The notes under the pieces are model-generated. The model saw only the letters and a list, made by a program, of their open reading frames with translations, searched no databases and had not been told where the DNA came from. Shown here in pieces: positions 1-64,000 of a stretch of 64,000 bases of DNA. The first letter of the stretch is position 1; every line of letters starts with the position of its first letter. The translations under genes and the position numbers were made by a program. The stretch is taken from contig NZ_CP036266.1 in the NCBI RefSeq assembly GCF_007744075.1, positions 682,001 to 746,000 of the forward strand. Reading direction: 5' to 3'. The stretch comes from Gimesia chilikensis. Lineage in GTDB: Bacteria > Planctomycetota > Planctomycetia > Planctomycetales > Planctomycetaceae.

Positions 1-1352
1 AGCGGTTCCCTGAGGGAGATCCACTGGATTACAAGGAAGGCGACCGGATCGGCAAGATGGGGGTCGAGCGAACCTACGACAGATACCTGCGCGGCCTGCG
101 AGGCTTGAAAAAAGTGGTTCGGAACCGTCAGGGGGAGATTATCCGTACCGAAATTATCCGCGAGCCGAAATCAGGCGATGACGTGGTGCTGACTTTGAAC
201 ACGGGGCTGCAGGACCAGGTGCAGGACTTGCTGGATGAATCACTGCAGGAACTGCGCGAGGGAACCGAGGAACAACCTGCGGAACAGACCGACCCTGCAT
301 CCGGTGGTTGTATTGTCGTACTTGATGTTCGCACCGGGGCGATCGTGGCGACGGCTTCCGCGCCGCGGTACGATTTGAATCTGCTACTGCATCCGACCCC
401 GGAAGAGTGGCAGGCCGTATTGAATGATCCGCGACGACCATTGTTTCCCCGGGCGACACAGATGATGTTGCCCCCCGGTTCGACATTCAAGGCGCTGACT
501 TCGATTGCCCTCATGGAAAGTGGTAAGGTAGACCCCGATGAACCTTTTATCTGTCGCGGGTATCTGGATCGTCCCGATCGGCACCGTGACTATATCTACC
601 GACATTATGGCGTGGGTCATAATGAACTGACTTTGACGCGGGCGTTGCGGGAATCGTGTAACGTCTATTTCTTCCAGGCGGCCCGGACGATGGGACCGGA
701 GACGATTCATCATTGGGCCGATCAACTCGGATTCGGTAAGCCGACGGGGATCGATATCCCGGGAGAGCGGGGCGGTCATCTGCCTGATCCCTCACCGCCT
801 AAGTCTGAGAAGAAATCGCCCTGGTATCCCGGAGATACGCTGGGCATGGCCATCGGTCAGTCGCGGCTGACGGTGACGCCCCTGCAGATTGCGCGGCTGA
901 TGGCGGTGGTGGCCAATGACGGGGAAATGGTCGTGCCTCATTTAGCACATAGCGTGGTGCCTTCCGCGGAATCATCCACGACAACGCGACAGATGATTTC
1001 GTATCCGCGACGTTACGTGAGTGGTATTCATCCCGGCACGCTGGAACGGGTGCGGGAAGGTCTGATTGAGGTGGTCGCGCATCCACGGGGGACCGGTTAT
1101 AAAACGGTGCGTCTCAAGGAAGTTACGATTGCTGGTAAAACGGGGACCGCGGAAAACGGAGGCGGCAAAAACGACCATGCGTGGTTTGCGGGGTTTGTAC
1201 CCGCACAGCGACCGAAGTACGCATTTGCCGTGGTGATCGAGCATGGCGGTTCGGGGAGTCGTGTGGCGGGGCCGGTGGCGCAGAAGCTGGTGCGAGCGAT
1301 GCTCGATACCAGCGTGCTGCAGCCAACACAACCGAAGTTGCAGGCGAACTGA
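1..1352 (+). CDS. mrdA: penicillin-binding protein 2 (peptidoglycan D,D-transpeptidase), 5' end missing
   Basis: This is the C-terminal part of a class B penicillin-binding protein, which cross-links peptidoglycan in the periplasm during cell elongation. The reading frame is open from base 3, and the residues ahead of the first ATG at 57 (a GDRIGKMGVERTYDRYLRG-type stretch) are normal PBP2 sequence, so the gene begins outside the window. All three penicilloyl-serine motifs are present: SxxK in PGSTFK (about base 480), SxN as SCN (about 654) and KTG in GKTGTAE (about 1135). There is no PASTA domain, and the dimerisation-loop sequence resembles MrdA more than FtsI. About 449 residues are visible. 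The gene converges on the phosphatase downstream with a 12-base gap. Planctomycetes were long thought to lack peptidoglycan, so intact motifs are notable. Confidence 0.9.
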   Translation, partial: RFPEGDPLDYKEGDRIGKMGVERTYDRYLRGLRGLKKVVRNRQGEIIRTEIIREPKSGDDVVLTLNTGLQDQVQDLLDESLQELREGTEEQPAEQTDPASGGCIVVLDVRTGAIVATASAPRYDLNLLLHPTPEEWQAVLNDPRRPLFPRATQMMLPPGSTFKALTSIALMESGKVDPDEPFICRGYLDRPDRHRDYIYRHYGVGHNELTLTRALRESCNVYFFQAARTMGPETIHHWADQLGFGKPTGIDIPGERGGHLPDPSPPKSEKKSPWYPGDTLGMAIGQSRLTVTPLQIARLMAVVANDGEMVVPHLAHSVVPSAESSTTTRQMISYPRRYVSGIHPGTLERVREGLIEVVAHPRGTGYKTVRLKEVTIAGKTGTAENGGGKNDHAWFAGFVPAQRPKYAFAVVIEHGGSGSRVAGPVAQKLVRAMLDTSVLQPTQPKLQAN

Positions 1353-1364
1353 AGCCGGCCTGCG

Positions 1365-3041
1365 TTACTTCTGTTTTTTTTCACTGGGAGGAATCAGGGC
1401 CTCGGGCTGATCGATATGCAGGTAGTGCCCATGATCGGCGGTGAGGATCACGATGGTGTCCTTCCAGTTGCTGTTCTTTTCGACCCAGTCGGTGATGACT
1501 TTGAAGGCGGCTTCCCCGCTTTTGACAGCACCGATGGAGTTGTCGAGATTATTGTCGTGGTTGGCCCAGTCGACATCGCCGGCTTCGACCATCAGCCAGA
1601 ATCCTTTTTTGTTCTGGCTGAGCACATCGAGGGCTGACTCGGTCATATCGGCCAGGGTGGGGTTTTCTTTGATGTCGGCAGCTGAGTATTTTTCGGCGCT
1701 TGTCTTGCCGGGCGCGGGCTGGTAATCGCCATCTGCCGTCTGGAAGGGGAGGTGAGCTGCATGAGCCCCGACGCCGTAAACACCCAGCAGGCGGGTCTTG
1801 TTCTTGATGGCGGACTGAGTCGCTTTCTGGAGACCGGATTTTCCTTCCACGCCATCTGTTCTGAGGGCGACGGTATATTTTCCACCGTTTTTGACATCGG
1901 CCTGTTTGATGGTTTCTTCAGCGATGTACTTCCAGCCGGGAATAAAGTTTTTGCCGTCTGACTTGCTGCCTGAGGGTTTGGCTTTGGTACCATATCCGCC
2001 GCCAAGAACGACATCGAGCCCGGGCAGCGATTCTTCAGGATGTGAGATGGATGTCTGTCCTACGAGGTCGCGGGCCAGGTCCTGGTAATCGTTGCGGCTG
2101 ACGTTGTGTGCGTAGGCGGCAGCGGGAGTGGCGTGCGTAATCGGGACACTGGTGACGACGCCGACGGAATAGCCGTCCAACTGTGCCTGGTGAGCGATGG
2201 TCATCACCGGGGCTCCGGTGGGATCCACGTTGATGGCATTGTTGTAGGACTTGATTCCCGCGGTCATCGAAGTGGCGGTGTTTGCCGAGTCCGGATAGGC
2301 GTGCTCTCCGTAATTGTTGCTGGGACTGCTGATCAGATATTTGATATCGTTGCCAGGAGTCCAGGGGTTAGGGCCTCCCTTTTCGGCATTATAGCCACCT
2401 CGAATTGTACCGCCCGGATTGAGTACGGTCTGCTTATCAACATCCACATTGGTGGCGGCATTATGAGGAGCAGTCACCATGTAGCCGAACTGCGAGGTGC
2501 CTGCAGCAGGGTAGTCCTGGAAGTAAAGACCGGTGCCGCGTCCACTTTTGTATTTATCAGCCTTGGAGTAATACAGGGCAGCGGCCTTGGTGGTCTGCCA
2601 GTCCATGCCGTCAAAGACGAAGAGAATGATGTTCTTTTTACCTGCTTTCAGGGCTGCTTCCTGGATGTTGTAGAGATTGGTCTGGTCCAGGTAGTCTGCC
2701 TTGGGATTTACAGTGTTGGTAGGCGAGTAACCATAAATGGATTCCAGCTTTTTCGAATCGCGATAGGGGCTGTTCACACCGGTGTAAGAATTGAGATCAA
2801 TGCCCTGGCCGGCGTCTTTGGTACCAAAGGTGTAGACGGGAATCAGCCGCAGCGAATGGTTGGACCATTGGATATATTTTTCGGGTTCGATTCCCCAGTG
2901 TGCGACGGGGCTTTTCTTGTTACGAATGGCTTCGGTCTGGAGCTTGCGTATATGATCTGCCTCCGGTTTTTTGGCGGAGACGGGTAAGCAGATTGCAAGT
3001 AAAGTCAGCGCGAACAGGCTGGATACAGCAGCGCGTTTCAT
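1365..3041 (-). CDS. secreted alkaline phosphatase
   Basis: Predicted periplasmic phosphomonoesterase of the PhoA-like alkaline phosphatase family, about 558 residues. The chosen ATG at 3041 follows a GAGGAAACT ribosome site and begins a clear signal peptide (MKRAAVSSLFALTLLAICLPVSA). An upstream in-frame start would add 21 residues ahead of that signal. Catalytic features are visible: an early metal-site DGMDW near residue 144, the nucleophile serine near residue 252 in PDSANTATSMTAGIKSYN (compare PhoA DSAASAT), a DVDWANHDNN metal-site segment and a C-terminal TADHGH. It would release phosphate from organic esters. No Pho box was sought beyond inspection. Substrate range cannot be told from sequence. 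Confidence 0.9.
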   Translation of the reverse strand: MKRAAVSSLFALTLLAICLPVSAKKPEADHIRKLQTEAIRNKKSPVAHWGIEPEKYIQWSNHSLRLIPVYTFGTKDAGQGIDLNSYTGVNSPYRDSKKLESIYGYSPTNTVNPKADYLDQTNLYNIQEAALKAGKKNIILFVFDGMDWQTTKAAALYYSKADKYKSGRGTGLYFQDYPAAGTSQFGYMVTAPHNAATNVDVDKQTVLNPGGTIRGGYNAEKGGPNPWTPGNDIKYLISSPSNNYGEHAYPDSANTATSMTAGIKSYNNAINVDPTGAPVMTIAHQAQLDGYSVGVVTSVPITHATPAAAYAHNVSRNDYQDLARDLVGQTSISHPEESLPGLDVVLGGGYGTKAKPSGSKSDGKNFIPGWKYIAEETIKQADVKNGGKYTVALRTDGVEGKSGLQKATQSAIKNKTRLLGVYGVGAHAAHLPFQTADGDYQPAPGKTSAEKYSAADIKENPTLADMTESALDVLSQNKKGFWLMVEAGDVDWANHDNNLDNSIGAVKSGEAAFKVITDWVEKNSNWKDTIVILTADHGHYLHIDQPEALIPPSEKKQK

Positions 3042-3221
3042 AGTTTCCTCAAGTCGTGTTGTAGCGGTTGAAATCGGACTAAGAAGTATGGGCGGGTAGT
3101 ACAATATTATAGGGGCAGGCGGTCCGGGTTTGTAAAGCGTGGGACTGTGAAGCGTGTGTGAAGTTTTTAAGATTCACGGCGTCCTGTGCTTTGTTTAACG
3201 ACTTACGCACTGCACGGAAAG

Positions 3222-4097
3222 TTATTTTGCCGGACGCAGCTCAAATTCCGCGGGGATGCGTTCCAGAACACCGCTCCCAAAGACCGGGTAAAGTTGCAGT
3301 TCGTCCATGTGTACATAGCCGATGTGACAGCCACAGGTCTGGTTTGAACAGGGGCGATCAACGAGTGTGTCTGCAAAGCCGGGTTCATAAATGTTTCCCA
3401 GTGGCTGTTTGATGAAGTGGCAGCGATAGATGTCGCCGGCCCCGTCGACCGAAATCACACTGGAGCCGCATCGGCAGCTGCGTCCGAGGCTCGCATGATA
3501 TTGGGTGTTGAGCTGAAACAGCGGGTCGATGGCCGTGAAGCGGTCCAGTAGCTCGCCGCAATAATCCACGCCGGAACTTTTGGCAGCGTTGACCCAGAGA
3601 TAGATATTGTCGGGAAGTTCTGCTCGTAGCCGTTCGATCTCGGGCAGATCATCGGGGAGCCCGACTGCACCGACGCTGTGTGCGACACCGAGCTCGGTCA
3701 GTCTGCGTGACTGTGAGAGAAAGCGGGACCGCGTTGTCTGCGAGGGGTGAAAGGTACACCAGAGTGCGAGCCGTGAGACGTTGGCATTTTCAATCCATTG
3801 TAGATCGTATGAGAGATTGGTCTGGGCGGCGACTTTCTCAATCTGGGGGAGGTGGGTCAGTTCACAGATGGCTGATTGATACCAGCGACGGGTGAGCGCT
3901 TCTCCCCAGGGGGTGAAGAACAGGGAGAGCGAATCTTCGTGGCGGCCTTTGACCCAGTCCACCAGGCGTTCGAGGGCGAGTCGGTCGGTTTTCAGTTCCG
4001 CGGCGGTTTCGTGGCGCTTGGCGAAAGGGCAGTAATGACAGTCATAGTTACAACTGGAGAGAGGGCCGCGATAGAGGATGCTGAGTTTCAGTGACAT
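3222..4097 (-). CDS. STM4011-family radical SAM protein
   Basis: Radical SAM enzyme of about 291 residues. The 4Fe-4S motif CxxxCxxC lies at residues 16-23 (C16, C20, C23 in SSCNYDCHYCPF). The C-terminal half has further cysteines (CRCGSS, YRCHF, CSNQTCGC) that look like a SPASM-type auxiliary cluster. The ATG at 4097 is chosen because the family sequence MSLKLSILYRG starts there; the open frame upstream is a shadow of the next gene. The start overlaps the 3' end of the STM4012-like gene by 10 bases, so translation is probably coupled. I recognise the protein as the STM4011-like member of the STM4011-4015 cluster. Its reaction is not known to me; peptide or small-molecule modification is the generic expectation for SPASM-like enzymes. 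Confidence 0.8.
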   Translation of the reverse strand: MSLKLSILYRGPLSSCNYDCHYCPFAKRHETAAELKTDRLALERLVDWVKGRHEDSLSLFFTPWGEALTRRWYQSAICELTHLPQIEKVAAQTNLSYDLQWIENANVSRLALWCTFHPSQTTRSRFLSQSRRLTELGVAHSVGAVGLPDDLPEIERLRAELPDNIYLWVNAAKSSGVDYCGELLDRFTAIDPLFQLNTQYHASLGRSCRCGSSVISVDGAGDIYRCHFIKQPLGNIYEPGFADTLVDRPCSNQTCGCHIGYVHMDELQLYPVFGSGVLERIPAEFELRPAK

Positions 4098-5407
4098 TGA
4101 AACGTCTCCATACGCTGCAGGACCTGTTCCGAGTAGAGCCAGGGGCCGATGGTGTCTGATCGTTCGAGACCGGCGGGGGTGAGAATGATCGTATCCGCGG
4201 TGATTCGTGCGAGCCCATATTCTTCCAGTTCCCGCAGATCGGGGAAATGGTTGAGGACATCTCCGCCGAAGGTCCGGGAGTAGAAGTCGCGGGAGAGGCC
4301 AGTCGTCTGCAGAAGCGACATGATCAGAAACCGGCGCTGCTGTTCCTCCCGATCCAGTTCCACTCCATAGTGGGCCGAGGCGAAGGACTCCGGTTCCTGT
4401 TCGAGATAATGTGCGATGATGGCCGCCACACCACTGCGGCCGACCGCGTATTCGCTGGAGTAGTGAATGCGGCTGGTATAGGAGCGGGCGCCGCAGCCCA
4501 GGCCGATCATGCCATCGGTCTGACAGCAGTACTGCGTGTCGTGAGGCTGGATCGCGTCTGTCCGACGGAACATGCGGAGAGAGTGTTGCGTGTAGCCCCG
4601 TTCGAACAGGAAGTCCCGACCGGCGCGATAGAGTGTCAGGCGATGGTCGTCCCACTGTTGTGGTTTGCGTCCCAGGCCGGTGAGCGGGCGGACATACAGG
4701 GGATAGAGATAGAGTTCTTCCGGCTGGAAGGCGAGTGCCTGCTGAAGCGAGTCTCGAAAACTGTCGACCGTCTGTCCGTCGGCACCGTAGATCAGGTCGA
4801 GGTTCAGTGTGGGAATGCCGACATTGCGAACCAGTTCCAGCGCCTCAACAATTTCACGTCGTTTCTGCGGACGACCGATGCTGAGGGCCTCCTGTTCGTC
4901 AAACGACTGGATGCCGAGAGAGAGGCGGTCGATTCCCTGATCGTGGATCAATGCTACTTTCTCTGCTGTTAATGTCGCGGGGGAAGCTTCGAGGCTGCAG
5001 GGGAACTGTGCCGGGCTGGTATTCAGTTCTCTCTGGAGAATGTCAAACAGCTGTGCGAGTTCATCTGGTTCAAGGTAAGTGGGAGTGCCGCCCCCGATCG
5101 CGAGCTGAGAAAAATGGAAGTCGGGCAGTTGATCGCGAACCTGCCGGGCCTCGATGCGGAGTTGCTGCAGATATTGAGCTGCGAGATCGTCCTCGGGATT
5201 CGAGAGGGTAAACAGGTTGCAGAAACCGCAGCGGTATTCGCAGAAAGGAAGATGTAGATACAGTGATAAATCTGTGCGGTCTTCCGGTTCCCAGATCTGC
5301 CGGAGGGGCAGCGGTCGCGCGAACGGGCGATAAGCGGACTTGTGCGGATAGGCGTAGCTGTAGGCGAGGTAGGGCGTTTCCGCGAGCAGTGTTTGCAGAT
5401 GGCTCAT
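4088..5407 (-). CDS. STM4012-family radical SAM protein (HemN-like)
   Basis: Radical SAM protein of about 439 residues resembling oxygen-independent coproporphyrinogen III oxidase. The motif CEYRCGFC has C56, C60 and C63 in HLPFCEYRCGFCNLF, followed by the HemN-like IGGGTPTYLEP. The start is the ATG at 5407, with a GGAGGT ribosome site just upstream. It overlaps the stop of the sulfatase-like gene as ATGA; an in-frame start ten codons earlier has no such support. HemN look-alikes usually do not make haem but act on other substrates. The neighbours are the other STM4011-4015 members rather than haem genes, so a cluster-specific reaction is more likely than porphyrin synthesis. Confidence 0.8.
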   Translation of the reverse strand: MSHLQTLLAETPYLAYSYAYPHKSAYRPFARPLPLRQIWEPEDRTDLSLYLHLPFCEYRCGFCNLFTLSNPEDDLAAQYLQQLRIEARQVRDQLPDFHFSQLAIGGGTPTYLEPDELAQLFDILQRELNTSPAQFPCSLEASPATLTAEKVALIHDQGIDRLSLGIQSFDEQEALSIGRPQKRREIVEALELVRNVGIPTLNLDLIYGADGQTVDSFRDSLQQALAFQPEELYLYPLYVRPLTGLGRKPQQWDDHRLTLYRAGRDFLFERGYTQHSLRMFRRTDAIQPHDTQYCCQTDGMIGLGCGARSYTSRIHYSSEYAVGRSGVAAIIAHYLEQEPESFASAHYGVELDREEQQRRFLIMSLLQTTGLSRDFYSRTFGGDVLNHFPDLRELEEYGLARITADTIILTPAGLERSDTIGPWLYSEQVLQRMETFQCH

Positions 5408-6219
5408 GCCGGACCTCCGGTCTGGGTGAGCAGGCATTCGAGATAGGGGACATCCCAGACCAGTGGATGTGCGAGTCGGTGTCCCTGGTAGCCGTCTTCG
5501 CCGAAGGTGGTGCCATGGTCGGAACAGATGATACAGAGTAGTGGGGCCCGCTGTTGCAGGGCTGTGATCAGGGGGCTGAGTTGAGCGTCGGCATAGGCGA
5601 GGGCTGCGATCTGGGTGTCAACGGAATCCGCAAGTGCACCTTCTTTAAAAATACAACTGGGCTGATGCGTGGCTGAAACGTTGAGAAACAGAAAGAGACG
5701 TTGTTCAGCCGGAAGCTGCTGGAGTCGTTCGAGAGTGAAATCGACCTGGTGCCGGGTGGAGTGCCGGTCGGTCACCCCGAAGGACGGATACCAGTGGCTT
5801 TCCTGGAACAGTCCGGGCAGGGCATTGCCCAGCGGACTCTGTTTATTGAAGAAGCCGACGCCGCCGATACAGAGCGTGTGGTAACCCTGTGCTGCGAGTC
5901 CGGTAACGATGTTGTCTGAAGAAAAGACACAGGTCTCTGGGGCGATGGTTTCACTGCCGGGAAATTCGAGGGCGAACAGTCGTGGATGTTTGCCCGGTGT
6001 CACGGGATTCGGGAGGAACCCGGCGAAAAAGGCCTGGTGAGCGGCATAGGTGAAGTTACCAGGTGAATGTCTGCGTTCCCAGCCGGTCTCGGGGAGCAGA
6101 CGGGCCAGGTTGGGGGTCAGTCCCTGCTGCAGCGCACGGGTTGCGACATCGAAGCGGAGCGAATCGAGGGTCAGCAACAGGATGTCGTGTGTGCCCAGGC
6201 AGGCGCGTGCATCAATCAT
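5404..6219 (-). CDS. STM4013-family sulfatase-like hydrolase
   Basis: Protein of about 271 residues in the alkaline phosphatase / sulfatase superfamily. An N-terminal metal-binding strand, LLLTLDSLRFD (D19), and a C-terminal SDHGTTFGEDGYQGHR supply the expected Asp/His metal ligands. It has no signal peptide, so it should act in the cytoplasm, unlike most planctomycete sulfatases. No CxPxR formylglycine motif is seen, so it is not an ordinary sulfatase; phosphoryl transfer or hydrolysis is possible. The start at 6219 overlaps the upstream HAD stop as ATGA; an ATG four codons earlier (6231) is the alternative. Its own stop overlaps the next start as ATGA. The tight coupling implies one multi-step pathway. 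Confidence 0.75.
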   Translation of the reverse strand: MIDARACLGTHDILLLTLDSLRFDVATRALQQGLTPNLARLLPETGWERRHSPGNFTYAAHQAFFAGFLPNPVTPGKHPRLFALEFPGSETIAPETCVFSSDNIVTGLAAQGYHTLCIGGVGFFNKQSPLGNALPGLFQESHWYPSFGVTDRHSTRHQVDFTLERLQQLPAEQRLFLFLNVSATHQPSCIFKEGALADSVDTQIAALAYADAQLSPLITALQQRAPLLCIICSDHGTTFGEDGYQGHRLAHPLVWDVPYLECLLTQTGGPA

Positions 6220-6887
6220 GGTACCAGGCATTGTAGCGAATCGAGTGAAGAAATCTGGCAGTGCGGCTCGGGGAATTCCCCGGGGAATGTGCGGTCCAGT
6301 TGTATCCAGCAGGTGTGCATACCGATCTGCCGGGCGCCGTAGATGTCCTGATGTGGATGATCGCCGACGAACAGGGCCTGCTGGGGAGTGACTCCCAGTG
6401 TCGACAACGCCTGTGCAAAGATGGCTCGATCCGGTTTGGCTGCGCCCGTTTCTTCAGAGATCCAGATGTGATCAATCAGTTGATCGATGCCGGCGGCTTC
6501 GATTTTCGCGCGCTGGAGTTCTGCGGAACCGTTGGTGATGACGGCCAGCGCGTAGTGCGGTTGCAGTCGTTGCAGGAGTTCCAGGCAGAGCGGATCGGGT
6601 TCGATCATCCGGGGCAGTTTCTCCCGGAAATCTGACCAGAGTTCAGCTGGAGTCCAGTCAGGAAAACAGGTCGTGGCGGCCCAGTCAAAGAATGCGGCGC
6701 GGTCTTCATAGCCCAGTCGGTCGCGGGCCAGGATGGTTAACAGCGTGAGTTCGAATTCATCTTCGGGCAGGGGCGGGGACGCATCCTGCAGGAGCTGTGT
6801 GAAATAGCGACGCACCGCTGTACTGCGATCGAGGAGCGTATTATCGAGGTCAAACAGGATGGCTTTGATATCTGCATTGGGGAGCAT
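6216..6887 (-). CDS. HAD-family hydrolase
   Basis: Cytoplasmic HAD-superfamily phosphatase of about 223 residues. All four motifs are visible: DLDNT (motif I, nucleophile Asp), ITNGS (motif II), AKPD (motif III Lys) and GDHPHQDI (motif IV acidic pair). The helical cap after motif I resembles YjjG/PynA-like nucleotidases. It is the first gene of the minus-strand arm and its stop overlaps the start of the sulfatase-like gene as ATGA. It is therefore probably a working part of the STM4011-4015 cluster, although I do not recall it as one of the named members. The substrate is unknown. Confidence 0.8.
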   Translation of the reverse strand: MLPNADIKAILFDLDNTLLDRSTAVRRYFTQLLQDASPPLPEDEFELTLLTILARDRLGYEDRAAFFDWAATTCFPDWTPAELWSDFREKLPRMIEPDPLCLELLQRLQPHYALAVITNGSAELQRAKIEAAGIDQLIDHIWISEETGAAKPDRAIFAQALSTLGVTPQQALFVGDHPHQDIYGARQIGMHTCWIQLDRTFPGEFPEPHCQISSLDSLQCLVP

Positions 6888-7065
6888 GGGATTCCGCGAA
6901 GGCCGCCTTTGTGTGATTGAGAATGATGATCCCTGGGCCCCGTCATGCCGAGGTGAAGACCCTGTGAATTTCCAGTTGCAGAGGATTGCATTATTGAACT
7001 GTTCTATTGTATAAGTGTTTGAGAAGATGTCAATTCGTCACCAGCCGTACTATGAGGAGCTTTCA
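6888..7065. promoter_or_regulatory. divergent promoter region of the STM4011-4015-like cluster
   Basis: These 178 bases separate the HAD-led minus-strand arm from the plus-strand arm. On the plus strand TTGCAT (6986-6991) and TATAAG (7010-7015) are 18 bases apart, an acceptable housekeeping promoter giving a leader of about 44 bases before the ATG at 7066. No convincing pair was picked out for the minus strand. No operator palindrome and no short precursor-like reading frame with a ribosome site were evident. Confidence 0.45.
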
Positions 7066-8004
7066 ATGACCATCGATTCTCATGTGGATGAATTCGGGGG
7101 CTTGCCTGTCAGGGAATTCGATCCGGAAACGGGTATTCAGGATGCATCGGGCGTGGCCTATCGACTCACGCTGGGATACGAGCGGGAACAGCAGGGGATG
7201 AAATTTTCCGATCTGCTGGAGAAGTATCTGAGTCATCCTCAGATCGGCAATGTCACTGCACTGGTGATCGGCTGCTGGGATGGTGCCTACGAAGGATCCG
7301 GGGCAGAGACCGTCGTCGATCAGCTGCTGGATTCCAGTGATCTGCTGACCGGATTGCGGCATCTGTTTTTTGGTGACATCACATTTGAAGAAAGCGAAAT
7401 CTCCTGGATCGGCCAGGCCGATCTGTCACCGCTGCTCAGATCGTTTCCCCAGCTGGAGGAGTTACGCATTCGGGGAGCGAACGACCTCAGCCTGGGCCGG
7501 GTGAATCACGAGCATTTGAAAACACTGATTATCGAAGCGGGGGGACTGGGAGCGGATGTCGTTCAGGAAGTGACTGCAGCCGTTCTCCCGGAACTGGAAC
7601 ATCTGGAGCTGTGGCTGGGGACGGACGAGTATGGTGGAGATGCCAGCATTGCCGACGTGGAGCCGTTGTTGACCGGCGCCCTGTTTCCCAAATTGAAGTA
7701 TCTGGGACTGCGGAACAGCATTTTCTCGGATGAGATTGCCAAGGCGATCGCAGCGGCACCGATTCTAAACCAGGTGGAGGTGGTCGATCTGTCACTGGGG
7801 ACCCTGAGCGATGAGGGAGCCCAGGCCCTGCTGGACTGCAATCGGTTGAATCAGTTGAAAAAGCTGGATCTGCATTTTCATTATCTGAGCGATGAGATGT
7901 GCAAAAAGCTGAGTGAGTTGGAGATTGAAGTCGATGTTGACGATCAGCAGGAGCCGGATGAGTACGATGGCGAAATGGAACGTTACTGTGCGGTCTCTGA
8001 ATAA
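7066..8004 (+). CDS. STM4015-family leucine-rich-repeat protein
   Basis: Cytoplasmic protein of about 312 residues with leucine-rich-repeat-like units from about residue 85 to 285 (for example LEELRIRGANDLSL, LEHLELWLG, LKYLGLRNS, LKKLDLHFHYLS). The ATG at 7066 is preferred over one at 7015 because a GAGGAGC ribosome site precedes it. The protein ends in a very acidic, probably flexible tail (DVDDQQEPDEYDGEMERY followed by CAVSE) that does not fit the repeat pattern. It lies 19 bases before the STM4014-like gene, so the two are probably cotranscribed. LRR proteins usually bind protein partners. It could be a scaffold or the substrate of the cluster's enzymes; this is inference. Confidence 0.75.
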   Translation: MTIDSHVDEFGGLPVREFDPETGIQDASGVAYRLTLGYEREQQGMKFSDLLEKYLSHPQIGNVTALVIGCWDGAYEGSGAETVVDQLLDSSDLLTGLRHLFFGDITFEESEISWIGQADLSPLLRSFPQLEELRIRGANDLSLGRVNHEHLKTLIIEAGGLGADVVQEVTAAVLPELEHLELWLGTDEYGGDASIADVEPLLTGALFPKLKYLGLRNSIFSDEIAKAIAAAPILNQVEVVDLSLGTLSDEGAQALLDCNRLNQLKKLDLHFHYLSDEMCKKLSELEIEVDVDDQQEPDEYDGEMERYCAVSE

Positions 8005-8023
8005 GGGATTGTGAACCAGTTCG

Positions 8024-9184
8024 ATGTCTTCTCAGTTCGTCATTATTGGTAACCCGGAGAATCGAAGGGTCCACCTGTTTCAACAGGCCCTGGAATCACA
8101 GGGGCAACCCGCGGCCCGTGTCGTTTCGTATGAACGACTGCTGCAAGACGTAGATTGTCTCCGGGATATCATTCGACCGGGCGACATTGTGCGGATCGAG
8201 TCTCCCGGAGAAAACTTCGCCGTCGAAAAAGGACTGCTGGCCCGAGGTGTGGCTGCCGCCGAAGTGGAAGGACACCCCTTTTTGTCTTTGCATCAGATCG
8301 AGAGGCTGGAGTACGACCACGGTTTGATTCTGCATCCGCGACAGTGGTACATGGGCTATTGCAGCCTGCTGATTCAAATCGGTAAGTGTCTGTCGGGGAT
8401 AGCATCCATCAGACTGTTGAATCCGCCGGCTGATATTCGGGAGCTGTTTGATAAACGGGCCTGTCATGCCCGGTGCAGGGAGGCGGGGTGCGCGGTTCCC
8501 GAGGCGTTTCCGGAAATTCATTCGTTCGATGAACTGCTAACCATCATGCAACAGCGGAATGAGCGTCGTGTTTTTCTCAAGCTGGCGCATGCTTCTTCCG
8601 CATCGGGTGTGGTGGCGTTGCATCAAAATTCCCGCCGGATCGAAGCGATCACCTCTACGGAGCTGGTGAATCAGGACGGGCAGACGCGACTCTATAATTC
8701 CCTGAAGGTCAGACGGTACACCGATCTGAACGTAATTCGCACACTGATCGATGAACTGTGCCGGGAAGGAGTGCATGTGGAGCGGTGGATGCCCAAAGCG
8801 GCGCTCAGTCATGGCAGGACGTTTGATCTCCGTGTGGTGGTGATCACTGGTCAGGCTCGGCACACTGTGGTGCGGGAGAGTCGGAGCCCGCTGACGAATC
8901 TGCACCTGGGGAACCGGCGAGGCGATGGTGAGCGGCTGCAGGAGCTTCTCGGTCCCGAGCGGTGGCGTGCGTTGATGGAAGTCTGTGAGCAGGCAGCGGG
9001 TGTTTATCCGGAGAGTTTCCAGGTGGGCGTTGATCTGCTGCTGACCCCCGGATTTCGCCAGGCACTGATTTTGGAGCTGAATGCGTTCGGGGATCTGCTG
9101 CCCGGGATCCTGTGGGAAGGGGAGGAGACGTATCAGAGTGAGATCAATTCTCTGGTGACGGACTATGCGGGTCGTAAGGGTTAA
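8024..9184 (+). CDS. STM4014-family ATP-grasp-like protein
   Basis: Protein of about 386 residues with an ATP-grasp architecture. An N-terminal alpha/beta part starts SSQFVIIGNPENRR. A central nucleotide-binding section contains RRVFLKLAHASSASGV. A C-terminal catalytic section contains FDLRVVVITGQARHTVVRES and a metal-binding QVGVDLLLTP ... ALILELNAFGD. ATP-grasp enzymes join a carboxylate to an amine or similar nucleophile through an acyl phosphate, so a ligase is the natural expectation. The gene is second in the plus-strand arm of the STM4011-4015-like cluster and shares the divergent control region. It is not a close match to glutathione- or RimK-type ligases that I recognise. The actual substrate is unknown. 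Confidence 0.75.
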   Translation: MSSQFVIIGNPENRRVHLFQQALESQGQPAARVVSYERLLQDVDCLRDIIRPGDIVRIESPGENFAVEKGLLARGVAAAEVEGHPFLSLHQIERLEYDHGLILHPRQWYMGYCSLLIQIGKCLSGIASIRLLNPPADIRELFDKRACHARCREAGCAVPEAFPEIHSFDELLTIMQQRNERRVFLKLAHASSASGVVALHQNSRRIEAITSTELVNQDGQTRLYNSLKVRRYTDLNVIRTLIDELCREGVHVERWMPKAALSHGRTFDLRVVVITGQARHTVVRESRSPLTNLHLGNRRGDGERLQELLGPERWRALMEVCEQAAGVYPESFQVGVDLLLTPGFRQALILELNAFGDLLPGILWEGEETYQSEINSLVTDYAGRKG

Positions 9185-9256
9185 CCCTCGCCACGAGGGA
9201 TGCGGGTGAGTGTACATGATTTCCCATGTGCCTGATTATTGTGCAAATTTCGGGAA

Positions 9257-9272
9257 TGGTATATGTTTTGCA
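9257..9272 (+). promoter_or_regulatory. sigma-54 type promoter of glnA
   Basis: TGG at 9257-9259 and TTGCA at 9268-9272 give GG (9258-9259) and GC (9270-9271) with exactly 10 bases between them, the invariant -24/-12 geometry of RpoN promoters. The match TGGtatatgttTTGCA agrees with the consensus at the most conserved positions. It lies 67 bases ahead of the chosen glnA start. Nitrogen-controlled RpoN transcription of glnA is well known in other bacteria. An activator-binding site was not identified with confidence. Confidence 0.6.
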
Positions 9273-9338
9273 TTATTAAGTTATTCAGTAATCACATAGA
9301 ATCTTCGATGAATGACTTACTTGAATCAGGATACAACG

Positions 9339-10751
9339 ATGACTCCTCGGGAAGTGCTCGCCCTCTGTCGTGAACGGGAAATTCAGGCCATTGACCTGCG
9401 GTTTATGGATTTCCCCGGGACACAAAAACATTTTACGATTCCTGCTAAGATCTTAGTAGAAAAGAGCTTCGAAGACGGTTTCGGCTTTGATGGCTCTTCG
9501 ATGCGGGGCTGGAAAGCGATTAACGAAAGCGACATGCTGGTTGTTCCGCAGCCGGATACCGCCTTTGTCGATCCCTTCATGCCTAATACGCTGGTGATGA
9601 CCTGTAACATCCAGGACCCGATCACGCGCGAGGATTATGCCAAAGATCCGCGCAATGTTGCCCGAAAAGCAGAAAGCTACATGCGGTCCACAAAAATCGC
9701 GGATGTAGCCAATTTTGGCCCCGAAGCGGAGTTCTTCATCTTCGATGATGTCCGTTTTGACCAGAATGAGCACGAATGCTATTACCATGTGGACAGTATC
9801 GAAGGGCAGTGGAACCGGGGTAAGGCGGGCAGTGGTCCCAACGCCGGTTATAAGATTCGACACAAAGAGGGTTACTTTCCGGTACCTCCGGCTGACACAT
9901 TGCAGGAAGCCCGTACCGAAATGATGCTGGCGCTGATGGATTGCGGCGTCGATGTGGAGGCCCAGCACCACGAAGTGGCGACCGGCGGTCAGTGCGAAAT
10001 TGACATGAAATACGCACCGCTGTTGAAGACGGCGGACAACCTGCTGCGGTACAAATATATTGTGAAGAACGTGGCGGCCAAGTATGGCAAATCCGCGACG
10101 TTCATGCCGAAACCGTTGTGGAACGACAACGGCTCGGGTCTGCATCTGCATATGTCACTCTGGAAAGAGGGCAAGCCTTTGTTTGCGGGGTCCCGTTACG
10201 GGGGGCTCAGCGAACTGGGGATGTATGCGATGGGCGGAATTCTCAAACATGCTCCTGCGTTGTTTGCGTTCTGCTGCCCTACAACGAACAGCTACAAACG
10301 TCTGATTTCCGGGTTTGAAGCACCGATCAATCTGACTTACAGTTACCGTAACCGATCGGCGGCAATCCGGATTCCGGTCCACAGTCCGCATCCGGAAAAC
10401 AAGCGGTTTGAATTCCGCTGCCCCGATTCGTCTTCGAATCCGTACCTGGCGATGTCGGCAGTACTGATGGCGATGCTGGACGGGATTCAGAACAAGATCG
10501 ATCCAGGGCATCCGCTGGAAAAAGACATCTATGATCTGAAACCCGATGAACTGGCCGAACTGCCGGGAGTTCCGGTTTCGCTGGAAGAGTCGTTGCAGGC
10601 TTTACGCGACGACCACAAGTTCCTGCTGGTGGGTGATGTCTTCACTGAAGACGTGATCGATACCTGGATCTGGTATAAGACCAGCCACGAAGTGGCCGCT
10701 CTGCGTGAGCGTCCTCATCCCTTTGAATTCGCGATGTATTACGACATTTGA
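9339..10751 (+). CDS. glnA: type I glutamine synthetase
   Basis: Makes glutamine from glutamate, ammonia and ATP in the cytoplasm; normally a dodecamer. The ATG at 9339 gives 470 residues, the usual type I length, and starts with the family-typical MTPREVLALCRE; AGGA lies upstream. An ATG at 9312 would add nine residues. Visible motifs are GFDGSSMRGW near residue 50, the ATP-site NDNGSGLHLHMSL near 262 and the glutamate-site NRSAAIRIP near 338. The adenylylation loop KDIYDL has its Tyr near residue 398, which suggests a GSI-beta enzyme switched off by adenylylation. The promoter upstream is of sigma-54 type. Confidence 0.95.
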   Translation: MTPREVLALCREREIQAIDLRFMDFPGTQKHFTIPAKILVEKSFEDGFGFDGSSMRGWKAINESDMLVVPQPDTAFVDPFMPNTLVMTCNIQDPITREDYAKDPRNVARKAESYMRSTKIADVANFGPEAEFFIFDDVRFDQNEHECYYHVDSIEGQWNRGKAGSGPNAGYKIRHKEGYFPVPPADTLQEARTEMMLALMDCGVDVEAQHHEVATGGQCEIDMKYAPLLKTADNLLRYKYIVKNVAAKYGKSATFMPKPLWNDNGSGLHLHMSLWKEGKPLFAGSRYGGLSELGMYAMGGILKHAPALFAFCCPTTNSYKRLISGFEAPINLTYSYRNRSAAIRIPVHSPHPENKRFEFRCPDSSSNPYLAMSAVLMAMLDGIQNKIDPGHPLEKDIYDLKPDELAELPGVPVSLEESLQALRDDHKFLLVGDVFTEDVIDTWIWYKTSHEVAALRERPHPFEFAMYYDI

Positions 10752-10777
10752 TCGCGGGCCTGTCGGAAGCGATAATT

Positions 10778-13165
10778 CTACGGGAAGCAGTCCGCGATAT
10801 TGATGACATTTCCAGTAGTGATTACAGGGACGTTGTTGTTGTTCGTCGAGAGGTTCGGCAGATCTTCGATTTTGATAACCCCCCCGAAGTTGGTGCTGAA
10901 TTCAAACAGATGATACGCGGTGTTGTTTAAGATCTCCATACAGAGTTCGGAGCCGGAATCTTCAGAGTAGATCAGCAGGTCTTCGGCGGTATTCGCACTG
11001 TTGGTGAAGTTGTTCTGATTGATGCGCATCCGGGCTGCTGCTCCAGATTTTACGTCGGCGCGCAGATTGTACTGGTTGGGGCCGAAGGTGTTGTCCGTGA
11101 GGAAAATGTCGTGGCTGGTGCCCAGACCGATGTCGGCGATGAAGCCATAGGCGAAGACTTCTGAATCACCGGGATCCGAGATCAGGTTCTGGCTGACGTT
11201 GGTAGTAGTGGCTCCTGCGGTCTGCAGTTCGAGCCAGATCGCCCTGCCGAGTGTCGCGTGGTCGTTGGTGACGATTTTATTGTCGATGATGTCCGTCGTC
11301 GCAGAACCGTTCAGATGACTGACCTGGATGCCATTAAAGATGCCAGAGCCCGTGAGGGGACCGTCGTCATTAAAGATGGTATTGCCTGAGATGGTGGTGT
11401 GCGCGGTACCGGACGAGTTGCCCTGATACTTGATGCCTCCTGCGAGAGAGAAGTCGAAGCCGGTAATAAGATTGTCGCGGATGCGGGTGGTAATATCGCC
11501 GGCGTTGGCGGTGATATTGATGCCGTAGTCGGAGCCCTGGACTTCGCTGGTGATCGTGTTGCGATCGATGTCGATCTGGGCGTCGTCATTGACGGAGATG
11601 GAAATGGCGTCGCCGAAGACGGCCGGTCCTGCATCGCTGGCCAGGCTTCTGAGGGTGTTATCCGCGATGACGATCTGGCCGGAACTGGTGACGATTTCAA
11701 TCATGTCGTCATCGATAGCTTGCAGCGTGTTGTTGCGGATGAAGATGTCGCGTGCGTTTTTCAGGAAGATGCCGTTATTGGCATCGTTGGTGATTGTGTT
11801 GTGGGTAATTGTGATCTGCTGCGCACCGTCGGCCCTGATGGAGGGGCTTTCGTCAATTGTGACAATCCGGAAGCCGGAGAGCAGGGTGCGATCATTCATG
11901 GTAAAGCTGCCGTTGATCTGCGGGAAGAGTCCGGTGTTGGAACCGGGCAGCAACTGCTGACCAAACTGGGTGTTGATGAACTGGGCGGGGCCTGAAGACA
12001 TCACCTGTGTACCGGGGGCGAGAGTGAAGTCGCCGGTTTCGGAAGTGCCGCGATGATCGAAGACGATCAGATCACCTGCCTGGGTGCGTGTGTCGTTAAA
12101 CGCTTTGGTGAGTGTTTCGTAGGGATCTTCAAAAGAGCCATTGCTGTTACCTCCCGCGGCGACGTGCATGAAGTAGTAGGGATTGCCGGTTGCGGGATTA
12201 CGAATGAGTGTATTGCTGGCGCTGGCGTGTTCCTGATTGTCGACGACGATGGCGCGAAGTCGTTCGGGGCTTTCGCCGAGACGATCCCGGGCGGTGAGGT
12301 CCATACGGGGACCGTTTTTGAGTCCGGTGATGCTGGGCCACTGGAAGGAGACGGAGAAGTTGACGGTGGTATCAAAGACGCGGTCGTTCTGGACGCTGAG
12401 GTTGAGGGCGACCTGGTCGTTGATGCGGCTTTCGAGGCGGGATTTCCAGCCCCAGGCCTGTTGACTGCCTTGCGCCTGAAAGTGGTACCAGCCGGCGAAG
12501 GCACGGACGTCGGTATTGAAACCGGTGAGAACTCTGCGACCGGCTTCCATGTCGACGCCGGTCATCGCGGCCTGGTAAAAGCGGGTGAGCGTTCCCCCGT
12601 AGAGGTAGTGGCCGGAGAAATAGTAGTTGCCTGTACCAGAGAGACTGGAGCCCCACTGCTTCCGCCGAGTGCCTGTGGGGACATACCAGTTGAGGCGGCC
12701 TTCCCAGAAATCGCCGATGAGTTCGGCACCACCTGAGACCTGGCTGAAGTTCGCGTAGCCGGCGTTCCGTGTATCGTAGTAGAGGTACGCACCGATGGTG
12801 TGTTCCCATTCGGGAAGATAGCGGCGGGCACCAAAGCCCACATTGGAGCCGAGGTTCGTGCTGTCGGAGTCGATCAGAAGTCGGGCGTCGAGGAAGAACA
12901 GGGAGTTGCTGTCTTCACCTTCGAAAAGGGGGAGGAAGCCGTCGAAGGAAGAGAGGCCGCCGATGCGGCCGATGGTATCACCGGCCTGATAGCGATAGCC
13001 GAAATGAGGATGGTAGCGTCCAAACCAGCCGGCATCCCCAAAGAGTTCCGCGACGTCCGCCTGGACGTTTTCTGACTGCGGCGCAGGAGCGGTCTCCTGT
13101 GTGCTTGCCAGTAAGGTTAGTGGTAAGCAGAAGAATGTGAATAATCCCAGCCAGGCCCGCGTCAT
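10778..13165 (-). CDS. inverse-autotransporter-like outer-membrane protein with beta-helix passenger (copy 1)
   Basis: Protein of 795 residues, the shortest of three tandem paralogues. A signal peptide (about residues 1-20) is followed by a domain of about 250 residues rich in alternating aromatic and polar residues (WFGRYHPHFGYRYQAGD, RYLPEWEHTIGAYLYYDTR, GRLNWYVPTG, WGWKSRLESRI). This resembles the inverse autotransporter beta-barrel. A linker with ERLRAIVVDNQE leads into NPYYFMHVAAGGNSNGSFED and then parallel beta-helix repeats (ITHNTITNDANNGIFL, IDIDRNTITSE) to the end. In intimin-type proteins the N-terminal barrel sits in the outer membrane and the C-terminal passenger is displayed outside. 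No LysM or Ig domain is seen. The gene converges on glnA with 26 bases between them. Confidence 0.75.
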   Translation of the reverse strand: MTRAWLGLFTFFCLPLTLLASTQETAPAPQSENVQADVAELFGDAGWFGRYHPHFGYRYQAGDTIGRIGGLSSFDGFLPLFEGEDSNSLFFLDARLLIDSDSTNLGSNVGFGARRYLPEWEHTIGAYLYYDTRNAGYANFSQVSGGAELIGDFWEGRLNWYVPTGTRRKQWGSSLSGTGNYYFSGHYLYGGTLTRFYQAAMTGVDMEAGRRVLTGFNTDVRAFAGWYHFQAQGSQQAWGWKSRLESRINDQVALNLSVQNDRVFDTTVNFSVSFQWPSITGLKNGPRMDLTARDRLGESPERLRAIVVDNQEHASASNTLIRNPATGNPYYFMHVAAGGNSNGSFEDPYETLTKAFNDTRTQAGDLIVFDHRGTSETGDFTLAPGTQVMSSGPAQFINTQFGQQLLPGSNTGLFPQINGSFTMNDRTLLSGFRIVTIDESPSIRADGAQQITITHNTITNDANNGIFLKNARDIFIRNNTLQAIDDDMIEIVTSSGQIVIADNTLRSLASDAGPAVFGDAISISVNDDAQIDIDRNTITSEVQGSDYGINITANAGDITTRIRDNLITGFDFSLAGGIKYQGNSSGTAHTTISGNTIFNDDGPLTGSGIFNGIQVSHLNGSATTDIIDNKIVTNDHATLGRAIWLELQTAGATTTNVSQNLISDPGDSEVFAYGFIADIGLGTSHDIFLTDNTFGPNQYNLRADVKSGAAARMRINQNNFTNSANTAEDLLIYSEDSGSELCMEILNNTAYHLFEFSTNFGGVIKIEDLPNLSTNNNNVPVITTGNVINIADCFP

Positions 13166-13415
13166 GGAATCTATCCCGTAGATGCTCTCGTCTAAATCAA
13201 AACCGTTGAAGTTTTTTTCGACGAGAGACTACAGGGGCTTCAATCAGGATACGTTAAATGTATACGGTTCATGACAGTTGTTCTGGTTGGTTAAGCTGGG
13301 GGCAATGGGCGGCGGCTGAGCGTTGTGACATATCAGTGCTGGTACAATTGTGAATGCCTTTCAGCAGGGAATCAGTCTTGCATGCAGCCGAAGTTTCAGC
13401 AGGAATTGCCGGTTG

Positions 13416-16322
13416 TTATGGGGCATTCTGCACATTTCCGATGGTCGTGATTGAGGCGCCGTTATTATTGATCTGCAGGTTCGGCAGATCCTCAACAAGT
13501 ATCTCTCCCCCCAGTACGGCTTCGAAGTACAGAGATGTATCGGTGTTGTTCCCCGTTACATCCAACAGAAGCGAATTCGATCCAAACGAGGTGAAGACAT
13601 CAAGTCCTCGTCCGCCAATCCCGGCGCTGCCGTTGAGGATGTTGTCGTGGATCTGGACGTTGGCAGAAGCGCCAGATATTGTGTCCGCCACGATCTCGAT
13701 GCCGTCATCAAAGACTCCCCCGTATTGAGCAATCTTGTTTTTATTTATGAAGAGAGTGTTGTTTGTACCCCGATCAATGTCCACGGCAATCCCGTCGGTA
13801 AACAAGGCCAAATTATTGTCATCAGAGATAATGTTCTCTGTGATATAAGAAGTCGTGGTCCCTGTTGTATTCAGGTTGAGATAGATGCTGGTTCCAAACA
13901 GATTTCCGACATCGTCTGAGTCGATCGTGTTCTGCGAGATCGTCGTCGTGGCAGAACCATCATCGTAAATCACGTTGATCGCATTTCCAAAGGCCCCCGC
14001 GGTATTGTTGATTGTGTTGTTGGAAATGTTGGTGGTCATCACCCCATTCGCAGTACCGTGGAATGTGATGGCATCGCCGAAGGCGCCAATTGTGTTGGTG
14101 ATGGTGTTACCGGTAATCGTGGTGTCTACGACGCCGGTTGAGTTACTGGTAAAATCAATCCCATTTCCGAAGGCGTCCACGAAACTGGTAATCTGGTTGT
14201 CTCTGATGCGTGTCGTCACATCCCCGGAACTGGCTGTGACTTCAATTCCCGAACCGGCAAGCGCAATCACACTGGTAATGGTATTGTTGTCGATGTCAAC
14301 GTTCGCATTTCCATTGAGGGTGACGTCTATACCGGTACTAAAGGCAGTTACAATACTTCTGATTGTGTTGCCGCTGATGGTACCGTTTCCACTACCACTC
14401 ACCGAGATGCCATCAGAGTCGGCATTGTTGATCGTATTGGAAGAGAAATTGAAGTTGTTGACATTCACCCCGTTGATACCGTATGTACTGGGTGAATTGA
14501 TCGTGGTGTTTTTGATGGTGATATTATTCGAGTTGACGATTTGGACGCCTGAGAACCCACTGTTATTGAATGTCCCGCCGTTGAGTGTGACGCTCCCGCT
14601 TACATTATTGATATCCAGCGGTGCCAGAGTGGTGTTGCTGGTGTTCAACTCGGCGATTGTGATATTCGCTGAGCTGTCGTCGATATCCACGGCTGTCGAT
14701 CCATTGGTGGTTGTGATTTGACCGAACTCAATTGTTCCGCCAGAATTCGCAATTACGACCGCATTACCGTTGGTATTCGTAATGGAGCTGTTGGTAAAGG
14801 TCACATCAGCCGCGTTTTGGCTGCCCGTAATTGATACGCCCAGCCCATCCGTTTTTGTGAGGGGGGTTTGGTCGAATGTGGCGGGGCCTGTTAAATTTGT
14901 CAGACTGATAGCCGTACCAGCTCCGTTATGATTGATCGTATTGTTCGAGACCATCAGGTTCCCCACGCCATTGGCAATAATCGAAGAACCAGCACCAGTG
15001 GTGGTGATATCAAACCCGGACAGCACGCTGCGGTTATTCAGAGTGAAGCTACCCGTGATGTCCGGGTTAATACCGGTACCGGAGTCGGGCAACTGGAGCG
15101 ATCCGAACTGGGAGTTGATGAACTGTGCGGGTCCTTCGGAGAGGACCTGTGTATTGTCAGCCAGGACGAAGTTACCGGTTTCCGAACCGTCGCGGTGGTC
15201 GTAGACGATCAGGTCGCCAGCTTGAGTCCGTGGATCAGCGAAGGCAGCGGCGAGGGTGGCGTAGGGATCTTCGTAGGAACCGTCGCTGTTACCACCGGTG
15301 GCGACGTGCATAAAGTAGTACGGGTTGCCGGTGGATGGATTGATAATCAGGCCGCCGTTAGGATCCTGGACTTCCTGGTTGTCGACGACGATGGCACGAA
15401 GCCGTTCGGGGCTTTCACCGAGACGATCCCAGGCTTTGAGATCGGAGCGGGGGCCGTTACGGAGTCCGGTGATGCTGGGCCACTGAATGCCGACGGAAAA
15501 GTTGACCGTGGTATCGAAGACGCGGTCATTCTGCACGCTGAGGTTCAGCGAAACCTTATCCGAAATGCGGCTTTCCACGCGTGATTTCCAGCCCCAGGCC
15601 TGGGGGCTTCCGGAAGCCTGGAAATGGTACCAGCCCGCGTAGGCGCGGAGGTCCATGTAGTCATTCGTGTAGAATTTGGCACCCGCTTCCATGTCGAGGC
15701 CTTTCATCGCGGCCTGGTAGTAACGGGTGAATGTGCCACCATACAGATAGTGGCCGATGAACTGGTAGCTCCCACCGTTGTTGACGTGCGTGGTTGCGTA
15801 CTGCTTGCGGGTGGTGCCGGTGGGGACGTACCAGTTGAGGCGGGCGTCCCAGATATCACCCAGGGTTTCAATACCGCCGGAAACCTGATCGAAGTTGGCG
15901 TAGCCGGCGTCGCGGGTGTCATGGTAGATATAGCCCCCGATGGTTCGCTGATATTCGGGCAGATACTGACGGGCACCCAGACCCACGTTGGAGCCGAGGT
16001 TGTGATTGTCGTCACCCAGGAGCAGGCGGGCGTCGATGAACATCAGCCAGTCACTGTCATCGCCTTCCAGTACGGGGAAGAAGGCATCGAAGGAGGAAAG
16101 TCCACCGATGCGACCGATGGTGTCTCCAGCCTGGTAACGGTAGCCGACATGCGGGCGATAGCGGCCGAACCAGGCAGAGTCGCCAAACAGTTCGCTGACA
16201 TCGCCACCGACCTGGCCTCCTTCGAAGCCGGGGTCTGCTGGTTCGGGATCGAAGGTATCTGCAGAGAGTGGGCTGGCGGTGGCACACAGGGCTAACAGCA
16301 GGGCGAAGCACAGTCGTTTCAT
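13416..16322 (-). CDS. inverse-autotransporter-like outer-membrane protein with beta-helix passenger (copy 2)
   Basis: Paralogue of about 968 residues. The ATG at 16322 begins a signal peptide (MKRLCFALLLALCATASPLSA); an ATG three codons earlier is the alternative. The N-terminal barrel-like domain (VSELFGDSAWFGRYRPHVGY ... RQYLPEYQRTIGGYIYHDTR ... LNWYVPTG) is nearly colinear with copies 1 and 3. The passenger is Asn/Thr/Ser/Gly-rich beta-helix with repeated NNTI or GNTI turns and contains one copy of a module of about 170 residues found twice in copy 3. It ends with a cap-like segment (EDLPNLQINNN) shared with copy 1. The surface role is inferred from architecture; adhesion is the usual role of such proteins, and the ligand is unknown. 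Confidence 0.75.
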   Translation of the reverse strand: MKRLCFALLLALCATASPLSADTFDPEPADPGFEGGQVGGDVSELFGDSAWFGRYRPHVGYRYQAGDTIGRIGGLSSFDAFFPVLEGDDSDWLMFIDARLLLGDDNHNLGSNVGLGARQYLPEYQRTIGGYIYHDTRDAGYANFDQVSGGIETLGDIWDARLNWYVPTGTTRKQYATTHVNNGGSYQFIGHYLYGGTFTRYYQAAMKGLDMEAGAKFYTNDYMDLRAYAGWYHFQASGSPQAWGWKSRVESRISDKVSLNLSVQNDRVFDTTVNFSVGIQWPSITGLRNGPRSDLKAWDRLGESPERLRAIVVDNQEVQDPNGGLIINPSTGNPYYFMHVATGGNSDGSYEDPYATLAAAFADPRTQAGDLIVYDHRDGSETGNFVLADNTQVLSEGPAQFINSQFGSLQLPDSGTGINPDITGSFTLNNRSVLSGFDITTTGAGSSIIANGVGNLMVSNNTINHNGAGTAISLTNLTGPATFDQTPLTKTDGLGVSITGSQNAADVTFTNSSITNTNGNAVVIANSGGTIEFGQITTTNGSTAVDIDDSSANITIAELNTSNTTLAPLDINNVSGSVTLNGGTFNNSGFSGVQIVNSNNITIKNTTINSPSTYGINGVNVNNFNFSSNTINNADSDGISVSGSGNGTISGNTIRSIVTAFSTGIDVTLNGNANVDIDNNTITSVIALAGSGIEVTASSGDVTTRIRDNQITSFVDAFGNGIDFTSNSTGVVDTTITGNTITNTIGAFGDAITFHGTANGVMTTNISNNTINNTAGAFGNAINVIYDDGSATTTISQNTIDSDDVGNLFGTSIYLNLNTTGTTTSYITENIISDDNNLALFTDGIAVDIDRGTNNTLFINKNKIAQYGGVFDDGIEIVADTISGASANVQIHDNILNGSAGIGGRGLDVFTSFGSNSLLLDVTGNNTDTSLYFEAVLGGEILVEDLPNLQINNNGASITTIGNVQNAP

Positions 16323-16536
16323 GGATTCCATTCCAGAGAGAGTACGGTGGTTATCTGGAATATTCGTCTCTCAGTACTTTCGATCTGAACGGTAAAATCC
16401 TGCAGACTATCAGAAGTGGATACTGTGTGTTGTACAGATCGGCTCAGTCAACGCTGGTAAAAGATGACGGTTGGCGAGATGGTATGCCGGCTATTAAATC
16501 AGTGGGAGACTGTGTAGTATGCAAAGAGAGCCTGGA

Positions 16537-19500
16537 TTATGGCAGGAGCCAGTCGGTTGTGTTCTGGTAGGATCCGAGTCCCAGCAGGAGCACGATTGCG
16601 TTGCTGTTATTGGATGAGAGATTGCTGATGTCTTCAATCTTCGTGGTAGCTCCCAGGCCGCTGAGGAAGTTGAGCGTGGTCAGCAGGCTGGTGTCATTCC
16701 CGTCGACCTGCAGGCTGATGGTGTTCGCATTCGCGACGCTGACATTGAGCCCGAAGTTGAGCAGGCCGTAAATCTGGTTGTCGTTGACCTGCACATGGGC
16801 CACATTGCTGACGCCGCTGTTGCCCATGCGGATCTGAATTCCGTCATCCAGAATGTCGGTGGAACCGCCGAGCTCATTATTTGTGACATGCACGATGGTA
16901 TCGTTGGTGCCCCGGTCGATGTCGACAAAGATCCCGTCATTGAGCAGGCCTGCAAGGGCGTCATCGGAGACGATGTTCTGATTGATGAAGGTTTCGGTGG
17001 CTCCGGTGGTATTCAGATTCAGATAGATGCCGCCATTCATCAGGTTGAGCAGGTCGTCGGAATCGATGGTGTTGGAGACGATACTGGTCGTGGCGGAGCC
17101 GGCGTTATAGCGGACGTCGATGGCGTCCCCAAAGATTCCCAGCGTATTTTCGACCGTGTTACCGCTGATAGTCAGGTTTGTGGTACCAGTGGAATTTCCG
17201 GTGAAATGAATCGCATCGCCGAAGCCGTTGGCAACGCTGGTGATCTGGTTGCCGCGAATGTTAATCGTGGAATTGCCTGCGCCTGTGGTGACATCAATCC
17301 CGTTGCTGCCGATCGTGAGTATGCTGGAGATAATGTTGTTGTCGATGTCGAGGCTCGCATCACCGGAAGTTGAAACTTCAATCGCGTTGTCGAAGGCACT
17401 GAGCAGGCTGCGAATGGTGTTACCGCTGATGCTGCTGGTGCCGGTGAGATTCTGCACATAGATCCCGTCCAGACTGACGTCGATAATTGTATTGCCGTTG
17501 AGATTCAGGCCGTTCACGTTCTGGGCATAGATCCCGTAAGTGGTCGGGGTCTGCATTGTCACACCCTGGATGGTGACATTGGAAGAGTCGGTGATCTGTG
17601 CGCCTGCAGTTCCGATGCTGGTGAAAGTTCCTCCGTTGAGTGTGAAGCTGCCGGTCTGATTGTTGATGACCAGTGGGCTGGTGGAGGCGTTATCGCTGTT
17701 GAGTTCTGCAATGGTGATGTCTGCATCACCGCCGTTGATATTTGCTGAAACAGCTCCGTTCGTGGTCGTGATTGTTCCCAGTTGAATGGAACCGCCGGCA
17801 TTCTGGATATCGATTCCTTCTCCGTCGGTGTTGGTGATGTCACTGCCGGTGAATGTGATATCCGCATTACCGCCGGAAATCGAAACAGCGAGACCGTCGT
17901 CCTTGATGATGGGGGTTTGATCGAAGGTGACGGTGCCGCTGGAATTGGTCAGACTGACGGAGGTGCCTGCACCTGCATGATTGATGGAACTGCTGGCCAC
18001 CAGCAGATTGCTGGTTCCCGTTGCAGTAATTGAAGTACCCGTCGGATTGGACGCAGGCGTGTTGATGGTCAGGTTGCGGAGCGTGATCTCGGTGGAATCG
18101 GTGAGCTGCACCCCGGCAACGCCACTGTTGGCGATCGTACTCTGTTTGACTTCCAGGCTGCCGGTCAGCTGATTGACGGCCAGGGCGCTGTTCGAGGCAT
18201 TGGTACTGTTGAGTTCGTCAATGGTGATGTGCGCCGTGCTGTTGTCGATATTCACCGCAGTCGTTCCGCCGGTTGCGGTGATCGAACCGAGCTGAATGGT
18301 GCCGCTGGAGTTCAGAATATCAACGGCATTTGCGCCGGTGCCTGTGATGGTACTGTCCGTGAAGGTGACATCGGCGCTGGTGTTGTGGATGGAGATCGCT
18401 GTCCCGCTGGTTGCGGTGATGGGGCTTTGATTGAAGGTGACAGGTCCCGTCAGTCCGTTCAGATAAACGGCACTGCCTGCGTAGGAACTGTTGATTGTGT
18501 TCTGAGAGATCAGCACATTGCCCACGCCATTGGCGGTGATAGCAGGGCCACTGCCGTTGATCAGATTAAAGCCGGTGACTTCGGTATTGTGATGCATGGT
18601 GAAGCTGCCGTTGATCTGGGGAATCAGCCCCGAACCCGAATCGGGAATCTGCAGCTGTCCGAACTGGGAGTTGATGTACTGTGCAGGTCCGGTCGAAAGG
18701 ACGCGTGTATTCTGAGCGAGCACAAAGTCGCCAGCCTCGGAGGCATCGCGATGGTCATAGACGATCAGATCGCCCTGTTGTGTCCGTGGATCGGCGAAGG
18801 CCTTGGCGAGTGTTGCGTAAGGATCTTCGTAGGAGCCATCACTGTTGCCGCCGGTCGCGACGTGCGTGAAGTAGTAGGGATTCCCGGTAGCAGGATTGAT
18901 GACCGGAGTTCCGTTGGGATCTTCCACACTCCGGTTCTGTACGACAATGCTGCGGAGACGTTCGGGGGTTTCCCCGAGTCGATCGCGGGCGACCAGACCG
19001 GCGGCGGGTCCGTCTCTCAGACCACTCAGGCTGGGCCACTGGACGGAGACAGCGAAGTTGACCGTGGTCTGGAAAATGTCATCGTGCTGTACACTGAGGT
19101 TGAGAGCCACGAGGTCCGAGATGCGGGTTTCGACGCGTGATTTCCAGCCCCAGGCCGCATCGCTGTTCTGTGCCTGAAAGAAGTAGCAGCCTCCAAAGGC
19201 ACGCAGGTCCGTCTTGTAGCCTGTGAAGACGCGAACGCCGGTCTCCAGGTCGGCCCCCAGTAATGCATTCTGATAGTACCGGGTGATCGCTCCGGTGTAG
19301 AGTTGATGATTGACGAACCGGAAGGTACTTCCGGGAACCAGTTCTTCGCCCCACTGAGACTGCGTCTGTCCGGTGGGGACATACCAGTTGACCCGCGTTT
19401 CAAACAGGTCGTCCAGGATTTCAAAACCGCCGGAAATCTGCTGGAACGAAGCCAGGCCGGTGTCGCGGGTGTCGTGATAAACGTAAGCACCGAGGGTCTG

Positions 19501-19899
19501 ATTCCAGCCGGGCAGGTAGCGACGGGCACCGACGCCGAGATTCGAGCCGAGGTTATTGTTCTGATCGTCGAGCAGCAGTTGCGCGTCGACGAAAATCAGC
19601 CAGTCACTGTTGCAGTCTTCCAGTACGGGAAAGAACAGGTCGAACGAGGAGAGTCCCCCGGTACGGCCGATGGTATCACCCAGCTCATGCCGGTAGCCGA
19701 AGTGGGGATGAAAGCGACCGAACCAGGCGTGCTTGCCGAACAGTTCTGCGACGTCGGCGTTGTAGCTTTCGTCAGTGGCATCATAGCTGACGCGGCCCGG
19801 ACTCTCCTCGTAACCGAGGTGATACGGATCGAAGGCAGCGGATGCCGGGGGGGGACTGGCAATCAGCAGAACGGTGATGGCAAGGTAGTGGCGGAGCAT
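16537..19899 (-). CDS. inverse-autotransporter-like outer-membrane protein with beta-helix passenger (copy 3, longest)
   Basis: Paralogue of about 1120 residues. The ATG at 19899 begins a signal peptide (MLRHYLAITVLLIASPPPASA); a GTG ten codons upstream is possible. The barrel-like domain runs to about residue 290 (ELFGKHAWFGRFHPHFGY, RYLPGWNQTLGAYVYHDTR, VNWYVPTGQ, WGWKSRVETRI). A linker with NPYYFTHVATGGNSDGSYED follows, then a long parallel beta-helix. Within the passenger a block of about 170 residues is present twice in tandem, at about residues 453-622 and 623-792, accounting for the extra length over copy 2. The C-terminal cap (KIEDISNLSSNN) resembles those of the other copies. Confidence 0.75.
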   Translation of the reverse strand: MLRHYLAITVLLIASPPPASAAFDPYHLGYEESPGRVSYDATDESYNADVAELFGKHAWFGRFHPHFGYRHELGDTIGRTGGLSSFDLFFPVLEDCNSDWLIFVDAQLLLDDQNNNLGSNLGVGARRYLPGWNQTLGAYVYHDTRDTGLASFQQISGGFEILDDLFETRVNWYVPTGQTQSQWGEELVPGSTFRFVNHQLYTGAITRYYQNALLGADLETGVRVFTGYKTDLRAFGGCYFFQAQNSDAAWGWKSRVETRISDLVALNLSVQHDDIFQTTVNFAVSVQWPSLSGLRDGPAAGLVARDRLGETPERLRSIVVQNRSVEDPNGTPVINPATGNPYYFTHVATGGNSDGSYEDPYATLAKAFADPRTQQGDLIVYDHRDASEAGDFVLAQNTRVLSTGPAQYINSQFGQLQIPDSGSGLIPQINGSFTMHHNTEVTGFNLINGSGPAITANGVGNVLISQNTINSSYAGSAVYLNGLTGPVTFNQSPITATSGTAISIHNTSADVTFTDSTITGTGANAVDILNSSGTIQLGSITATGGTTAVNIDNSTAHITIDELNSTNASNSALAVNQLTGSLEVKQSTIANSGVAGVQLTDSTEITLRNLTINTPASNPTGTSITATGTSNLLVASSSINHAGAGTSVSLTNSSGTVTFDQTPIIKDDGLAVSISGGNADITFTGSDITNTDGEGIDIQNAGGSIQLGTITTTNGAVSANINGGDADITIAELNSDNASTSPLVINNQTGSFTLNGGTFTSIGTAGAQITDSSNVTIQGVTMQTPTTYGIYAQNVNGLNLNGNTIIDVSLDGIYVQNLTGTSSISGNTIRSLLSAFDNAIEVSTSGDASLDIDNNIISSILTIGSNGIDVTTGAGNSTINIRGNQITSVANGFGDAIHFTGNSTGTTNLTISGNTVENTLGIFGDAIDVRYNAGSATTSIVSNTIDSDDLLNLMNGGIYLNLNTTGATETFINQNIVSDDALAGLLNDGIFVDIDRGTNDTIVHVTNNELGGSTDILDDGIQIRMGNSGVSNVAHVQVNDNQIYGLLNFGLNVSVANANTISLQVDGNDTSLLTTLNFLSGLGATTKIEDISNLSSNNSNAIVLLLGLGSYQNTTDWLLP
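17524..18540 (-). repeat. tandem duplication of a 510-bp passenger module
   Basis: Two adjacent in-frame copies of about 510 bases (boundary near 18033) encode matching protein blocks. Shared landmarks in order are ITANGVGN / ITATGTSN, VTFNQSPI / VTFDQTPI, ADVTFTDS / ADITFTGS, GTIQLGSITAT / GSIQLGTITTT, ITIDELNSTNAS / ITIAELNSDNAS and LRNLTINTP / IQGVTMQTP. The copies have diverged in sequence. The same module occurs once in the neighbouring paralogue at 13416-16322 and not in the one at 10778-13165. Confidence 0.75.
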
Positions 19900-20276
19900 G
19901 TCGACTTTTCTGAAACGGAATCCCTTCACAGCTTCGAGTCTTCATGCCTGATTGTCGTCGCGCGTTTGTAGTGCGCTGCAAAGTTATGATATTAAGGAGG
20001 GATCTACCACAGCATCGGATGGGCGAAATTCGCGTCAGTCAAGATAGGGATAAGAGACAAAGGGATACTGTGCGAGTGTTATCCCTCATTCAAAAAGGAA
20101 TGAGGGATAGGCCTGTGTGCGTGAGGAGGTTTTTCCGTGAAAACCAGTGGGAAAGGTCTGTTTTAGAGGGGGAAATCACTGCAGCGGGTCTACGGGGATT
20201 GGCCTCAGGTTCTGTTGAAGTGGGCCGCAAGACGGGCGGATTTCCGTCGCGTACATAGACGGAAATCCGCTGTGAC
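19900..20276. other. intergenic region with two long perfect hairpins
   Basis: There is no supported gene here. Two strong inverted repeats stand out. TATCCCTCATTC (20080-20091) pairs with GAATGAGGGATA (20098-20109) around a six-base loop. GCGGATTTCCGTC (20236-20248) pairs with GACGGAAATCCGC (20258-20270). The second starts six bases after the stop of the cytochrome c assembly gene and probably ends or stabilises its mRNA, though no T-tract follows. The first lies upstream of the copy 3 autotransporter gene and its role is unclear. Confidence 0.6.
20236..20270 (-). terminator. 13-bp stem hairpin after the ccsBA-type gene
   Basis: A perfect 13-base-pair stem with a 9-base loop sits six bases beyond the stop codon of the minus-strand gene ending at 20277. 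There is no run of T on the minus strand after it, so it may act as an mRNA 3' stabiliser or a Rho-assisted stop rather than a classical intrinsic terminator. Confidence 0.5.
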
Positions 20277-23200
20277 TTATGCCTGGCGTTGTTTGAAACT
20301 CCACCACTTTCGCTGTGGAATCAGGCCGATACCGATGACGGCCAGCTGCGAGAGCATGAACAGGCCGAGTGCCAGCAGTACGCCTTCGGTGAATCCGTAG
20401 GAGTGCAGACCGACGCCCAGCTCATTAACGCCGAACCAGGACCAGCTGGTAACGATGTTCCCGCCGATCGAGAGGATGGCCATACCCCGATCTTTGACCA
20501 TGCCACCCCAGCGGGCGTGCAGGACGAGGGCATTCCAGAGCACGATAATCAGTGCGCCGTTTTCCTTCGGATCCCAGCCCCAGAAACGGCCCCAGGAATC
20601 GTCGGCCCAGAGACCGCCGAGTACGGTACCGAAGAAGCTGAGGATGATGGCAAAGCAGAGTACGCCATACAGCATGCGAATGATTTCTTTACCTGCATCG
20701 GCTGTCATGCGGGGCGTTAAGGTTCCCCAGAGGATATAGAACAGTCCCAGGAGACCAGCCACAAAAGTCGCAGCGTAACCGAGGGTGATGCAGACCACGT
20801 GAGTGGCGAGCCAGAACTGGGTATCCAGCACGGCCTGCAGGACGGCCATGGTATCGCCATCACCAGCGAGCATGTGTGCGATCAGCAGTGTTGAGAAGCC
20901 GGCGACTGAGGCCAGCAGGTTTCCAATGCCCATGTGATTGATGCGTTCAATCACGATCCCCGCCAGCACCGCACCCCAGCCGATAAAGACGGCAGAGGAG
21001 TAGAGGTTGGTCACCGGGGGACGGCCCGAAATATAGATGCGGGCGATCAGCGCGAACGTGTGTACGACGAATGTGAGCACGATCAGCCAGAAGGCGGCAC
21101 TGCCCAGTGGTCGCTGCAGGAACAGGAAGGAGAGACAGACCAGCACAAACGCGAACAGATACAGCACGGCGGCATAGTAACAGGGTTCGAAGTGATTGTA
21201 GAATGCTTCGAAGTCGATCTTATTCAGGCTGGTATGTGGCAGATCGGCACGGTTCCGATTCAGCCAGCTCTGGTAGTCCTGGACCTGTTTGTTGAAATCG
21301 GCGACATTATCGCGTGAATAAGCGACAAGAATTCCCGTCCAGGCCTGGGTGGCTTCGTTTTCTTTTTCGTTATTGACGCTGAGGCCCAGCAGATCACGCA
21401 GCCAGGAAGCGGAATAGGTCTGCCACTGATCATCGGTAGCGGTTTCCGGTTTCTGGTCATCCTTGTCTTCCAGGAGCTTGGGAGGAATCGCCAGCGGTGG
21501 ATTCCGTTGTGCCAGCATTTCGTGTCGCCGGAAGGCTTCCATCACATCCTGACGTGCATTCTCCGGGCGAATCTGTGGCGGATTAAAGGACTGCATGAGC
21601 AGATCGACAATGCCGATTTTCTTTTCCAGTTCCAGGACGCGTGACTGGAAGAGACTTGCCTGGCCTTTCCCCGCCTTGCGGGCGAGTTCAGCCTGCCGGG
21701 TCAACTCGGGAAGTTTTTCGATGAAGTCCTCAAACGAATAACGAAACCCTTCACGGCGTTTGAGACCCAGCACGGTGAGCAGTTCCGGGTTTTCAATACG
21801 GAAGACTCGGTGCTTATATGCAGCTTCCGGGTTGGCGATGGTATCGAGGAACCATTTGATGGCGGGCTGCGTTTTCCCGTCTGAGTCTTTGAAGGTCTGC
21901 TTGCCTGAGACAATCCGCAGACTGTTACGAGCCAGTGTGTCGATGGGTTTGGCGCGTCCCTGGTAGAGGACGGGCAGTTCGCCGAACTTGTAGAGATTCA
22001 TCTGATTGGCGTCGGGTTTCCGCACAACGGCTTTGCCCATCAGGTAGCCGCCAAAGATGATGAAGATGGTAATCGGAATCAGATATTTCTGGAGTTGTTC
22101 GCTGCGCAGTTTGCGCTGGAGTGCGGGAGTCATTTCTCCCGACTTGTCCACGGCGAACTCTTCAATCGCTTTAGGTTCGGTGCGCTGTTTTTCGCGGCGG
22201 CCGAGATAGCGGAGCAGGGTGATCATGAAGTGATAGAACATGCCAACCACAACGATCATGCAGGAGACATACGGAATCATCCAGCCCATGTTAGTGACGA
22301 CGGAGAGGGTAGTCGTCTCTTCGCCCGTACGGGGATCCTGGTGATAACCACTCTGGTAGAATGTTTCACCACTGTACCGCAGCGGGTTATTCATCCAGAT
22401 ATGCACATCGCGGTCGACGTTGCGTTCGTTGTCGACGAGGCGGATATCGGAAGAATAGTTCTGCACCGTGCTGGTGCCGGCGTAATCATCCTTGCGGACA
22501 TCGATCAGTTTGACGGTGTAGTCTTTGTAGTAGCGTTTGAACCGCAGGAAGAGCTCGTAGGGAGTGCCATCAACGACAACCTGTTCGCCGAAGTCCCGCA
22601 ACGAGAGATCTAGGCTGACCAGGAAGACCCCCAGAGACTCTTTGCTCTTTTTGTCGATGATTTTGATGTAAGCTGCCGGGATGTCGACTCCGCCTCCCAT
22701 GTCGGTACCGGCGGTATTCCGTGCTGGCAGGGCGATCCATTCTTTTCCGACGCCGGTCGTAGCGGGGTTTTCGGCCGCTTTTTTCTCTTCAGCGGTCAGC
22801 GATGAAATCTTGCGGAGCGACGAGTTCTGGTAGTAGTGGATCAGTTCGTAATCGAAGGGGAGTGCGGGATCTGAGACGACGCCTTCGCGATTTTTGAGCA
22901 GGATTGACTTGGGGATGACGGTGACGCGATCTTTCTGGGGATCGGTTTTGTCGATGATGGCCAGTTCGATCTCGCGGATATCCTGGACGAAGTTGGTTGT
23001 CTGACCTTCGGAGACGGTCATCTGTGTTTCCACAGCCATGGTGCCCACGATGAGCTCGCTGAGCATCATCAGGCCCACACCGGCGTGCAGGAGCACGACC
23101 CCGGCCCGTTTCTTAAAGAGTGGAATACAACCGGCGAGCAGTACGACACCGACGAAGGTTGCTTTAATCAACTGCCAGAGAATCCGCATGGAGGAATCGC

Positions 23201-23891
23201 TGAAGCGGGCGGCATCCCCTTTGGAGATAAACCAGGCGGTCAGGAATCCCAGCATGATCGCGCCGCCGATGGCGAGACCACGTTCGACTTTGCGATGTTT
23301 GGGGAGCAGGAAGAACAAAGCCAGACCGCCGATAGCAGACAAAGCGAGGCCTGCTTCGAAGAGCCACCAGAGGACCTGCCAGCTCATGACCGAATATTCC
23401 TGGAACCCGTCTTTATTCGAACCGCCGGCGATGACCAGCCAGGTAAGGAGCAGGCCGATGCCGATAATGCTCCAGCCAATTGTGCGTTCTTTACCCTTGC
23501 CCTGCACCTTGAAACGAATCAGGTGGGCCGCCAACAGGTTGACGCCCATCATGAAACCGATCAGCCAGCCTCCCGGAAAGTAGAAGAAACCAGGAACGCT
23601 GTCCGGTTTGATGCCGGGGAAGAAGGAAGGGGGGAAGAAGATTTTGAAATCGATGCGGGCGATGGCGGTGCGGAAGTATTCGTCGATCACAACCCAGATA
23701 TCTTTTTCGACCTGGGCCAGGGTTCCGGCCAGGATGATAAAGATGGCCATCGCGAACAGGGCCACTGTGATTTTCAGTGAGGCCAGAGGCGTCAGGAAGT
23801 TCAGAAAATGCTTATTGAAATTCGCGGAACCAGAGCCGGACTCGGGCGAGGCAGTTTCGTAAGATGTTTCCGGGAGGGTATTCGTTGACAT
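20277..23891 (-). CDS. cytochrome c biogenesis protein, ResB-CcsA fusion
   Basis: Integral membrane System II cytochrome c assembly protein of 1204 residues, which moves haem across the membrane and attaches it to apocytochromes. The N-terminal half is ResB-like: membrane segments near residues 38-60, 105-125, 135-155 and 175-240, then a large periplasmic domain and another segment near 555. The C-terminal half is CcsA-like, with the WWD-type haem-handling signature WGRFWGWDPKENGAL and conserved histidines in HTFALIARI, ATHVVC and GLHSYGF. An AGGAAA ribosome site precedes the ATG at 23891. Fusions of this kind are known in other bacteria. It lies 63 bases after a lipoprotein gene, probably in one operon. 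It fits the haem protein encoded at 55481-59347. Confidence 0.9.
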   Translation of the reverse strand: MSTNTLPETSYETASPESGSGSANFNKHFLNFLTPLASLKITVALFAMAIFIILAGTLAQVEKDIWVVIDEYFRTAIARIDFKIFFPPSFFPGIKPDSVPGFFYFPGGWLIGFMMGVNLLAAHLIRFKVQGKGKERTIGWSIIGIGLLLTWLVIAGGSNKDGFQEYSVMSWQVLWWLFEAGLALSAIGGLALFFLLPKHRKVERGLAIGGAIMLGFLTAWFISKGDAARFSDSSMRILWQLIKATFVGVVLLAGCIPLFKKRAGVVLLHAGVGLMMLSELIVGTMAVETQMTVSEGQTTNFVQDIREIELAIIDKTDPQKDRVTVIPKSILLKNREGVVSDPALPFDYELIHYYQNSSLRKISSLTAEEKKAAENPATTGVGKEWIALPARNTAGTDMGGGVDIPAAYIKIIDKKSKESLGVFLVSLDLSLRDFGEQVVVDGTPYELFLRFKRYYKDYTVKLIDVRKDDYAGTSTVQNYSSDIRLVDNERNVDRDVHIWMNNPLRYSGETFYQSGYHQDPRTGEETTTLSVVTNMGWMIPYVSCMIVVVGMFYHFMITLLRYLGRREKQRTEPKAIEEFAVDKSGEMTPALQRKLRSEQLQKYLIPITIFIIFGGYLMGKAVVRKPDANQMNLYKFGELPVLYQGRAKPIDTLARNSLRIVSGKQTFKDSDGKTQPAIKWFLDTIANPEAAYKHRVFRIENPELLTVLGLKRREGFRYSFEDFIEKLPELTRQAELARKAGKGQASLFQSRVLELEKKIGIVDLLMQSFNPPQIRPENARQDVMEAFRRHEMLAQRNPPLAIPPKLLEDKDDQKPETATDDQWQTYSASWLRDLLGLSVNNEKENEATQAWTGILVAYSRDNVADFNKQVQDYQSWLNRNRADLPHTSLNKIDFEAFYNHFEPCYYAAVLYLFAFVLVCLSFLFLQRPLGSAAFWLIVLTFVVHTFALIARIYISGRPPVTNLYSSAVFIGWGAVLAGIVIERINHMGIGNLLASVAGFSTLLIAHMLAGDGDTMAVLQAVLDTQFWLATHVVCITLGYAATFVAGLLGLFYILWGTLTPRMTADAGKEIIRMLYGVLCFAIILSFFGTVLGGLWADDSWGRFWGWDPKENGALIIVLWNALVLHARWGGMVKDRGMAILSIGGNIVTSWSWFGVNELGVGLHSYGFTEGVLLALGLFMLSQLAVIGIGLIPQRKWWSFKQRQA

Positions 23892-23954
23892 ACGGATTTC
23901 CTGAGGGTCAGACTCAAAAACTAAAATGGATTGTGTGATCAGGCCGGGGCCGGA

Positions 23955-25052
23955 CTATTCAAAACGGATCGACTTCACAAACTCTTTGAAGTTCGCTTCC
24001 TCTTTTTCTGCCAGCTTAGCGGGGCCGGTAAATTTAACGAACCAGGCCAGATTGTCCCGGTAGATGATGGCACCCAGAATGGCCGGTCGTGGTGTTTCGC
24101 CTTCGGGACCGATCAGTTTGACATAGGTTGCTTCGAGATCCCCGGCTTTGAGTTGCTCCGAGTTCCCCGACAGATCGGCGTCGGTAATGGCTTTGAGTTT
24201 CACCTGGTCACGCCAGCGGTTGATATTCGGGAGCAGGGGAGAACTGTCTTTGGCGAGATCGATCACGGTGACTTCGCCGGTTTCTCCGTCGGCAGAGACA
24301 TTAAAGGCGGCTTTCCGCATGCCTCCGCTGCGACCGGGTTTCCAGCCTGAGGGAGTTTCGTATTTAATCTGTGCGGCGGCAGCCGGCGGCGTGGAAGCAG
24401 CTGGGCCTCCTGGTGCGGGCATACCACCACCCATCATGCCGGAAGCGAAGGGGGCCCGGCTCATGGGGTTGTCAGCCATCTTGCCATCCAGGCTGACGAC
24501 CGTGATCGTTTTGTCGCCGGCTTTCAGGGTGAACTGTTCCTGGTCCAGGCTGGGAGAAACGCCTTCGGCTGCTGTGAGGTCTTTTTCAGTAATGGGAGCC
24601 AGACCAACCTGATCACGCCAGCGATTGACGTTTTCCAGTGTGCCACTGGGCGGCAGGGGGATTACCGACATTTCGAGTGGGGGATCTGTGTCTTTGACTT
24701 TGAGGGTGGCAAATCGCATGGAACTGCCCGGTGTCTGGGTCCAGTCTGCAGGGAGCTTCCATTCGGGCTGACCTGCTTTGAGGGTCACCGATTTGAGGAA
24801 TTCGATGAAGGTCTCAAACTGAGCAGCGACCTGTTCGGGAGCCCCGGTCATTTTGAAGAACCAGTTCTGTCCATCGCCGGGCAGGATGGCCGCCAGCATG
24901 CGGGTCGGTTTTGCTTCTGCAGAGGTGGCCTGTGCCGGACCGAGGTCGGCTCCTTCTTTGGGGACTTCATAGGTGTGAATCTCATCCTGTTTTCCACAGC
25001 CGATCGGCAGGAGCAGCAGGGGCATCAGGAGCAGGAGCGGTAACGATTTCAT
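23955..25052 (-). CDS. lipoprotein with internal duplication, function unknown
   Basis: Predicted lipoprotein of about 365 residues. The ATG at 25052 begins a hydrophobic leader MKSLPLLLLMPLLLLPIGCGK with Cys19 in a lipobox-like position; an open frame extends 27 codons upstream without a signal sequence. Two related halves are visible. NVNRWRDQVGLAPITEKDL matches NINRWRDQVKLKAITDADL, and LKAGDKTITVV matches LKAGDLEATYV. The segment AAILPGDGQNWFFKMTG near the N-terminus matches GAIIYRDNLAWFVKFTG near the C-terminus, so the repeat appears circularly offset. A Pro/Ala/Gly-rich linker (GGGMPAPGGPAASTPPAA) joins the halves. I do not recognise the family. Position just upstream of the cytochrome c assembly gene hints at an envelope role only. 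Confidence 0.7.
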   Translation of the reverse strand: MKSLPLLLLMPLLLLPIGCGKQDEIHTYEVPKEGADLGPAQATSAEAKPTRMLAAILPGDGQNWFFKMTGAPEQVAAQFETFIEFLKSVTLKAGQPEWKLPADWTQTPGSSMRFATLKVKDTDPPLEMSVIPLPPSGTLENVNRWRDQVGLAPITEKDLTAAEGVSPSLDQEQFTLKAGDKTITVVSLDGKMADNPMSRAPFASGMMGGGMPAPGGPAASTPPAAAAQIKYETPSGWKPGRSGGMRKAAFNVSADGETGEVTVIDLAKDSSPLLPNINRWRDQVKLKAITDADLSGNSEQLKAGDLEATYVKLIGPEGETPRPAILGAIIYRDNLAWFVKFTGPAKLAEKEEANFKEFVKSIRFE

Positions 25053-26104
25053 GAGCAGGGTTTGTCTTTCGGGTCGATACATGGCGGCTTGGTCCAGGTT
25101 TTCTACGGCCTGAGAGTCGAAAATGACTGGCAAATCAACTGATCGGGCTAAATCCGGGTGGTTTTGAGTTCGATGTCAGCAGACTGACAGAGGTACTGTC
25201 GTTGTGTACAAGGCAGGTGTTTGAGGAGTGGTTCACGCCTCAAGGGGCATAAGTTGTTTCAATAATGGTGGTTATGTTAAAACAACACGGCCCCGGATAC
25301 CAGAGTCACTCTGCTGGGGACCACTGACTATTATAGTTGTCGTGAGACCAAAAAGTACACAACCAGTTTTCGAGTCCTGGCAAATTCCCCGGTATTGGAA
25401 GGGCCTGGCCTTTAAAATCGGCCCCTCGGGCCAGAGCTTAAAAAACTCGAAAAATCGCGTAAAAATTACAATGCCTTGCAAAAAAGTCACCAAATCGGCG
25501 ATTCTGAGCGGTGATTGTAAAAGCTTCCAGAAGAAATCCTATTTACAAGGAATAATCTTTAATGTATTTACGCGTTCTCGCTGATTTTTCGCAAAATAAA
25601 TTGCGATTCTGGTATGCGAGGTGCGTGATTCAAAGTGACCCGTCACAAATGGGATTCTGAATTCCATTTCTATTAAATAGTACACGAACGTACGGAACCG
25701 ACAATTCAATCGAATCAATGTCAGCGGTTATGGAAGACCGGACACGATTCACCCCAAACTGACCCAAATTCCCAGTTGTTCATGGGAACCAAAACCCCAG
25801 GCATGGAAGCCGCACCGTGAAGCTGATTTCACACAGACTGCCGGTTGACGCTCTCAACCCGGCCGTGAAAGTTCGAACTGTCGAATCTCTTCTTATCGAG
25901 AGGGGGCTCAAGCAGTTTTTCGCTCACACAGAGATTGTGCTGCAATCTCTGCGCACTGCTTCTCTGCTCACGACGACCTCCATGGTTGTCTGCTCTGTCC
26001 TCAGCATGTGTTCCACATTTTGCGGCGAGCATCGAACAGATACCCCTTTCTCAAATTTTAAAACGCGTTGCGCGTTGAAACCAACGATTGTGAGGAGTTG
26101 GTAG
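25053..26104. other. long divergent intergenic region (1,052 bases)
   Basis: This separates a minus-strand lipoprotein gene from a plus-strand protease gene. No reading frame here has convincing codon use or a recognisable product. The middle (about 25420-25700) is A/T-rich compared with the flanks. TATTAAAT near 25673 could be part of a promoter. Visible inverted repeats are CAGAGT/ACTCTG (25301-25313), CAGAGATTG/CAATCTCTG (25929-25951, 9-bp stem, 5-base loop) and AACGCG/CGCGTT near 26067. The last 300 bases could be a structured 5' leader of the gene at 26105. No tRNA or riboswitch class was recognised. Confidence 0.45.
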
Positions 26105-27886
26105 ATGAGATTATTAGCGACATTCGTATTCACTTTTCTGATGATGACCGGTTCTGCACTGGCAGCTGCTCCCAAGGGGGTTCTGCTGGATTTCACTGCG
26201 ACCTGGTGTGGCCCGTGTCAGAAAATGAGTCCGCTGGTTTCACGTTTGAAACGTGAAGGCTATCCAATCAAGAAAGTCGACGTCGATCAGGAACCTGAGC
26301 TGGCCCGACGTTTTAATGTTTCCAGCATTCCCGCTTTTGTGCTGGTAGTCGATGGTAAAGAAGTGGCTCGTTCTGTCGGTGCCACAACGGAAAGTAATCT
26401 GCGTCGGATGCTGGCCCGGATTCCTGCTGCAGAACCTGCTCAGCCCGAGCGGTCACAGCCCCGTAACCCGGTCGTCTTCGCATCCAATGATCGTCGCAGC
26501 AATCAGGCTGAAGAAGCCCCGATTCAGCTGGCACAGGATCAGAAGCAGCCCGAAAAGAAATCGCGCGGATTCAATCTCCCGTTCTTTGGTAAAAACAAAT
26601 CGGAAGATGATTCGGTTCCTGTCGAAGAGCCCGTGATTCGTGCCCAGTTTGGCGATGCTGCCAACGATCAGTTCGCGGAAGCCGCTCCCCAGGAAGAAAT
26701 CATCAACTGGCGAGCCAGCACGGTTCGCATTCGTGTGAAAGACAAAAAGGGAATGGACCTCGGTTCGGGTACGGTAATTCACAGTGCCGTCGGTCGAACC
26801 CTGATCATGACCTGCAGTCATATCTTCAGTGACATCAGGGCTGATTCCGTGATTGAAGTCGATGTCTTCCAGGGCGAAAAGTACGACACTTATGTGGGTA
26901 CCCTGGTCCGTTATAACCTGGAAGCCGATGTAGGACTGATTTCGATTCCCACTTCGGGCGTCGTGGCTGCTGCGAAAGTGGCTCCGCTGGAAGATGAAGT
27001 AAAAGCGGGTGACGTCGTAGCATCTCTGGGTTGCAGCAGTGGAGAACTGCCGACCCTGGAGAAAATCAAGGTAACCGAACTCAACCGTTTCCTGGGACCG
27101 GACAACATCGAATGTACGGGCATGCCTGTGCAGGGACGTTCGGGCGGGGGACTGTTTAACCGCTCCGGCCAACTGGTGGGTGTCTGCTTTGCCGTCGATA
27201 AGGAAGACCGCCGTGGTCTGTATGCCGGTCTGCCCGTGGTGCATAAACTGCTCGATGAAAGCAACCTGACGGCCCTTTACAAACAGCCTGCCGTTCAGGA
27301 GTCCGCTCCGGAAACCAAGTTCGCCATGTCGGAAGCTGCTCCTGCAGCCCAGGCGGCTCCCAACCAGCAACTGCTGGATGAGTTCCTGAACCGGGCGATG
27401 CCTACTGACAGCCAGCCGCGTCAACAGGTGACCTCGGCAACCACCGGTAATCCGGACCTGTCACAGCTGCAGGCGGCATTGGATCAGGCAGGGGAAGCAG
27501 AAGTGGTCTGCATTATCCGTCCGCTCAACAAGCCCAAGTCAGCCAGCCGGGTTGTGATCATCAACAAGGCCAGTTCCAAGTTTGTCTCTTACCTGTCGGG
27601 CGAAGTCAGTAATCAACCTCAGCCGACCTCGGCCCGCTTCCAGCCTAAGGCCAACCTGTCGGGAACTCCCCGTAATGCAGAACGTCGTCAGCGGGATGAA
27701 CGCATCAGCCGCAGCCTGCCCCGGGCCAGTAAGACACACCTGGTAGCCAGCCCCGCTCAGTCGGAAGATGCCATGTTCCGGCCTCCTTCTTCTTTCACAC
27801 AGACGGCTAAAAAATCGACGCCGGACAGCCTGCAGAACAGTGCTCCGGTCCAGCGGTACCGTCGTTCCGCTGAGTCGCGTCGCTAA
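26105..27886 (+). CDS. periplasmic thioredoxin-trypsin-like protease fusion
   Basis: Exported protein of 593 residues. A signal peptide (about 1-21, ...GSALAAAPKG) is followed by a thioredoxin domain with the redox motif WCGPC (Cys35, Cys38) and the cis-proline strand IPAFVLVVDGKEV. After a Gln/Pro/Glu-rich linker comes a trypsin-like serine protease domain with a plausible triad: His239 (MTCSHIF), Asp275 (LEADVGLI) and Ser346 (QGRSGGGLF). A low-complexity tail rich in Ala, Gln, Ser and Arg follows, with no PDZ domain. GAGGAG lies upstream of the ATG. Redox and proteolytic activities on one chain suggest envelope protein quality control. That is inference. Confidence 0.85.
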   Translation: MRLLATFVFTFLMMTGSALAAAPKGVLLDFTATWCGPCQKMSPLVSRLKREGYPIKKVDVDQEPELARRFNVSSIPAFVLVVDGKEVARSVGATTESNLRRMLARIPAAEPAQPERSQPRNPVVFASNDRRSNQAEEAPIQLAQDQKQPEKKSRGFNLPFFGKNKSEDDSVPVEEPVIRAQFGDAANDQFAEAAPQEEIINWRASTVRIRVKDKKGMDLGSGTVIHSAVGRTLIMTCSHIFSDIRADSVIEVDVFQGEKYDTYVGTLVRYNLEADVGLISIPTSGVVAAAKVAPLEDEVKAGDVVASLGCSSGELPTLEKIKVTELNRFLGPDNIECTGMPVQGRSGGGLFNRSGQLVGVCFAVDKEDRRGLYAGLPVVHKLLDESNLTALYKQPAVQESAPETKFAMSEAAPAAQAAPNQQLLDEFLNRAMPTDSQPRQQVTSATTGNPDLSQLQAALDQAGEAEVVCIIRPLNKPKSASRVVIINKASSKFVSYLSGEVSNQPQPTSARFQPKANLSGTPRNAERRQRDERISRSLPRASKTHLVASPAQSEDAMFRPPSSFTQTAKKSTPDSLQNSAPVQRYRRSAESRR

Positions 27887-27914
27887 ACGCTCACTCGTCT
27901 ACTGAGAACATCTG

Positions 27915-27955
27915 ATCCAGTCTGAATCCCTGTGTGGTTCAGGCTGGATTTTTTT
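27915..27955 (+). terminator. intrinsic terminator of the thioredoxin-protease gene
   Basis: ATCCAGTCTGAA (27915-27926) pairs with TTCAGGCTGGAT (27938-27949), 12 pairs with one G-T, followed at once by a run of seven T. It lies 29 bases beyond the stop codon. Confidence 0.9.
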
Positions 27956-28076
27956 GTTTCTGGCTTTCAGACTTTTGTTCTGCTACGGTGGCTTTTTAGA
28001 ATAGAGATTCTGCGGAATACCACTGGGGAGGGTTCAACCTGTTCCCCTCAATGCGCCTGCCACCAGGAGACATCAC

Positions 28077-30137
28077 GTGAAGCTGTTCTGTAAACTGTCC
28101 GTCTGTCTGAGCCTGTTGTTGACTTATACCGGTCTGCTATCTGCCGAGGATCTGCAGTTGAACCTGCGATCTCAGTCCGAGACCAGCAAAGGCTCCGGAC
28201 GTTATCATCGACTGGAACACAAGGAGAGCTGGGATCCCGAGCAGACCGCGATTATCGTCTGCGATGTCTGGGACTACCATCATTGTCTGAATGCGGTCCG
28301 GCGACTGGAACAGTTTGCACCGCGGCTGGATCAGCTGCTCAAGACGGCCCGCGCACAGGGGGTGACCATCATTCACGCCCCGAGTGATTGTATGCCGACT
28401 TACAAGGGACACCCGGCGCGTCAGCGGGCGCAGCAGGTTACGTTCAATGGACCGATACCGGAGGGCATCGAAAACTGGTGCTCGAAGATTCCCAGTGAAG
28501 AGCAGGCCGTGTATCCCCTCGATCAGTCCGATGGGGGCGAGGATGATGACCCGGAAGAACACAAAGCGTGGGCCGCGAAGCTGAAGTCGCTGGGCCGCAA
28601 TCCGTCACTCCCCTGGCAGAAGCAGTCGCCGTTGATCACCATCGATAGTGAGAACGATTTCATTTCCGATAAGGGGGATGAAGTCTGGCGGATTCTGGGA
28701 AGCCGTGGCATTAAGAATGTGATTCTGACCGGCGTACATACCAACATGTGTGTCCTCGGTCGTCCGTTCGGATTACGGCAGATGGCACAGAATGGGAAGA
28801 ACGTGGTACTGGTGCGGGACCTGACCGATACGATGTACAACCCGCAGCGCTGGCCTTACGTGAGTCACTTTACCGGTAACGATCTGATTATCTCGCACAT
28901 CGAAAAATTCATCTGTCCCACAATTACCAGCGATCAGATTCTGGGAGGCGATGAATTTGTATTCAAGAAAGATGATCGACCTCACCTCGTGATCATCATG
29001 GCGGAGCAGGAGTACGAGACAGAGAAAAGTTTACCCAAGTTCGCGGCGGAGAACCTGGGCAAAGCGTTTCGTGTGAGCCTGGTCTTTGCTGATGACAAGG
29101 AGCGGAATAAGATCCCGGGGATCGAAGAGATCGAGGATGCGGATCTCGTATTATTCAGCGTTCGCAGACGTGTACTTCCGAAAAAACAGATGGCGCTGAT
29201 CAAGAAGTATGTTGCCGCGGGTAAGCCGGTGGTGGGAATCCGCACCGCGAGCCATGCGTTTTCACTGCGCGGGAAAGAGCCGCCGAAAGGATACGCGGAC
29301 TGGCCTGAATTTGACGCGACGGTTTTTGGCGGCAGTTATCACGGCCATCACGCAAATGATCTGAGGTCGATTGTGACGATCAATCCGAAGCAAAAGCAGA
29401 ACCCGATTCTGACAGGCATTCCCGACAAACCGTTCCCGCAGGCGTATTCGCTGTATGAGGTGACACCGCTGGCGAAAGGGACGACGGTATTGATGACGGC
29501 GGAAATCAAAGGGAAGCCGGTCGAACCGGTGGCCTGGACGTTTCAGCGGAAGGATGGCGGTCGTTCGTTTTATACTTCAATGGGACACACTGGCGATTTC
29601 CAGCAACCCGAGTTCGTACGGCTGCTGGCCAACGGGATCTACTGGGCCGCAGGTCTGAATCCCGCAAAAGTGAAACTCTCCGAAAAGGTGAGCCTGCGTG
29701 GTGCACCGCACTGGACCGTGGTTTCTTTGCCCGAGTTCAAGAAGCCGGCAGGGACCGTAGAGAGTCGCTGGTATCGTTGCGTGGCCCGGATACCGAAAGC
29801 GTGGCTGGCTGGTGAGCCTGTGCAGTTAAAGGTACCCACGTCTGCCGGGAACACGGTTCAAGCCTGGTTGAACGGAACGGCTCTTAAGAAACGGGGCGAC
29901 GGATTCGTGATCGCTCCCGGGATGGTCACTGTGAACGATGCGAATCTGATTGTCGTCTCTGTTTCCGGTCGCGATGCGGGAGTCGATTTTGTGTCGGTGC
30001 CTCAACTGGTTTCTGCCAGTGGTGCACTTCCCCTGGCGGGACGCTGGCAGTATCGGTCGGGCGATGATCGTGCGTTTGCGAACATGCCTTTACCGGCCAA
30101 GTTCGGTACGGTGACGGATATTGTGTTTAAACCGTGA
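28077..30137 (+). CDS. exported isochorismatase-like hydrolase fused to a ThuA-like domain
   Basis: Protein of 686 residues starting at GTG 28077, nine bases after an AGGAG ribosome site, with a signal peptide (MKLFCKLSVCLSLLLTYTGLLSA). The first domain (about 55-290) is a cysteine hydrolase of the isochorismatase / nicotinamidase fold, with acidic residues in IIVCDVWDYHH and the likely nucleophile Cys225 in TGVHTNMCVLG. The second (about 300-530) is ThuA-like (HLVIIMAEQEYETE, LVLFSVRRRVLPKKQM, GKPVVGIRTASHAF, FGGSYHGHH). The C-terminal 140 residues form a beta-rich region resembling carbohydrate-binding folds. ThuA-like domains are often tied to sugar metabolism; the substrate is unknown. 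A ThuA domain of the same type starts the giant protein at 55481. Confidence 0.8.
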   Translation: MKLFCKLSVCLSLLLTYTGLLSAEDLQLNLRSQSETSKGSGRYHRLEHKESWDPEQTAIIVCDVWDYHHCLNAVRRLEQFAPRLDQLLKTARAQGVTIIHAPSDCMPTYKGHPARQRAQQVTFNGPIPEGIENWCSKIPSEEQAVYPLDQSDGGEDDDPEEHKAWAAKLKSLGRNPSLPWQKQSPLITIDSENDFISDKGDEVWRILGSRGIKNVILTGVHTNMCVLGRPFGLRQMAQNGKNVVLVRDLTDTMYNPQRWPYVSHFTGNDLIISHIEKFICPTITSDQILGGDEFVFKKDDRPHLVIIMAEQEYETEKSLPKFAAENLGKAFRVSLVFADDKERNKIPGIEEIEDADLVLFSVRRRVLPKKQMALIKKYVAAGKPVVGIRTASHAFSLRGKEPPKGYADWPEFDATVFGGSYHGHHANDLRSIVTINPKQKQNPILTGIPDKPFPQAYSLYEVTPLAKGTTVLMTAEIKGKPVEPVAWTFQRKDGGRSFYTSMGHTGDFQQPEFVRLLANGIYWAAGLNPAKVKLSEKVSLRGAPHWTVVSLPEFKKPAGTVESRWYRCVARIPKAWLAGEPVQLKVPTSAGNTVQAWLNGTALKKRGDGFVIAPGMVTVNDANLIVVSVSGRDAGVDFVSVPQLVSASGALPLAGRWQYRSGDDRAFANMPLPAKFGTVTDIVFKP

Positions 30138-30224
30138 GGGTGTGGGAAGCATTAGTACCAACTGGTTTCAGATGGCAGGAGCGTTCTGCAGGAGCAACCG
30201 GAAGATTTCCTGTCAGTTTCCAGT

Positions 30225-30398
30225 TCGCTGCGCTCACCCCGAATTGCATTCGGGGCTACCCTTTGAATTGGGAACGCGTGATCTGGAATTCACTGTCGGG
30301 CAAGTATTTAGGCCGGACACATGGCACCCGGCGTTTGCTACCATTGAATGAAATCTTTGCTGGAGATTTTACCGGCGGCTAGCGCCTTGCCGCTCAGT
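30225..30398 (+). repeat. dispersed intergenic repeat, copy A
   Basis: It contains TTCGCTGCGCTC followed by a hairpin CCCCGAAT-TGC-ATTCGGGG (30237-30255). A degenerate CTGTCGGGCAAG ... GGCACCCGG segment lies at 30291-30330, and the core ACCGGCGGCTAGCGCC ... GCCGCTCAG at 30371-30397. The core ends eight bases before the stop of the minus-strand radical SAM gene. Confidence 0.7.
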
Positions 30399-30405
30399 TT
30401 TTCTT

Positions 30406-31320
30406 TTATATGAACGTACAACGGTTGCAGGGTTCGACGCTTAAGCGCGAGACTGTAGACTCCCGGAGCTTGCGGTACTCAGGAGAGTTGTAGATCTCCA
30501 GGACATTCTGATCGTTGGCGTTGCCGATGGGGTATTCGGCCTGACCGTCGGCACAGCAGTGGGCGACTTCTCCGGTCGCGGTGATCGAGAGTTCGAACCA
30601 GCGTTCGCAGCCCATGTTGGGAACTTCATAGACGTTGAGCCCCTGCACCTGTCCCATCCATTCCATGCGGGGAAAGACGCTCGATTTGAACAGCGGATAA
30701 TTGATGCTGACCCACTGCACGAATTCATGGTCTGCCGCGGTGCCATCCCCTACGCGCGAAAGAACCACCGGGAAGGGAATGTCACCTTCCATGAATGCAT
30801 CGTGAATCATTTCCAGCTTTTGACGCGTACGCTGATAGGGGAGGCTCATCACCCGTTCGTATTCGGCCTCGCGATGATCGTTGAATGAGATCCAGAGGTA
30901 CTGGAGATTTTTGACATCCTGCAGCTTTTCCAGCTTGTCTTCTGTGATGGGAGTGGAGTTGGAGGTCAGCGCGATTTTGGCCTGGGGGAGCAGGGTGTTG
31001 ATTTTTTCCAGAACGTCAAACAGACGGACATCCAGAAACGGTTCGCTGACTTTGAACGGCGAAATCTGCAGGTTCATCTCCTGGGGGATCGCCGTCAGTT
31101 CGTTCAGGATTTTGTCGATGAGCTCGTCGCTCATTTTGGTGTGCTTGCGGTTCAGATCCGGGTAAGGACAGAAGTTGCAACTCGCATTACAGCGTGCCTG
31201 GGTCTCAAGGTGCACGTGACGCGGGTAGTCCATGTAGTGCGAATGCCGCATGCGGGCCACGCCGGCGTCGTATTCTGCTCTCTGTTCACTAAACTGATAC
31301 GGGCTGATGACTTCCAGCAT
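30406..31320 (-). CDS. radical SAM / SPASM domain protein
   Basis: Protein of about 304 residues. The radical SAM cluster motif is CNASCNFCPYPD (CxxxCxxC, about residues 43-50). C-terminal cysteines in GCERWFELS, AHCCADGQ and PCNRCTFI look like a SPASM auxiliary cluster domain. The start is taken at ATG 31320, preceded by GGAAGAG; a TTG ten codons upstream is less likely. SPASM proteins modify peptides or proteins or act on small molecules. No precursor-peptide gene is evident alongside, and the neighbours (pyrF upstream and divergent, the ThuA fusion downstream) give no pathway. It is unrelated in position to the radical SAM pair at 3222-5407. Confidence 0.8.
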   Translation of the reverse strand: MLEVISPYQFSEQRAEYDAGVARMRHSHYMDYPRHVHLETQARCNASCNFCPYPDLNRKHTKMSDELIDKILNELTAIPQEMNLQISPFKVSEPFLDVRLFDVLEKINTLLPQAKIALTSNSTPITEDKLEKLQDVKNLQYLWISFNDHREAEYERVMSLPYQRTRQKLEMIHDAFMEGDIPFPVVLSRVGDGTAADHEFVQWVSINYPLFKSSVFPRMEWMGQVQGLNVYEVPNMGCERWFELSITATGEVAHCCADGQAEYPIGNANDQNVLEIYNSPEYRKLRESTVSRLSVEPCNRCTFI

Positions 31321-31595
31321 TTTGTCGACTCTTCCATGAATCAGGGACAAGCGGAATATGGTGTGTTTTGCAGATCGGGGAGTGGCTGTTTTCGGTCAAT
31401 GAGAGCTTCCGGTCCGAATCCTGTAGAACAGTTCCCTCTGTCCGTTACGGCTGGTGAAAACTCTGCCGTGGATCGGGAATTCAAAAACCCTCATTATTCC
31501 ATTGTCGGCTTAATTTAGTATGATTCATGAAGGAAAACCTCGAACCTTCTGATATTGAAAATGCCCTAACCTGTATCTCTGAAAGCAGTTAACTG

Positions 31596-32537
31596 ATGCA
31601 CCACTTTTCTGATCGTCTGAATGCCGCCATCCGCAGTAAAAAAACACCCGCTCTGGTCGGTCTGGACCCCCGCTTTGACTGGCTTCCCGAGGAGATCGTC
31701 TCTGCTGCGGAAGCGAAACATTCCAGCAAAGCGGAGATCGTCGCGGCTGCTTTTGAGGAGTTCTGTTTTCGGATGATCGATGTGGTCGCTCCCCTGGTGC
31801 CGGCTGTGAAGCCGCAGGCCGCGTTCTTTGAAGAATGGGGGCCCGCCGGTTGTCTCGCGCTGCAGCGTGTGATTAAGCGGGCGCGTGAGGCGGGGCTGGT
31901 TGTGATCTGTGATGCGAAGCGGGGAGACATCGGCTCGACGGCTGAAGCGTATGCCCGTGCATACCTGGCAGGCGCAGATCCCGAGAGTGCCATCTGGGCG
32001 GCGGACTGTCTGACGGTGAACCCTTACCTGGGCAGCGATACCCTGCAACCGTTTGTGAAAGTGGCCGTCGAACGGGGGGCGGGGATTTACGTGCTGGTCC
32101 GAACGAGTAATCCGGGAGCGGGGACCTTTCAGGATCGGAAAACAGACGGTCATACTTTGTATGAATGTGTGGCGGCGGTCGTGAATGACCTCGCATTGAA
32201 TACAACGGGTAACGGACACTACGGCGCCATCGGTGCGGTGGTGGGGGCGACCTATCCGGAAGAGCTGACACAACTGCGGGAACTGATGCCGCATACTCCG
32301 CTGCTGGTGCCCGGTTATGGCAGCCAGGGTGCGGGAGCCGGCGATGTCGCGGGAGCCTTCGATGCGGAAGGGCTGGGCGCGATCATCAACAGTTCGCGGG
32401 GAATCAACTTCGCGATTCGCAAGGAACCGTATTTCGAGAAATTCGCTCCGGAAGAATGGGAGCAGGCAGTGGAAGCGGCCACGCATGATATGATCGCCGA
32501 CCTGGCCGAACATACGCCCGCCGGGAAGCTGCAATGA
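31596..32537 (+). CDS. pyrF: orotidine 5'-phosphate decarboxylase, type 2
   Basis: Final step of de novo UMP synthesis: decarboxylates OMP to UMP in the cytoplasm. At 313 residues it has the longer type 2 form. The catalytic Asp-Lys signature is visible in [29 protein letters not shown] near the N-terminus and [13 protein letters not shown] near the phosphate-binding end also fit. The stop overlaps the next start as ATGA, so the gene is coupled to a DNA glycosylase gene, a partnership with no obvious biochemical logic. Confidence 0.92.
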
Positions 32538-33169
32538 GTGACCACGCGAAGTCGTTTGCAGAAGCTTCACTGCATCTGCGAAAAGTCGATCCCAGGCTTA
32601 AGCCGGTGATCGACAATATCGGTGTCTGTTCGTTGAAGCCGTATCGTTATCGGTTTGCACTGCTGCTGCGTTCGATCGTCTCGCAACAGATCTCTACATC
32701 TGCGGCCCGGACGATTTACAAACGTCTGCATGCGTTGACCGGAAAAGGGCAGCCGAGTGCGGAAAAGATCATGCAGCTCTCTCACGAAGAACTGCGTTCG
32801 GTTGGGTTGTCTGCACAGAAAGCGAATTACGTGCATCACCTGGCGGAGATGGTACTTGAAAAACAGGTACGGCTGCATAAGATGCACACAATGACCGATG
32901 ATGAGGTGACCGCGGAACTGGTGCAGGTCAAGGGTATCGGTCAGTGGACGGCGCAGATGTTTCTGATGTTCGGCCTCTGTCGTCCTGATGTGTTCCCGCA
33001 TGACGACCTGGGAATTCAGAACGGCATCCAGACGATTTACGAACTGGAGACCCGTCCCGACAAGCAGACGTGTATCGAAATCGCCGAACTCTGGGCGCCG
33101 TATCGGACGGTGGCCAGCTGGTACTGCTGGCGGGTGCTGGAAATGGAAACGCCCGACGGTCCGTGGTAA
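32534..33169 (+). CDS. DNA-3-methyladenine glycosylase (AlkA / HhH-GPD family)
   Basis: Base-excision repair enzyme of 211 residues that removes alkylated bases from DNA. The helix-hairpin-helix is seen in [15 protein letters not shown], followed by the catalytic Asp in FPHDDLGIQ (about residue 155). The N-terminal [13 protein letters not shown] is typical of the family. It lacks the iron-sulfur cysteines of endonuclease III and the N-terminal extra domain of E. coli AlkA, so it is closer to short AlkA-like forms. The start is the ATGA overlap with pyrF. A YhdH-type gene follows after 34 bases. Confidence 0.9.
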
Positions 33170-33203
33170 GTATATTTATAACTCTGACAAAACCGGATCT
33201 ATC

Positions 33204-34205
33204 ATGACAAATTCCTTTCGCTGTTTTCAGGTTAGTCAACAGGAACCCAAAGAAATAACAGCTGATGTTGTCTCAGTACCGTATAACAACCTGCCTGACG
33301 GTGAAGTGACGATACGTGTCGTTTATTCGTCGGTGAATTATAAAGACGCTCTGGCGGCGACCGGGAATCCCGGCGTGGTCCGTCATTTCCCGCATGTGCC
33401 CGGCATCGATGCGGCAGGCATCGTGGAGTCTTCCGACTCCGATCAGTTTCAGGTGGGAGACAAAGTGGTAGTGACCAGCTATGAGCTGGGAGTCGAACGC
33501 TGGGGAGGCTGGTCCGAACTGATTCGCGTCAAACCGGAATGGATTGTGCCGCTGCCTGACGGGCTGACGCTCAAAGAGTCGATGATTCTCGGAACCGCAG
33601 GACTGACGGCGGCGATGTGCGTCGACAGTCTGCTGCACCATCATATCAAACCCGAGTCGGGCAAGGTGCTGGTGACGGGGGCCTCGGGAGGTGTCGGGTC
33701 GTTTGCCCTGTCGCTGCTGAAACGTTGCGGGTTCGAAGTGACCGCGGTTTCCGGTAAAGCGGAGTACCATCAGCGACTGCTCGATTTGGGAGCTGAGGAA
33801 GTCGTCGATCGGCTGGCGATTGATATCAACTCGGACCGTCCGTTACTGAAAGGGCACTGGGCGGCTGCCATCGATACGGTGGGCGGCTCTCTGTTGAGTC
33901 ATGTAATCCGCTCGATTCAGCCTCAGGGTTGTGTGGCTGCCTGTGGTAACGCGGGGGGCGCGCAGCTGGATTTGACCGTGTTCCCATTCATTCTGCGGGG
34001 AGTGACACTCGACGGGATCGATTCGGCCTGGTACCCGATTGAAAAGCGGGCCGCACTCTGGCAGAAGCTGGCGACTGACTGGAAGCTGGACGACCTCGAT
34101 TCGCGGGCAAAGGTCATCACGCTCGACCAGGCACAGCAGACGGTTGAGAGCCTGCTGGAGGGGACGCACCAGGAACGGACGATCATCCAGGTGGGAGCCG
34201 AATAA
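33204..34205 (+). CDS. YhdH/YhfP-family NADPH-dependent quinone oxidoreductase (acrylyl-CoA reductase-like)
   Basis: Zinc-free medium-chain dehydrogenase/reductase of 333 residues. The N-terminal substrate domain contains SSVNYKDALAATG and HVPGIDAAGIV. The nucleotide-binding motif VLVTGASGGVGSFA is followed by KRCGFEVTAVSGK, as in YhdH/AcuI proteins. The expected reaction is NADPH-dependent reduction of an activated double bond such as acrylyl-CoA or a quinone. The ATG at 33204 opens the family-typical MTNSFRCFQV; the longer open frame upstream overlaps the glycosylase gene in another phase and is not used. Probably third in the pyrF operon and followed by a terminator. Confidence 0.88.
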   Translation: MTNSFRCFQVSQQEPKEITADVVSVPYNNLPDGEVTIRVVYSSVNYKDALAATGNPGVVRHFPHVPGIDAAGIVESSDSDQFQVGDKVVVTSYELGVERWGGWSELIRVKPEWIVPLPDGLTLKESMILGTAGLTAAMCVDSLLHHHIKPESGKVLVTGASGGVGSFALSLLKRCGFEVTAVSGKAEYHQRLLDLGAEEVVDRLAIDINSDRPLLKGHWAAAIDTVGGSLLSHVIRSIQPQGCVAACGNAGGAQLDLTVFPFILRGVTLDGIDSAWYPIEKRAALWQKLATDWKLDDLDSRAKVITLDQAQQTVESLLEGTHQERTIIQVGAE

Positions 34206-34225
34206 CGGCGGTAGTCGGCGCAAAG

Positions 34226-34273
34226 CAAGAGGCCACAACCACAAGGGGTATGGCCTCTGTTGCTGATTTGATT
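34226..34273 (+). terminator. terminator between convergent YhdH-type and aldolase genes
   Basis: AGAGGCCA (34228-34235) pairs with TGGCCTCT (34251-34258), with further pairing of the flanking GCA and TGC. A T-rich GATTTGATTTTTA follows at 34264-34276, suiting the plus-strand operon. Confidence 0.7.
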
Positions 34274-34288
34274 TTTATGGCCGCTGGT

Positions 34289-35086
34289 TTAGTAGCGGGC
34301 CAGGTCGGCGGTGTCGGACTTGAGATTCAGGCCGGTGACGATCCGCTGGGCTTCGTTGACCATGAACTTGACTTCACTGCCACAGGCGATGAACCGCCAG
34401 CCTTCGGCGATGCGCTGTTCGACGGCTTCGACAGTCTGCACGTGCAGACCGACGGGGGTGCCGGTCTTCTTGCCGGTTTCCAGAATCCGCTGCAGCATGG
34501 CTTCGAGTTCATCCGGTGATGGATGCACGCCGGTTTCTTTGCTCATCTGGAAGGTCAGGTCGTTGGGACCGACGAAGATGGCGTCGACGCCTTCCAGGCT
34601 GTAGATCTCTTCGGCATTCTCGACCCCTTCGGGGGATTCGGTTTGCAGGACGACGAGGATTTCATCGTTCGCGTATTTGTAGTAGTCGCCTGCGGTGGCA
34701 TCGAAGTTCATGGCGTGCAGTACACCGCCTACCGAACGGTTGCCGATCGGCGGATATTTCACGGCGTCGATGACTTCTTTGGCCTGTTCGACGGTGTTGA
34801 TCATCGGGGCGACAATCCCGTGAGCACCGGCGTCGAGGGCCCGTTTGATGAGTTCATATTTTCCGAGAGGAACCCGGCAGAGGGGGACGCAGCCGGCATC
34901 TGCGATGGCACCGAAGAGGAGTGCGGCCTGCGACCAGTCGATGGGTGAGTGTTCCATGTCGACGGTCAGCCAGGGGAATCCGACGCGGGCCATCAGGCGG
35001 GTCATCATTACATCCCCGGATGAGAGCCATGTTCCAACCTGAGGTTTCCCCTCACTCAATGCTGCTTTGACCGGATTCTTTTTCAT
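34289..35086 (-). CDS. HpcH/HpaI-family class II aldolase
   Basis: Metal-dependent pyruvate aldolase of 265 residues, of the HpcH / 2-keto-3-deoxy-L-rhamnonate aldolase type, cleaving or forming 2-keto-hydroxy acids. Diagnostic segments are [42 protein letters not shown] (active-site Arg and the metal-site region), [15 protein letters not shown] (metal Glu) and [15 protein letters not shown] (metal Asp). The exact substrate cannot be set. A cupin gene lies 62 bases upstream on the same strand and may be cotranscribed. Confidence 0.88.
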
Positions 35087-35148
35087 CAGTCTGAATGTCT
35101 TTCCTGTAATCTATTTGAAATTGAAGTGATCTGATACCAGATGTTGAT

Positions 35149-35493
35149 TCACCCATTCTCGACAGGCTCATAGTGGATTGCAAGCCAAACGCTTTCCCCG
35201 TCGGCGGCGGTCGCCTCGACCCGATGCAGACAATGCGCGGGAATGTTCACTGCATCGCCGGGAATGAGCGTCCGCCCCTCGGTTTCCCCCTCAAAACGGA
35301 GTACAGCTGACCCCGAGAGCAGAACCACCCATTCGGCGTGTTCCTGATCGTACCACTGTCCTTCCCGCGTAGACTGCCCGGTCGAAACGATGCGTTCCAC
35401 CCGGCAGGACTGCCCCCGGAAGAGGTGTTCGAAGAGCTCCTCGGTCGGGGGTGTGGCTTGCGGGGTGAGCAGGTTGGTGATTTCAGGAATCAT
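35149..35493 (-). CDS. small cupin-domain protein
   Basis: Single-domain cupin of 114 residues. The metal-site pattern is seen as EHAEWVVLLSGSAVLRFEGE (motif 1) and GDAVNIPAHCLHRVEAT (motif 2), with conserved His, Glu and His ligands. Cupins include isomerases, dioxygenases and sensors; no specific reaction can be named. Its position just upstream of the aldolase suggests a shared sugar-acid role, but this is weak. Confidence 0.8.
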   Translation of the reverse strand: MIPEITNLLTPQATPPTEELFEHLFRGQSCRVERIVSTGQSTREGQWYDQEHAEWVVLLSGSAVLRFEGETEGRTLIPGDAVNIPAHCLHRVEATAADGESVWLAIHYEPVENG

Positions 35494-36105
35494 GGCGGTA
35501 CCTTGCAGGGGGCGAAACGGGACGGAGTTGAATCTTCGTTCTGTTTTACTTTACGGGAGGCGGGGCGCGGTCACAACCGTGGGAATTTTTCTACCGTGAA
35601 AAACGCGAAAGGCACGAAAAGTTAAGGGTGGATATTGGAAAGTGGGGCTCTCCAAATAAGAGTAGCAAACCAGGGTGGTATCGGATGTAATCCGATATTG
35701 CCGGAGGCAACAGGAGGTCTCAGGGTGATTATGATGTGGTCAATGGATGTACCTCATTTTAAGGGTAATAAAGTTGGTAGCTCTGTTATGAATTGGGCTC
35801 GTGAGCTGCGACCTCCTGCTCGCTGCGCTCGGCACGGATTGCATCCGTGCCCACCCTTTTTTTGAGCGGAATGACGCCAGCCACCGGTAAGTGGGTTCCT
35901 CGCTGAAGATTTTACCGGCGGCAAGCGCCTTGCCGCTCAGTTGTTGATGGGAGCGTTTCGCGGTCACTGTTGGGCGAGCCGATAGTGCCACCCGGCGTGG
36001 TTGATTTGAAGTGATATCGTATTGGTCTGCTTGTGGGCCTGATTCGTAACTGGTAGCATGAGATTCTCGCCCGACAACTGATTTCCCCTGCCTCTGGAGC
36101 CTCCG
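35494..36105. other. repeat-filled intergenic region (612 bases)
   Basis: No supported gene. It holds a 'CACGAAA'-type stretch (CTACCGTGAAAAACGCGAAA then GGCACGAAAA, 35591-35620), dispersed repeat copy B, and an ACTGTTGGGCGAGCC / CACCC segment (35965-35993). The enolase-superfamily gene that follows has a reasonable GGAGCCTCCG region before its ATG. Confidence 0.6.
35671..35940 (+). repeat. dispersed intergenic repeat, copy B (full length)
   Basis: In order: hairpin TATCGGAT-GTA-ATCCGATA (35679-35697), TTGCCGGAGGCAACAGGAGG, a GAATTG-containing middle, CTCGCTGCGCTC, hairpin GGCACGGAT-TGC-ATCCGTGCC (35831-35851), a run of T, and the core ACCGGCGGCAAGCGCC ... GCCGCTCAG (35914-35940). It aligns along its whole length with copy C. 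Confidence 0.85.
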
Positions 36106-37212
36106 ATGAAGATCACTGGCGTTGAAACGTTTCTGGTTGATGTCCCGCTGCAAGTTCCGGTTTCGCCTTACCAGTCGCGGTATATTTCTTCAATGACGAC
36201 AGGCGCTCTGCTGATTCGCCTCGAGACCGATGCGGGCATTACCGGCTGGGGCGAGACGCCACAACGGTTGTCGTTTCAGAATGCGGTCAGTTTTACAGGG
36301 GAGGAAGCTGAGTACTTTCGGCCGATTCTCATGGGGAAAGATCCGACTGACATTGCTGCCCTGTATGCAGACTGGGGGATGGGGGACGAGCCTTATCGTC
36401 AGTCGCTGGCGGAAATGGCCTGCTGGGATATCCTGGGGAAACAGGCGGGGCTGCCGCTGCATCGTTTGTTGGGCGGACTGTACCGGGATCGCGTGGAAGT
36501 GACCTGCTGCATGGGGATCCGCGGTCCCGAGGAGGCGGCTGCGATTGCGAAGCATTACGTCGATCGTGGTTTTTCCACCATGAAGACTAAGGCGGGGCGA
36601 TCGCCGGAAGAGGATCTGGCGATGGTGCGGGGGATTCGTGAGTCGGTGGGGGACAAGCTCAATCTGCGGATCGACCCCAACATGGGATACACGCCGGAGG
36701 TGGCGCTGCAGCTGGCCCGCGATCTGGAACCTTACGAGCTGCAGTATTTCGAACAGCCGATGCATAAAGACCTGCTGCAGGAATCAGCGGACATCCGCAG
36801 GCAGACGACAACGCCGCTGGCGTTGAATGAATCGGTGACGACGATGGAGAATGTCCGCAAGATTCTGGAACTGGATGCGGCGGAATACCTGCTGCCAGAC
36901 ACGTACCAGTGCGGCGGGATCTGGGCGGTGAAACTGGTAGGTGAGGTCGCAGCCTCGGCAGGTGTGCCCTGTATATTTCACTGTGCCCACGACCTGGGAC
37001 TCCGCACGGCGACGATGCTGCACATGGCAGCTTCGTCTCCCAATTTTCCGCTGGCGAATGACTGCACCTATTACAGTCTGGAAAACGATATCATTACCGA
37101 ACGGTTTGAGATCAAAGAAGGCACAATGGCGGTGCCGACCAAACCGGGGCTGGGTGTGGAGATCGATGAGGGGATGCTGCAGAAGTATCTGGTGGCGAGT
37201 TCGCTGGGGTGA
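36106..37212 (+). CDS. mandelate racemase / muconate-lactonizing-type enolase superfamily enzyme
   Basis: Sugar-acid dehydratase, racemase or related enzyme of 368 residues. The N-terminal capping domain (MKITGVETFLVDVPLQ ... ITGWGETP) is followed by a TIM barrel with the KxK base pair K160/K162 (FSTMKTKAG). Metal ligands are in LRIDPNMGY, QYFEQPM and ALNES. The pattern fits the superfamily, but the substrate (acid sugar, dipeptide or other) cannot be assigned from these motifs. It stands alone between two copies of the dispersed repeat. Confidence 0.88.
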   Translation: MKITGVETFLVDVPLQVPVSPYQSRYISSMTTGALLIRLETDAGITGWGETPQRLSFQNAVSFTGEEAEYFRPILMGKDPTDIAALYADWGMGDEPYRQSLAEMACWDILGKQAGLPLHRLLGGLYRDRVEVTCCMGIRGPEEAAAIAKHYVDRGFSTMKTKAGRSPEEDLAMVRGIRESVGDKLNLRIDPNMGYTPEVALQLARDLEPYELQYFEQPMHKDLLQESADIRRQTTTPLALNESVTTMENVRKILELDAAEYLLPDTYQCGGIWAVKLVGEVAASAGVPCIFHCAHDLGLRTATMLHMAASSPNFPLANDCTYYSLENDIITERFEIKEGTMAVPTKPGLGVEIDEGMLQKYLVASSLG

Positions 37213-37794
37213 GTTACGGTCGCTGTGGGGCCAACTGACAGGTAGTACGCGTAGTTATTTTTCTACCACGAAAGGCACGAAAAACACGAAACGGTTCAGG
37301 TGGGATTACTGGAACGTGGGGGTTCTCAAATGAAGGACACCCAACCGGGGGTGGTATCGGATGTAATCCGATATTGCCGGAGGCAACAGGAGGTCTCAGG
37401 GTGATCATAAGGTGGTCAGTAGATGTACCTCTTTGTGAGGATAGTGTGGGTAGCACTGTTATGAATTGTTCTGGTGAGCTGCAACCTCCTGCTCGCTGCG
37501 CTCGGCACGGATTGCATCCGTGCCCACCCTTTTTTTGAGCGGAATGGCGCTATCCATCGGTAAGTGGGTTCCGCGCTGAAGAGATTACCGGCTAGCGCCG
37601 TGCCGCTCAGTTGCTGATAGGTGCGATTCTCGAATCCTGTCTGGGGGGGATAGTGACGCCCAACTGCTTGGTTTCTGAGTGAGTTTCTGATTAATTGTTT
37701 GATCGGTTGCATGGATGCAGATAGATTGGATCTTGAGAGAGGCACGAGTCCCCGGAATGTTTTCGCCCATTTTCCCTTCCCCGAGGAGACGACG
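37213..37794. other. repeat-filled intergenic region (582 bases)
   Basis: No supported gene. It begins with a CTACCACGAAAGGCACGAAA stretch (37264-37283, continuing AACACGAAA) like that at 35591. Dispersed repeat copy C follows, then about 180 bases of leader ending in the GAGGAGACG ribosome site of the lipoprotein gene at 37795. Confidence 0.6.
37345..37610 (+). repeat. dispersed intergenic repeat, copy C (full length)
   Basis: It aligns with copy B through both hairpins: TATCGGAT-GTA-ATCCGATA (37355-37373) and GGCACGGAT-TGC-ATCCGTGCC (37504-37524). The core at 37586-37610 has lost three bases relative to copy B (ACCGGCTAGCGCC ... GCCGCTCAG). Confidence 0.85.
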
Positions 37795-38637
37795 ATGCTG
37801 AAAGTAGTTTTGTCCCTGATTTCTCTATCGCTGATTTTCAGTCTTACCGGTTGCCAGGATGTTCAACCGCCGCCGGATCAACAGGGGGCAGCGAATCCGT
37901 CTCCTGCAGAAGAGGCGCCGATGGCCCAGGCGGTTACCCGTGTTGGTGAAGCCGGGGCACAGTCACAGCCGGAAGCGACTCCCGCTGCACAGGCAGAGAT
38001 GACGCCTGCTCCTGAAGGGCAGCCTGCACAAAAACAGCCCCAGGCCAAACCGCGGAAGATGAATGCAGGGTTGCGGATGGCACGCGATAAAGAGGCTGCG
38101 AAAGCATTGCGACCGAAACTGGGAATGGAAGGGGCCGGATTTGGACCGTTCGCGTTGCAGGTCAATGTGGATGACGATGGAAATTACACGGGGGTGACAC
38201 TCTATAACACAAAAGTGAATGATAAGATGGTGGACTTCGTCGCTGGTCTCGACGATCACACCGAATACGTGATGGTGCAGAATACCGACATCACCGATGA
38301 GCAGGTTGCCCGGTTTGCCAAGCTCAAGTTTCTGAAACGACTGGAGATCTCTGGTGCTCCGATTAGCGGTGCCTGCCTGGTGATCCTGAAAGATTTCGAC
38401 AAGCTGGAAAAACTGAATCTGAGCAGTAATCCCTACATGTCGCTCAATCATCTACCCGAACTTCCCGCGCTCACCGAATTGAATTTGCTGAGCTCCAAGG
38501 GGATTACGGATGCCAGTATCCCCAAGCTGGCCACGCTGAAAGGGCTCAAAAGTTTGAGCCTGTACGATTCGGGGATTACCGAAGCCGGGGCTGCCAAACT
38601 GCAGGAGTTGCTACCCGATTGTGAAGTCAGCCATTGA
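37795..38637 (+). CDS. lipoprotein with leucine-rich-repeat-like units
   Basis: Predicted lipoprotein of 280 residues. The ATG at 37795 follows GAGGAG, and the leader MLKVVLSLISLSLIFSLTGC has a clear lipobox (LTGC, Cys20). A Pro/Gln/Ala-rich stretch of about 75 residues comes next, then a C-terminal half of LRR-like units (YVMVQNTDITDEQVARF, LKRLEISGAPISG, LEKLNLSSNPYMSL, LTELNLLSSKGITDASI, LKSLSLYDSGITEAG). This style of small LRR lipoprotein is common in planctomycetes. It is probably anchored in an envelope membrane and binds protein. No partner is indicated by neighbours. Confidence 0.8.
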   Translation: MLKVVLSLISLSLIFSLTGCQDVQPPPDQQGAANPSPAEEAPMAQAVTRVGEAGAQSQPEATPAAQAEMTPAPEGQPAQKQPQAKPRKMNAGLRMARDKEAAKALRPKLGMEGAGFGPFALQVNVDDDGNYTGVTLYNTKVNDKMVDFVAGLDDHTEYVMVQNTDITDEQVARFAKLKFLKRLEISGAPISGACLVILKDFDKLEKLNLSSNPYMSLNHLPELPALTELNLLSSKGITDASIPKLATLKGLKSLSLYDSGITEAGAAKLQELLPDCEVSH

Positions 38638-38694
38638 TAATGAATCGGGTTGTACAATGGTTGTGGGCCGGCTTCGGGTTATCGGTTCAATGTG

Positions 38695-38785
38695 GGCGGG
38701 ATAGCGCTGGCTACCTGATTATGGCAGCAGTCAACTCTGATTACTGGCGGCTTGCGCCGTGCCGCTCAGTTTCTGTTGGGAGCGT
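38695..38785 (+). repeat. dispersed intergenic repeat, copy D (core form)
   Basis: It carries GGGATAGCGCTGGCTACC, ATGGCAGCAGTCAAC and the core ATTACTGGCGGCTTGCGCC ... GCCGCTCAG (38740-38769). It lacks the two upstream hairpins of copies B and C. Confidence 0.75.
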
Positions 38786-38828
38786 TTCAATCAGTGTGAG
38801 GCGAACTGGTGTATTTGGGGTGCTCCCA

Positions 38829-39422
38829 TTACTTGATTGAGTTCGGTTGCGTTTCGGATTCGAGTTGGCGGGCAATGGCGGTTGTCGTTTCGACGATGGG
38901 GATCGCGGGGTAATGTGTGTTGAACCAGAGATCGTATCGCTTTCCGTTCCAGACTCTGAGCAGTCTGGCCTGGCCCTGATGCGGTGATGTATATTGCTGC
39001 CAGCACCATTCGTCCCAGGGGTGTGGCAGGTCCTGCTCAATCAGATCGAGTAGCTGATCCTGGTATTCTTCCGATGCGAAATCGGGAATGGGGCCGGGGG
39101 CCTCCTCGAGAATGTTCTCGGGAGTCCACCAGGCGTTGGTTCTGCCCCAGGCCAGCAGGGGATGTTCGATGATCAGCGTTCCCGTTTCACCAGCCGCAAG
39201 CTGCTGACGGAGGCGGTGCCCGCTGAGTGTGCGGCCAGCGTTCCACATGCTGAGATAGAAGAGCAGTTCGCCGGTGAGGCTCTGCAGGAAAAAAAAGAGC
39301 GCTACAGGGGGAACGAAGATCAGGAATAATACCGCCATGAGGGGAAGTATCAGGAGCCAGAGCGGAATCAGGGCGAGTATTTTGTACCAAGGGAGTTTCC
39401 CGACTGATTCCTTGAGTGCCAT
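38829..39422 (-). CDS. hypothetical membrane protein
   Basis: Protein of 197 residues with two hydrophobic segments near the N-terminus (about 13-33, ILALIPLWLLILPLMAVLFL, and 36-55), followed by a soluble, Trp- and acid-rich domain (ENILEEAPGPIPDFASEEYQ, HPWDEWCWQQY, YDLWFNTHYPAIPIVETTT). I do not recognise it. It ends close to copy D of the dispersed repeat and copy E lies upstream. It may be a lineage-specific membrane protein. Confidence 0.6.
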   Translation of the reverse strand: MALKESVGKLPWYKILALIPLWLLILPLMAVLFLIFVPPVALFFFLQSLTGELLFYLSMWNAGRTLSGHRLRQQLAAGETGTLIIEHPLLAWGRTNAWWTPENILEEAPGPIPDFASEEYQDQLLDLIEQDLPHPWDEWCWQQYTSPHQGQARLLRVWNGKRYDLWFNTHYPAIPIVETTTAIARQLESETQPNSIK

Positions 39423-39534
39423 GTTTGTTTCCTGATGGTTGTGTGTGAAGTCCGGTGGCCATTCGATTTATGGATGTTTCAACCGGGACACTCGTTTTCA
39501 AATGATTCCGCTGTCAAATTTCTGCTCGCTGTTT

Positions 39535-39628
39535 CGGAGTGGGATAGCGCTGGCTACCTGATCGTGGCAGCAGTCAACACTGATTACCGGCGGCTAGCGC
39601 CGTGCCGCTCAGATTCTGTTGGGAGCGT
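39535..39628 (+). repeat. dispersed intergenic repeat, copy E (core form)
   Basis: Close to copy D: GGGATAGCGCTGGCTACC, GTGGCAGCAGTCAAC, then ATTACCGGCGGCTAGCGCC ... GCCGCTCAG (39583-39612) and GTTGGGAGCGTTT. Confidence 0.75.
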
Positions 39629-39696
39629 TTTCTGTTTGCTATGCCCGGCTGCTACGATTGGTTCTTATCGTTTGCATTATAGTGCATACGCGCCGG

Positions 39697-40344
39697 TTAT
39701 TCCCAATATTGTTCCCAGTTGTCGGCGAAGGCGGTTTGGAGGCGGGACAGGTAGGCGTCGGTTTTAATCTTGGCCATCCAGAGGTTGGGACCTGTGCCGC
39801 CTTTGCAGATGACTCCTTCTGCAACTGCGTATTTTCCGGCGCGGACGTCGCTGGTGAACTGGCCGGTGAAGCGACCGCGGTAGACGACGCGGGCGACTGG
39901 CAGGTGGCCGAAGTCTTCCAGGAACTGTGCGGGGCCGAGCAGCTGATTTTCAATGGCGACATCGAAGAGGATCAGCTGTTTGTCATCGTCGGCATTGTGT
40001 CGACCGGCGAAAGAACGGGGGCCCAGGAATTCGGTGAAGACGGTCACTTCGCGGGTGGCGAAGTCAGGTCTGGATAAAAGGGTGGACTGGAGTGGTGCCG
40101 CGAACTCATCCAGGAACAAAGCGGGAGCCTGGGCGAGTTCCGGGTGGTCCTCTGTGAAGGCGGCGATGCCCCGGTCGTCCAGATCAAAACGGTTGCGGCG
40201 GGTGCCAAAGGCGTACCAGCCCAGTTCCGGTTCCCAGACCCAGTGCAGATTGGTGCCGTCGTATTTCTCGAAGGCGATGCATTTTTCCAGCGGGGCAGCG
40301 CGGCTGTCGGGGATTTTGGGATAAGCGAGTTTGATACGCGGCAT
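39697..40344 (-). CDS. RNA-ligase-like nucleotidyltransferase
   Basis: Protein of about 215 residues with the covalent nucleotidyltransferase fold of T4 Rnl2-type RNA ligases. Motif I is FEKYDGTNLHW, with Lys as the expected AMP-binding residue. Later motifs are VTVFTEFLG (motif III-like), VAEGVICKGG (motif IV) and LWMAKIKTDAYL (motif V). The ATG at 40344 is preferred over a TTG fifteen codons upstream. Standalone proteins of this kind may seal or cap RNA ends, but the short length and lack of a C-terminal domain leave the substrate open. No RtcB, toxin or repair partner lies next to it. Confidence 0.75.
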   Translation of the reverse strand: MPRIKLAYPKIPDSRAAPLEKCIAFEKYDGTNLHWVWEPELGWYAFGTRRNRFDLDDRGIAAFTEDHPELAQAPALFLDEFAAPLQSTLLSRPDFATREVTVFTEFLGPRSFAGRHNADDDKQLILFDVAIENQLLGPAQFLEDFGHLPVARVVYRGRFTGQFTSDVRAGKYAVAEGVICKGGTGPNLWMAKIKTDAYLSRLQTAFADNWEQYWE

Positions 40345-40544
40345 GGGACAGGTTCCCGGTTCTGATTTTTGAAAACATGGTTTTCTCAACTAGACCGGAT
40401 TTCTGGGGAGAGGTTCGTGCAGCTGGTGTGGTGTCTGATTTTCACTGGTTGATGTGGACTGGTTCTGCTGGTGCCGATGTGTAGGATGCGTGGTGCGTTA
40501 CGCAAAGATACGGATCGATTTGCAGCCGGGCTATTCCAGTTGAA

Positions 40545-40625
40545 TGAGTGGCAAGGTGCCAGCCGCCGGTAAAAGATTCAGCGTTGATCCTGATTACCGG
40601 TGGCTGGCGCCATTCCGCTCACAGG
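40545..40625 (+). repeat. dispersed intergenic repeat, copy F (degenerate)
   Basis: GAGTGGCAAGGTGCCAGCCG then the core ATTACCGGTGGCTGGCGCC ... TTCCGCTCA (40593-40621), with substitutions that weaken the GCGGC/GCCGC pairing seen in other copies. Confidence 0.6.
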
Positions 40626-40944
40626 GGAGTGTTAGATGAATTTCCATCAGAGGTTGGACTGTAGAGAGTTTCGAGAGGCGGGCGGCCACACAGGGCCGCA
40701 CCCTACGGTGGGAGTGGGTGTGCTGGTTCGAGATTGTCGGTCTGCGCTGTGTCCTCCTGTTGCGTATGTAATCCCGGATGATTTTCTAGAGTACCCGATG
40801 ATGCCTGATTCAAAGTGGCAGACCCTGATGATGATCGACACTGTCGGACAAGCCGACAGATGGCACCCGTTGATCGATTTCTTATTTCGAAAGTTCTTGG
40901 TGATGAAACTGAATTTTGCGGAAAGGGACGTGGGCGTCAAGACA

Positions 40945-41009
40945 GAATTTTGTCCCGATGTGTCCGGATTTTGTCCTGGTGTGTCTGGGATTTTGTCCTC
41001 GTCTGGCCG
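40945..41009 (+). repeat. short tandem repeat, three units of about 22 bases
   Basis: Units begin GAATTTTGTCCCGATGTGTC (40945), GATTTTGTCCTGGTGTGTCT (40967) and GATTTTGTCCTCGTCTGGCC (40989), drifting at the third. Confidence 0.6.
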
Positions 41010-41324
41010 GGGTGTGTCCTGGTTTGCCCTGAACATTGGGGGGAGAACATTTCGCATTGGTTCAGAATGTTCCGGTGGAAACAGGGTGAAAAGCGGCGGA
41101 GGTTCAGGTGGATGTGGGGCACTGGTGGTGACTGTACCGGTGGGCGTCGACCCGCCTCGCGCGCGAGCCAGAGGGGAAGTAGCTTACGATTCGGGAGGCG
41201 TGGATCAAGGGGAGTCTGTTCAGCGGGGAGTGCGGGAGGTTCAGTGGAGAGGTTTTCAGGTGGGGTGGGATATCGAATTATTTCGAAAAGGAGAGGTTCT
41301 GAGGAGCGTTCGTGATTTTGTGCT

Positions 41325-41470
41325 GACAGTTTCCTGCTCGCTGCGCTCGGCCCGAATTGCATTCGGGCTTACCCGTTGTGTTCGGAGTGGGATGGCTCTG
41401 GCTACCTGATGATGGCAGGAGTCAACACTAATTACCGGCGGCTGGCACCGTGCCGCTCAGTTTGGTGGGT
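41325..41470 (+). repeat. dispersed intergenic repeat, copy G
   Basis: It combines both sections: CTCGCTGCGCTC with hairpin GCCCGAAT-TGC-ATTCGGGC (41350-41368), then GGGATGGCTCTGGCTACC, GATGGCAGGAGTCAAC and the core ATTACCGGCGGCTGGCACC ... GCCGCTCAG (41431-41460). Confidence 0.8.
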
Positions 41471-41591
41471 GTGTTTATTGTCATTGATTGACAACGTTAG
41501 TGCGGGCAAGTAGCCTGCTGGTAAGGATTTCTTAATCATGTTTTGCATTGCGCTGTTGATGCTGCCTGCCTCCTCAAGAAGGAATAAAACC

Positions 41592-43493
41592 ATGCCTGCC
41601 TCTCGTCTTCTCCGCCGTTCCCTGGCTGGAATGACTCTGTTTGTTTTCGCGTTACTGATTTCCACACTACCTGCACTGGCGGCAGAGCGAGGGCCGTATG
41701 CGGTTGAAGTGCGGAAGAATGTGATGGTGCCGATGCGGGACGGAGTGAAGCTGGCGACGGACGTCTATCTGCCTGTGGAAGATGGAGATGTGCTGGACGG
41801 GAAACTGCCGACGATTCTGGAGCGGCGGCCTTATAACAAGAATGGCTGTAAGTCGTCGGGCATGTATTACGCTTCGCACGGGTATGCGTTTGTGGCCCAG
41901 GATACGCGGGGCCGGTATGCGTCGGAGGGTGTGTGGCACATGTTGACCGATGATGGTCGCGATGGAGTCGATACGGCGGCGTGGATTGGTGAGCAGCCCT
42001 GGTCGAATGCGGAGATCGGGATGATCGGCACTTCGTATGTCGGCGGGACACAACACGCGCTGGCGATGGAGAAGGCTCCCGAGCTGAAGACCGTGATTCC
42101 GGTGGATGCGATGTCGAACCTGGGCTATGCCAGCATGCGGAACGGAGGGGCGTTTGAGCTGCGGTTCTGGAACTGGATCTATCTGAATGCGGGTAAAGGA
42201 AGCCGTCAGTCACATGATGCGGGAACCGCGGCTGTGCTGAAAGAGATGGCTGAGAACCGGATGGAATATCTGCATCGGCTGCCTTTACGGAAAGGGATGA
42301 CGCCGCTGAAGCTGGCTTCGGAATACGAAGACTGGCTGGTCGCGGGGATGCAGCATGGGGCCAACGATGACTTCTGGATTCAGAACAACATCATCGATTA
42401 CCCGGAGAAGTACAAAGACATTCCGGTGTACCTGGTGAGTGGCTGGTACGACTCGTGGAGCAGCAATAACACCGCGAATTTTCAGGTGCTGTCGAAAACG
42501 ATCAAAGGTCCCGTGTATATGATCATGGGGCCCTGGATTCACGGGCAGCAGGGAGCGTACTCACATGGCCAGGTGACGTTTGGAAAAGCCGCTGCAATCG
42601 CGGATCCACTGGGCTGGCGGAAAGAGTGGTACGATCACTGGCTGAAGGGGAAGGAGAATAGTGTCGGGAAAGCAGCTCCGTTTGAAACTCCGGTGCGGAT
42701 TTTCGTGATGGGAACCGGTGACGGTTCGAAGACCGTGGACGGGAAGTTGAATCATGGCGGTTACTGGAGGAACGAGCAGGAGTGGCCACTGGAACGGACC
42801 GTATACACCAAATTTCATCTGCAACCTGCAGGCGGGCTCGCGACTGATGCTCCTGAAGTACAGGCTGCGAAGACCAGCCTGCTGTTCGATCCGGAGAATC
42901 CGGTGCCGACGATCGGGGGAAACATTTCCAGTGGAAATGACATCCTGGTGCAGGGGGGCTGGGATCAGAAGGGGAGTGAGAAGATCTGGAATTTCACGCA
43001 TCCGACGCCGCTGTCAGCCCGGGATGACGTGCTGGTCTTTCAGACGGAACCTCTGAAAGAGGATCTGGAAGTCACAGGGGAACTGGCAGTGAAGCTCTGG
43101 ATTTCGTCTTCTGCAGTCGATACCGACTTTACGGCGAAGCTGATTGACGTGTATCCGCCGAGCAGTGACTTCCCGGGCGGGTTTGATCTGAACATCGGCG
43201 ACGGGATTATCCGAACGCGGTTCCGCGATTCACTGAAGGAAGAAAAGCTGATGGAGCCGGGGGAGATTTATCCGGTGACGATCAAGCTGTATCCGACATC
43301 GAACGTGTTCAAGAAGGGGCATCGGATTCGCGTGGATATTTCGAGCAGTAACTTTCCACGGTTTGACGTGAACCCGAATACGGGGGAGCCATTGAATGAC
43401 AATCGGTTGAAGCAGACCGCGGTCAATACGGTGTATCACGACGCGGCGCATCCCTCGCATATTCTGCTGCCCGTGATTCCCAAGGGAGACTGA
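41592..43493 (+). CDS. exported CocE/NonD-family hydrolase (X-Pro dipeptidyl-peptidase S15-like)
   Basis: Serine hydrolase of about 633 residues. The ATG at 41592, after AAGGAAT, begins a signal peptide (MPASRLLRRSLAGMTLFVFA ... PALA). The alpha/beta-hydrolase core has RDGVKLATDVYLP, RRPYNKNG, the nucleophile elbow GTSYVGG and a WYDSW segment before a likely catalytic Asp/His region (MGPWIHGQQG). The C-terminal third is the jelly-roll domain typical of CocE (TGELAVKLWISSSAVDTDFT, GHRIRVDISSSNFPRFDVNPNTG). Family members cleave esters, amides or acyl-peptides, and many glutaryl-7-ACA acylase-like enzymes share this layout. The substrate is unknown. Confidence 0.9.
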   Translation: MPASRLLRRSLAGMTLFVFALLISTLPALAAERGPYAVEVRKNVMVPMRDGVKLATDVYLPVEDGDVLDGKLPTILERRPYNKNGCKSSGMYYASHGYAFVAQDTRGRYASEGVWHMLTDDGRDGVDTAAWIGEQPWSNAEIGMIGTSYVGGTQHALAMEKAPELKTVIPVDAMSNLGYASMRNGGAFELRFWNWIYLNAGKGSRQSHDAGTAAVLKEMAENRMEYLHRLPLRKGMTPLKLASEYEDWLVAGMQHGANDDFWIQNNIIDYPEKYKDIPVYLVSGWYDSWSSNNTANFQVLSKTIKGPVYMIMGPWIHGQQGAYSHGQVTFGKAAAIADPLGWRKEWYDHWLKGKENSVGKAAPFETPVRIFVMGTGDGSKTVDGKLNHGGYWRNEQEWPLERTVYTKFHLQPAGGLATDAPEVQAAKTSLLFDPENPVPTIGGNISSGNDILVQGGWDQKGSEKIWNFTHPTPLSARDDVLVFQTEPLKEDLEVTGELAVKLWISSSAVDTDFTAKLIDVYPPSSDFPGGFDLNIGDGIIRTRFRDSLKEEKLMEPGEIYPVTIKLYPTSNVFKKGHRIRVDISSSNFPRFDVNPNTGEPLNDNRLKQTAVNTVYHDAAHPSHILLPVIPKGD

Positions 43494-43523
43494 GGGGGAG
43501 ATTAAAGATCAGGACATGAAAAA

Positions 43524-43565
43524 ACGGCCAGGGAAAAAGGGCTTTCCCTGGCCGTGTCTTTTCTT
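43524..43565. terminator. bidirectional terminator between convergent genes
   Basis: ACGGCCAGGGAAA (43524-43536) pairs with TTTCCCTGGCCGT (43543-43555), a perfect 13-bp stem with a 6-base loop. An A-run lies on its left and GTCTTTTCTT on its right, so it can stop both the hydrolase gene and the DUF1559 gene at 43586. Confidence 0.9.
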
Positions 43566-43585
43566 AAGATGGTCGTTGCTCGGGC

Positions 43586-44518
43586 TTAGTATTCGCCGAT
43601 GATGTTACCATCTGATTTGTGACCCAGGTTCTGCCAGGTACCGAGGTTGATATTTTCGGAGATGAACTGCACGCGTCCGTCACAGAACAGAGTGTGCACA
43701 CCGCCGACGTGTTTGCTGCGGGCTCCCAGCAGTGCGGAACCGCCGGTGCTCTGAGCACATTCAAGAAGATCTGTGTTCGGTCCCACCAGGGTGGTAAAGC
43801 TCCAGGCGGGCATCGACTGGGCGTAGAACCAGGAGAAACCCCGGGTCTTGGTTGTGGCTGATCCGGTGCAGACAGTACCAGAGGTGGCGTTGACGTTGGC
43901 AAACGCGCTACCGACTTCGCATTCAGAGACCATCATGGTGTTGGATGTACCGTCTTCGATGTCCCGGATTTGAGTTTTACTGTTCAGGAACATGACTGAG
44001 CGACCATTGTTCTGGTAGGTCGATCCGCCGGCTGCGTAGCCACCGGAGTCTGCAGTACAGGTGACGTAGTTGGTTGGTCCATAGCCAGACTGGCCTGTGG
44101 TGCCACGGTTACCGGGGTCGCTGGGGCAGCGGTATGCAGGAAGTTCATTGTTCATGGCTGTGGCGTTGGTGCCTGTTCTACCGGGCTCAATGCTCCAGTC
44201 GATCTGATTGTAGAGAGGAGCCTGGTCCATGGAAGCCAGAATACGGGCCTGCCAGCTGATCATGCTGGTTTCCCATTCTGTGGTGGCACCCTGGCGACGG
44301 ATCGTTGCGGGAGGGAAAGTGCCGAAGGTGTCGTGGTAGTTGTGCAGGGCCAGACCGATCTGCTTCAGATTGTTCTTACAGGTAGAGCGGCGAGCCGCTT
44401 CGCGTGCCTGTTGAACGGCGGGAAGGAGCAGAGCGATGAGGATGGCGATAATGGCGATGACCACCAGCAGTTCGATGAGTGTGAAGCCCCGACGGCGGTT
44501 AGACAAAAGCGCTTTCAT
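43586..44518 (-). CDS. DUF1559 pseudopilin-like protein
   Basis: Protein of 310 residues with a prepilin-type leader: a short basic start, then [19 protein letters not shown] with Glu at the +5 position, the cleavage and methylation signature of type IV pilin-like proteins. The DUF1559 body follows ([40 protein letters not shown]) and ends in [22 protein letters not shown]1559 proteins are hugely expanded in planctomycetes and their role is unknown; they may form pseudopili or surface fibres. A lipoprotein gene lies 76 bases upstream on the same strand. Confidence 0.92.
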
Positions 44519-44594
44519 AGTTTGATTGATCCATCTACTAGAAGGGTATTGAAAAAAATCTGAAAGAGTTTCAGTGAACGATCGAAAGAAGAAG

Positions 44595-45041
44595 TTATTT
44601 GGCTTCCAGGGTGAAGTCAGCGGTGTTTTCGCCGGCCGCGATGTCCTGTTTCAGGGTCGTGCTGGCGTTATATTTGGCCGGGAGATACTGTTTTTCGATC
44701 TCGATTTTCTGGCCGTCCGACTCCTGGAATTTCCCGGTCTTGCGGGTCGCGGTGATCTGGACTTTATTGTTTCCGACGGCGGGACCCTGTTCGGCGGGAA
44801 TCTTATAGGCTCCGTCGGTGATGGTCGCCTGAACGGCTTTCCCACGCAGGGGGTTGCCGGAGGCATCGACATCGGGGACGAAGAGAATATTGCCTGCAGG
44901 CAGCGGTTTGCCGTCTAAGGTGACGGTACCGGAAACAGAGGCGCGTTCGATGTGTTCTGCTGAGCCACCGAAGCAGCCTGAGAGGAGAGAGCAACCGATT
45001 AAGGTTAGCGCAAATGGAGCGCGAGCGCTAATTTGAAACAT
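44595..45041 (-). CDS. small lipoprotein with Ig-like / carboxypeptidase-regulatory-like fold
   Basis: Predicted lipoprotein of 148 residues with lipobox LLSGC (Cys23) and an AGGT ribosome site. The mature part is a single beta-sandwich-like domain (ASVSGTVTLDGKPLPAGNIL, AVQATITDGAYKIPAEQGPA, NNKVQITATRKTGK). Such lipoproteins commonly sit beside DUF1559 genes in planctomycetes, as here and again at 46624. Probably anchored in the envelope; partner unknown, DUF1559 inferred. Confidence 0.8.
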   Translation of the reverse strand: MFQISARAPFALTLIGCSLLSGCFGGSAEHIERASVSGTVTLDGKPLPAGNILFVPDVDASGNPLRGKAVQATITDGAYKIPAEQGPAVGNNKVQITATRKTGKFQESDGQKIEIEKQYLPAKYNASTTLKQDIAAGENTADFTLEAK

Positions 45042-45286
45042 GGTGTACCTGCATTCAAAATAGAGGGAGGTAAAACGTGCTGTGCAGAAAGAAAGCGATC
45101 GCTAGATCACAGCTGTAGAGGTACCACTCAACTGGTTTCAGGAATGGGTCACAGTCTTGAATCAGGCAGGAATCTGGGGCGAGCTTCACTTCATCAAACA
45201 CTCATTATAGCGATGAGGTATCGGTTGTGTGTAGAAAAAATGAAAAATAAAAGAAAGAGGATTTGAAAATAATGGGCAAGTTGCAG

Positions 45287-45988
45287 TTAGTCTTCCATCT
45301 CTCTGGCTTTAGCGAGTGCGGAGGCGACCAGACCAGCGGGGATCGAAACGATACCCAGCCCTGCAGCGAGGATAAAGAATGTAAAGATTTTTCCCCCAGC
45401 TGTGACCGGATAGATATCCCCGTAACCGACGGTGGTCAAAGTTGACACTGCCCACCACAGGCTATGAAAAACCGAGCTGAAAGCTTCCGGCTGGGCAGGA
45501 TTCTCAAAGTGATAGATTCCGACTGCGGCCAGGTAAATGATAATCAGCGTGGCGAAGAGGAATAAAGCCAGTTCCTCTTTGGCAATGAGAAAGGCTCTGT
45601 GGAAACGTCTGGCAGCGGCACTATAGCGGGCCAGTTTAAAAATTCGGACGAGTCGCAGGAGTCGGAAGGCTCTGAGTGATCTCAAATCCAACCCCATACC
45701 CAGATAGAAAGGGAGAATCGCCAGTAGGTCAATAATACCAAAGAATGAGAAGATGAAAGCAGGCCTGTTGCTGGCAACCAGGACCCGGGCGAGATATTCC
45801 ACCGTGAAGATGATCACGCTGACAATCTCAATGCCCCTGAGAAAGGTTCTGGTAGTCGGAGACAGGTCGGGTAAGGTTTCTATCGTAAAACTAACCAGGG
45901 AGATCACAATTACAGCCTGGATGAACAGATCGAAAGTCTTACCTGCTTTCGTATCTGAATCTTCAACGACCTGTTTCAACGTTGGCAT
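45287..45988 (-). CDS. voltage-gated-type potassium channel / ion transporter
   Basis: Six-helix cation channel subunit of about 233 residues. S1-S3 are visible as hydrophobic stretches. S4 carries regularly spaced arginines (LRSLRAFRLLRLVRIFKLAR), and the pore loop has the K+ selectivity filter TLTTVGYGDIYP before S6 (IFTFFILAAGLGIVSIPAGL). The short size resembles KvAP-like prokaryotic channels. The ATG at 45988 has GGAG eight bases upstream; a GTG four codons earlier is unlikely. No RCK domain follows, so gating would rest on voltage. Confidence 0.9.
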   Translation of the reverse strand: MPTLKQVVEDSDTKAGKTFDLFIQAVIVISLVSFTIETLPDLSPTTRTFLRGIEIVSVIIFTVEYLARVLVASNRPAFIFSFFGIIDLLAILPFYLGMGLDLRSLRAFRLLRLVRIFKLARYSAAARRFHRAFLIAKEELALFLFATLIIIYLAAVGIYHFENPAQPEAFSSVFHSLWWAVSTLTTVGYGDIYPVTAGGKIFTFFILAAGLGIVSIPAGLVASALAKAREMED

Positions 45989-46070
45989 CGCACCCTCCAC
46001 CTGACCTGTTAGTTGATTAACTGTACAACAGATCTGAGGATACTCTACCCGCGTTAAAAATCAAATCCGC

Positions 46071-46427
46071 TCAGTGGCAGTGTTCCGCACCGCCGGTCAC
46101 TCCGGCGAGAGAGGAGGCGAGCTGGTCGGTGATCGACTGACAGAGATCGATGGATTCCATCAGGCCTTCCACGGTAATGACCTCGGGAACATCATCGGGG
46201 GCGAGTCCGAGCAGACTGAGCTCGGTCTGGCACTGGTCGAGCAGCTCGGTGATGGGCTGGACCTTGATGGTGATGATCAACTGATGCTTGATCAGTTCCC
46301 AGTAACGTTCATCAGAGGAGCCATGCAGTTCACCCCCCTGTTCCTGGAGCACCTGTTTGAGCGCTGTCGCGTTGGCGACTTCATAGGGCCGTTTCAGGAA
46401 GATGTGGCCCGTCGTAATGATCGACAT
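46071..46427 (-). CDS. hypothetical small cytoplasmic protein
   Basis: Protein of about 118 residues, starting at ATG 46427 (GGAG upstream) in preference to 46451. It is helical-looking, Leu/Gln/Glu-rich in its second half (ITELLDQCQTELSLLGLAPD) and ends in HCH. No signal peptide and no recognised domain. It lies upstream of the channel gene on the same strand (82-base gap) and could be cotranscribed. The terminal Cys/His cluster could bind metal, but this is speculation. Confidence 0.55.
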   Translation of the reverse strand: MSIITTGHIFLKRPYEVANATALKQVLQEQGGELHGSSDERYWELIKHQLIITIKVQPITELLDQCQTELSLLGLAPDDVPEVITVEGLMESIDLCQSITDQLASSLAGVTGGAEHCH

Positions 46428-46623
46428 GTCTGTTTTCTCCACCAGAAACATGAATCAATTGGTTTCAGGAGTGAGGGTTGTCAGCGGGCAGCTGTTTCCT
46501 TTCACTGCTTTAAGAGACAACCAGCTCTCAATCCTGATTAACAGTATACACTCGTGAAATACACGAAATCAAAAAAACTCCCGGAAAAAATCAGTGTTGT
46601 TAAGAAATTTGAGAATCTATGAA

Positions 46624-47040
46624 TCAGGGCTTGAGATCGATATCGAAGGTATTCTCGCCTTCCTTGATCACAGTCTGCAGCTCGGTGGTCTGATCGCTCT
46701 GATATTTCTGCGGGACCTCTTTGAGGGCGTCCTTAAATTCCTGGTTGCCCGTTTCATCCGGGGGCGCATCTCCCAGTCCGGGGGAAGAAAGATAGACTTT
46801 GTAGTCACCGGCGGCGATCGGTTCGGTAATGCTGTAGGTGCCATCCTGCTGAAGATCGGCGTAGGCGCCTGCTCCTGCGGTTCCGGAAATGAAATTGACG
46901 CGCGCGCCGGAAAGCGGTTTACCCCCGAGGGTCACGGTCCCACTGACGGTGCCAGTGGGGACTTCCTCGACACTGGATCCACAGGCAGTCAGCAGCGCGG
47001 TCAGCATAAGGCAGAGCGCCATTCGAGAGTGTGTGAGCAT
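46624..47040 (-). CDS. small lipoprotein with carboxypeptidase-regulatory-like fold
   Basis: Predicted lipoprotein of 138 residues with lipobox LLTAC (Cys20) and a beta-sandwich domain (GTVSGTVTLGGKPLSGARVN, LQQDGTYSITEPIAAGDYKV), ending in ENTFDIDLKP. It resembles the lipoprotein at 44595 in plan and position: both adjoin a DUF1559 gene. Here it follows the DUF1559 gene with a 114-base gap containing a strong hairpin. Confidence 0.8.
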   Translation of the reverse strand: MLTHSRMALCLMLTALLTACGSSVEEVPTGTVSGTVTLGGKPLSGARVNFISGTAGAGAYADLQQDGTYSITEPIAAGDYKVYLSSPGLGDAPPDETGNQEFKDALKEVPQKYQSDQTTELQTVIKEGENTFDIDLKP

Positions 47041-47070
47041 GGTGTTGTTTCTCCGGTTATCACTTTATGT

Positions 47071-47108
47071 CAACAGCCGATGTCGTTTGGCACGTGCATC
47101 GGCTGTTG
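47071..47108 (-). promoter_or_regulatory. 12-bp stem hairpin between DUF1559 and lipoprotein genes
   Basis: CAACAGCCGATG (47071-47082) and CATCGGCTGTTG (47097-47108) form a perfect stem with a 14-base loop. No T-run follows on the minus strand. It may set the relative expression of the two genes by partial termination or by protecting the upstream mRNA. Confidence 0.6.
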
Positions 47109-47154
47109 CGGATTTTCAGAAGTTCAGGTTATCGTGCATCGTCAGAGATTCAAT

Positions 47155-48138
47155 TTAGAATTCGCCGAGTACGAAGTTATCGTTTCGCATACCCAGTCTG
47201 CGGAGGGTTTCGATGTCGATGTTATTCGAGAGGAACCGGACGGCGCCATCGCCGAGCAGTGCGTGCACGCCGCCTACGTGTTCGGAGGTCAGCGGGTTGT
47301 TGGGTGTGTAGGTCTGGTCTCCCCCGGTGGGTGCAGTGGACGGGTTAGGGCTGTAGCGGATGGTATTCACGCCGGTTCCCCAACTGGTCAGTCCAATGTG
47401 TCCTGCCCAGCCACCGTAATAGTTGCTGCGATAATCTCTGTTGTTAACCAGGCCGGAATCTTCAGCGATGACCATGGTGTTCGAGGTTCCGTCTTTACAG
47501 TCACGCATGCGGGAGACTTTGCCGATCAACATCATCCCGTTGTTACACCAGTAGCCGCCGTAAGCAGCGCCACAACCGGAGCTGTAGGGGGCGGCATTCA
47601 GGTAAGAACCGCTGATGCCCACGTAGTCCATGGTCATACCGGTTTCTTTTCCGAGAGCCGAGTTCGGGGAGGTCGTACCGTTGTTGGAAACAGGACTGGT
47701 ACCAGTGTAGAAGGCATCCGCGGTGCTGGACGGGCATTTGTAGATGGGGATGTAGAGGTTATTCAGCACGGCGTTTTCGGTGTTATAGCCGGAGGCAGAG
47801 TTTCCGCTGCCGGCCGCAAAGCCGTGTTGAGAGTAGGCCGCCGGAATGAGTTTGTTGTAGGCAGGTGCCTGATCGATGAAAGGCAGAATCGAAGATCGCC
47901 AGTTAGCGCGATAGTAGGAAACCTGCGAGCCAATCGGAAACGTCTGATAGGAGTCATGGTAATTGTGCAGTGCCAGACCGATCTGCTTCAAGTTGTTTTT
48001 GCAGGTCGAGCGGCGGGCTGCTTCACGTGCCTGCTGGACAGCGGGCAAGAGGAGGGCGATCAGAATCGCGATGATAGCGATGACCACCAGCAGTTCGATG
48101 AGGGTAAATCCCCGTGGTGTTTTGGATGACTTCAGCAT
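47155..48138 (-). CDS. DUF1559 pseudopilin-like protein
   Basis: Protein of 327 residues with the prepilin signature [20 protein letters not shown] after an eight-residue basic leader, then [15 protein letters not shown] and [19 protein letters not shown]. It closes with [20 protein letters not shown]. It is a paralogue of the protein at 43586. GGAGTT lies upstream of the ATG. First gene of a probable two-gene unit with the lipoprotein at 46624. Confidence 0.92.
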
Positions 48139-48573
48139 CGATAGATAACTCCAGTTCCGGTGAAAGAAAAAAACGCGAGGCAGTTCAGAATCGATCGGAA
48201 AACTGTCGAATCTGTAGGTTAGTTTCTTAAAGAGATTTTTATATTCTTAATATATTAACCGGAGTCAGAATCGAAGAGCCAGCATAATTACCGTTATTTA
48301 TTAAAATACCTAAACGAAAGGGCGTACAGTGATAGCGGGAGGGATTCAGCTGCAGTTTATGAGAGTAGTGCGAGACTGCTTGTCTGTATCTTATTGAATC
48401 ACAGTTGGTTGTGATTGTGAACACTTTTGGGACTGCTCAGGAATAGTGATTCAACTGCAGTAAAACCGGATGACGCAGCATTTCAAAGAATGTGGATGTT
48501 TTGATTTGTTTCGGTGGCTGTGAGCAGGACGTGGGGTTCTGGTTTTGTAAAACTGAATTGTTAACGAGCCCGG
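48139..48573. other. intergenic region upstream of the DUF1559 gene (435 bases)
   Basis: No supported gene. The part from 48230 to 48330 is A/T-rich (ATTCTTAATATATTAACC near 48243) and probably contains the minus-strand promoter of the DUF1559 gene. Nothing else stands out. Confidence 0.4.
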
Positions 48574-49059
48574 CTATTCTTTTTTCTCGGGGGCAGGGCA
48601 GATGTTGATTCGCTGATACTGGTCTTCAAAGACAATCTGATTCTCTCCAGTATAGATGATCTCTTTGGTTAGTTTCTTTTGACCAGGATTGTTTTCGAGA
48701 AATTCTTTTTCGAACTGATAGTGATCGCCTTTTGGGTCGGTACCTGTATAACTCCAGGAGACTTTGGCAGGTCCACGGGGGTCGCCACTGGTTGAGGTGG
48801 CTGCATGTGTAACGGAAGTGCCGGGTGAGTGTGACCGGGGGCTGAATTTTGTTGTGGTGCCTGACCCTTTTTCGTTCTGCATGATGACCAGCACGGGGGC
48901 ATACATTGGCTCTAAAAAATCAGAGGTCTTCTGTGGGACTTCAGTGGCCGTGTTCCCCTCCAACTGATCAGGAATAGTAGCTTGTTGTGTGGGGGGAGTT
49001 GATGAATCGCAACCCAGGGGCAGTAGCAAAAAGATCAGCAAAGGCGCAGTACACTTCAT
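48574..49059 (-). CDS. hypothetical lipoprotein
   Basis: Predicted lipoprotein of 161 residues: MKCTAPLLIFLLLPLGC with a lipobox ending at Cys17, then a Thr/Ser/Pro/Gln-rich linker. The C-terminal part is beta-rich and charged (VSWSYTGTDPKGDHYQFEKE, KEIIYTGENQIVFEDQYQRI). AAGGAAAG precedes the ATG. I do not recognise the family. It is separated from the operon to its right by about 100 bases. Confidence 0.65.
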   Translation of the reverse strand: MKCTAPLLIFLLLPLGCDSSTPPTQQATIPDQLEGNTATEVPQKTSDFLEPMYAPVLVIMQNEKGSGTTTKFSPRSHSPGTSVTHAATSTSGDPRGPAKVSWSYTGTDPKGDHYQFEKEFLENNPGQKKLTKEIIYTGENQIVFEDQYQRINICPAPEKKE

Positions 49060-49159
49060 GATTTCTTTCCTTCAGGCAAACCAGACCGGTTTCCTGCTTG
49101 AGACTTAAGTGCCTGCTCGATGTCAAAATTAACTTTTTATCATTAGTGAATCGGTCCTA

Positions 49160-50083
49160 CTATCGATGATAGATGTTCTGCAGCGCAGAATCCAGATCGG
49201 GAAACTGGAATTCGAAATTCTCTTCTTTCAGGCGTCGCGAAATACAATAACGTCCGTAGAGAGCCAGTTCGGGATCGGTACGCATCAACAGCGGCGCCCC
49301 CAGCCGTACCATCCAACTTAGAGCAGGGAGACCGATGGGCATCTTCAAAGCATTTCGCAGAGCACGCATGAATTCGGCATTCGAAACCGGTTCGGGAGCG
49401 GTGGCCAGGTAGGCTCCCTGCATGGTTTGATTGGTGATAGCTCTATGAAAGAGGCGATTCATATCCTGCTCGTGAATCCAGCTCATACCCTGTCGTCCGT
49501 GTCCGACGGTGCCTCCCAGTCCCCAGCGGACCAGTTTCGAAAGCCGCTGGAGCGCTCCCCCGTCACGGCCGATGACAAAGCTGGTGCGAAGAATGACCTG
49601 TCGCATTTGGGGGAGAACAGCGCGCTGGAAGGCGGCTTCCCATTCCTGTGCGACGAAAGGCGCGAGTCCGTAGCCGAAGGCGGAGTCTTCATCGCAGATA
49701 CATTCCGGCGGATCACCGTAGCGATGAGCTGTCGACATCTGCACCCAGACCGGCGGCGGGGAATCAAGCTGTCGAACCGCTTTTCCCAGCACGTCTGTCG
49801 CTTCGACCCGCGAACGGAGAATTTCATCACAGTGGTCGGGCGTCTTGATGCAGTCAACCGTTCGGCCGGCAAGGTTCACCAGAGCGGCCGCCTGTTTCAG
49901 TTCGCTGACCCACGATCCGAGAGAGCGGGCATCCCAATTCACATAACGCCAGTCGCCCTTTGTCTGTGGCTGATGTCGGCTGAGGATGGTGACCTCATAA
50001 TTCTGTCCGGTCAGATAGCGGGCCAGATTCCGTCCGAGGAAGCCGGTGCCTCCGGCGATGACAATGCGGCCTTGTGTCTCCAT
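49160..50083 (-). CDS. TIGR01777-type NAD-dependent epimerase-like protein
   Basis: Short-chain-dehydrogenase-fold protein of 307 residues with the nucleotide motif [18 protein letters not shown] and the family's C-terminal DUF1731-like segment ([20 protein letters not shown]). The [10 protein letters not shown] and [12 protein letters not shown] stretches are typical; the YxxxK catalytic pair is not obvious, as in many members. The biochemical role of the family is unclear (SulA/YfcH-like). Probably last gene of an operon starting at 52872. Confidence 0.88.
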
Positions 50084-50136
50084 GACGAGGTTTCTTTCTG
50101 TAATTGTTGAATACAGTCAAATCACTGAGGGGCCGG

Positions 50137-51162
50137 TTACGCCAGCCATTCCAGCCAGCGTCCGTGTCCGTCGGTGTTGGCGAGTGTCTGTCGGGTGAGA
50201 ATTCCTTTATGGAAAACCTGTAATCTTAAATGAGCGTCGGGCAGATTGTTATACAGGTGCAGGAGATCGCGTTGCCGGGCCAGTTCGCGGATCGTTTCCA
50301 GAAACGCATTTCCTTGCTCCAGTGAGATCTGATTGGCGACATGCGTATGGAAGATACAGAGCAGGGAGTCCGTGGGAATCTCTGCAGCGAATGAGCAGAT
50401 GTCTGCAAAACCGTCGCCGGTTCGCAGGTCGAGATTGATCGCCTGTTGTTGCCGGATTGCGGTTTCCAGCAGTTGACGGCGTTCGTGCTGTTCAGGCCAG
50501 ATCAGTGCCCGCAGCCAGTCGACTTCGGAGGGAATGGAAACATCAATCGGATGCAGGTCGACGCCGATGCGGTGTGTGACGTAAGGCAGGGAATCTTCGA
50601 GCCCTGCAGATGGCTTTCCCAGAAATTCAGACGTGATCAGCGTCGGTGATTCGCGATCTCCATAGATTTTACCGCTGTCATCGTAGGTGTAACGATAGCG
50701 GTCCCAGAGCAGGTTCAGTCCAGCGCTGCAGCCGATTTCCAGCAGGGCCAGCGGTTGAGGGGCAAAGTGCCGCAGTGCGTACATGAACGCGGGATACAGA
50801 CAGGCACAGCGGCGGACCTCGTTGGTCTGCACGAGTCGCGTTCGCAGCAGTTCGATGATTTCATTTTGATGAGCGAGTACGAAATCTTTAAACAGCGGGA
50901 AGGCGTCTGAGGGATCTTTGGGTTCTGCAGTGCAGGTCGCATAGTACTCTACCAGCGGATGAACCGGGTTGGCAACCAGCAGATATTGGACGGTAGCGAA
51001 GAGGAGATTAGGAACCGGCTGTCCGTCCCGCGACTGACTGGCGATCTCCAGCACTTCCGCATCTGTGGCAATCTCTTCCGTCAGACAACAATACAGGGGA
51101 GAAGTTTCCCGGCACTCCGGCACAGCAAAGGCACGAAAGGCATCAGACAGACGTGAGTTCAT
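50137..51162 (-). CDS. DUF2332-family protein
   Basis: Cytoplasmic protein of 341 residues recognised as DUF2332 (FAVPECRETSPLYCCLTEEI, VQYLLVANPVHPLVEYYAT, LALLEIGCSAGLNLLWDRY). The LEIGCSAGLNL segment and a later NLDLRTGDGFADICSF resemble the SAM-binding glycine loop of methyltransferases, so a methyltransferase-like fold is plausible. No substrate is known. AAGGAC lies before the ATG. It sits between the epimerase-like gene (53-base gap) and a membrane protein gene (27-base gap). Confidence 0.82.
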   Translation of the reverse strand: MNSRLSDAFRAFAVPECRETSPLYCCLTEEIATDAEVLEIASQSRDGQPVPNLLFATVQYLLVANPVHPLVEYYATCTAEPKDPSDAFPLFKDFVLAHQNEIIELLRTRLVQTNEVRRCACLYPAFMYALRHFAPQPLALLEIGCSAGLNLLWDRYRYTYDDSGKIYGDRESPTLITSEFLGKPSAGLEDSLPYVTHRIGVDLHPIDVSIPSEVDWLRALIWPEQHERRQLLETAIRQQQAINLDLRTGDGFADICSFAAEIPTDSLLCIFHTHVANQISLEQGNAFLETIRELARQRDLLHLYNNLPDAHLRLQVFHKGILTRQTLANTDGHGRWLEWLA

Positions 51163-51189
51163 ACTCTGTCCTTTTAAGACGCAGGGTTC

Positions 51190-51870
51190 TCAACAGCCTC
51201 CCCCTCCTGAAAACGGTGCCTGAAAATGATCGGAAGTCAGAGCCGGTAAGACGGTACTCTGTTTCAACAGGAAGCGAGGCGCATCGGGGTCATCTTCGGC
51301 ATCCGGGTTACGAACCAGCGTGCCGGAGACTGCGATCGGTTCGTAGCACCACTCCCAACTGGTTTCTTCCGGAAGCTGCACTATAATCATTTCCCACGGA
51401 TCAGACTGATTTCCAAATGAAAAGGGTTGCCTCTGACTGGTCATGCGGAAGGACTGGAGCAGACCTCCCCGCCGCGGCTCTGCAAAGCCTTTCAGGCAGA
51501 TCGGCTGTCCGAGCAGTGATTCCCACATTTTCTCAGAGTGTGTTCTGTTCTTCGAAACAGCAGCGAAGTCGATCCGCGTGTAACCGGGGAGAGCCTCTGA
51601 GTGAAAGCGGATTTCGTACCAGGTGAGCTGCCAGACGGGAGCGAGTACTCCAAATAAAAGTGAGAGCTGGATGCCCCTGCGTGCGAGTTGATGGCCACTG
51701 AGTTCATAACGGCGTATCGATTTCAATGCAAGCAGACCCAGAACGAGACCCGGAATTGCGAGTAGCGCCAGCCAGGGAATGAAGAGCCCCAAAGTGCAGA
51801 ACACTCCCAGCATCAGGGAGAGGACGGCCTGAGGGGCCACCGGGGTATAGTTCAAATCTGCCTGAGCCAT
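51190..51870 (-). CDS. hypothetical membrane protein with DUF4190-like N-terminus
   Basis: Protein of 226 residues. Two membrane segments near the N-terminus (VLSLMLGVFCTLGLFIPWLA and ALLAIPGLVLGLLALKSIRR) resemble DUF4190, and a third lies near residue 68. A soluble domain follows with several aromatic and acidic patches (EKMWESLLGQPICLKGFAEP, WEMIIVQLPEETSWEWCYEP, VSGTLVRNPDAEDD) that recalls OB-like DUF3299 folds. It ends in SGGGGC. Function unknown. AGGAAA lies upstream, with a 21-base gap to the hydrolase gene. Confidence 0.65.
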   Translation of the reverse strand: MAQADLNYTPVAPQAVLSLMLGVFCTLGLFIPWLALLAIPGLVLGLLALKSIRRYELSGHQLARRGIQLSLLFGVLAPVWQLTWYEIRFHSEALPGYTRIDFAAVSKNRTHSEKMWESLLGQPICLKGFAEPRRGGLLQSFRMTSQRQPFSFGNQSDPWEMIIVQLPEETSWEWCYEPIAVSGTLVRNPDAEDDPDAPRFLLKQSTVLPALTSDHFQAPFSGGGGC

Positions 51871-51891
51871 CTCAAAGTTTCCTGGGTATGT

Positions 51892-52872
51892 TTAGCTCAT
51901 CCGTTCGTGCATGAATTGAAAGGCCTGCTGGTAGGCGGCTTCGATCAGTTTCGGATCACCGCCGACCAGGCCGTGCTCGCCTCCCGGAATCGTGACGAGC
52001 TGGTGTTCCACTCCATGCTGTTTGAGCTGCTCGGCCATTAGAGTCGACTGCTCATAAGGTACATCGGTGTCTTTGGTCCCGTGAACCATCAACGTGGGGG
52101 GATAGTCTTTTGTAACATTTTTCAGCGTCATGTAGGGATAGAACTTTTCGGGATTACGGTGATGATCCCAGCCGGAGATTGCCTGCGGCCAGGTTCCGTG
52201 CTGGCGACAATACTTATAGAACTCGCCTCGATTTTTCTGACTCTCGCGCGAGTCGGCAATCGCTCCGTCGCCCACCTGTCGCAGCGCTTCTGCTTTCGTA
52301 ATGTCCGTCTGATGTCTGTCATGCGGGCTGGGCTTGCCGATCCAGTCGCCGATCAGATCTCCATAGCCCCAGAATGGAACGAGAACTGTCGGCCGGGGCC
52401 GGGTACGATAGCCGGCGATCATCGTCAGACAGCCACCCGCGGAACCGCCGGAGACCGCGACTTTGCTGGTGTCGACATTGAAGAGGTCGGGGCCTTTCTC
52501 ATGCAGCCACGTAAATCCGTCTTCGAGGTCAGCTATGATTTCGGGCAGCTTCGTCTCGGGGGCCAGGCGGTAGTCAAAGGAGACCACGGTATAGCCGGTA
52601 TTCAGCATGTCTTTCAGCACACGGCCACTCACGCCCCCCCGATGTCCGACGATCAGGGCACCGCCATGAAACCAGACCATGACGGGCCGCGTCTGGTTAT
52701 CATCGGCCCGGTGCACGTCGGCTTTGATTTCCAGGTTCCCCACCTTTTTGAAGGTGAAGGTTTTCATTTTGGTTTTGGCCTGCTTCGCCCGGGTGAGTGA
52801 GGGCAGACACAAAGTTGAGGCGCCGGCAGCACAGACTCCCAGCATTTGACGACGATTCAGCAGCGTAGACAT
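51892..52872 (-). CDS. exported alpha/beta hydrolase (BD-FAE / esterase type)
   Basis: Hydrolase of about 326 residues. The ATG at 52872 follows GGGAG and opens a twin-arginine-like leader (LNRRQMLGVCAAGASTLCLP). The oxyanion HGGALIVG, nucleophile elbow VSGGSAGG and a catalytic-His segment IPGGEHGLVGG are present, with KDTDVPYEQS supplying the Asp. The layout fits feruloyl-esterase-like or carboxylesterase proteins that work on plant or algal polysaccharide esters; this fits planctomycete lifestyle but the substrate is inferred. Probably first gene of the operon running down to 49160. Confidence 0.85.
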   Translation of the reverse strand: MSTLLNRRQMLGVCAAGASTLCLPSLTRAKQAKTKMKTFTFKKVGNLEIKADVHRADDNQTRPVMVWFHGGALIVGHRGGVSGRVLKDMLNTGYTVVSFDYRLAPETKLPEIIADLEDGFTWLHEKGPDLFNVDTSKVAVSGGSAGGCLTMIAGYRTRPRPTVLVPFWGYGDLIGDWIGKPSPHDRHQTDITKAEALRQVGDGAIADSRESQKNRGEFYKYCRQHGTWPQAISGWDHHRNPEKFYPYMTLKNVTKDYPPTLMVHGTKDTDVPYEQSTLMAEQLKQHGVEHQLVTIPGGEHGLVGGDPKLIEAAYQQAFQFMHERMS

Positions 52873-52952
52873 AGCGGATGCTCCCTGGGAAATCATGACG
52901 GTGATTGTTCCAAGATATCAGAAAGCAGAGACGATGAGCAAACCGGAAACGG

Positions 52953-53522
52953 CTATTGCGCAGAAAAACAGACCATCAGCACCACGAGTGTCATAACGGT
53001 CAGCAGCATGGTCCAGGCACTCTGCTCCGAGGTCCGTTCCGGATGTTGCCACCAGTCGCGGATTGAACCGAGACGATGCCAGAGCACAAAGCCTGCGGGA
53101 ACGGTCATGAGTCCGAAGCCCCACATCAGCCAGAGGGGCGATCCGGTCTGCCGCATTACGCCGCAATCACCGATGCCATCCAGGGCACCACCGGCGATGT
53201 ATGCGCCGTTGGCGATCAGACAGAAGCCGGCAAAGAACTGGACGTGTCCCGCTTGCGACCAGTTCGCCAGTTGGGCCGCGATTAAGAGCCCCAACGGCAG
53301 GAGGACGCCGATCAGGGGGCCGGCCCAGACGACAATTGCAGGATGAGGATTCACGGCCAGATCTGTTCGGGAAATTGCCAGGGGATGCAGCACGACCCGC
53401 GCCATTTTGCCTCCGGTCAGCAGGCCTCCCAGCACGTGTCCCAGTTCATGCAGGCCCATCATGGCCAGCCAGCAGCCGAACAGCCAGCAAATGCTGAACA
53501 GAAGCTGGTAAATTCGCGACAT
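52953..53522 (-). CDS. M50-like membrane zinc metalloprotease homologue
   Basis: Polytopic membrane protein of 189 residues. The first helix carries GLHELGHVLGG, an HExxH-like zinc site of site-2 proteases (HELGH). Later helices contain GPLIGVLLPLG, and LDGIGDCGVM supplies a possible third ligand Asp. It is short for S2P-type enzymes and lacks PDZ or CBS domains. It may be a minimal intramembrane protease or an inactive relative. Divergent from the glycosyltransferase gene at 53645. Confidence 0.75.
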   Translation of the reverse strand: MSRIYQLLFSICWLFGCWLAMMGLHELGHVLGGLLTGGKMARVVLHPLAISRTDLAVNPHPAIVVWAGPLIGVLLPLGLLIAAQLANWSQAGHVQFFAGFCLIANGAYIAGGALDGIGDCGVMRQTGSPLWLMWGFGLMTVPAGFVLWHRLGSIRDWWQHPERTSEQSAWTMLLTVMTLVVLMVCFSAQ

Positions 53523-53644
53523 TCCAGGTGAGTTCCATAAAAAAATCTGGTGAATGGTCTTCCTGCCTGCTTAGGATGGCACACACGATTATTACCGATC
53601 GCCATGCACTTGCAAAGCCTGTTGTTTTTAAATCGATTCTCAAG

Positions 53645-55306
53645 ATGATGAACACTACCGCTACAGAAATGACCACAGCAGAGAATTCCCATCGAGGTGC
53701 GTTCTGGAATACGTCCACATTCTCCCTGGGGGCCTTGATTCTGCTGATCATCGTTGCGACACCGCAATTGATCTGTATGCCGGTGACGAACGATGTTTCC
53801 TACTATGATTTGCAGGCCCGCACTGTCATGCGCGGGGGCATGCTCTATCGTGATATGGTCGAACCGAATTTTCCCGGCGTGGTCTGGGTGCACATCACAG
53901 TCCGATCGTTGTTCGGCTGGAGCACCGAAGCCTTGCGGGCCTTTGATCTGTTTGTCTTCAGTCTGACGGTATTTCTGCTGACCCGGTTCGCTTCAGGTGT
54001 CCGCTTTCAGCTCGCCTTCCTGCTGTTCCTGGCTTACTACTCGGTTTCCGAATGGTGTCACGTGCAGCGTGATCTCTGGCTGCTCCTGCCCACTGCAGCG
54101 GCGTTGAATCTGCGGTGGGCCCAGATACAGCGCAGCGCTCAGGCGGCGGTAGCTGGCAAGACACTATTTCTGTACGGGCTTCTGGAAGGACTGGTCTGGG
54201 GAGCCGGCGTCTGGCTCAAGCCACACGTCGTAATTCCTGCGCTGGCTGTCTGGCTCTGTTCGCTTACGAGTCCTGATTTAAGAACGAAAGTCTGGAAGGA
54301 TCTCGGCGGACTGTTGACCGGGGGCTTGATCGCAGGCGCACTGGGCCTCAGTTGGTTGTACTTCACACAGACCTTACCCTGGTTTCTCGAAATACAACTG
54401 GACTGGAACCGGGAGTACCTGGCGGAAGGGAATTTTGGCAATCTCCGTTATATTGTCCTCAATATGGTGGCCCGCTTCTTCCCTTATATTCTGATTCACC
54501 TGGCAGCGGTGCCTGCAGCGATCCTTCTGCTGATCAGACAGGATTCTCAACGATCAGCCCAGACAGCGCTCCGTCTGCGTTTACTGTCAGCACTCTATCT
54601 GGCCTGGTTGTTGCAGGTGGTACTACTTCAGCATCCCTTTGATTATGTTCATTTTCCACCTTTGTTGCTGGGTTTGTCTCTGCTGGTCTACGCGTTCCAT
54701 TGTACCCGGCGTGCCCGTCTGACCCGCTGGCTGCTGACCGCTAGTTTTCTCGTCATGGCGTTGATTTATTCGCCCGTGACAAAACCTGCTTATCTGCGCC
54801 TGTGGAGTGCCTGCCTGGAGCAGGGGAGTACTGGCGCGATCCGAAATCAACTGGCGCGGATTCCTTATCCGGACTGGGAAGACATGGAACACGTGGCTGA
54901 GTTTCTCAAGTCGCAACAGACCCAGGATCGAGAGGTGACCTGCTTCAGCAATGACATGGTTCATCTCTATCTGTCTCTGGACCTGGAACCGTCCACGCGG
55001 TTTGTCTACACGCAAAGTTACATTGAGTTTTATCCTTCCCGGCGACCGCTGATTTTTAAAGCCCTGCGCGAGAGTCCGCAGCGGTTTGTGCTGTCGAATC
55101 TGATGGCGGGAGGACTGCTGGTCAGTCAGGCTAAAGAAATCGGGCCGGAGGGGCCCAATGCTTACCCACCGGCTTTTCCGGAACATCTGAAAGCGAAGTT
55201 TCCCTTCAGCCTGCCGATTGCCTTTCGTTCCGGAAGTCTGGTCGTACATCACTATCAGGAACAACCTTCCAAAGAATCATCAACGAAACCTTCTGATAAA
55301 CAGTAA
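53645..55306 (+). CDS. GT39/ArnT-like membrane glycosyltransferase
   Basis: Polytopic protein of about 553 residues with ten or more hydrophobic helices between about residues 20 and 385 and a soluble C-terminal domain. The first outer loop has the acidic pair region VTNDVSYYDLQARTVMRGGM and EPNFPGVVW, typical of lipid-linked-sugar transferases of the GT-C fold (PMT/ArnT type). It would move a sugar from a polyprenyl phosphate to a protein, lipid or glycan outside the membrane. The start is uncertain: two adjacent ATGs at 53645/53648 suit the topology, while ATG 53576 or GTG 53528 would add a weakly supported N-terminal extension. Confidence 0.72.
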   Translation: MMNTTATEMTTAENSHRGAFWNTSTFSLGALILLIIVATPQLICMPVTNDVSYYDLQARTVMRGGMLYRDMVEPNFPGVVWVHITVRSLFGWSTEALRAFDLFVFSLTVFLLTRFASGVRFQLAFLLFLAYYSVSEWCHVQRDLWLLLPTAAALNLRWAQIQRSAQAAVAGKTLFLYGLLEGLVWGAGVWLKPHVVIPALAVWLCSLTSPDLRTKVWKDLGGLLTGGLIAGALGLSWLYFTQTLPWFLEIQLDWNREYLAEGNFGNLRYIVLNMVARFFPYILIHLAAVPAAILLLIRQDSQRSAQTALRLRLLSALYLAWLLQVVLLQHPFDYVHFPPLLLGLSLLVYAFHCTRRARLTRWLLTASFLVMALIYSPVTKPAYLRLWSACLEQGSTGAIRNQLARIPYPDWEDMEHVAEFLKSQQTQDREVTCFSNDMVHLYLSLDLEPSTRFVYTQSYIEFYPSRRPLIFKALRESPQRFVLSNLMAGGLLVSQAKEIGPEGPNAYPPAFPEHLKAKFPFSLPIAFRSGSLVVHHYQEQPSKESSTKPSDKQ

Positions 55307-55480
55307 TCATATCAGAACTTACGGCAGCCGGGCGTGGTTTGTGTATGATACAGATTGCATGCCAGCGCTTCTTTCCAAAAAATCACTATTGTCGGGTGAC
55401 AGAGCCTTAAAGGGGCTGTTATGATGAAAAACTCAATTAGTTAATTTCCTTTAGTTTTGTCCCGCATAAAGAAATTCCCC

Positions 55481-58400
55481 ATGCTGAATCGAGCCTCTCT
55501 GAAGTCTGTCTGTACCTTGAGTGCCTTCGTGCTGTTTTGTGGACTGACCTTTTTCTCCCTCTCAGGCGAAGAGAAAGATCCGAAAAAACAGCAGGCTGCC
55601 AGTCCTGAAGATCATCCGCTGATTCTGTTTATGATCGGGGAAGAGGGTTACAAGACAGCCGAGAGTCTGCCCGCATTCGCTAAAGCGCACCTGCAGCCAC
55701 TCGGATTTCGCACGCAGTTCATCTTTCCGGACAAGGACGATCCGAACTCCTTTTCCGACCTGAAAGCGATTAAAGCGGCGGACCTGCTGTTTTTGAGTGT
55801 CCGCCGCAAGACTCTGCCAGCCGCGCAGATGAAACTCATTCAGGATTACCTGAATGCCGGCAAGCCACTGGTCGCTGTCCGTACTTCAAGCCATGGGTTT
55901 GCGTTGAGTAAAGGAAATCCAGCCGAGGGATATGTGGAATGGAAAGATTTTGACAAGGAAGTTTTGGGAGGCGAATACGCGGGCGACTTCGGCAATAAAA
56001 CTCCGACCGATGTCACCACCCAGTTGCGGGCCGAGCAGGACCCGATTATGGCGACCGTCCGCAATAAATACTTCCGCAGCGAAGGCTCCATGTATAAGAG
56101 CATCAACCTGAAAAGCTCAACCAAGACTCTGTTGCGGGGACTTTCAAACGTGGAAGGACAGCCGGTGCAGATGCCGGTTGCCTGGACGAACAACTATAAG
56201 AAGTCACGCGTTTTCTATACCTCTCTGGGACACCCCGGCGATTTTGAAATCAATACATTTACACACACGCTGGTTAATGCAATCTACTGGTGTTTGAAAA
56301 AAGAACCGCCACAGGTTGACGTGGCAGGCAAGATCAGCCGTGACCGGTTCAAGCAGGATCTGGCCGGAAACGAGCAGGTCGACAAGGTCATGAAATCGTT
56401 CAAAGGGCGTGGGGAAGTCGGTGATGAATCGGATCCCACCCCACCCGCTGAAGCGGTGAAACTGTTTCAGGTTCAGCAGGACTTTGAAATGGAAACCATC
56501 GCCGCGGAGCCCGAAGTGATGCAGCCGCTGTACATGAGCTTTGACCATCGGGGGCGGATGTGGGTTGTGCAATACCTGCAATATCCGTTCCCTGCAGGTT
56601 TGAAAGTCGTCAAGTATGATCAGTATCTGCGAGCGGTCTTCGATAAAGTTCCCCAGGCACCGCCAAACCATGTGAAGGGGGCTGATAAAATTTCGGTGCT
56701 GGAAGATACGGATGGAGATGGCACCTTCGATAAAATCAAAGATGTGATTACCGGACTGAATATTGTTTCCGCTGTCACGGTGGGCAAAGGGGGCATCTGG
56801 GTTTTGAATCCTCCCTATCTGCTCTTCTATCCCGATGCGAATGGCGATGACATTCCGGACGGCGATCCCGAAGTGCATCTCTCGGGTTTTGGTCTGGAAG
56901 ATACCCACTCGGTAGCGAACAGCATCAAGTGGGGACCCGATGGCTGGTTGTACGGCGCCAACGGAAGTACTTCTACGGGAACAGTGAGTTCAGAAGTCAC
57001 GAAGCGACTGCACTTCAAAGGCCAGATGATCTGGCGTTATCACCCCGAAACGAAAATCTTCGAGATCTTTGCAGAAGGGGGCGGCAATACCTTCAGCCTG
57101 GAAATCGATTCCAAGGGACGTGTCTTCTCGGGTACCAATAACGGGGGAACCCGCGGCATGCATTACGCTCAGGGAGGCTATGCCAAGAAGAACTGGGGCA
57201 AGCATGGTCCGCTGACGAACCCGTACGCCTTCGGCTATTACGAACATATGCGGCACAAAGGTTACCAGGAGCGTTTCAGCCAGACTTTTTCGATCTATGA
57301 AGGGGGGATCTTCCCGCCCAAATATAATGGGGCGGTCTTTGCAGCCAATTCACTGCATAACCGCGTGATGGCCAGCAACCTGATTCCGGATACATCTACG
57401 TATCGAACCGAAGACATGCCGCCGATTGTGCTCACACAGGATCGCTGGTTCCGACCAGTGGACATCAAGGTCGGCCCCGATGGCTGCATCTACCTGGCGG
57501 ACTGGTATGACAGCCGCCTGACACACGTGGATCCCCGCGACAACTGGCACAAAACCAGCGGCCGGATCTATCGTCTCAAACCGAAAAACTTTGAACCAGT
57601 GAAACCTTTCGACCTGTCAAAGCAGACCAATGCCGAACTGATCGAAACCATGGGACACTCGAACAAGTGGTTCCGGCAGAAAGCCGTGCAGGTGATCGGC
57701 GAACGGGGTGACCAGTCGATGGTGCCAGCCCTGTTGAAGATTGCCAAAAGCGACAACGACGACCGGGCTCTGGAAGCATTATGGGCCTTGAACCAACTCG
57801 GCGCGTTCGATGAAGAACTCGCCCTGGAACTGCTGGGACACCGTGATCAGCACATACGTCGCTGGACAATTCGTCTGCTCGGCGATCGGCATCAGGCGTC
57901 GAAACAGCTGACGAAATCCCTGGTGGAACTGGCGCAGACTGAGCCCTATGCGGAGGTGCGGTCGCAGCTGGCATCATCAGCCAAACGCTTCCCCGCGGAA
58001 TCAGGACTGGCGATTACCGAAGTCCTGCTGCAACGCGAAGAAGATCAGGAAGACCTGCATATTCCACTGTTGCTCTGGTGGTCACTGGAGAGTAAAGCGA
58101 CTACGGATCGGGAAGCCGTCCTGAAGCTGTTTTCAAAGCCCGAGTTCTGGCAGGTCAAGATGGTCCAGGATGTGATTCTGGAACGGATCATGCAGCGGTA
58201 CGCGATGGCAGGCGGCGATGAGAATTATGCGATGTGTGCCGAATTACTCAAGCTGGCACCCTCCGATCAGCATAAGGAAAAACTGATGGTGGGGATGCTG
58301 GAAGCCTTCCGCGGTCAGAAGATTACAAACCTGCCTGAAGACCTGAGTAAAGGTCTGGCAGAATATCAAAAGAGCCTGGGTGAAACCGATCTCGCGTTGG

Positions 58401-59347
58401 CGCTGCGTCTGGGCGATAAGGAGGCGACCAGTCGCGCCTTGAAAATCATCGCAGACAAAAATGCAGACCGACCGACACGGTTAACCTACATCGAGATTCT
58501 GGGACAGCTGAAAACGAAAGCGGCCATCGGCCCGCTGACATCGATTCTGTCACTGACCGGATCCGATACCCATTCACTCAAGCGGGTGGCGTTGCAGGCG
58601 CTGATGAACTTTGAGAATCCTAGTATCGGCAAGAGCATTCTGGCCCGCTATCACAGTACGCTGCTGGACGAGCATGATGTACGGGGTACCGCGCAACGTG
58701 TGCTGGCCAGTCGTAAAGCGTGGAGCAAACAGTTCCTGAATGAAGTGGATGCCTGGCGCATCAAGGCGAACACGATTCCGCTGGATGTGGTACAGCAGAT
58801 GGCATTGCACGACGATTCCGACATCAAAGCCAGCATTAAGAAACACTGGGGTAAGGTTCGTGGCAACACGCCTGCAGAAAAACAGGAGGAAATGCAGCGC
58901 GTGGCACGTCTGGTGAAAGCCGGTGGCGGGCAGTTCTCTTCAGGCAAAGTTCTATTCAACAAGACTTGTGCGGTCTGCCATACCTTGTATGGTGAAGGGG
59001 GCAAGGCCGGTCCCAAACTGACCGGCTACGAACGGGATAACCTGGACTTCATGCTGCTGGCGGTTGTCGATCCGAGTGCCGCGATCCGCGAGGAGTTTAC
59101 GAACTTCCTGATTGTGACCGACGACGGACGCACCGTGACCGGTCTGATTGACGAGCAGACGACGAAGACAATTACCCTGCGTGACGTCAAAGGGCAGACA
59201 GTACTGATTAACAAGGACGAGATCGAGATCCTGAAGGCCCTCGATCTCTCCCTGATGCCGGACGGTCTGACCAAGAACCTGAGCGATCAGGAAGTCAAAG
59301 ACCTGTTTTCCTATATTATGAGCCGCACTCCCAACGGAGGAAAATAG
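55481..59347 (+). CDS. ThuA / PVC-type membrane-bound dehydrogenase / HEAT / cytochrome c fusion
   Basis: Exported protein of about 1288 residues with four parts in order. First a signal sequence and a ThuA-like domain (about 45-270: LILFMIGEEGYKTAESLP, LLFLSVRRKTLPAAQM, KPLVAVRTSSHGFAL). Then a beta-propeller of the planctomycete 'membrane-bound dehydrogenase' type (about 320-690: DTDGDGTFDKIKDVITGL, WGPDGWLYGANGSTS, VGPDGCIYLADWYDS). Then HEAT-like repeats (about 695-1130). Finally a c-type haem domain with CAVCH near residue 1166 and the planctomycete Cyt-C-like end (TDDGRTVTGLIDEQTTKTIT). ATG 55481 is preferred over TTG 55457. The substrate is probably a carbohydrate, with electrons passed to the haem. 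It depends on cytochrome c maturation, as provided by the gene at 20277. Confidence 0.88.
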   Translation: MLNRASLKSVCTLSAFVLFCGLTFFSLSGEEKDPKKQQAASPEDHPLILFMIGEEGYKTAESLPAFAKAHLQPLGFRTQFIFPDKDDPNSFSDLKAIKAADLLFLSVRRKTLPAAQMKLIQDYLNAGKPLVAVRTSSHGFALSKGNPAEGYVEWKDFDKEVLGGEYAGDFGNKTPTDVTTQLRAEQDPIMATVRNKYFRSEGSMYKSINLKSSTKTLLRGLSNVEGQPVQMPVAWTNNYKKSRVFYTSLGHPGDFEINTFTHTLVNAIYWCLKKEPPQVDVAGKISRDRFKQDLAGNEQVDKVMKSFKGRGEVGDESDPTPPAEAVKLFQVQQDFEMETIAAEPEVMQPLYMSFDHRGRMWVVQYLQYPFPAGLKVVKYDQYLRAVFDKVPQAPPNHVKGADKISVLEDTDGDGTFDKIKDVITGLNIVSAVTVGKGGIWVLNPPYLLFYPDANGDDIPDGDPEVHLSGFGLEDTHSVANSIKWGPDGWLYGANGSTSTGTVSSEVTKRLHFKGQMIWRYHPETKIFEIFAEGGGNTFSLEIDSKGRVFSGTNNGGTRGMHYAQGGYAKKNWGKHGPLTNPYAFGYYEHMRHKGYQERFSQTFSIYEGGIFPPKYNGAVFAANSLHNRVMASNLIPDTSTYRTEDMPPIVLTQDRWFRPVDIKVGPDGCIYLADWYDSRLTHVDPRDNWHKTSGRIYRLKPKNFEPVKPFDLSKQTNAELIETMGHSNKWFRQKAVQVIGERGDQSMVPALLKIAKSDNDDRALEALWALNQLGAFDEELALELLGHRDQHIRRWTIRLLGDRHQASKQLTKSLVELAQTEPYAEVRSQLASSAKRFPAESGLAITEVLLQREEDQEDLHIPLLLWWSLESKATTDREAVLKLFSKPEFWQVKMVQDVILERIMQRYAMAGGDENYAMCAELLKLAPSDQHKEKLMVGMLEAFRGQKITNLPEDLSKGLAEYQKSLGETDLALALRLGDKEATSRALKIIADKNADRPTRLTYIEILGQLKTKAAIGPLTSILSLTGSDTHSLKRVALQALMNFENPSIGKSILARYHSTLLDEHDVRGTAQRVLASRKAWSKQFLNEVDAWRIKANTIPLDVVQQMALHDDSDIKASIKKHWGKVRGNTPAEKQEEMQRVARLVKAGGGQFSSGKVLFNKTCAVCHTLYGEGGKAGPKLTGYERDNLDFMLLAVVDPSAAIREEFTNFLIVTDDGRTVTGLIDEQTTKTITLRDVKGQTVLINKDEIEILKALDLSLMPDGLTKNLSDQEVKDLFSYIMSRTPNGGK

Positions 59348-59356
59348 GTCTCCCCG

Positions 59357-59396
59357 GGAAGCGGGCTGCTCCCCTCGGTCCGCTTCCTGTTTTCTT
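59357..59396 (+). terminator. terminator after the giant dehydrogenase-cytochrome gene
   Basis: GGAAGCGG (59357-59364) pairs with CCGCTTCC (59380-59387), followed by TGTTTTCTT. It lies ten bases past the stop. Confidence 0.75.
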
Positions 59397-59410
59397 ACGC
59401 TGCTCTTTAA

Positions 59411-60307
59411 CTAGTTGCATCTTTGATCAGCCCGGGATTTCCGGAGTTGGCTTAACAGCTCTACGATTGCCTTGTGGGTATGGTAGGTCTGACTGATGAC
59501 CAGAGATTTCGAATGAGGCACCGCCGAAATCGTACCCGTATAGTTCGGATGCGTACTGCCGGGATTGTGTTTTTCCCCTGAAGTACTACTCGGCAGCGGG
59601 CTGGCGACTTCTACGATGACGCTTCCCTGGATGTTGAAAAATCCGTTATCTTTCTCAGAGTTGGGAGTTCCCTTTTTGTTCTGAGCCGAATTGATTGCCT
59701 GAGATGATTTCCCAGTGCGTTCCCAGATGCCAAGGTTTGCTTTCTGAATGGCTGCTATCAGAGCCTGATAATCATCATCGGTCTGACAGAGATCACCCAC
59801 GGGATAAACGCGTGTTTTGAAGGTTGCACCAGCTTTGGCTTGCGAAGTAATCAGGATCAAATCCCGATCGACGACGTAGGTCAGATTGAGGGGATCCAGA
59901 ATCTGTTCCAATGCATTTTCAAAGGTGATGTTTTTGAGCCGAGTGTCAATGGGCTCTTCAGGCGTCAAACCAATTGCTCCCAAATCCTGGGCCTGGATGA
60001 CAACAGGAACATTGTGGAGTTCACTGAAGTAAGTCATGACTTCATCCAGGGGAATCTCCGGGAAATTGGCTTCGGTCTCTGCCTGCAGTGCCGCCTCCAG
60101 GTTTTCCTCGCGTGCCGTCAACGCGGGGTAAAACGATTGTTTCAGAGTCGTTTTTTTAGCGATGTTTTTATCGGCTGAACTGGTTACCTGCCTGCATGGT
60201 TTTTTATCTCCCAGAGCCAGACTGATGGACCAGCCGGAAACGACCATGCTGGTTGCGATCATTGCCAGTGCGGCGCATCGGATGTTGCGACGCTTATAAA
60301 CTGTCAT
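59411..60307 (-). CDS. secretin N-domain-like (STN/N0-N1) exported protein, copy 3
   Basis: Protein of about 298 residues. The ATG at 60307 follows an AGGAGATTAAG ribosome site; the open frame 24 codons upstream is discarded. A hydrophobic export segment (CAALAMIATSMVVSGW) precedes an N0/STN-like domain (IPLDEVMTYFSELHNVPVVI, ITFENALEQILDPLNLTYVV, DRDLILITS). The conserved YPVGDLCQTDDDY follows, then an N1-like end (GTISAVPHSKSLVISQTYHT, AIVELLSQLRKSR). In secretins these domains sit in the periplasm ahead of the outer-membrane barrel. Here no barrel follows. Third gene of an operon of paralogues. Confidence 0.78.
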   Translation of the reverse strand: MTVYKRRNIRCAALAMIATSMVVSGWSISLALGDKKPCRQVTSSADKNIAKKTTLKQSFYPALTAREENLEAALQAETEANFPEIPLDEVMTYFSELHNVPVVIQAQDLGAIGLTPEEPIDTRLKNITFENALEQILDPLNLTYVVDRDLILITSQAKAGATFKTRVYPVGDLCQTDDDYQALIAAIQKANLGIWERTGKSSQAINSAQNKKGTPNSEKDNGFFNIQGSVIVEVASPLPSSTSGEKHNPGSTHPNYTGTISAVPHSKSLVISQTYHTHKAIVELLSQLRKSRADQRCN

Positions 60308-60389
60308 CTTAATCTCCTGTCTTGAATGAGTGTGGTTTCGTTCCTTACTATGTTTAAACGAATTCCATGAGCAATTCAAATTGACTTGA

Positions 60390-61277
60390 TCAATTCACAT
60401 CACGGGCTTCCCGGAGTTGGGTCAACAGTTCAACGATTGCATTGTGAGCGTGGTAAGTCTGGCAGATAACCAGGGCTTTGCTTTGCGGCACGATCGAGAT
60501 GGTTCCGCCTTCGTCATCATGGTACAGACTGGCTCCCAGCACTGCGTTCATGCCATTTTGATCGGAAACCTGGAAGAAACCGCCTCCAGCACCACCTGCG
60601 CCGCCACCCATACCACCACCGCCACCGAATCCACCTCCTGCCTGCTGACTGGGGGTGACTTCACTTTTCAGCGTCCGCCATCTGCCCACACTGGTGTTTT
60701 TGATGACCGATTCCAGCATCAGATAGTCGATGGGGGTCTGACATAAATCGCCTACCGGATAGACGCGTGTTTTTAACATCTCTTCAGCTTTAGCCCGAGT
60801 TGTAATTTTGACCACATCCCGATCGAGGACGTACGTGAGACCGATCGGCTCCAAAACTAGATCGAGGGCTGTTTTGAGCGAAATATTCTCGACAGAGATG
60901 TTGACCGGCTCATCGGTCGTCAGTCCATCCTGTCCCAGATCGTTCGCAAAAATCACAAAGTTGATGCCCGTAGAATCCTGGTAAAACGTGATGACATCGC
61001 TCAAAGCGGCATCGACGAATTCTGCGGTGACCGTTTCGTTAAGCTTTTCCTGAAATTCCTTTTCGAACTTTGTGAGAGGGGGGAAAAAGATCTGTTTTGT
61101 CGGGGCCGTTAGTGCTGTTGCTGTCGCTAAATCGGAGGCAACCGCTGGCGGAGCCGGTTTTTTAGCCTGCCTGGCTTTAGTCTGCTGTTTGTCTTCAGCC
61201 TGGGCTGTAACTAATAATCCGCCTGCAAGGAGTCCCAGCAGCGTCCAGGTCATTCTGCGTTTTCCAGTTTGTAACAT
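60390..61277 (-). CDS. secretin N-domain-like (STN/N0-N1) exported protein, copy 2
   Basis: Paralogue of 295 residues with signal peptide (MTWTLLGLLAGGLLVTAQA after a short basic start) and an AGGAGTAAAGC ribosome site. The N0-like domain contains ALSDVITFYQDSTGINFVIF and ISLKTALDLVLEPIGLTYVL; YPVGDLCQTPIDY is shared. A Gly-rich insert of about 24 residues (GGGFGGGGGMGGG and onward) separates the two folded parts and is absent from the other copies. The C-terminal N1-like strand set is GTISIVPQSKALVICQTYHA. Gap to copy 3 is 82 bases. Confidence 0.78.
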   Translation of the reverse strand: MLQTGKRRMTWTLLGLLAGGLLVTAQAEDKQQTKARQAKKPAPPAVASDLATATALTAPTKQIFFPPLTKFEKEFQEKLNETVTAEFVDAALSDVITFYQDSTGINFVIFANDLGQDGLTTDEPVNISVENISLKTALDLVLEPIGLTYVLDRDVVKITTRAKAEEMLKTRVYPVGDLCQTPIDYLMLESVIKNTSVGRWRTLKSEVTPSQQAGGGFGGGGGMGGGAGGAGGGFFQVSDQNGMNAVLGASLYHDDEGGTISIVPQSKALVICQTYHAHNAIVELLTQLREARDVN

Positions 61278-61321
61278 GCTTTACTCCTATTGATTTTCAG
61301 GGGTGATTGTCTGTCTGAACT

Positions 61322-62149
61322 TCAATTCGTTTCCGGGACTGCTCTCATCTGAATCTGACGAACCTGCCGCAATTGTGTGAGCAACTCCACGATTTTCTCA
61401 TGGATTTCCTCTGTCTCATTGACTACCAGAGCCTGGCACTGGGGGACGGCCGTGATGGAAGAACTGAGCATTCCAGTTGGTGCAGCGAAAGGCGATGGTG
61501 CAGGAGTGCTCATGACCTGGGATTGGGCCGAGAGTCGTTGACGTCGGGCCCAGATGTTCGGCCGACAGGCAGTGCCGATCGCTTTTTCGATGGCCTCGTA
61601 TTCTTCAGCAGAATGGCACAGAATGCCGACCGGGTAAATCCGCGTTATCAGATGGCGGTCGACTTCTGCCTGTGTGGTGATCTTGAGGACTTCCTGGTCA
61701 ATTTCATAGGCCAGTCCCAGCGGCTCCAGAATGATTTTTAACGCCGATTTGAGAGATACCCCATGCAGGGAAACATTAACAGGCTCATCGGCAGTGATTC
61801 CGAGTTCTTTCAATGCTGATCCCGAGACATACATATTAATGCCATGCTGCTTCTGGATTTCATTAAGTGCCTGAGTGAGGGGGACATTGGGAAAGTTGGC
61901 TCTCGTGTTGGTATTGAGAGCATCCTGAATTTGCTGTACGCGGGGATTTAGTTCCGGATAGAACGGCTGTTTGATCTTAACGACCTGTTGTGGAACCGCT
62001 GCCTGCTTTTGCTTAACTGTGAATTTAACAGGCCAGTTCACCGTTTTTAAGGTTGGCTTGGACGGCTTGTCTTCTGCCTGGGCAGTGTTCGATGGCGTCG
62101 TGCCAATGCACATCAGACAAATAGAAGTGGCAATGAATAACGTTCGCAT
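61322..62149 (-). CDS. secretin N-domain-like (STN/N0-N1) exported protein, copy 1
   Basis: Paralogue of about 275 residues and the first gene of the operon. The ATG at 62149 follows AAGGAGTCTGTT, and the upstream open frame of 13 codons is not used. A signal peptide (MRTLFIATSICLMCIGTTPS) is followed by a basic linker, the N0-like domain (VPLTQALNEIQKQHGINMYV, VSLKSALKIILEPLGLAYEI), the family signature YPVGILCHSAEEY and an N1-like end (SSITAVPQCQALVVNETEEI). Divergence is greater between copy 1 and the other two than between copies 2 and 3. Periplasmic scaffolding or pilus-associated work is possible; no function is shown. Confidence 0.78.
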   Translation of the reverse strand: MRTLFIATSICLMCIGTTPSNTAQAEDKPSKPTLKTVNWPVKFTVKQKQAAVPQQVVKIKQPFYPELNPRVQQIQDALNTNTRANFPNVPLTQALNEIQKQHGINMYVSGSALKELGITADEPVNVSLHGVSLKSALKIILEPLGLAYEIDQEVLKITTQAEVDRHLITRIYPVGILCHSAEEYEAIEKAIGTACRPNIWARRQRLSAQSQVMSTPAPSPFAAPTGMLSSSITAVPQCQALVVNETEEIHEKIVELLTQLRQVRQIQMRAVPETN

Positions 62150-62451
62150 AACAGACTCCTTCAATGCGCAGGTGAAAACAGTTGGCACTGACTGTGAGTG
62201 AGAAAGTACGTTGTCAGTTCAAGTGGTGAAATACCGTCGAGAACGTCTCCGTCTCAAAGCCTGATGTACTGGCCCGACAGAAACCGGTTTGCAATTAATG
62301 GGCTCAATCAAATGCAGAAATGAAAAGGTATAAACTTGAGACCATAAGAGATGACATAAATGAATCCATGTATATTGCCTGATGGTAAACGGCTGAATTC
62401 TATCTGTCAACAAATTTCTGGAGTAAAGCAGCGAATGGACAACGCACCGGA
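62150..62451. other. intergenic region between the STN operon and the flippase-like gene
   Basis: About 300 bases without a supported gene. It should hold the promoter of the STN operon on the minus strand. No strong hairpin or box was picked out. Confidence 0.35.
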
Positions 62452-63876
62452 TCACAACTGTTTTTGAGTAAACCGTTTCAGGATGAATAAAAATCCGGGA
62501 ATGGTCAGCAGCAGGCCGGTCAGTAGAAAACCCCAGCCTGCGCCCACTGGTCCGTAAGTTTTTCCCAGGTACCAGACCAGGCCTCCGGTGACGAGTTGCG
62601 AACCGGTATTGAGGAACAGGAAGGGTTCCTGCTTAAAGGGGCGGATATACGCCATCACACACTGGGCGATATGAATCGGAATCAGGGCGAGTGCCAGCAG
62701 GACCGTCGGAAACAGGGGAAGAATCCGCCGCTGTAATTTATGAACCAGATCCCAGAGGGGCTGCAGAACACTCCAGGACTCCGGAAGTTCCGTTCCCTGA
62801 AGCAGCTGCAGGATCCAGACGATCAGACAGAATAGTGTCCCTCCCGCAATCAGGACCTGCGTGGAGACCTGGAACAGACGCCAGAACACCCGTTTGAATT
62901 CCTGGAGATTGTTTTGGGCTACCAGCGAACCAAACAGGGGCGCCCGACTCAGCATCCAGGAATAGGCGGCCATTTGCAGGGTCATCAGGGCGGTCCAGGT
63001 CAGACCGAGCTGGCCGGCGACCTCCGGGCCCTGGTATTCAAACATCAGGGGAATCACAAATGAACTGGTGAAGTAGGTTGCCATCGCCTGGATTGCCAGC
63101 TTCCAGTGTAGAGGCCAGACCTCTTCCGACCAGCTGACGCCGGGGCCGGAGCGTGCCGGCAGCAGGGAAGCAAAAAAACGACGATAGCGCACGCCAATCA
63201 ACCAGAGTTCCCAGAACAGACGGACGGCACAGATGGCGACACTGGTCCAGAGTCCCGCGCCGCTGGAGATCGCGATCCAGACAACCAGGGTGGCCGTGAC
63301 ACTCTGAAAGGCGCGATAGCGATTGGTTACCGAAACCTGATCACAGCCATCCAGCAGCGTCAGGCAGGGAGTGGCGACGAGTGTCAGCGCGGTGAGTCCG
63401 ACAATGCAGTACCAGGGGCTCTGCCAGTCAACGCCATCTGCAGGTTGCGACTGAAAGAACCAGTAACCTGCGATGCCGATACCTCCGACAAAGGTCAGTC
63501 CGGCGATGCTGTACCATTTAAGAACCAGGGCCGCCAGACTGCGCATCCGGGAGAGAGCTTCCTCTTCGCCGATGAGATATCCTTGCTCGTCAATTTCCAG
63601 TTTCGACCATTCGTGGCTTGTCAGATAGAGAGTTACGACCTGCATCCCCATTTCGACAAACGTCTGCAATGCGACCAGCGCACCAAACGTATAATAATAG
63701 CCCTGCAATTCACTGGAGAAAAAAGCGACGATCAACAACATCGTCACCGGGCCTGATACGAACTGCCAGCCCCGACTGACCAGCGCATAAAAGACGGCTC
63801 GGTTGACTTCCATGCGGTTCAGGAGACGCCGAGGCCAGCTGCGCTGTTGTGGTTGAGGTTCCCGCTGTTCGCTCAT
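62452..63876 (-). CDS. flippase-like polytopic membrane protein (Wzx/MATE-type)
   Basis: Protein of 474 residues with about twelve to fourteen hydrophobic helices, beginning after a Gln/Arg-rich cytoplasmic start (SWPRRLLNRMEVNRAVFYAL). The overall pattern, with GWQFVSGPVTMLLIVAFFSS at the first helix and a long even spread of membrane segments to the C-terminus, fits polysaccharide-exporting flippases of the MATE/MVF fold. No single diagnostic motif was found. It would move a lipid-linked sugar or similar molecule across the membrane. No other polysaccharide genes are visible next to it; the sequence upstream (63877-64000) is too short to judge. Confidence 0.65.
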   Translation of the reverse strand: MSEQREPQPQQRSWPRRLLNRMEVNRAVFYALVSRGWQFVSGPVTMLLIVAFFSSELQGYYYTFGALVALQTFVEMGMQVVTLYLTSHEWSKLEIDEQGYLIGEEEALSRMRSLAALVLKWYSIAGLTFVGGIGIAGYWFFQSQPADGVDWQSPWYCIVGLTALTLVATPCLTLLDGCDQVSVTNRYRAFQSVTATLVVWIAISSGAGLWTSVAICAVRLFWELWLIGVRYRRFFASLLPARSGPGVSWSEEVWPLHWKLAIQAMATYFTSSFVIPLMFEYQGPEVAGQLGLTWTALMTLQMAAYSWMLSRAPLFGSLVAQNNLQEFKRVFWRLFQVSTQVLIAGGTLFCLIVWILQLLQGTELPESWSVLQPLWDLVHKLQRRILPLFPTVLLALALIPIHIAQCVMAYIRPFKQEPFLFLNTGSQLVTGGLVWYLGKTYGPVGAGWGFLLTGLLLTIPGFLFILKRFTQKQL

Positions 63877-64000
63877 GAAGTCTGGTCAATTCTGTTTGGT
63901 CAATCGTGAGGTCTCAACCGGTCGTTTGATTCAGGTTATTATGCGCGTCATGCAACGCTGCTTCAGATGTGAGCAGGTCTGTCGCATTTTCCGCGATCAA
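63877..64000. other. window end, upstream of the flippase-like gene
   Basis: 124 bases without a supported gene; probably the promoter side of the flippase-like gene. Confidence 0.3.

Follow-up and report, generated by a model that had tools for sequence, protein, structure and literature searches.

A near-invariant terminal glutamate on STM4015 proteins suggests a carrier role beside a LysX/ArgX/RimK-like ATP-grasp ligase

The STM4011–STM4015 gene cassette of Gimesia chilikensis encodes an LRR protein, STM4015, that ends in a near-invariant glutamate, next to an ATP-grasp protein, STM4014, of LysX/ArgX/RimK-like nature. The first of these features is new here, and the earlier note on this DNA had overlooked both. 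Sequences and predicted folds establish the gene content, the co-occurrence, the terminal Glu and the ligase family; from them we lean towards a scheme in which STM4014 would load the C-terminal Glu of STM4015 and two radical SAM enzymes would then rework the tethered group. The five families have so far been known by Salmonella locus names, and the terminal Glu offers a definite handle on their function.

The cassette lies in the window, that is, the whole 64,000-nucleotide stretch that we analysed, where six genes at 3222–9184 form two divergent arms. Four genes occupy the minus arm: an STM4011-family radical SAM protein (3222–4097, 291 aa), an STM4012-family HemN-like radical SAM protein (4088–5407, 439 aa), an STM4013-family hydrolase of the alkaline phosphatase/sulfatase superfamily (5404–6219, 271 aa) and a HAD-type phosphatase (6216–6887, 223 aa). 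The plus arm carries STM4015 (7066–8004, 312 aa) and STM4014 (8024–9184, 386 aa). Our coordinates agree with the packed arrangement described earlier, with a 10-base overlap between STM4012 and STM4011 and ATGA overlaps at STM4013/STM4012 and HAD/STM4013. As the start of STM4015 we chose the ATG at 7066, which follows GAGGAG; the mechanical ORF begins at a GTG at 7015. In the intergenic region separating the arms (6888–7065), a single minus-strand sigma-70-like site (7033–7006), a consensus match only, was found against 0.2 expected in shuffles.

All five STM proteins, encoded together, exceeded the curated NCBIfam cut-offs (STM4011, NF038073, 387.8 bits against 200; STM4012, NF006067, 575.9 against 380; STM4013, NF038075, 396 against 250; STM4014, NF038074, 398.8 against 175; STM4015, NF038076, 353.3 against 275), in agreement with the family assignment that had been proposed. 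In NCBIfam these families carry locus names and no function; the link between tail and ligase is added here. The HAD protein belonged to no STM family in the NCBIfam search, and its best family, TIGR02253, scored 131.7 bits, below the cut-off of 169.75. Homologues were present in 10 of 80 genome loci (the best 80 of 446 relatives) and also in L124, L125, L128 and L129. The HAD gene that had been counted as part of the cluster is indeed present in the minus arm, but it is an optional neighbour and not a core member of the cassette.

Of 80 loci found through STM4011 alone (again the best 80 of 446 relatives), 68 had the complete five-gene set within the fetched stretch, so the five-gene association exceeds chance. 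Ten of the 12 incomplete loci were followed to genome level: STM4014 was over its cut-off in all ten genomes, and STM4015 was over it in six, reached 223–225 bits in three and was represented by a divergent WGR-LRR protein in one. Among 294 Planctomycetota genomes, the over-cut-off matches to STM4011, STM4014 and STM4015 were all confined to the same nine, and among 72,556 plasmids STM4011 and STM4014 shared an identical set of 13 records (plasmid record counts 13/13/14). Conserved co-occurrence, as the earlier note had expected, is thus found, and neither of the outcomes that it had named as refuting, poor family scores or a lack of co-occurrence, was observed. STM4015 and STM4014 form the tightest pair, adjoining on the same strand in the complete loci, apart from one wide gap (L049), and staying side by side even in genomes where the radical SAM genes lie elsewhere; this pairing is one ground for the carrier proposal. 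We counted against it a Calothrix plasmid that carries STM4015 with its tail, STM4014 being absent from that record.

The tail of the window STM4015, RYCAVSE (7981–8001), ends in a Glu codon at 7999–8001, followed by the stop at 8002–8004. In a census that omits 11 loci repeating longer ones, a terminal Glu was present in 107 of 109 STM4015-type ORFs of STM4014-holding loci, whereas none of the 19 distant LRR paralogues had one; these paralogues come from short stretches, beyond which an STM4014 gene may lie. The background frequency was 3.4% of 2,853 long ORFs, which were read stop to stop, spurious ones included, and the C-termini of STM4011–STM4014 showed no comparable conservation in the same census. 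Clustering at 60% identity gave 36 clusters, of which 35 were made up solely of Glu-ending STM4015 members. Out of 13 STM4015 genes in genomes fetched after the idea had been recorded, 12 had the Glu end, a count that omits a weak LRR ORF (L186, 26.9 bits) and three STM4015 matches (two in G312, one in G304). The census and the later genomes both argue for the carrier proposal, as does the sharp conserved island that R306 and E312 form after a variable linker. Both residues were invariant (entropy 0) in the 44 rows of alignment A7, which holds the window and 43 of 66 listed relatives and not the Gly-ending L049 copy, and the linker columns lay mostly at 2–3.3; alignment A6 comprised 35 of 44 listed relatives.

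The Glu persists where the remaining tail does not: of the residues in the window tail, it alone recurs in both the Salmonella (MNAMYTE) and the B. finegoldii (YYPMITE) tail. In three Gemmataceae/Isosphaeraceae-type cases (L015, L020 and G310), STM4014 adjoins WGR-LRR proteins of different build that still end in Glu (GDYE, GDWE/GDIE and GDME, respectively), which further supports a carrier. Two exceptions count against it: copy 1 of L049 has the end SSYG, and in G307 the copy closest to STM4014 has the end RYCSVADLAKYY, though both also have tandem copies that end in Glu. Also counted against it is the AlphaFold2 model of STM4015 (pLDDT 95.3), whose tail is ordered (94 for residues 301–310, 82 for 311–312) and not a floppy arm. 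Such an ordered tail would suit a recognition signal: STM4014 or one of the radical SAM enzymes might, for example, bind the terminal Glu non-covalently, the substrate of the enzymes being a different one; the Arg at position −7, kept in 107 of 111 strong STM4015 members, resembles a docking motif. We regard this as quite improbable, since a free-carboxylate terminal Glu adjoining a relative of terminal-Glu-type ligases would then be a specific coincidence, and since the Glu outlasts the rest of the tail. The nearest solved structure to STM4015 was 2ra8, an uncharacterised B. fragilis LRR protein, and no LysW homology was detected, the matches being restricted to STM4015 and LRR models.

The likeness of STM4014 to ArgX–LysW, LysX and rimK_fam in fold and family is a further reason for proposing that STM4015 is a carrier. 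Foldseek placed ArgX with LysW (3vpb, E 1.5e-12) at the top of the matches to the STM4014 model, followed by LysX/ArgX, and the best three of 14 matches of the STM4014 profile to PDB sequences were LysX (E 8.7e-4). In a family scan, 29 of 36 STM4014 proteins matched rimK_fam, below family level, and 19 matched LysX_arch, 18 MptN, 5 CofF and one a graspetide maturase. Ligases of the rimK_fam, LysX, MptN and CofF types couple amino acids to glutamate-type carboxylates. The window STM4014 matched NF038074 alone in NCBIfam (E up to 0.05), with no RimK or LysX curated cut-off reached. Several observations were counted against the proposal: STM4014 and LysX/ArgX are only distantly related (13% identity, query-based TM 0.56), Pfam assigned the 36 members to ATPgrasp_ST (25), YheCD (17) and RimK (4), and the graspetide ligases PsnB and MdnC followed close behind, within the top 50 fold matches. 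A search for further carriers beside a distant STM4014-like protein (L150, G011, 93.8 bits) showed neither an LRR protein nor a neighbour ending in Glu.

PsnB and MdnC would be expected if the system were RiPP-like, with a graspetide-type STM4014 cyclising the tail, the radical SAM enzymes cross-linking tail residues and the LRR protein serving as an oversized leader. ATP-grasp enzymes in RiPP loci are reported to be often joined by SPASM-type radical SAM enzymes (PMC8939145), a combination that graspetides and the cassette share. However, the cassette has no small precursor peptide, and in the STM4015 tail neither the census nor the alignment revealed conservation of any Ser, Thr or Lys that could be the partner for a lactone or lactam. 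With only the terminal Glu common to the three tails compared above, and a family scan that favours glutamate ligases (rimK_fam in 29 of 36 members against one for graspetide maturase), we hold such a pathway to be very unlikely.

As a carrier, STM4015 would comprise an LRR domain, a variable acidic linker and the conserved Glu-ending tail. STM4014 would activate a carboxylate of the terminal Glu with ATP and join it to an amine, most likely an alpha-amino acid; this loading we infer from sequence and model comparisons. STM4011, of the auxiliary-cluster type, and the HemN-like STM4012 would rework the tethered group, and the phosphodiesterase-like STM4013, with the HAD protein where present, may act on a phosphate carried by a precursor or intermediate. 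Once complete, the group would be released or retained on STM4015. For the order of the steps, the roles of STM4013 and the HAD protein, the substrate and the release, we can offer guesses. No release enzyme, and specifically no recognisable peptidase, was found among the six window genes, which we counted against the carrier proposal. This would be expected if a prosthetic group or mark were placed permanently on the STM4015 C-terminus and the modified LRR protein were the end product, following the logic of RimK or tubulin-tyrosine ligase. The same tail and ligase evidence fits a permanent mark, as does the presence of at least two STM4015 copies in 19 of the 68 complete loci (among the best 80 of 446 relatives); LRR domains, moreover, commonly bind partners. 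We nevertheless think it unlikely: two radical SAM enzymes and a phosphodiesterase-like enzyme would be unusual for a single terminal mark, and no observation requires permanence.

Both radical SAM partners retain the CxxxCxxC motif, which is invariant in 35 STM4012 sequences. STM4011 also has a C-terminal auxiliary-cluster (SPASM/twitch-like) cysteine set, with C17, C21, C24, C209, C227, C251, C256 and C258 invariant in 33 sequences, and matched the auxiliary-cluster region of SkfB in the PDB (E 3.5e-4). The PDB matches of STM4012 included HemN (1olt, E 1.4e-52) and the radical methyltransferase NocN (9p2u, E 1.8e-32). STM4011 could be thought to mature a formylglycine sulfatase, STM4013, next to a HemW/HemN enzyme, STM4012, the neighbours sharing no single pathway, as STM4011 matched the anaerobic sulfatase maturase model marginally (20.9 bits, cut-off 349) and STM4012 scored 172.1 bits to HemW (cut-off 205.4) and 146.4 to HemN (cut-off 324.95), below both equivalog cut-offs. 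The earlier description of STM4013 as a sulfatase-like hydrolase stands for its superfamily, but not for its active site. The nucleophile position was Thr in all 26 sequences, with the Asp and His positions likewise invariant, and this Thr aligned, in a weak match, with that of nucleotide pyrophosphatase/phosphodiesterase. The sulfatase motif [CS]-x-P-x-R was absent from 25 of the 26, including the window protein, the remaining relative having a chance match (SHPRR). STM4011 is therefore not the formylglycine maturase of STM4013, a sulfatase maturation role being ruled out by the missing motif, and with the five genes co-occurring we give the whole explanation hardly any credence. A role as a defence system was also rejected, PADLOC giving weak matches only, two to STM4012 and one to STM4015.

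The precedent that further supports the carrier proposal comes from amino-group carrier proteins, in which an isopeptide bond is made to the gamma-carboxylate of the C-terminal Glu (PMC9303977). LysW/LysX/ArgX and the Streptomyces AmCPs share with the cassette a C-terminal Glu on a small, dedicated set of carrier proteins, a role proposed here for STM4015, beside an ATP-grasp ligase, although STM4014 resembles the ligase through fold and remote sequence similarity only and is not a LysX member at the curated cut-off. The cassette differs in that its carrier would be a 312-aa LRR protein and not LysW, and in having a pair of radical SAM proteins, together with a phosphodiesterase-like one, as its pathway enzymes; besides the ligase-like STM4014, no Lys/Arg-pathway enzyme was recognised among the six window genes. 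RimK and ribosomal protein S6 likewise pair an ATP-grasp ligase with a protein C-terminal Glu, in keeping with the rimK_fam matches, whereas here the neighbouring gene encodes the partner, an LRR protein, and radical SAM enzymes are added. In pearlins, an amino acid is built onto a carrier C-terminus and undergoes modification in place, a radical SAM enzyme being one of the catalysts (PMC9303977). In contrast, loading in the cassette would be by ATP-grasp and not by a LanB-like, tRNA-dependent PEARL, onto a folded LRR carrier, and Pfam found no LanB-like peptide aminoacyl-tRNA ligase domain in the six window proteins.

The earlier suggestion of a biosynthetic or protein-modification system is supported by these results. 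More tentatively, and at slightly less than even chances, the cassette may represent a third type of biosynthesis on a carrier C-terminus, next to those of amino-group carrier proteins and pearlins, in which a folded LRR protein would hold an amino acid at its terminal Glu and two radical SAM enzymes would rebuild it into a small molecule or cofactor, spread over many phyla including enteric bacteria. If true, carrier-protein chemistry would reach LRR proteins and radical SAM enzymes on an ATP-grasp-loaded carrier, and an uncharacterised product would be encoded in many genomes (at least 446 relatives). DUF6745 and a small partner were present in 46 of 94 stretches, with conserved C-termini of their own (T in 45/46, D in 45/46); a search of the window's own genome gave no match, the same model matching 4 of 10 genomes; we treat this pair as accessory.

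Finally, we considered how the module came to its present site. Transfer of an intact module between Salmonella and a planctomycete, as had been suggested, is unsupported: the module was found in many phyla, and in a quick tree, which carried long-branch warnings, the window sequence grouped with its own genus, beside a Planctomycetaceae sequence. The Salmonella sequence was the longest branch of that tree, and direct transfer from Salmonella is likewise unsupported. G257, from the window's own family, grouped with Deinococcus plasmids (support 94), on a long branch that makes this placement unsure. The patchy occurrence within the genus includes loss: depending on the species, one shared alkaline-phosphatase/glnA site is occupied by the cluster, by a remnant or by other genes, or shows a gap of ~350 bases. 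Among the 94 stretches scanned, glnA adjoins the cluster in the window and the Salmonella record only, and later it was found to do so in G273. We rejected glnA as a functional partner and regard it as a conserved flank of the site in the window's genus; its recurrence beside the cluster may be coincidence. The Salmonella record with glnA is labelled a plasmid, and its neighbours are of chromosomal type.

The six genes that the earlier note had described as two divergent arms were found at 3222-9184, and the claimed overlaps hold (10 bases for STM4012/STM4011, and ATGA for both STM4013/STM4012 and HAD/STM4013). The five STM proteins each scored above the curated NCBIfam cut-off for the family named. 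A Pfam scan of the window proteins detected a radical SAM domain plus HemN_C in STM4012, a radical SAM domain below threshold only in STM4011, a Sulfatase domain in STM4013, HAD domains in the HAD gene product, and weak LRR and ATP-grasp matches in STM4015 and STM4014, respectively.

The five STM genes, read in the earlier note as one system, do occur together. An STM4011 profile scan of contigs from 84,980 species gave at least 446 relatives, and among the best 80 of these all five genes lay within the fetched stretch in 68. These complete loci were encoded on one strand in 57 cases and, as in the window, had STM4014 and STM4015 on the opposite strand in 11; 19 of the 68 carried two or more copies of STM4015. 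The other 12 of these best 80 were incomplete. For ten of them (loci L020 and L067 being left out) we searched the genomes, and found STM4014 above cut-off elsewhere in all ten; STM4015 was above cut-off in six. Of the other four, three had STM4015 matches of 223-225 bits, and the last, G310, has a divergent WGR-LRR protein adjoining STM4014. We also surveyed 294 Planctomycetota genomes for STM4011, STM4014 and STM4015 with the curated cut-offs. Nine had STM4014 above its cut-off. Eight of them also exceeded the STM4011 cut-off (in the ninth, G191, STM4011 is cut by a contig end and scored 173 bits), and seven of the nine exceeded that for STM4015; of the two shortfalls, genome G118 reached 269.5 bits against a cut-off of 275, and G181 retains the C-terminal half only. 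Weaker, sub-cut-off matches were more widespread (34, 42 and 122 genomes, E <= 0.001), and most of them are generic members of the LRR, radical SAM and ATP-grasp classes. In three Planctomycetota genomes, distant radical SAM matches to STM4011 (41-49 bits) lie as tandem pairs (G164:C976, G191:C700 and G214:C784), possibly representing a related system.

Among 72,556 plasmid records, STM4014 and STM4011 occurred in an identical set of 13, and STM4015 in the same 13 plus one Calothrix plasmid. Of the 26 records with STM4013, 13 lack the cassette. On a Bacteroides finegoldii plasmid (L134:8764-12781), STM4015, STM4014 and STM4011 are intact, with fragments of STM4013 and STM4012 between them. An STM4013-type hydrolase gene on a Streptomyces albidoflavus plasmid (L011:7726-9889) has as neighbours a small ORF and genes for a NUDIX hydrolase and a lasso-peptide B2 protein, the other cassette genes being absent from that stretch. 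A hydrolase distantly related to STM4013 (about 30% identity) is present on pTi-SAKURA (L013:8001-8861) and in nine further Agrobacterium plasmid records, with an MFS transporter nearby in the single record inspected.

The last residue of STM4015 is nearly always glutamate. Glutamate was last in 8/8 sequences of our first alignment, from which we formed the idea that STM4015 is a carrier. Ten genomes fetched later gave 13 STM4015-type genes, of which 12 are Glu-ended; the one that is not belongs to a set of three tandem copies in genome G307. Across the loci fetched before those ten genomes, 107 of 109 STM4015-type ORFs from loci holding STM4014 end in Glu; the exceptions are a decayed remnant in genome G048 and copy 1 at locus L049, which has a Glu-ended tandem copy. 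Among 24 LRR ORFs in stretches without STM4014, the five recognisable as STM4015 were Glu-ended and none of the other 19 was, the background among long ORFs being 3.4%. Clustering at 60% identity left only Glu-ending members in 35/36 clusters, and no comparable C-terminal conservation was found in STM4011-STM4014. In an alignment of 44 STM4015 proteins, a high-entropy linker of variable length is followed by invariant R306 and E312; of this conserved tail, the Salmonella (MNAMYTE) and B. finegoldii (YYPMITE) proteins retain Glu alone. Where the locus is from Gemmata, Singulisphaera or Fimbriiglobus, STM4014 adjoins a WGR-LRR protein built differently, which is also Glu-ended. At L020, for one of the two proteins beside STM4014, LRR only was detected.

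The predicted STM4014 model (pLDDT 94.4) matched best in the PDB to the ArgX-LysW complex (3vpb; E 1.5e-12, 13% identity; TM 0.56 by query and 0.74 by target), followed by Thermococcus LysX/ArgX with LysW-gamma-AAA, the graspetide ligase PsnB and LysX; RimK, including its complex with RpsF, ranked lower. The sequence profile gave 14 PDB matches, LysX being best (E 8.7e-4), with no graspetide ligase among the 14. Thirty-six STM4014 members matched the NCBIfam families rimK_fam (29), LysX_arch (19), MptN (18), CofF (5) and graspetide maturase (1); Pfam was less clear (ATPgrasp_ST 25, YheCD 17, RimK 4).

Amino-group carrier proteins, which form an isopeptide at the gamma-carboxylate of a C-terminal Glu (PMC9303977), offer a precedent. 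In the proposed mechanism, STM4014 would use ATP to activate a carboxylate on the last Glu of STM4015 and join an amine to it, probably an amino acid; the tethered group would then be reworked by the radical SAM enzymes, and STM4013 might, as a guess, act on phosphate carried by a precursor or intermediate. Cross-linking of the tail is disfavoured, since the terminal Glu is the sole side chain common to all tails. The carrier proposal may itself be wrong, because the homology is remote, the tail is ordered in the predicted STM4015 model, a few Glu exceptions exist and no release enzyme is recognisable among the window genes.

Of the eight cysteines invariant in STM4011, three form CxxxCxxC and five lie in the C-terminal part; SkfB is the sole PDB match of this protein. 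STM4012 is similar to HemN and to the radical methyltransferase NocN, scoring below the HemN and HemW cut-offs. The STM4013 nucleophile column is Thr in 26/26 sequences, the [CS]-x-P-x-R motif is absent from the window protein, and alignment with a phosphodiesterase is weak. The HAD gene is an optional neighbour. In 46 of 94 stretches (including L009:3168-4632 and L124:11677-13063) the cassette is flanked by a DUF6745 protein together with a partner of ~100 aa, and in the close relative G291 they lie between HAD and STM4015. The partner has conserved, metal-binding-like GHxH and HxEH motifs, the final residue of each protein is conserved (Thr, Asp), and the pair matches phage families with no assigned function, phrog_31813 and phrog_27831. 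Six DUF6745 matches occur in Microseira (G298), with none reported next to its fetched cluster.

In the portions consulted of papers found under the Salmonella locus names, no function was given for STM4010-STM4015: a sigma-54 ChIP table places a site in STM4013.S (PMC3844500), STM4015 appears in a positive-selection table (PMC2784778), and STM4010, the name adjoining the cluster in the same numbering, is in a gene list (PMC4632510). Our searches on the domain combination and on DUF6745, which covered only a minority of subscription papers, found no description of the system, and a prior description is possible.

In a quick tree of STM4011, STM4012 and STM4013 from 88 loci, which came with a warning that long branches meet, the window groups with its own genus (G181, G291); Schlesneria joins next (support 88, not starred), and Salmonella has the longest branch. 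The genus site is flanked by an alkaline phosphatase gene and glnA. It holds the full cluster in the window and G291. In G181 the cluster has lost the N-terminal part of STM4015 and its HAD is shortened; G048 has a remnant at the site, G069 other genes and G227 a ~350-base gap. This history is consistent with a dispensable module that has been gained and lost. The earlier note had inferred transfer of an intact module; the tree and the site variants do not fit a single import from enteric bacteria.

The cassette at L021, from a record titled Comamonas sp. KCTC 72670, falls within the Myxococcus clade, and the organism name of that record may therefore be wrong. Glutamine synthetase genes also lie near the cassette outside the window's genus, in G273 (L129:10469-11974) and Salmonella (L012:13865-15274), possibly by chance. 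Finally, two adjacent paralogous long ORFs on the minus strand of the window (10778-13165 and 13416-16331; 795 and 971 aa) share, by eye, an N-terminal ELFGD..WFGRY..H.GYRYQAGDTIGRIGGLSSF followed by repeats, and from their sequences look like beta-barrel surface proteins.
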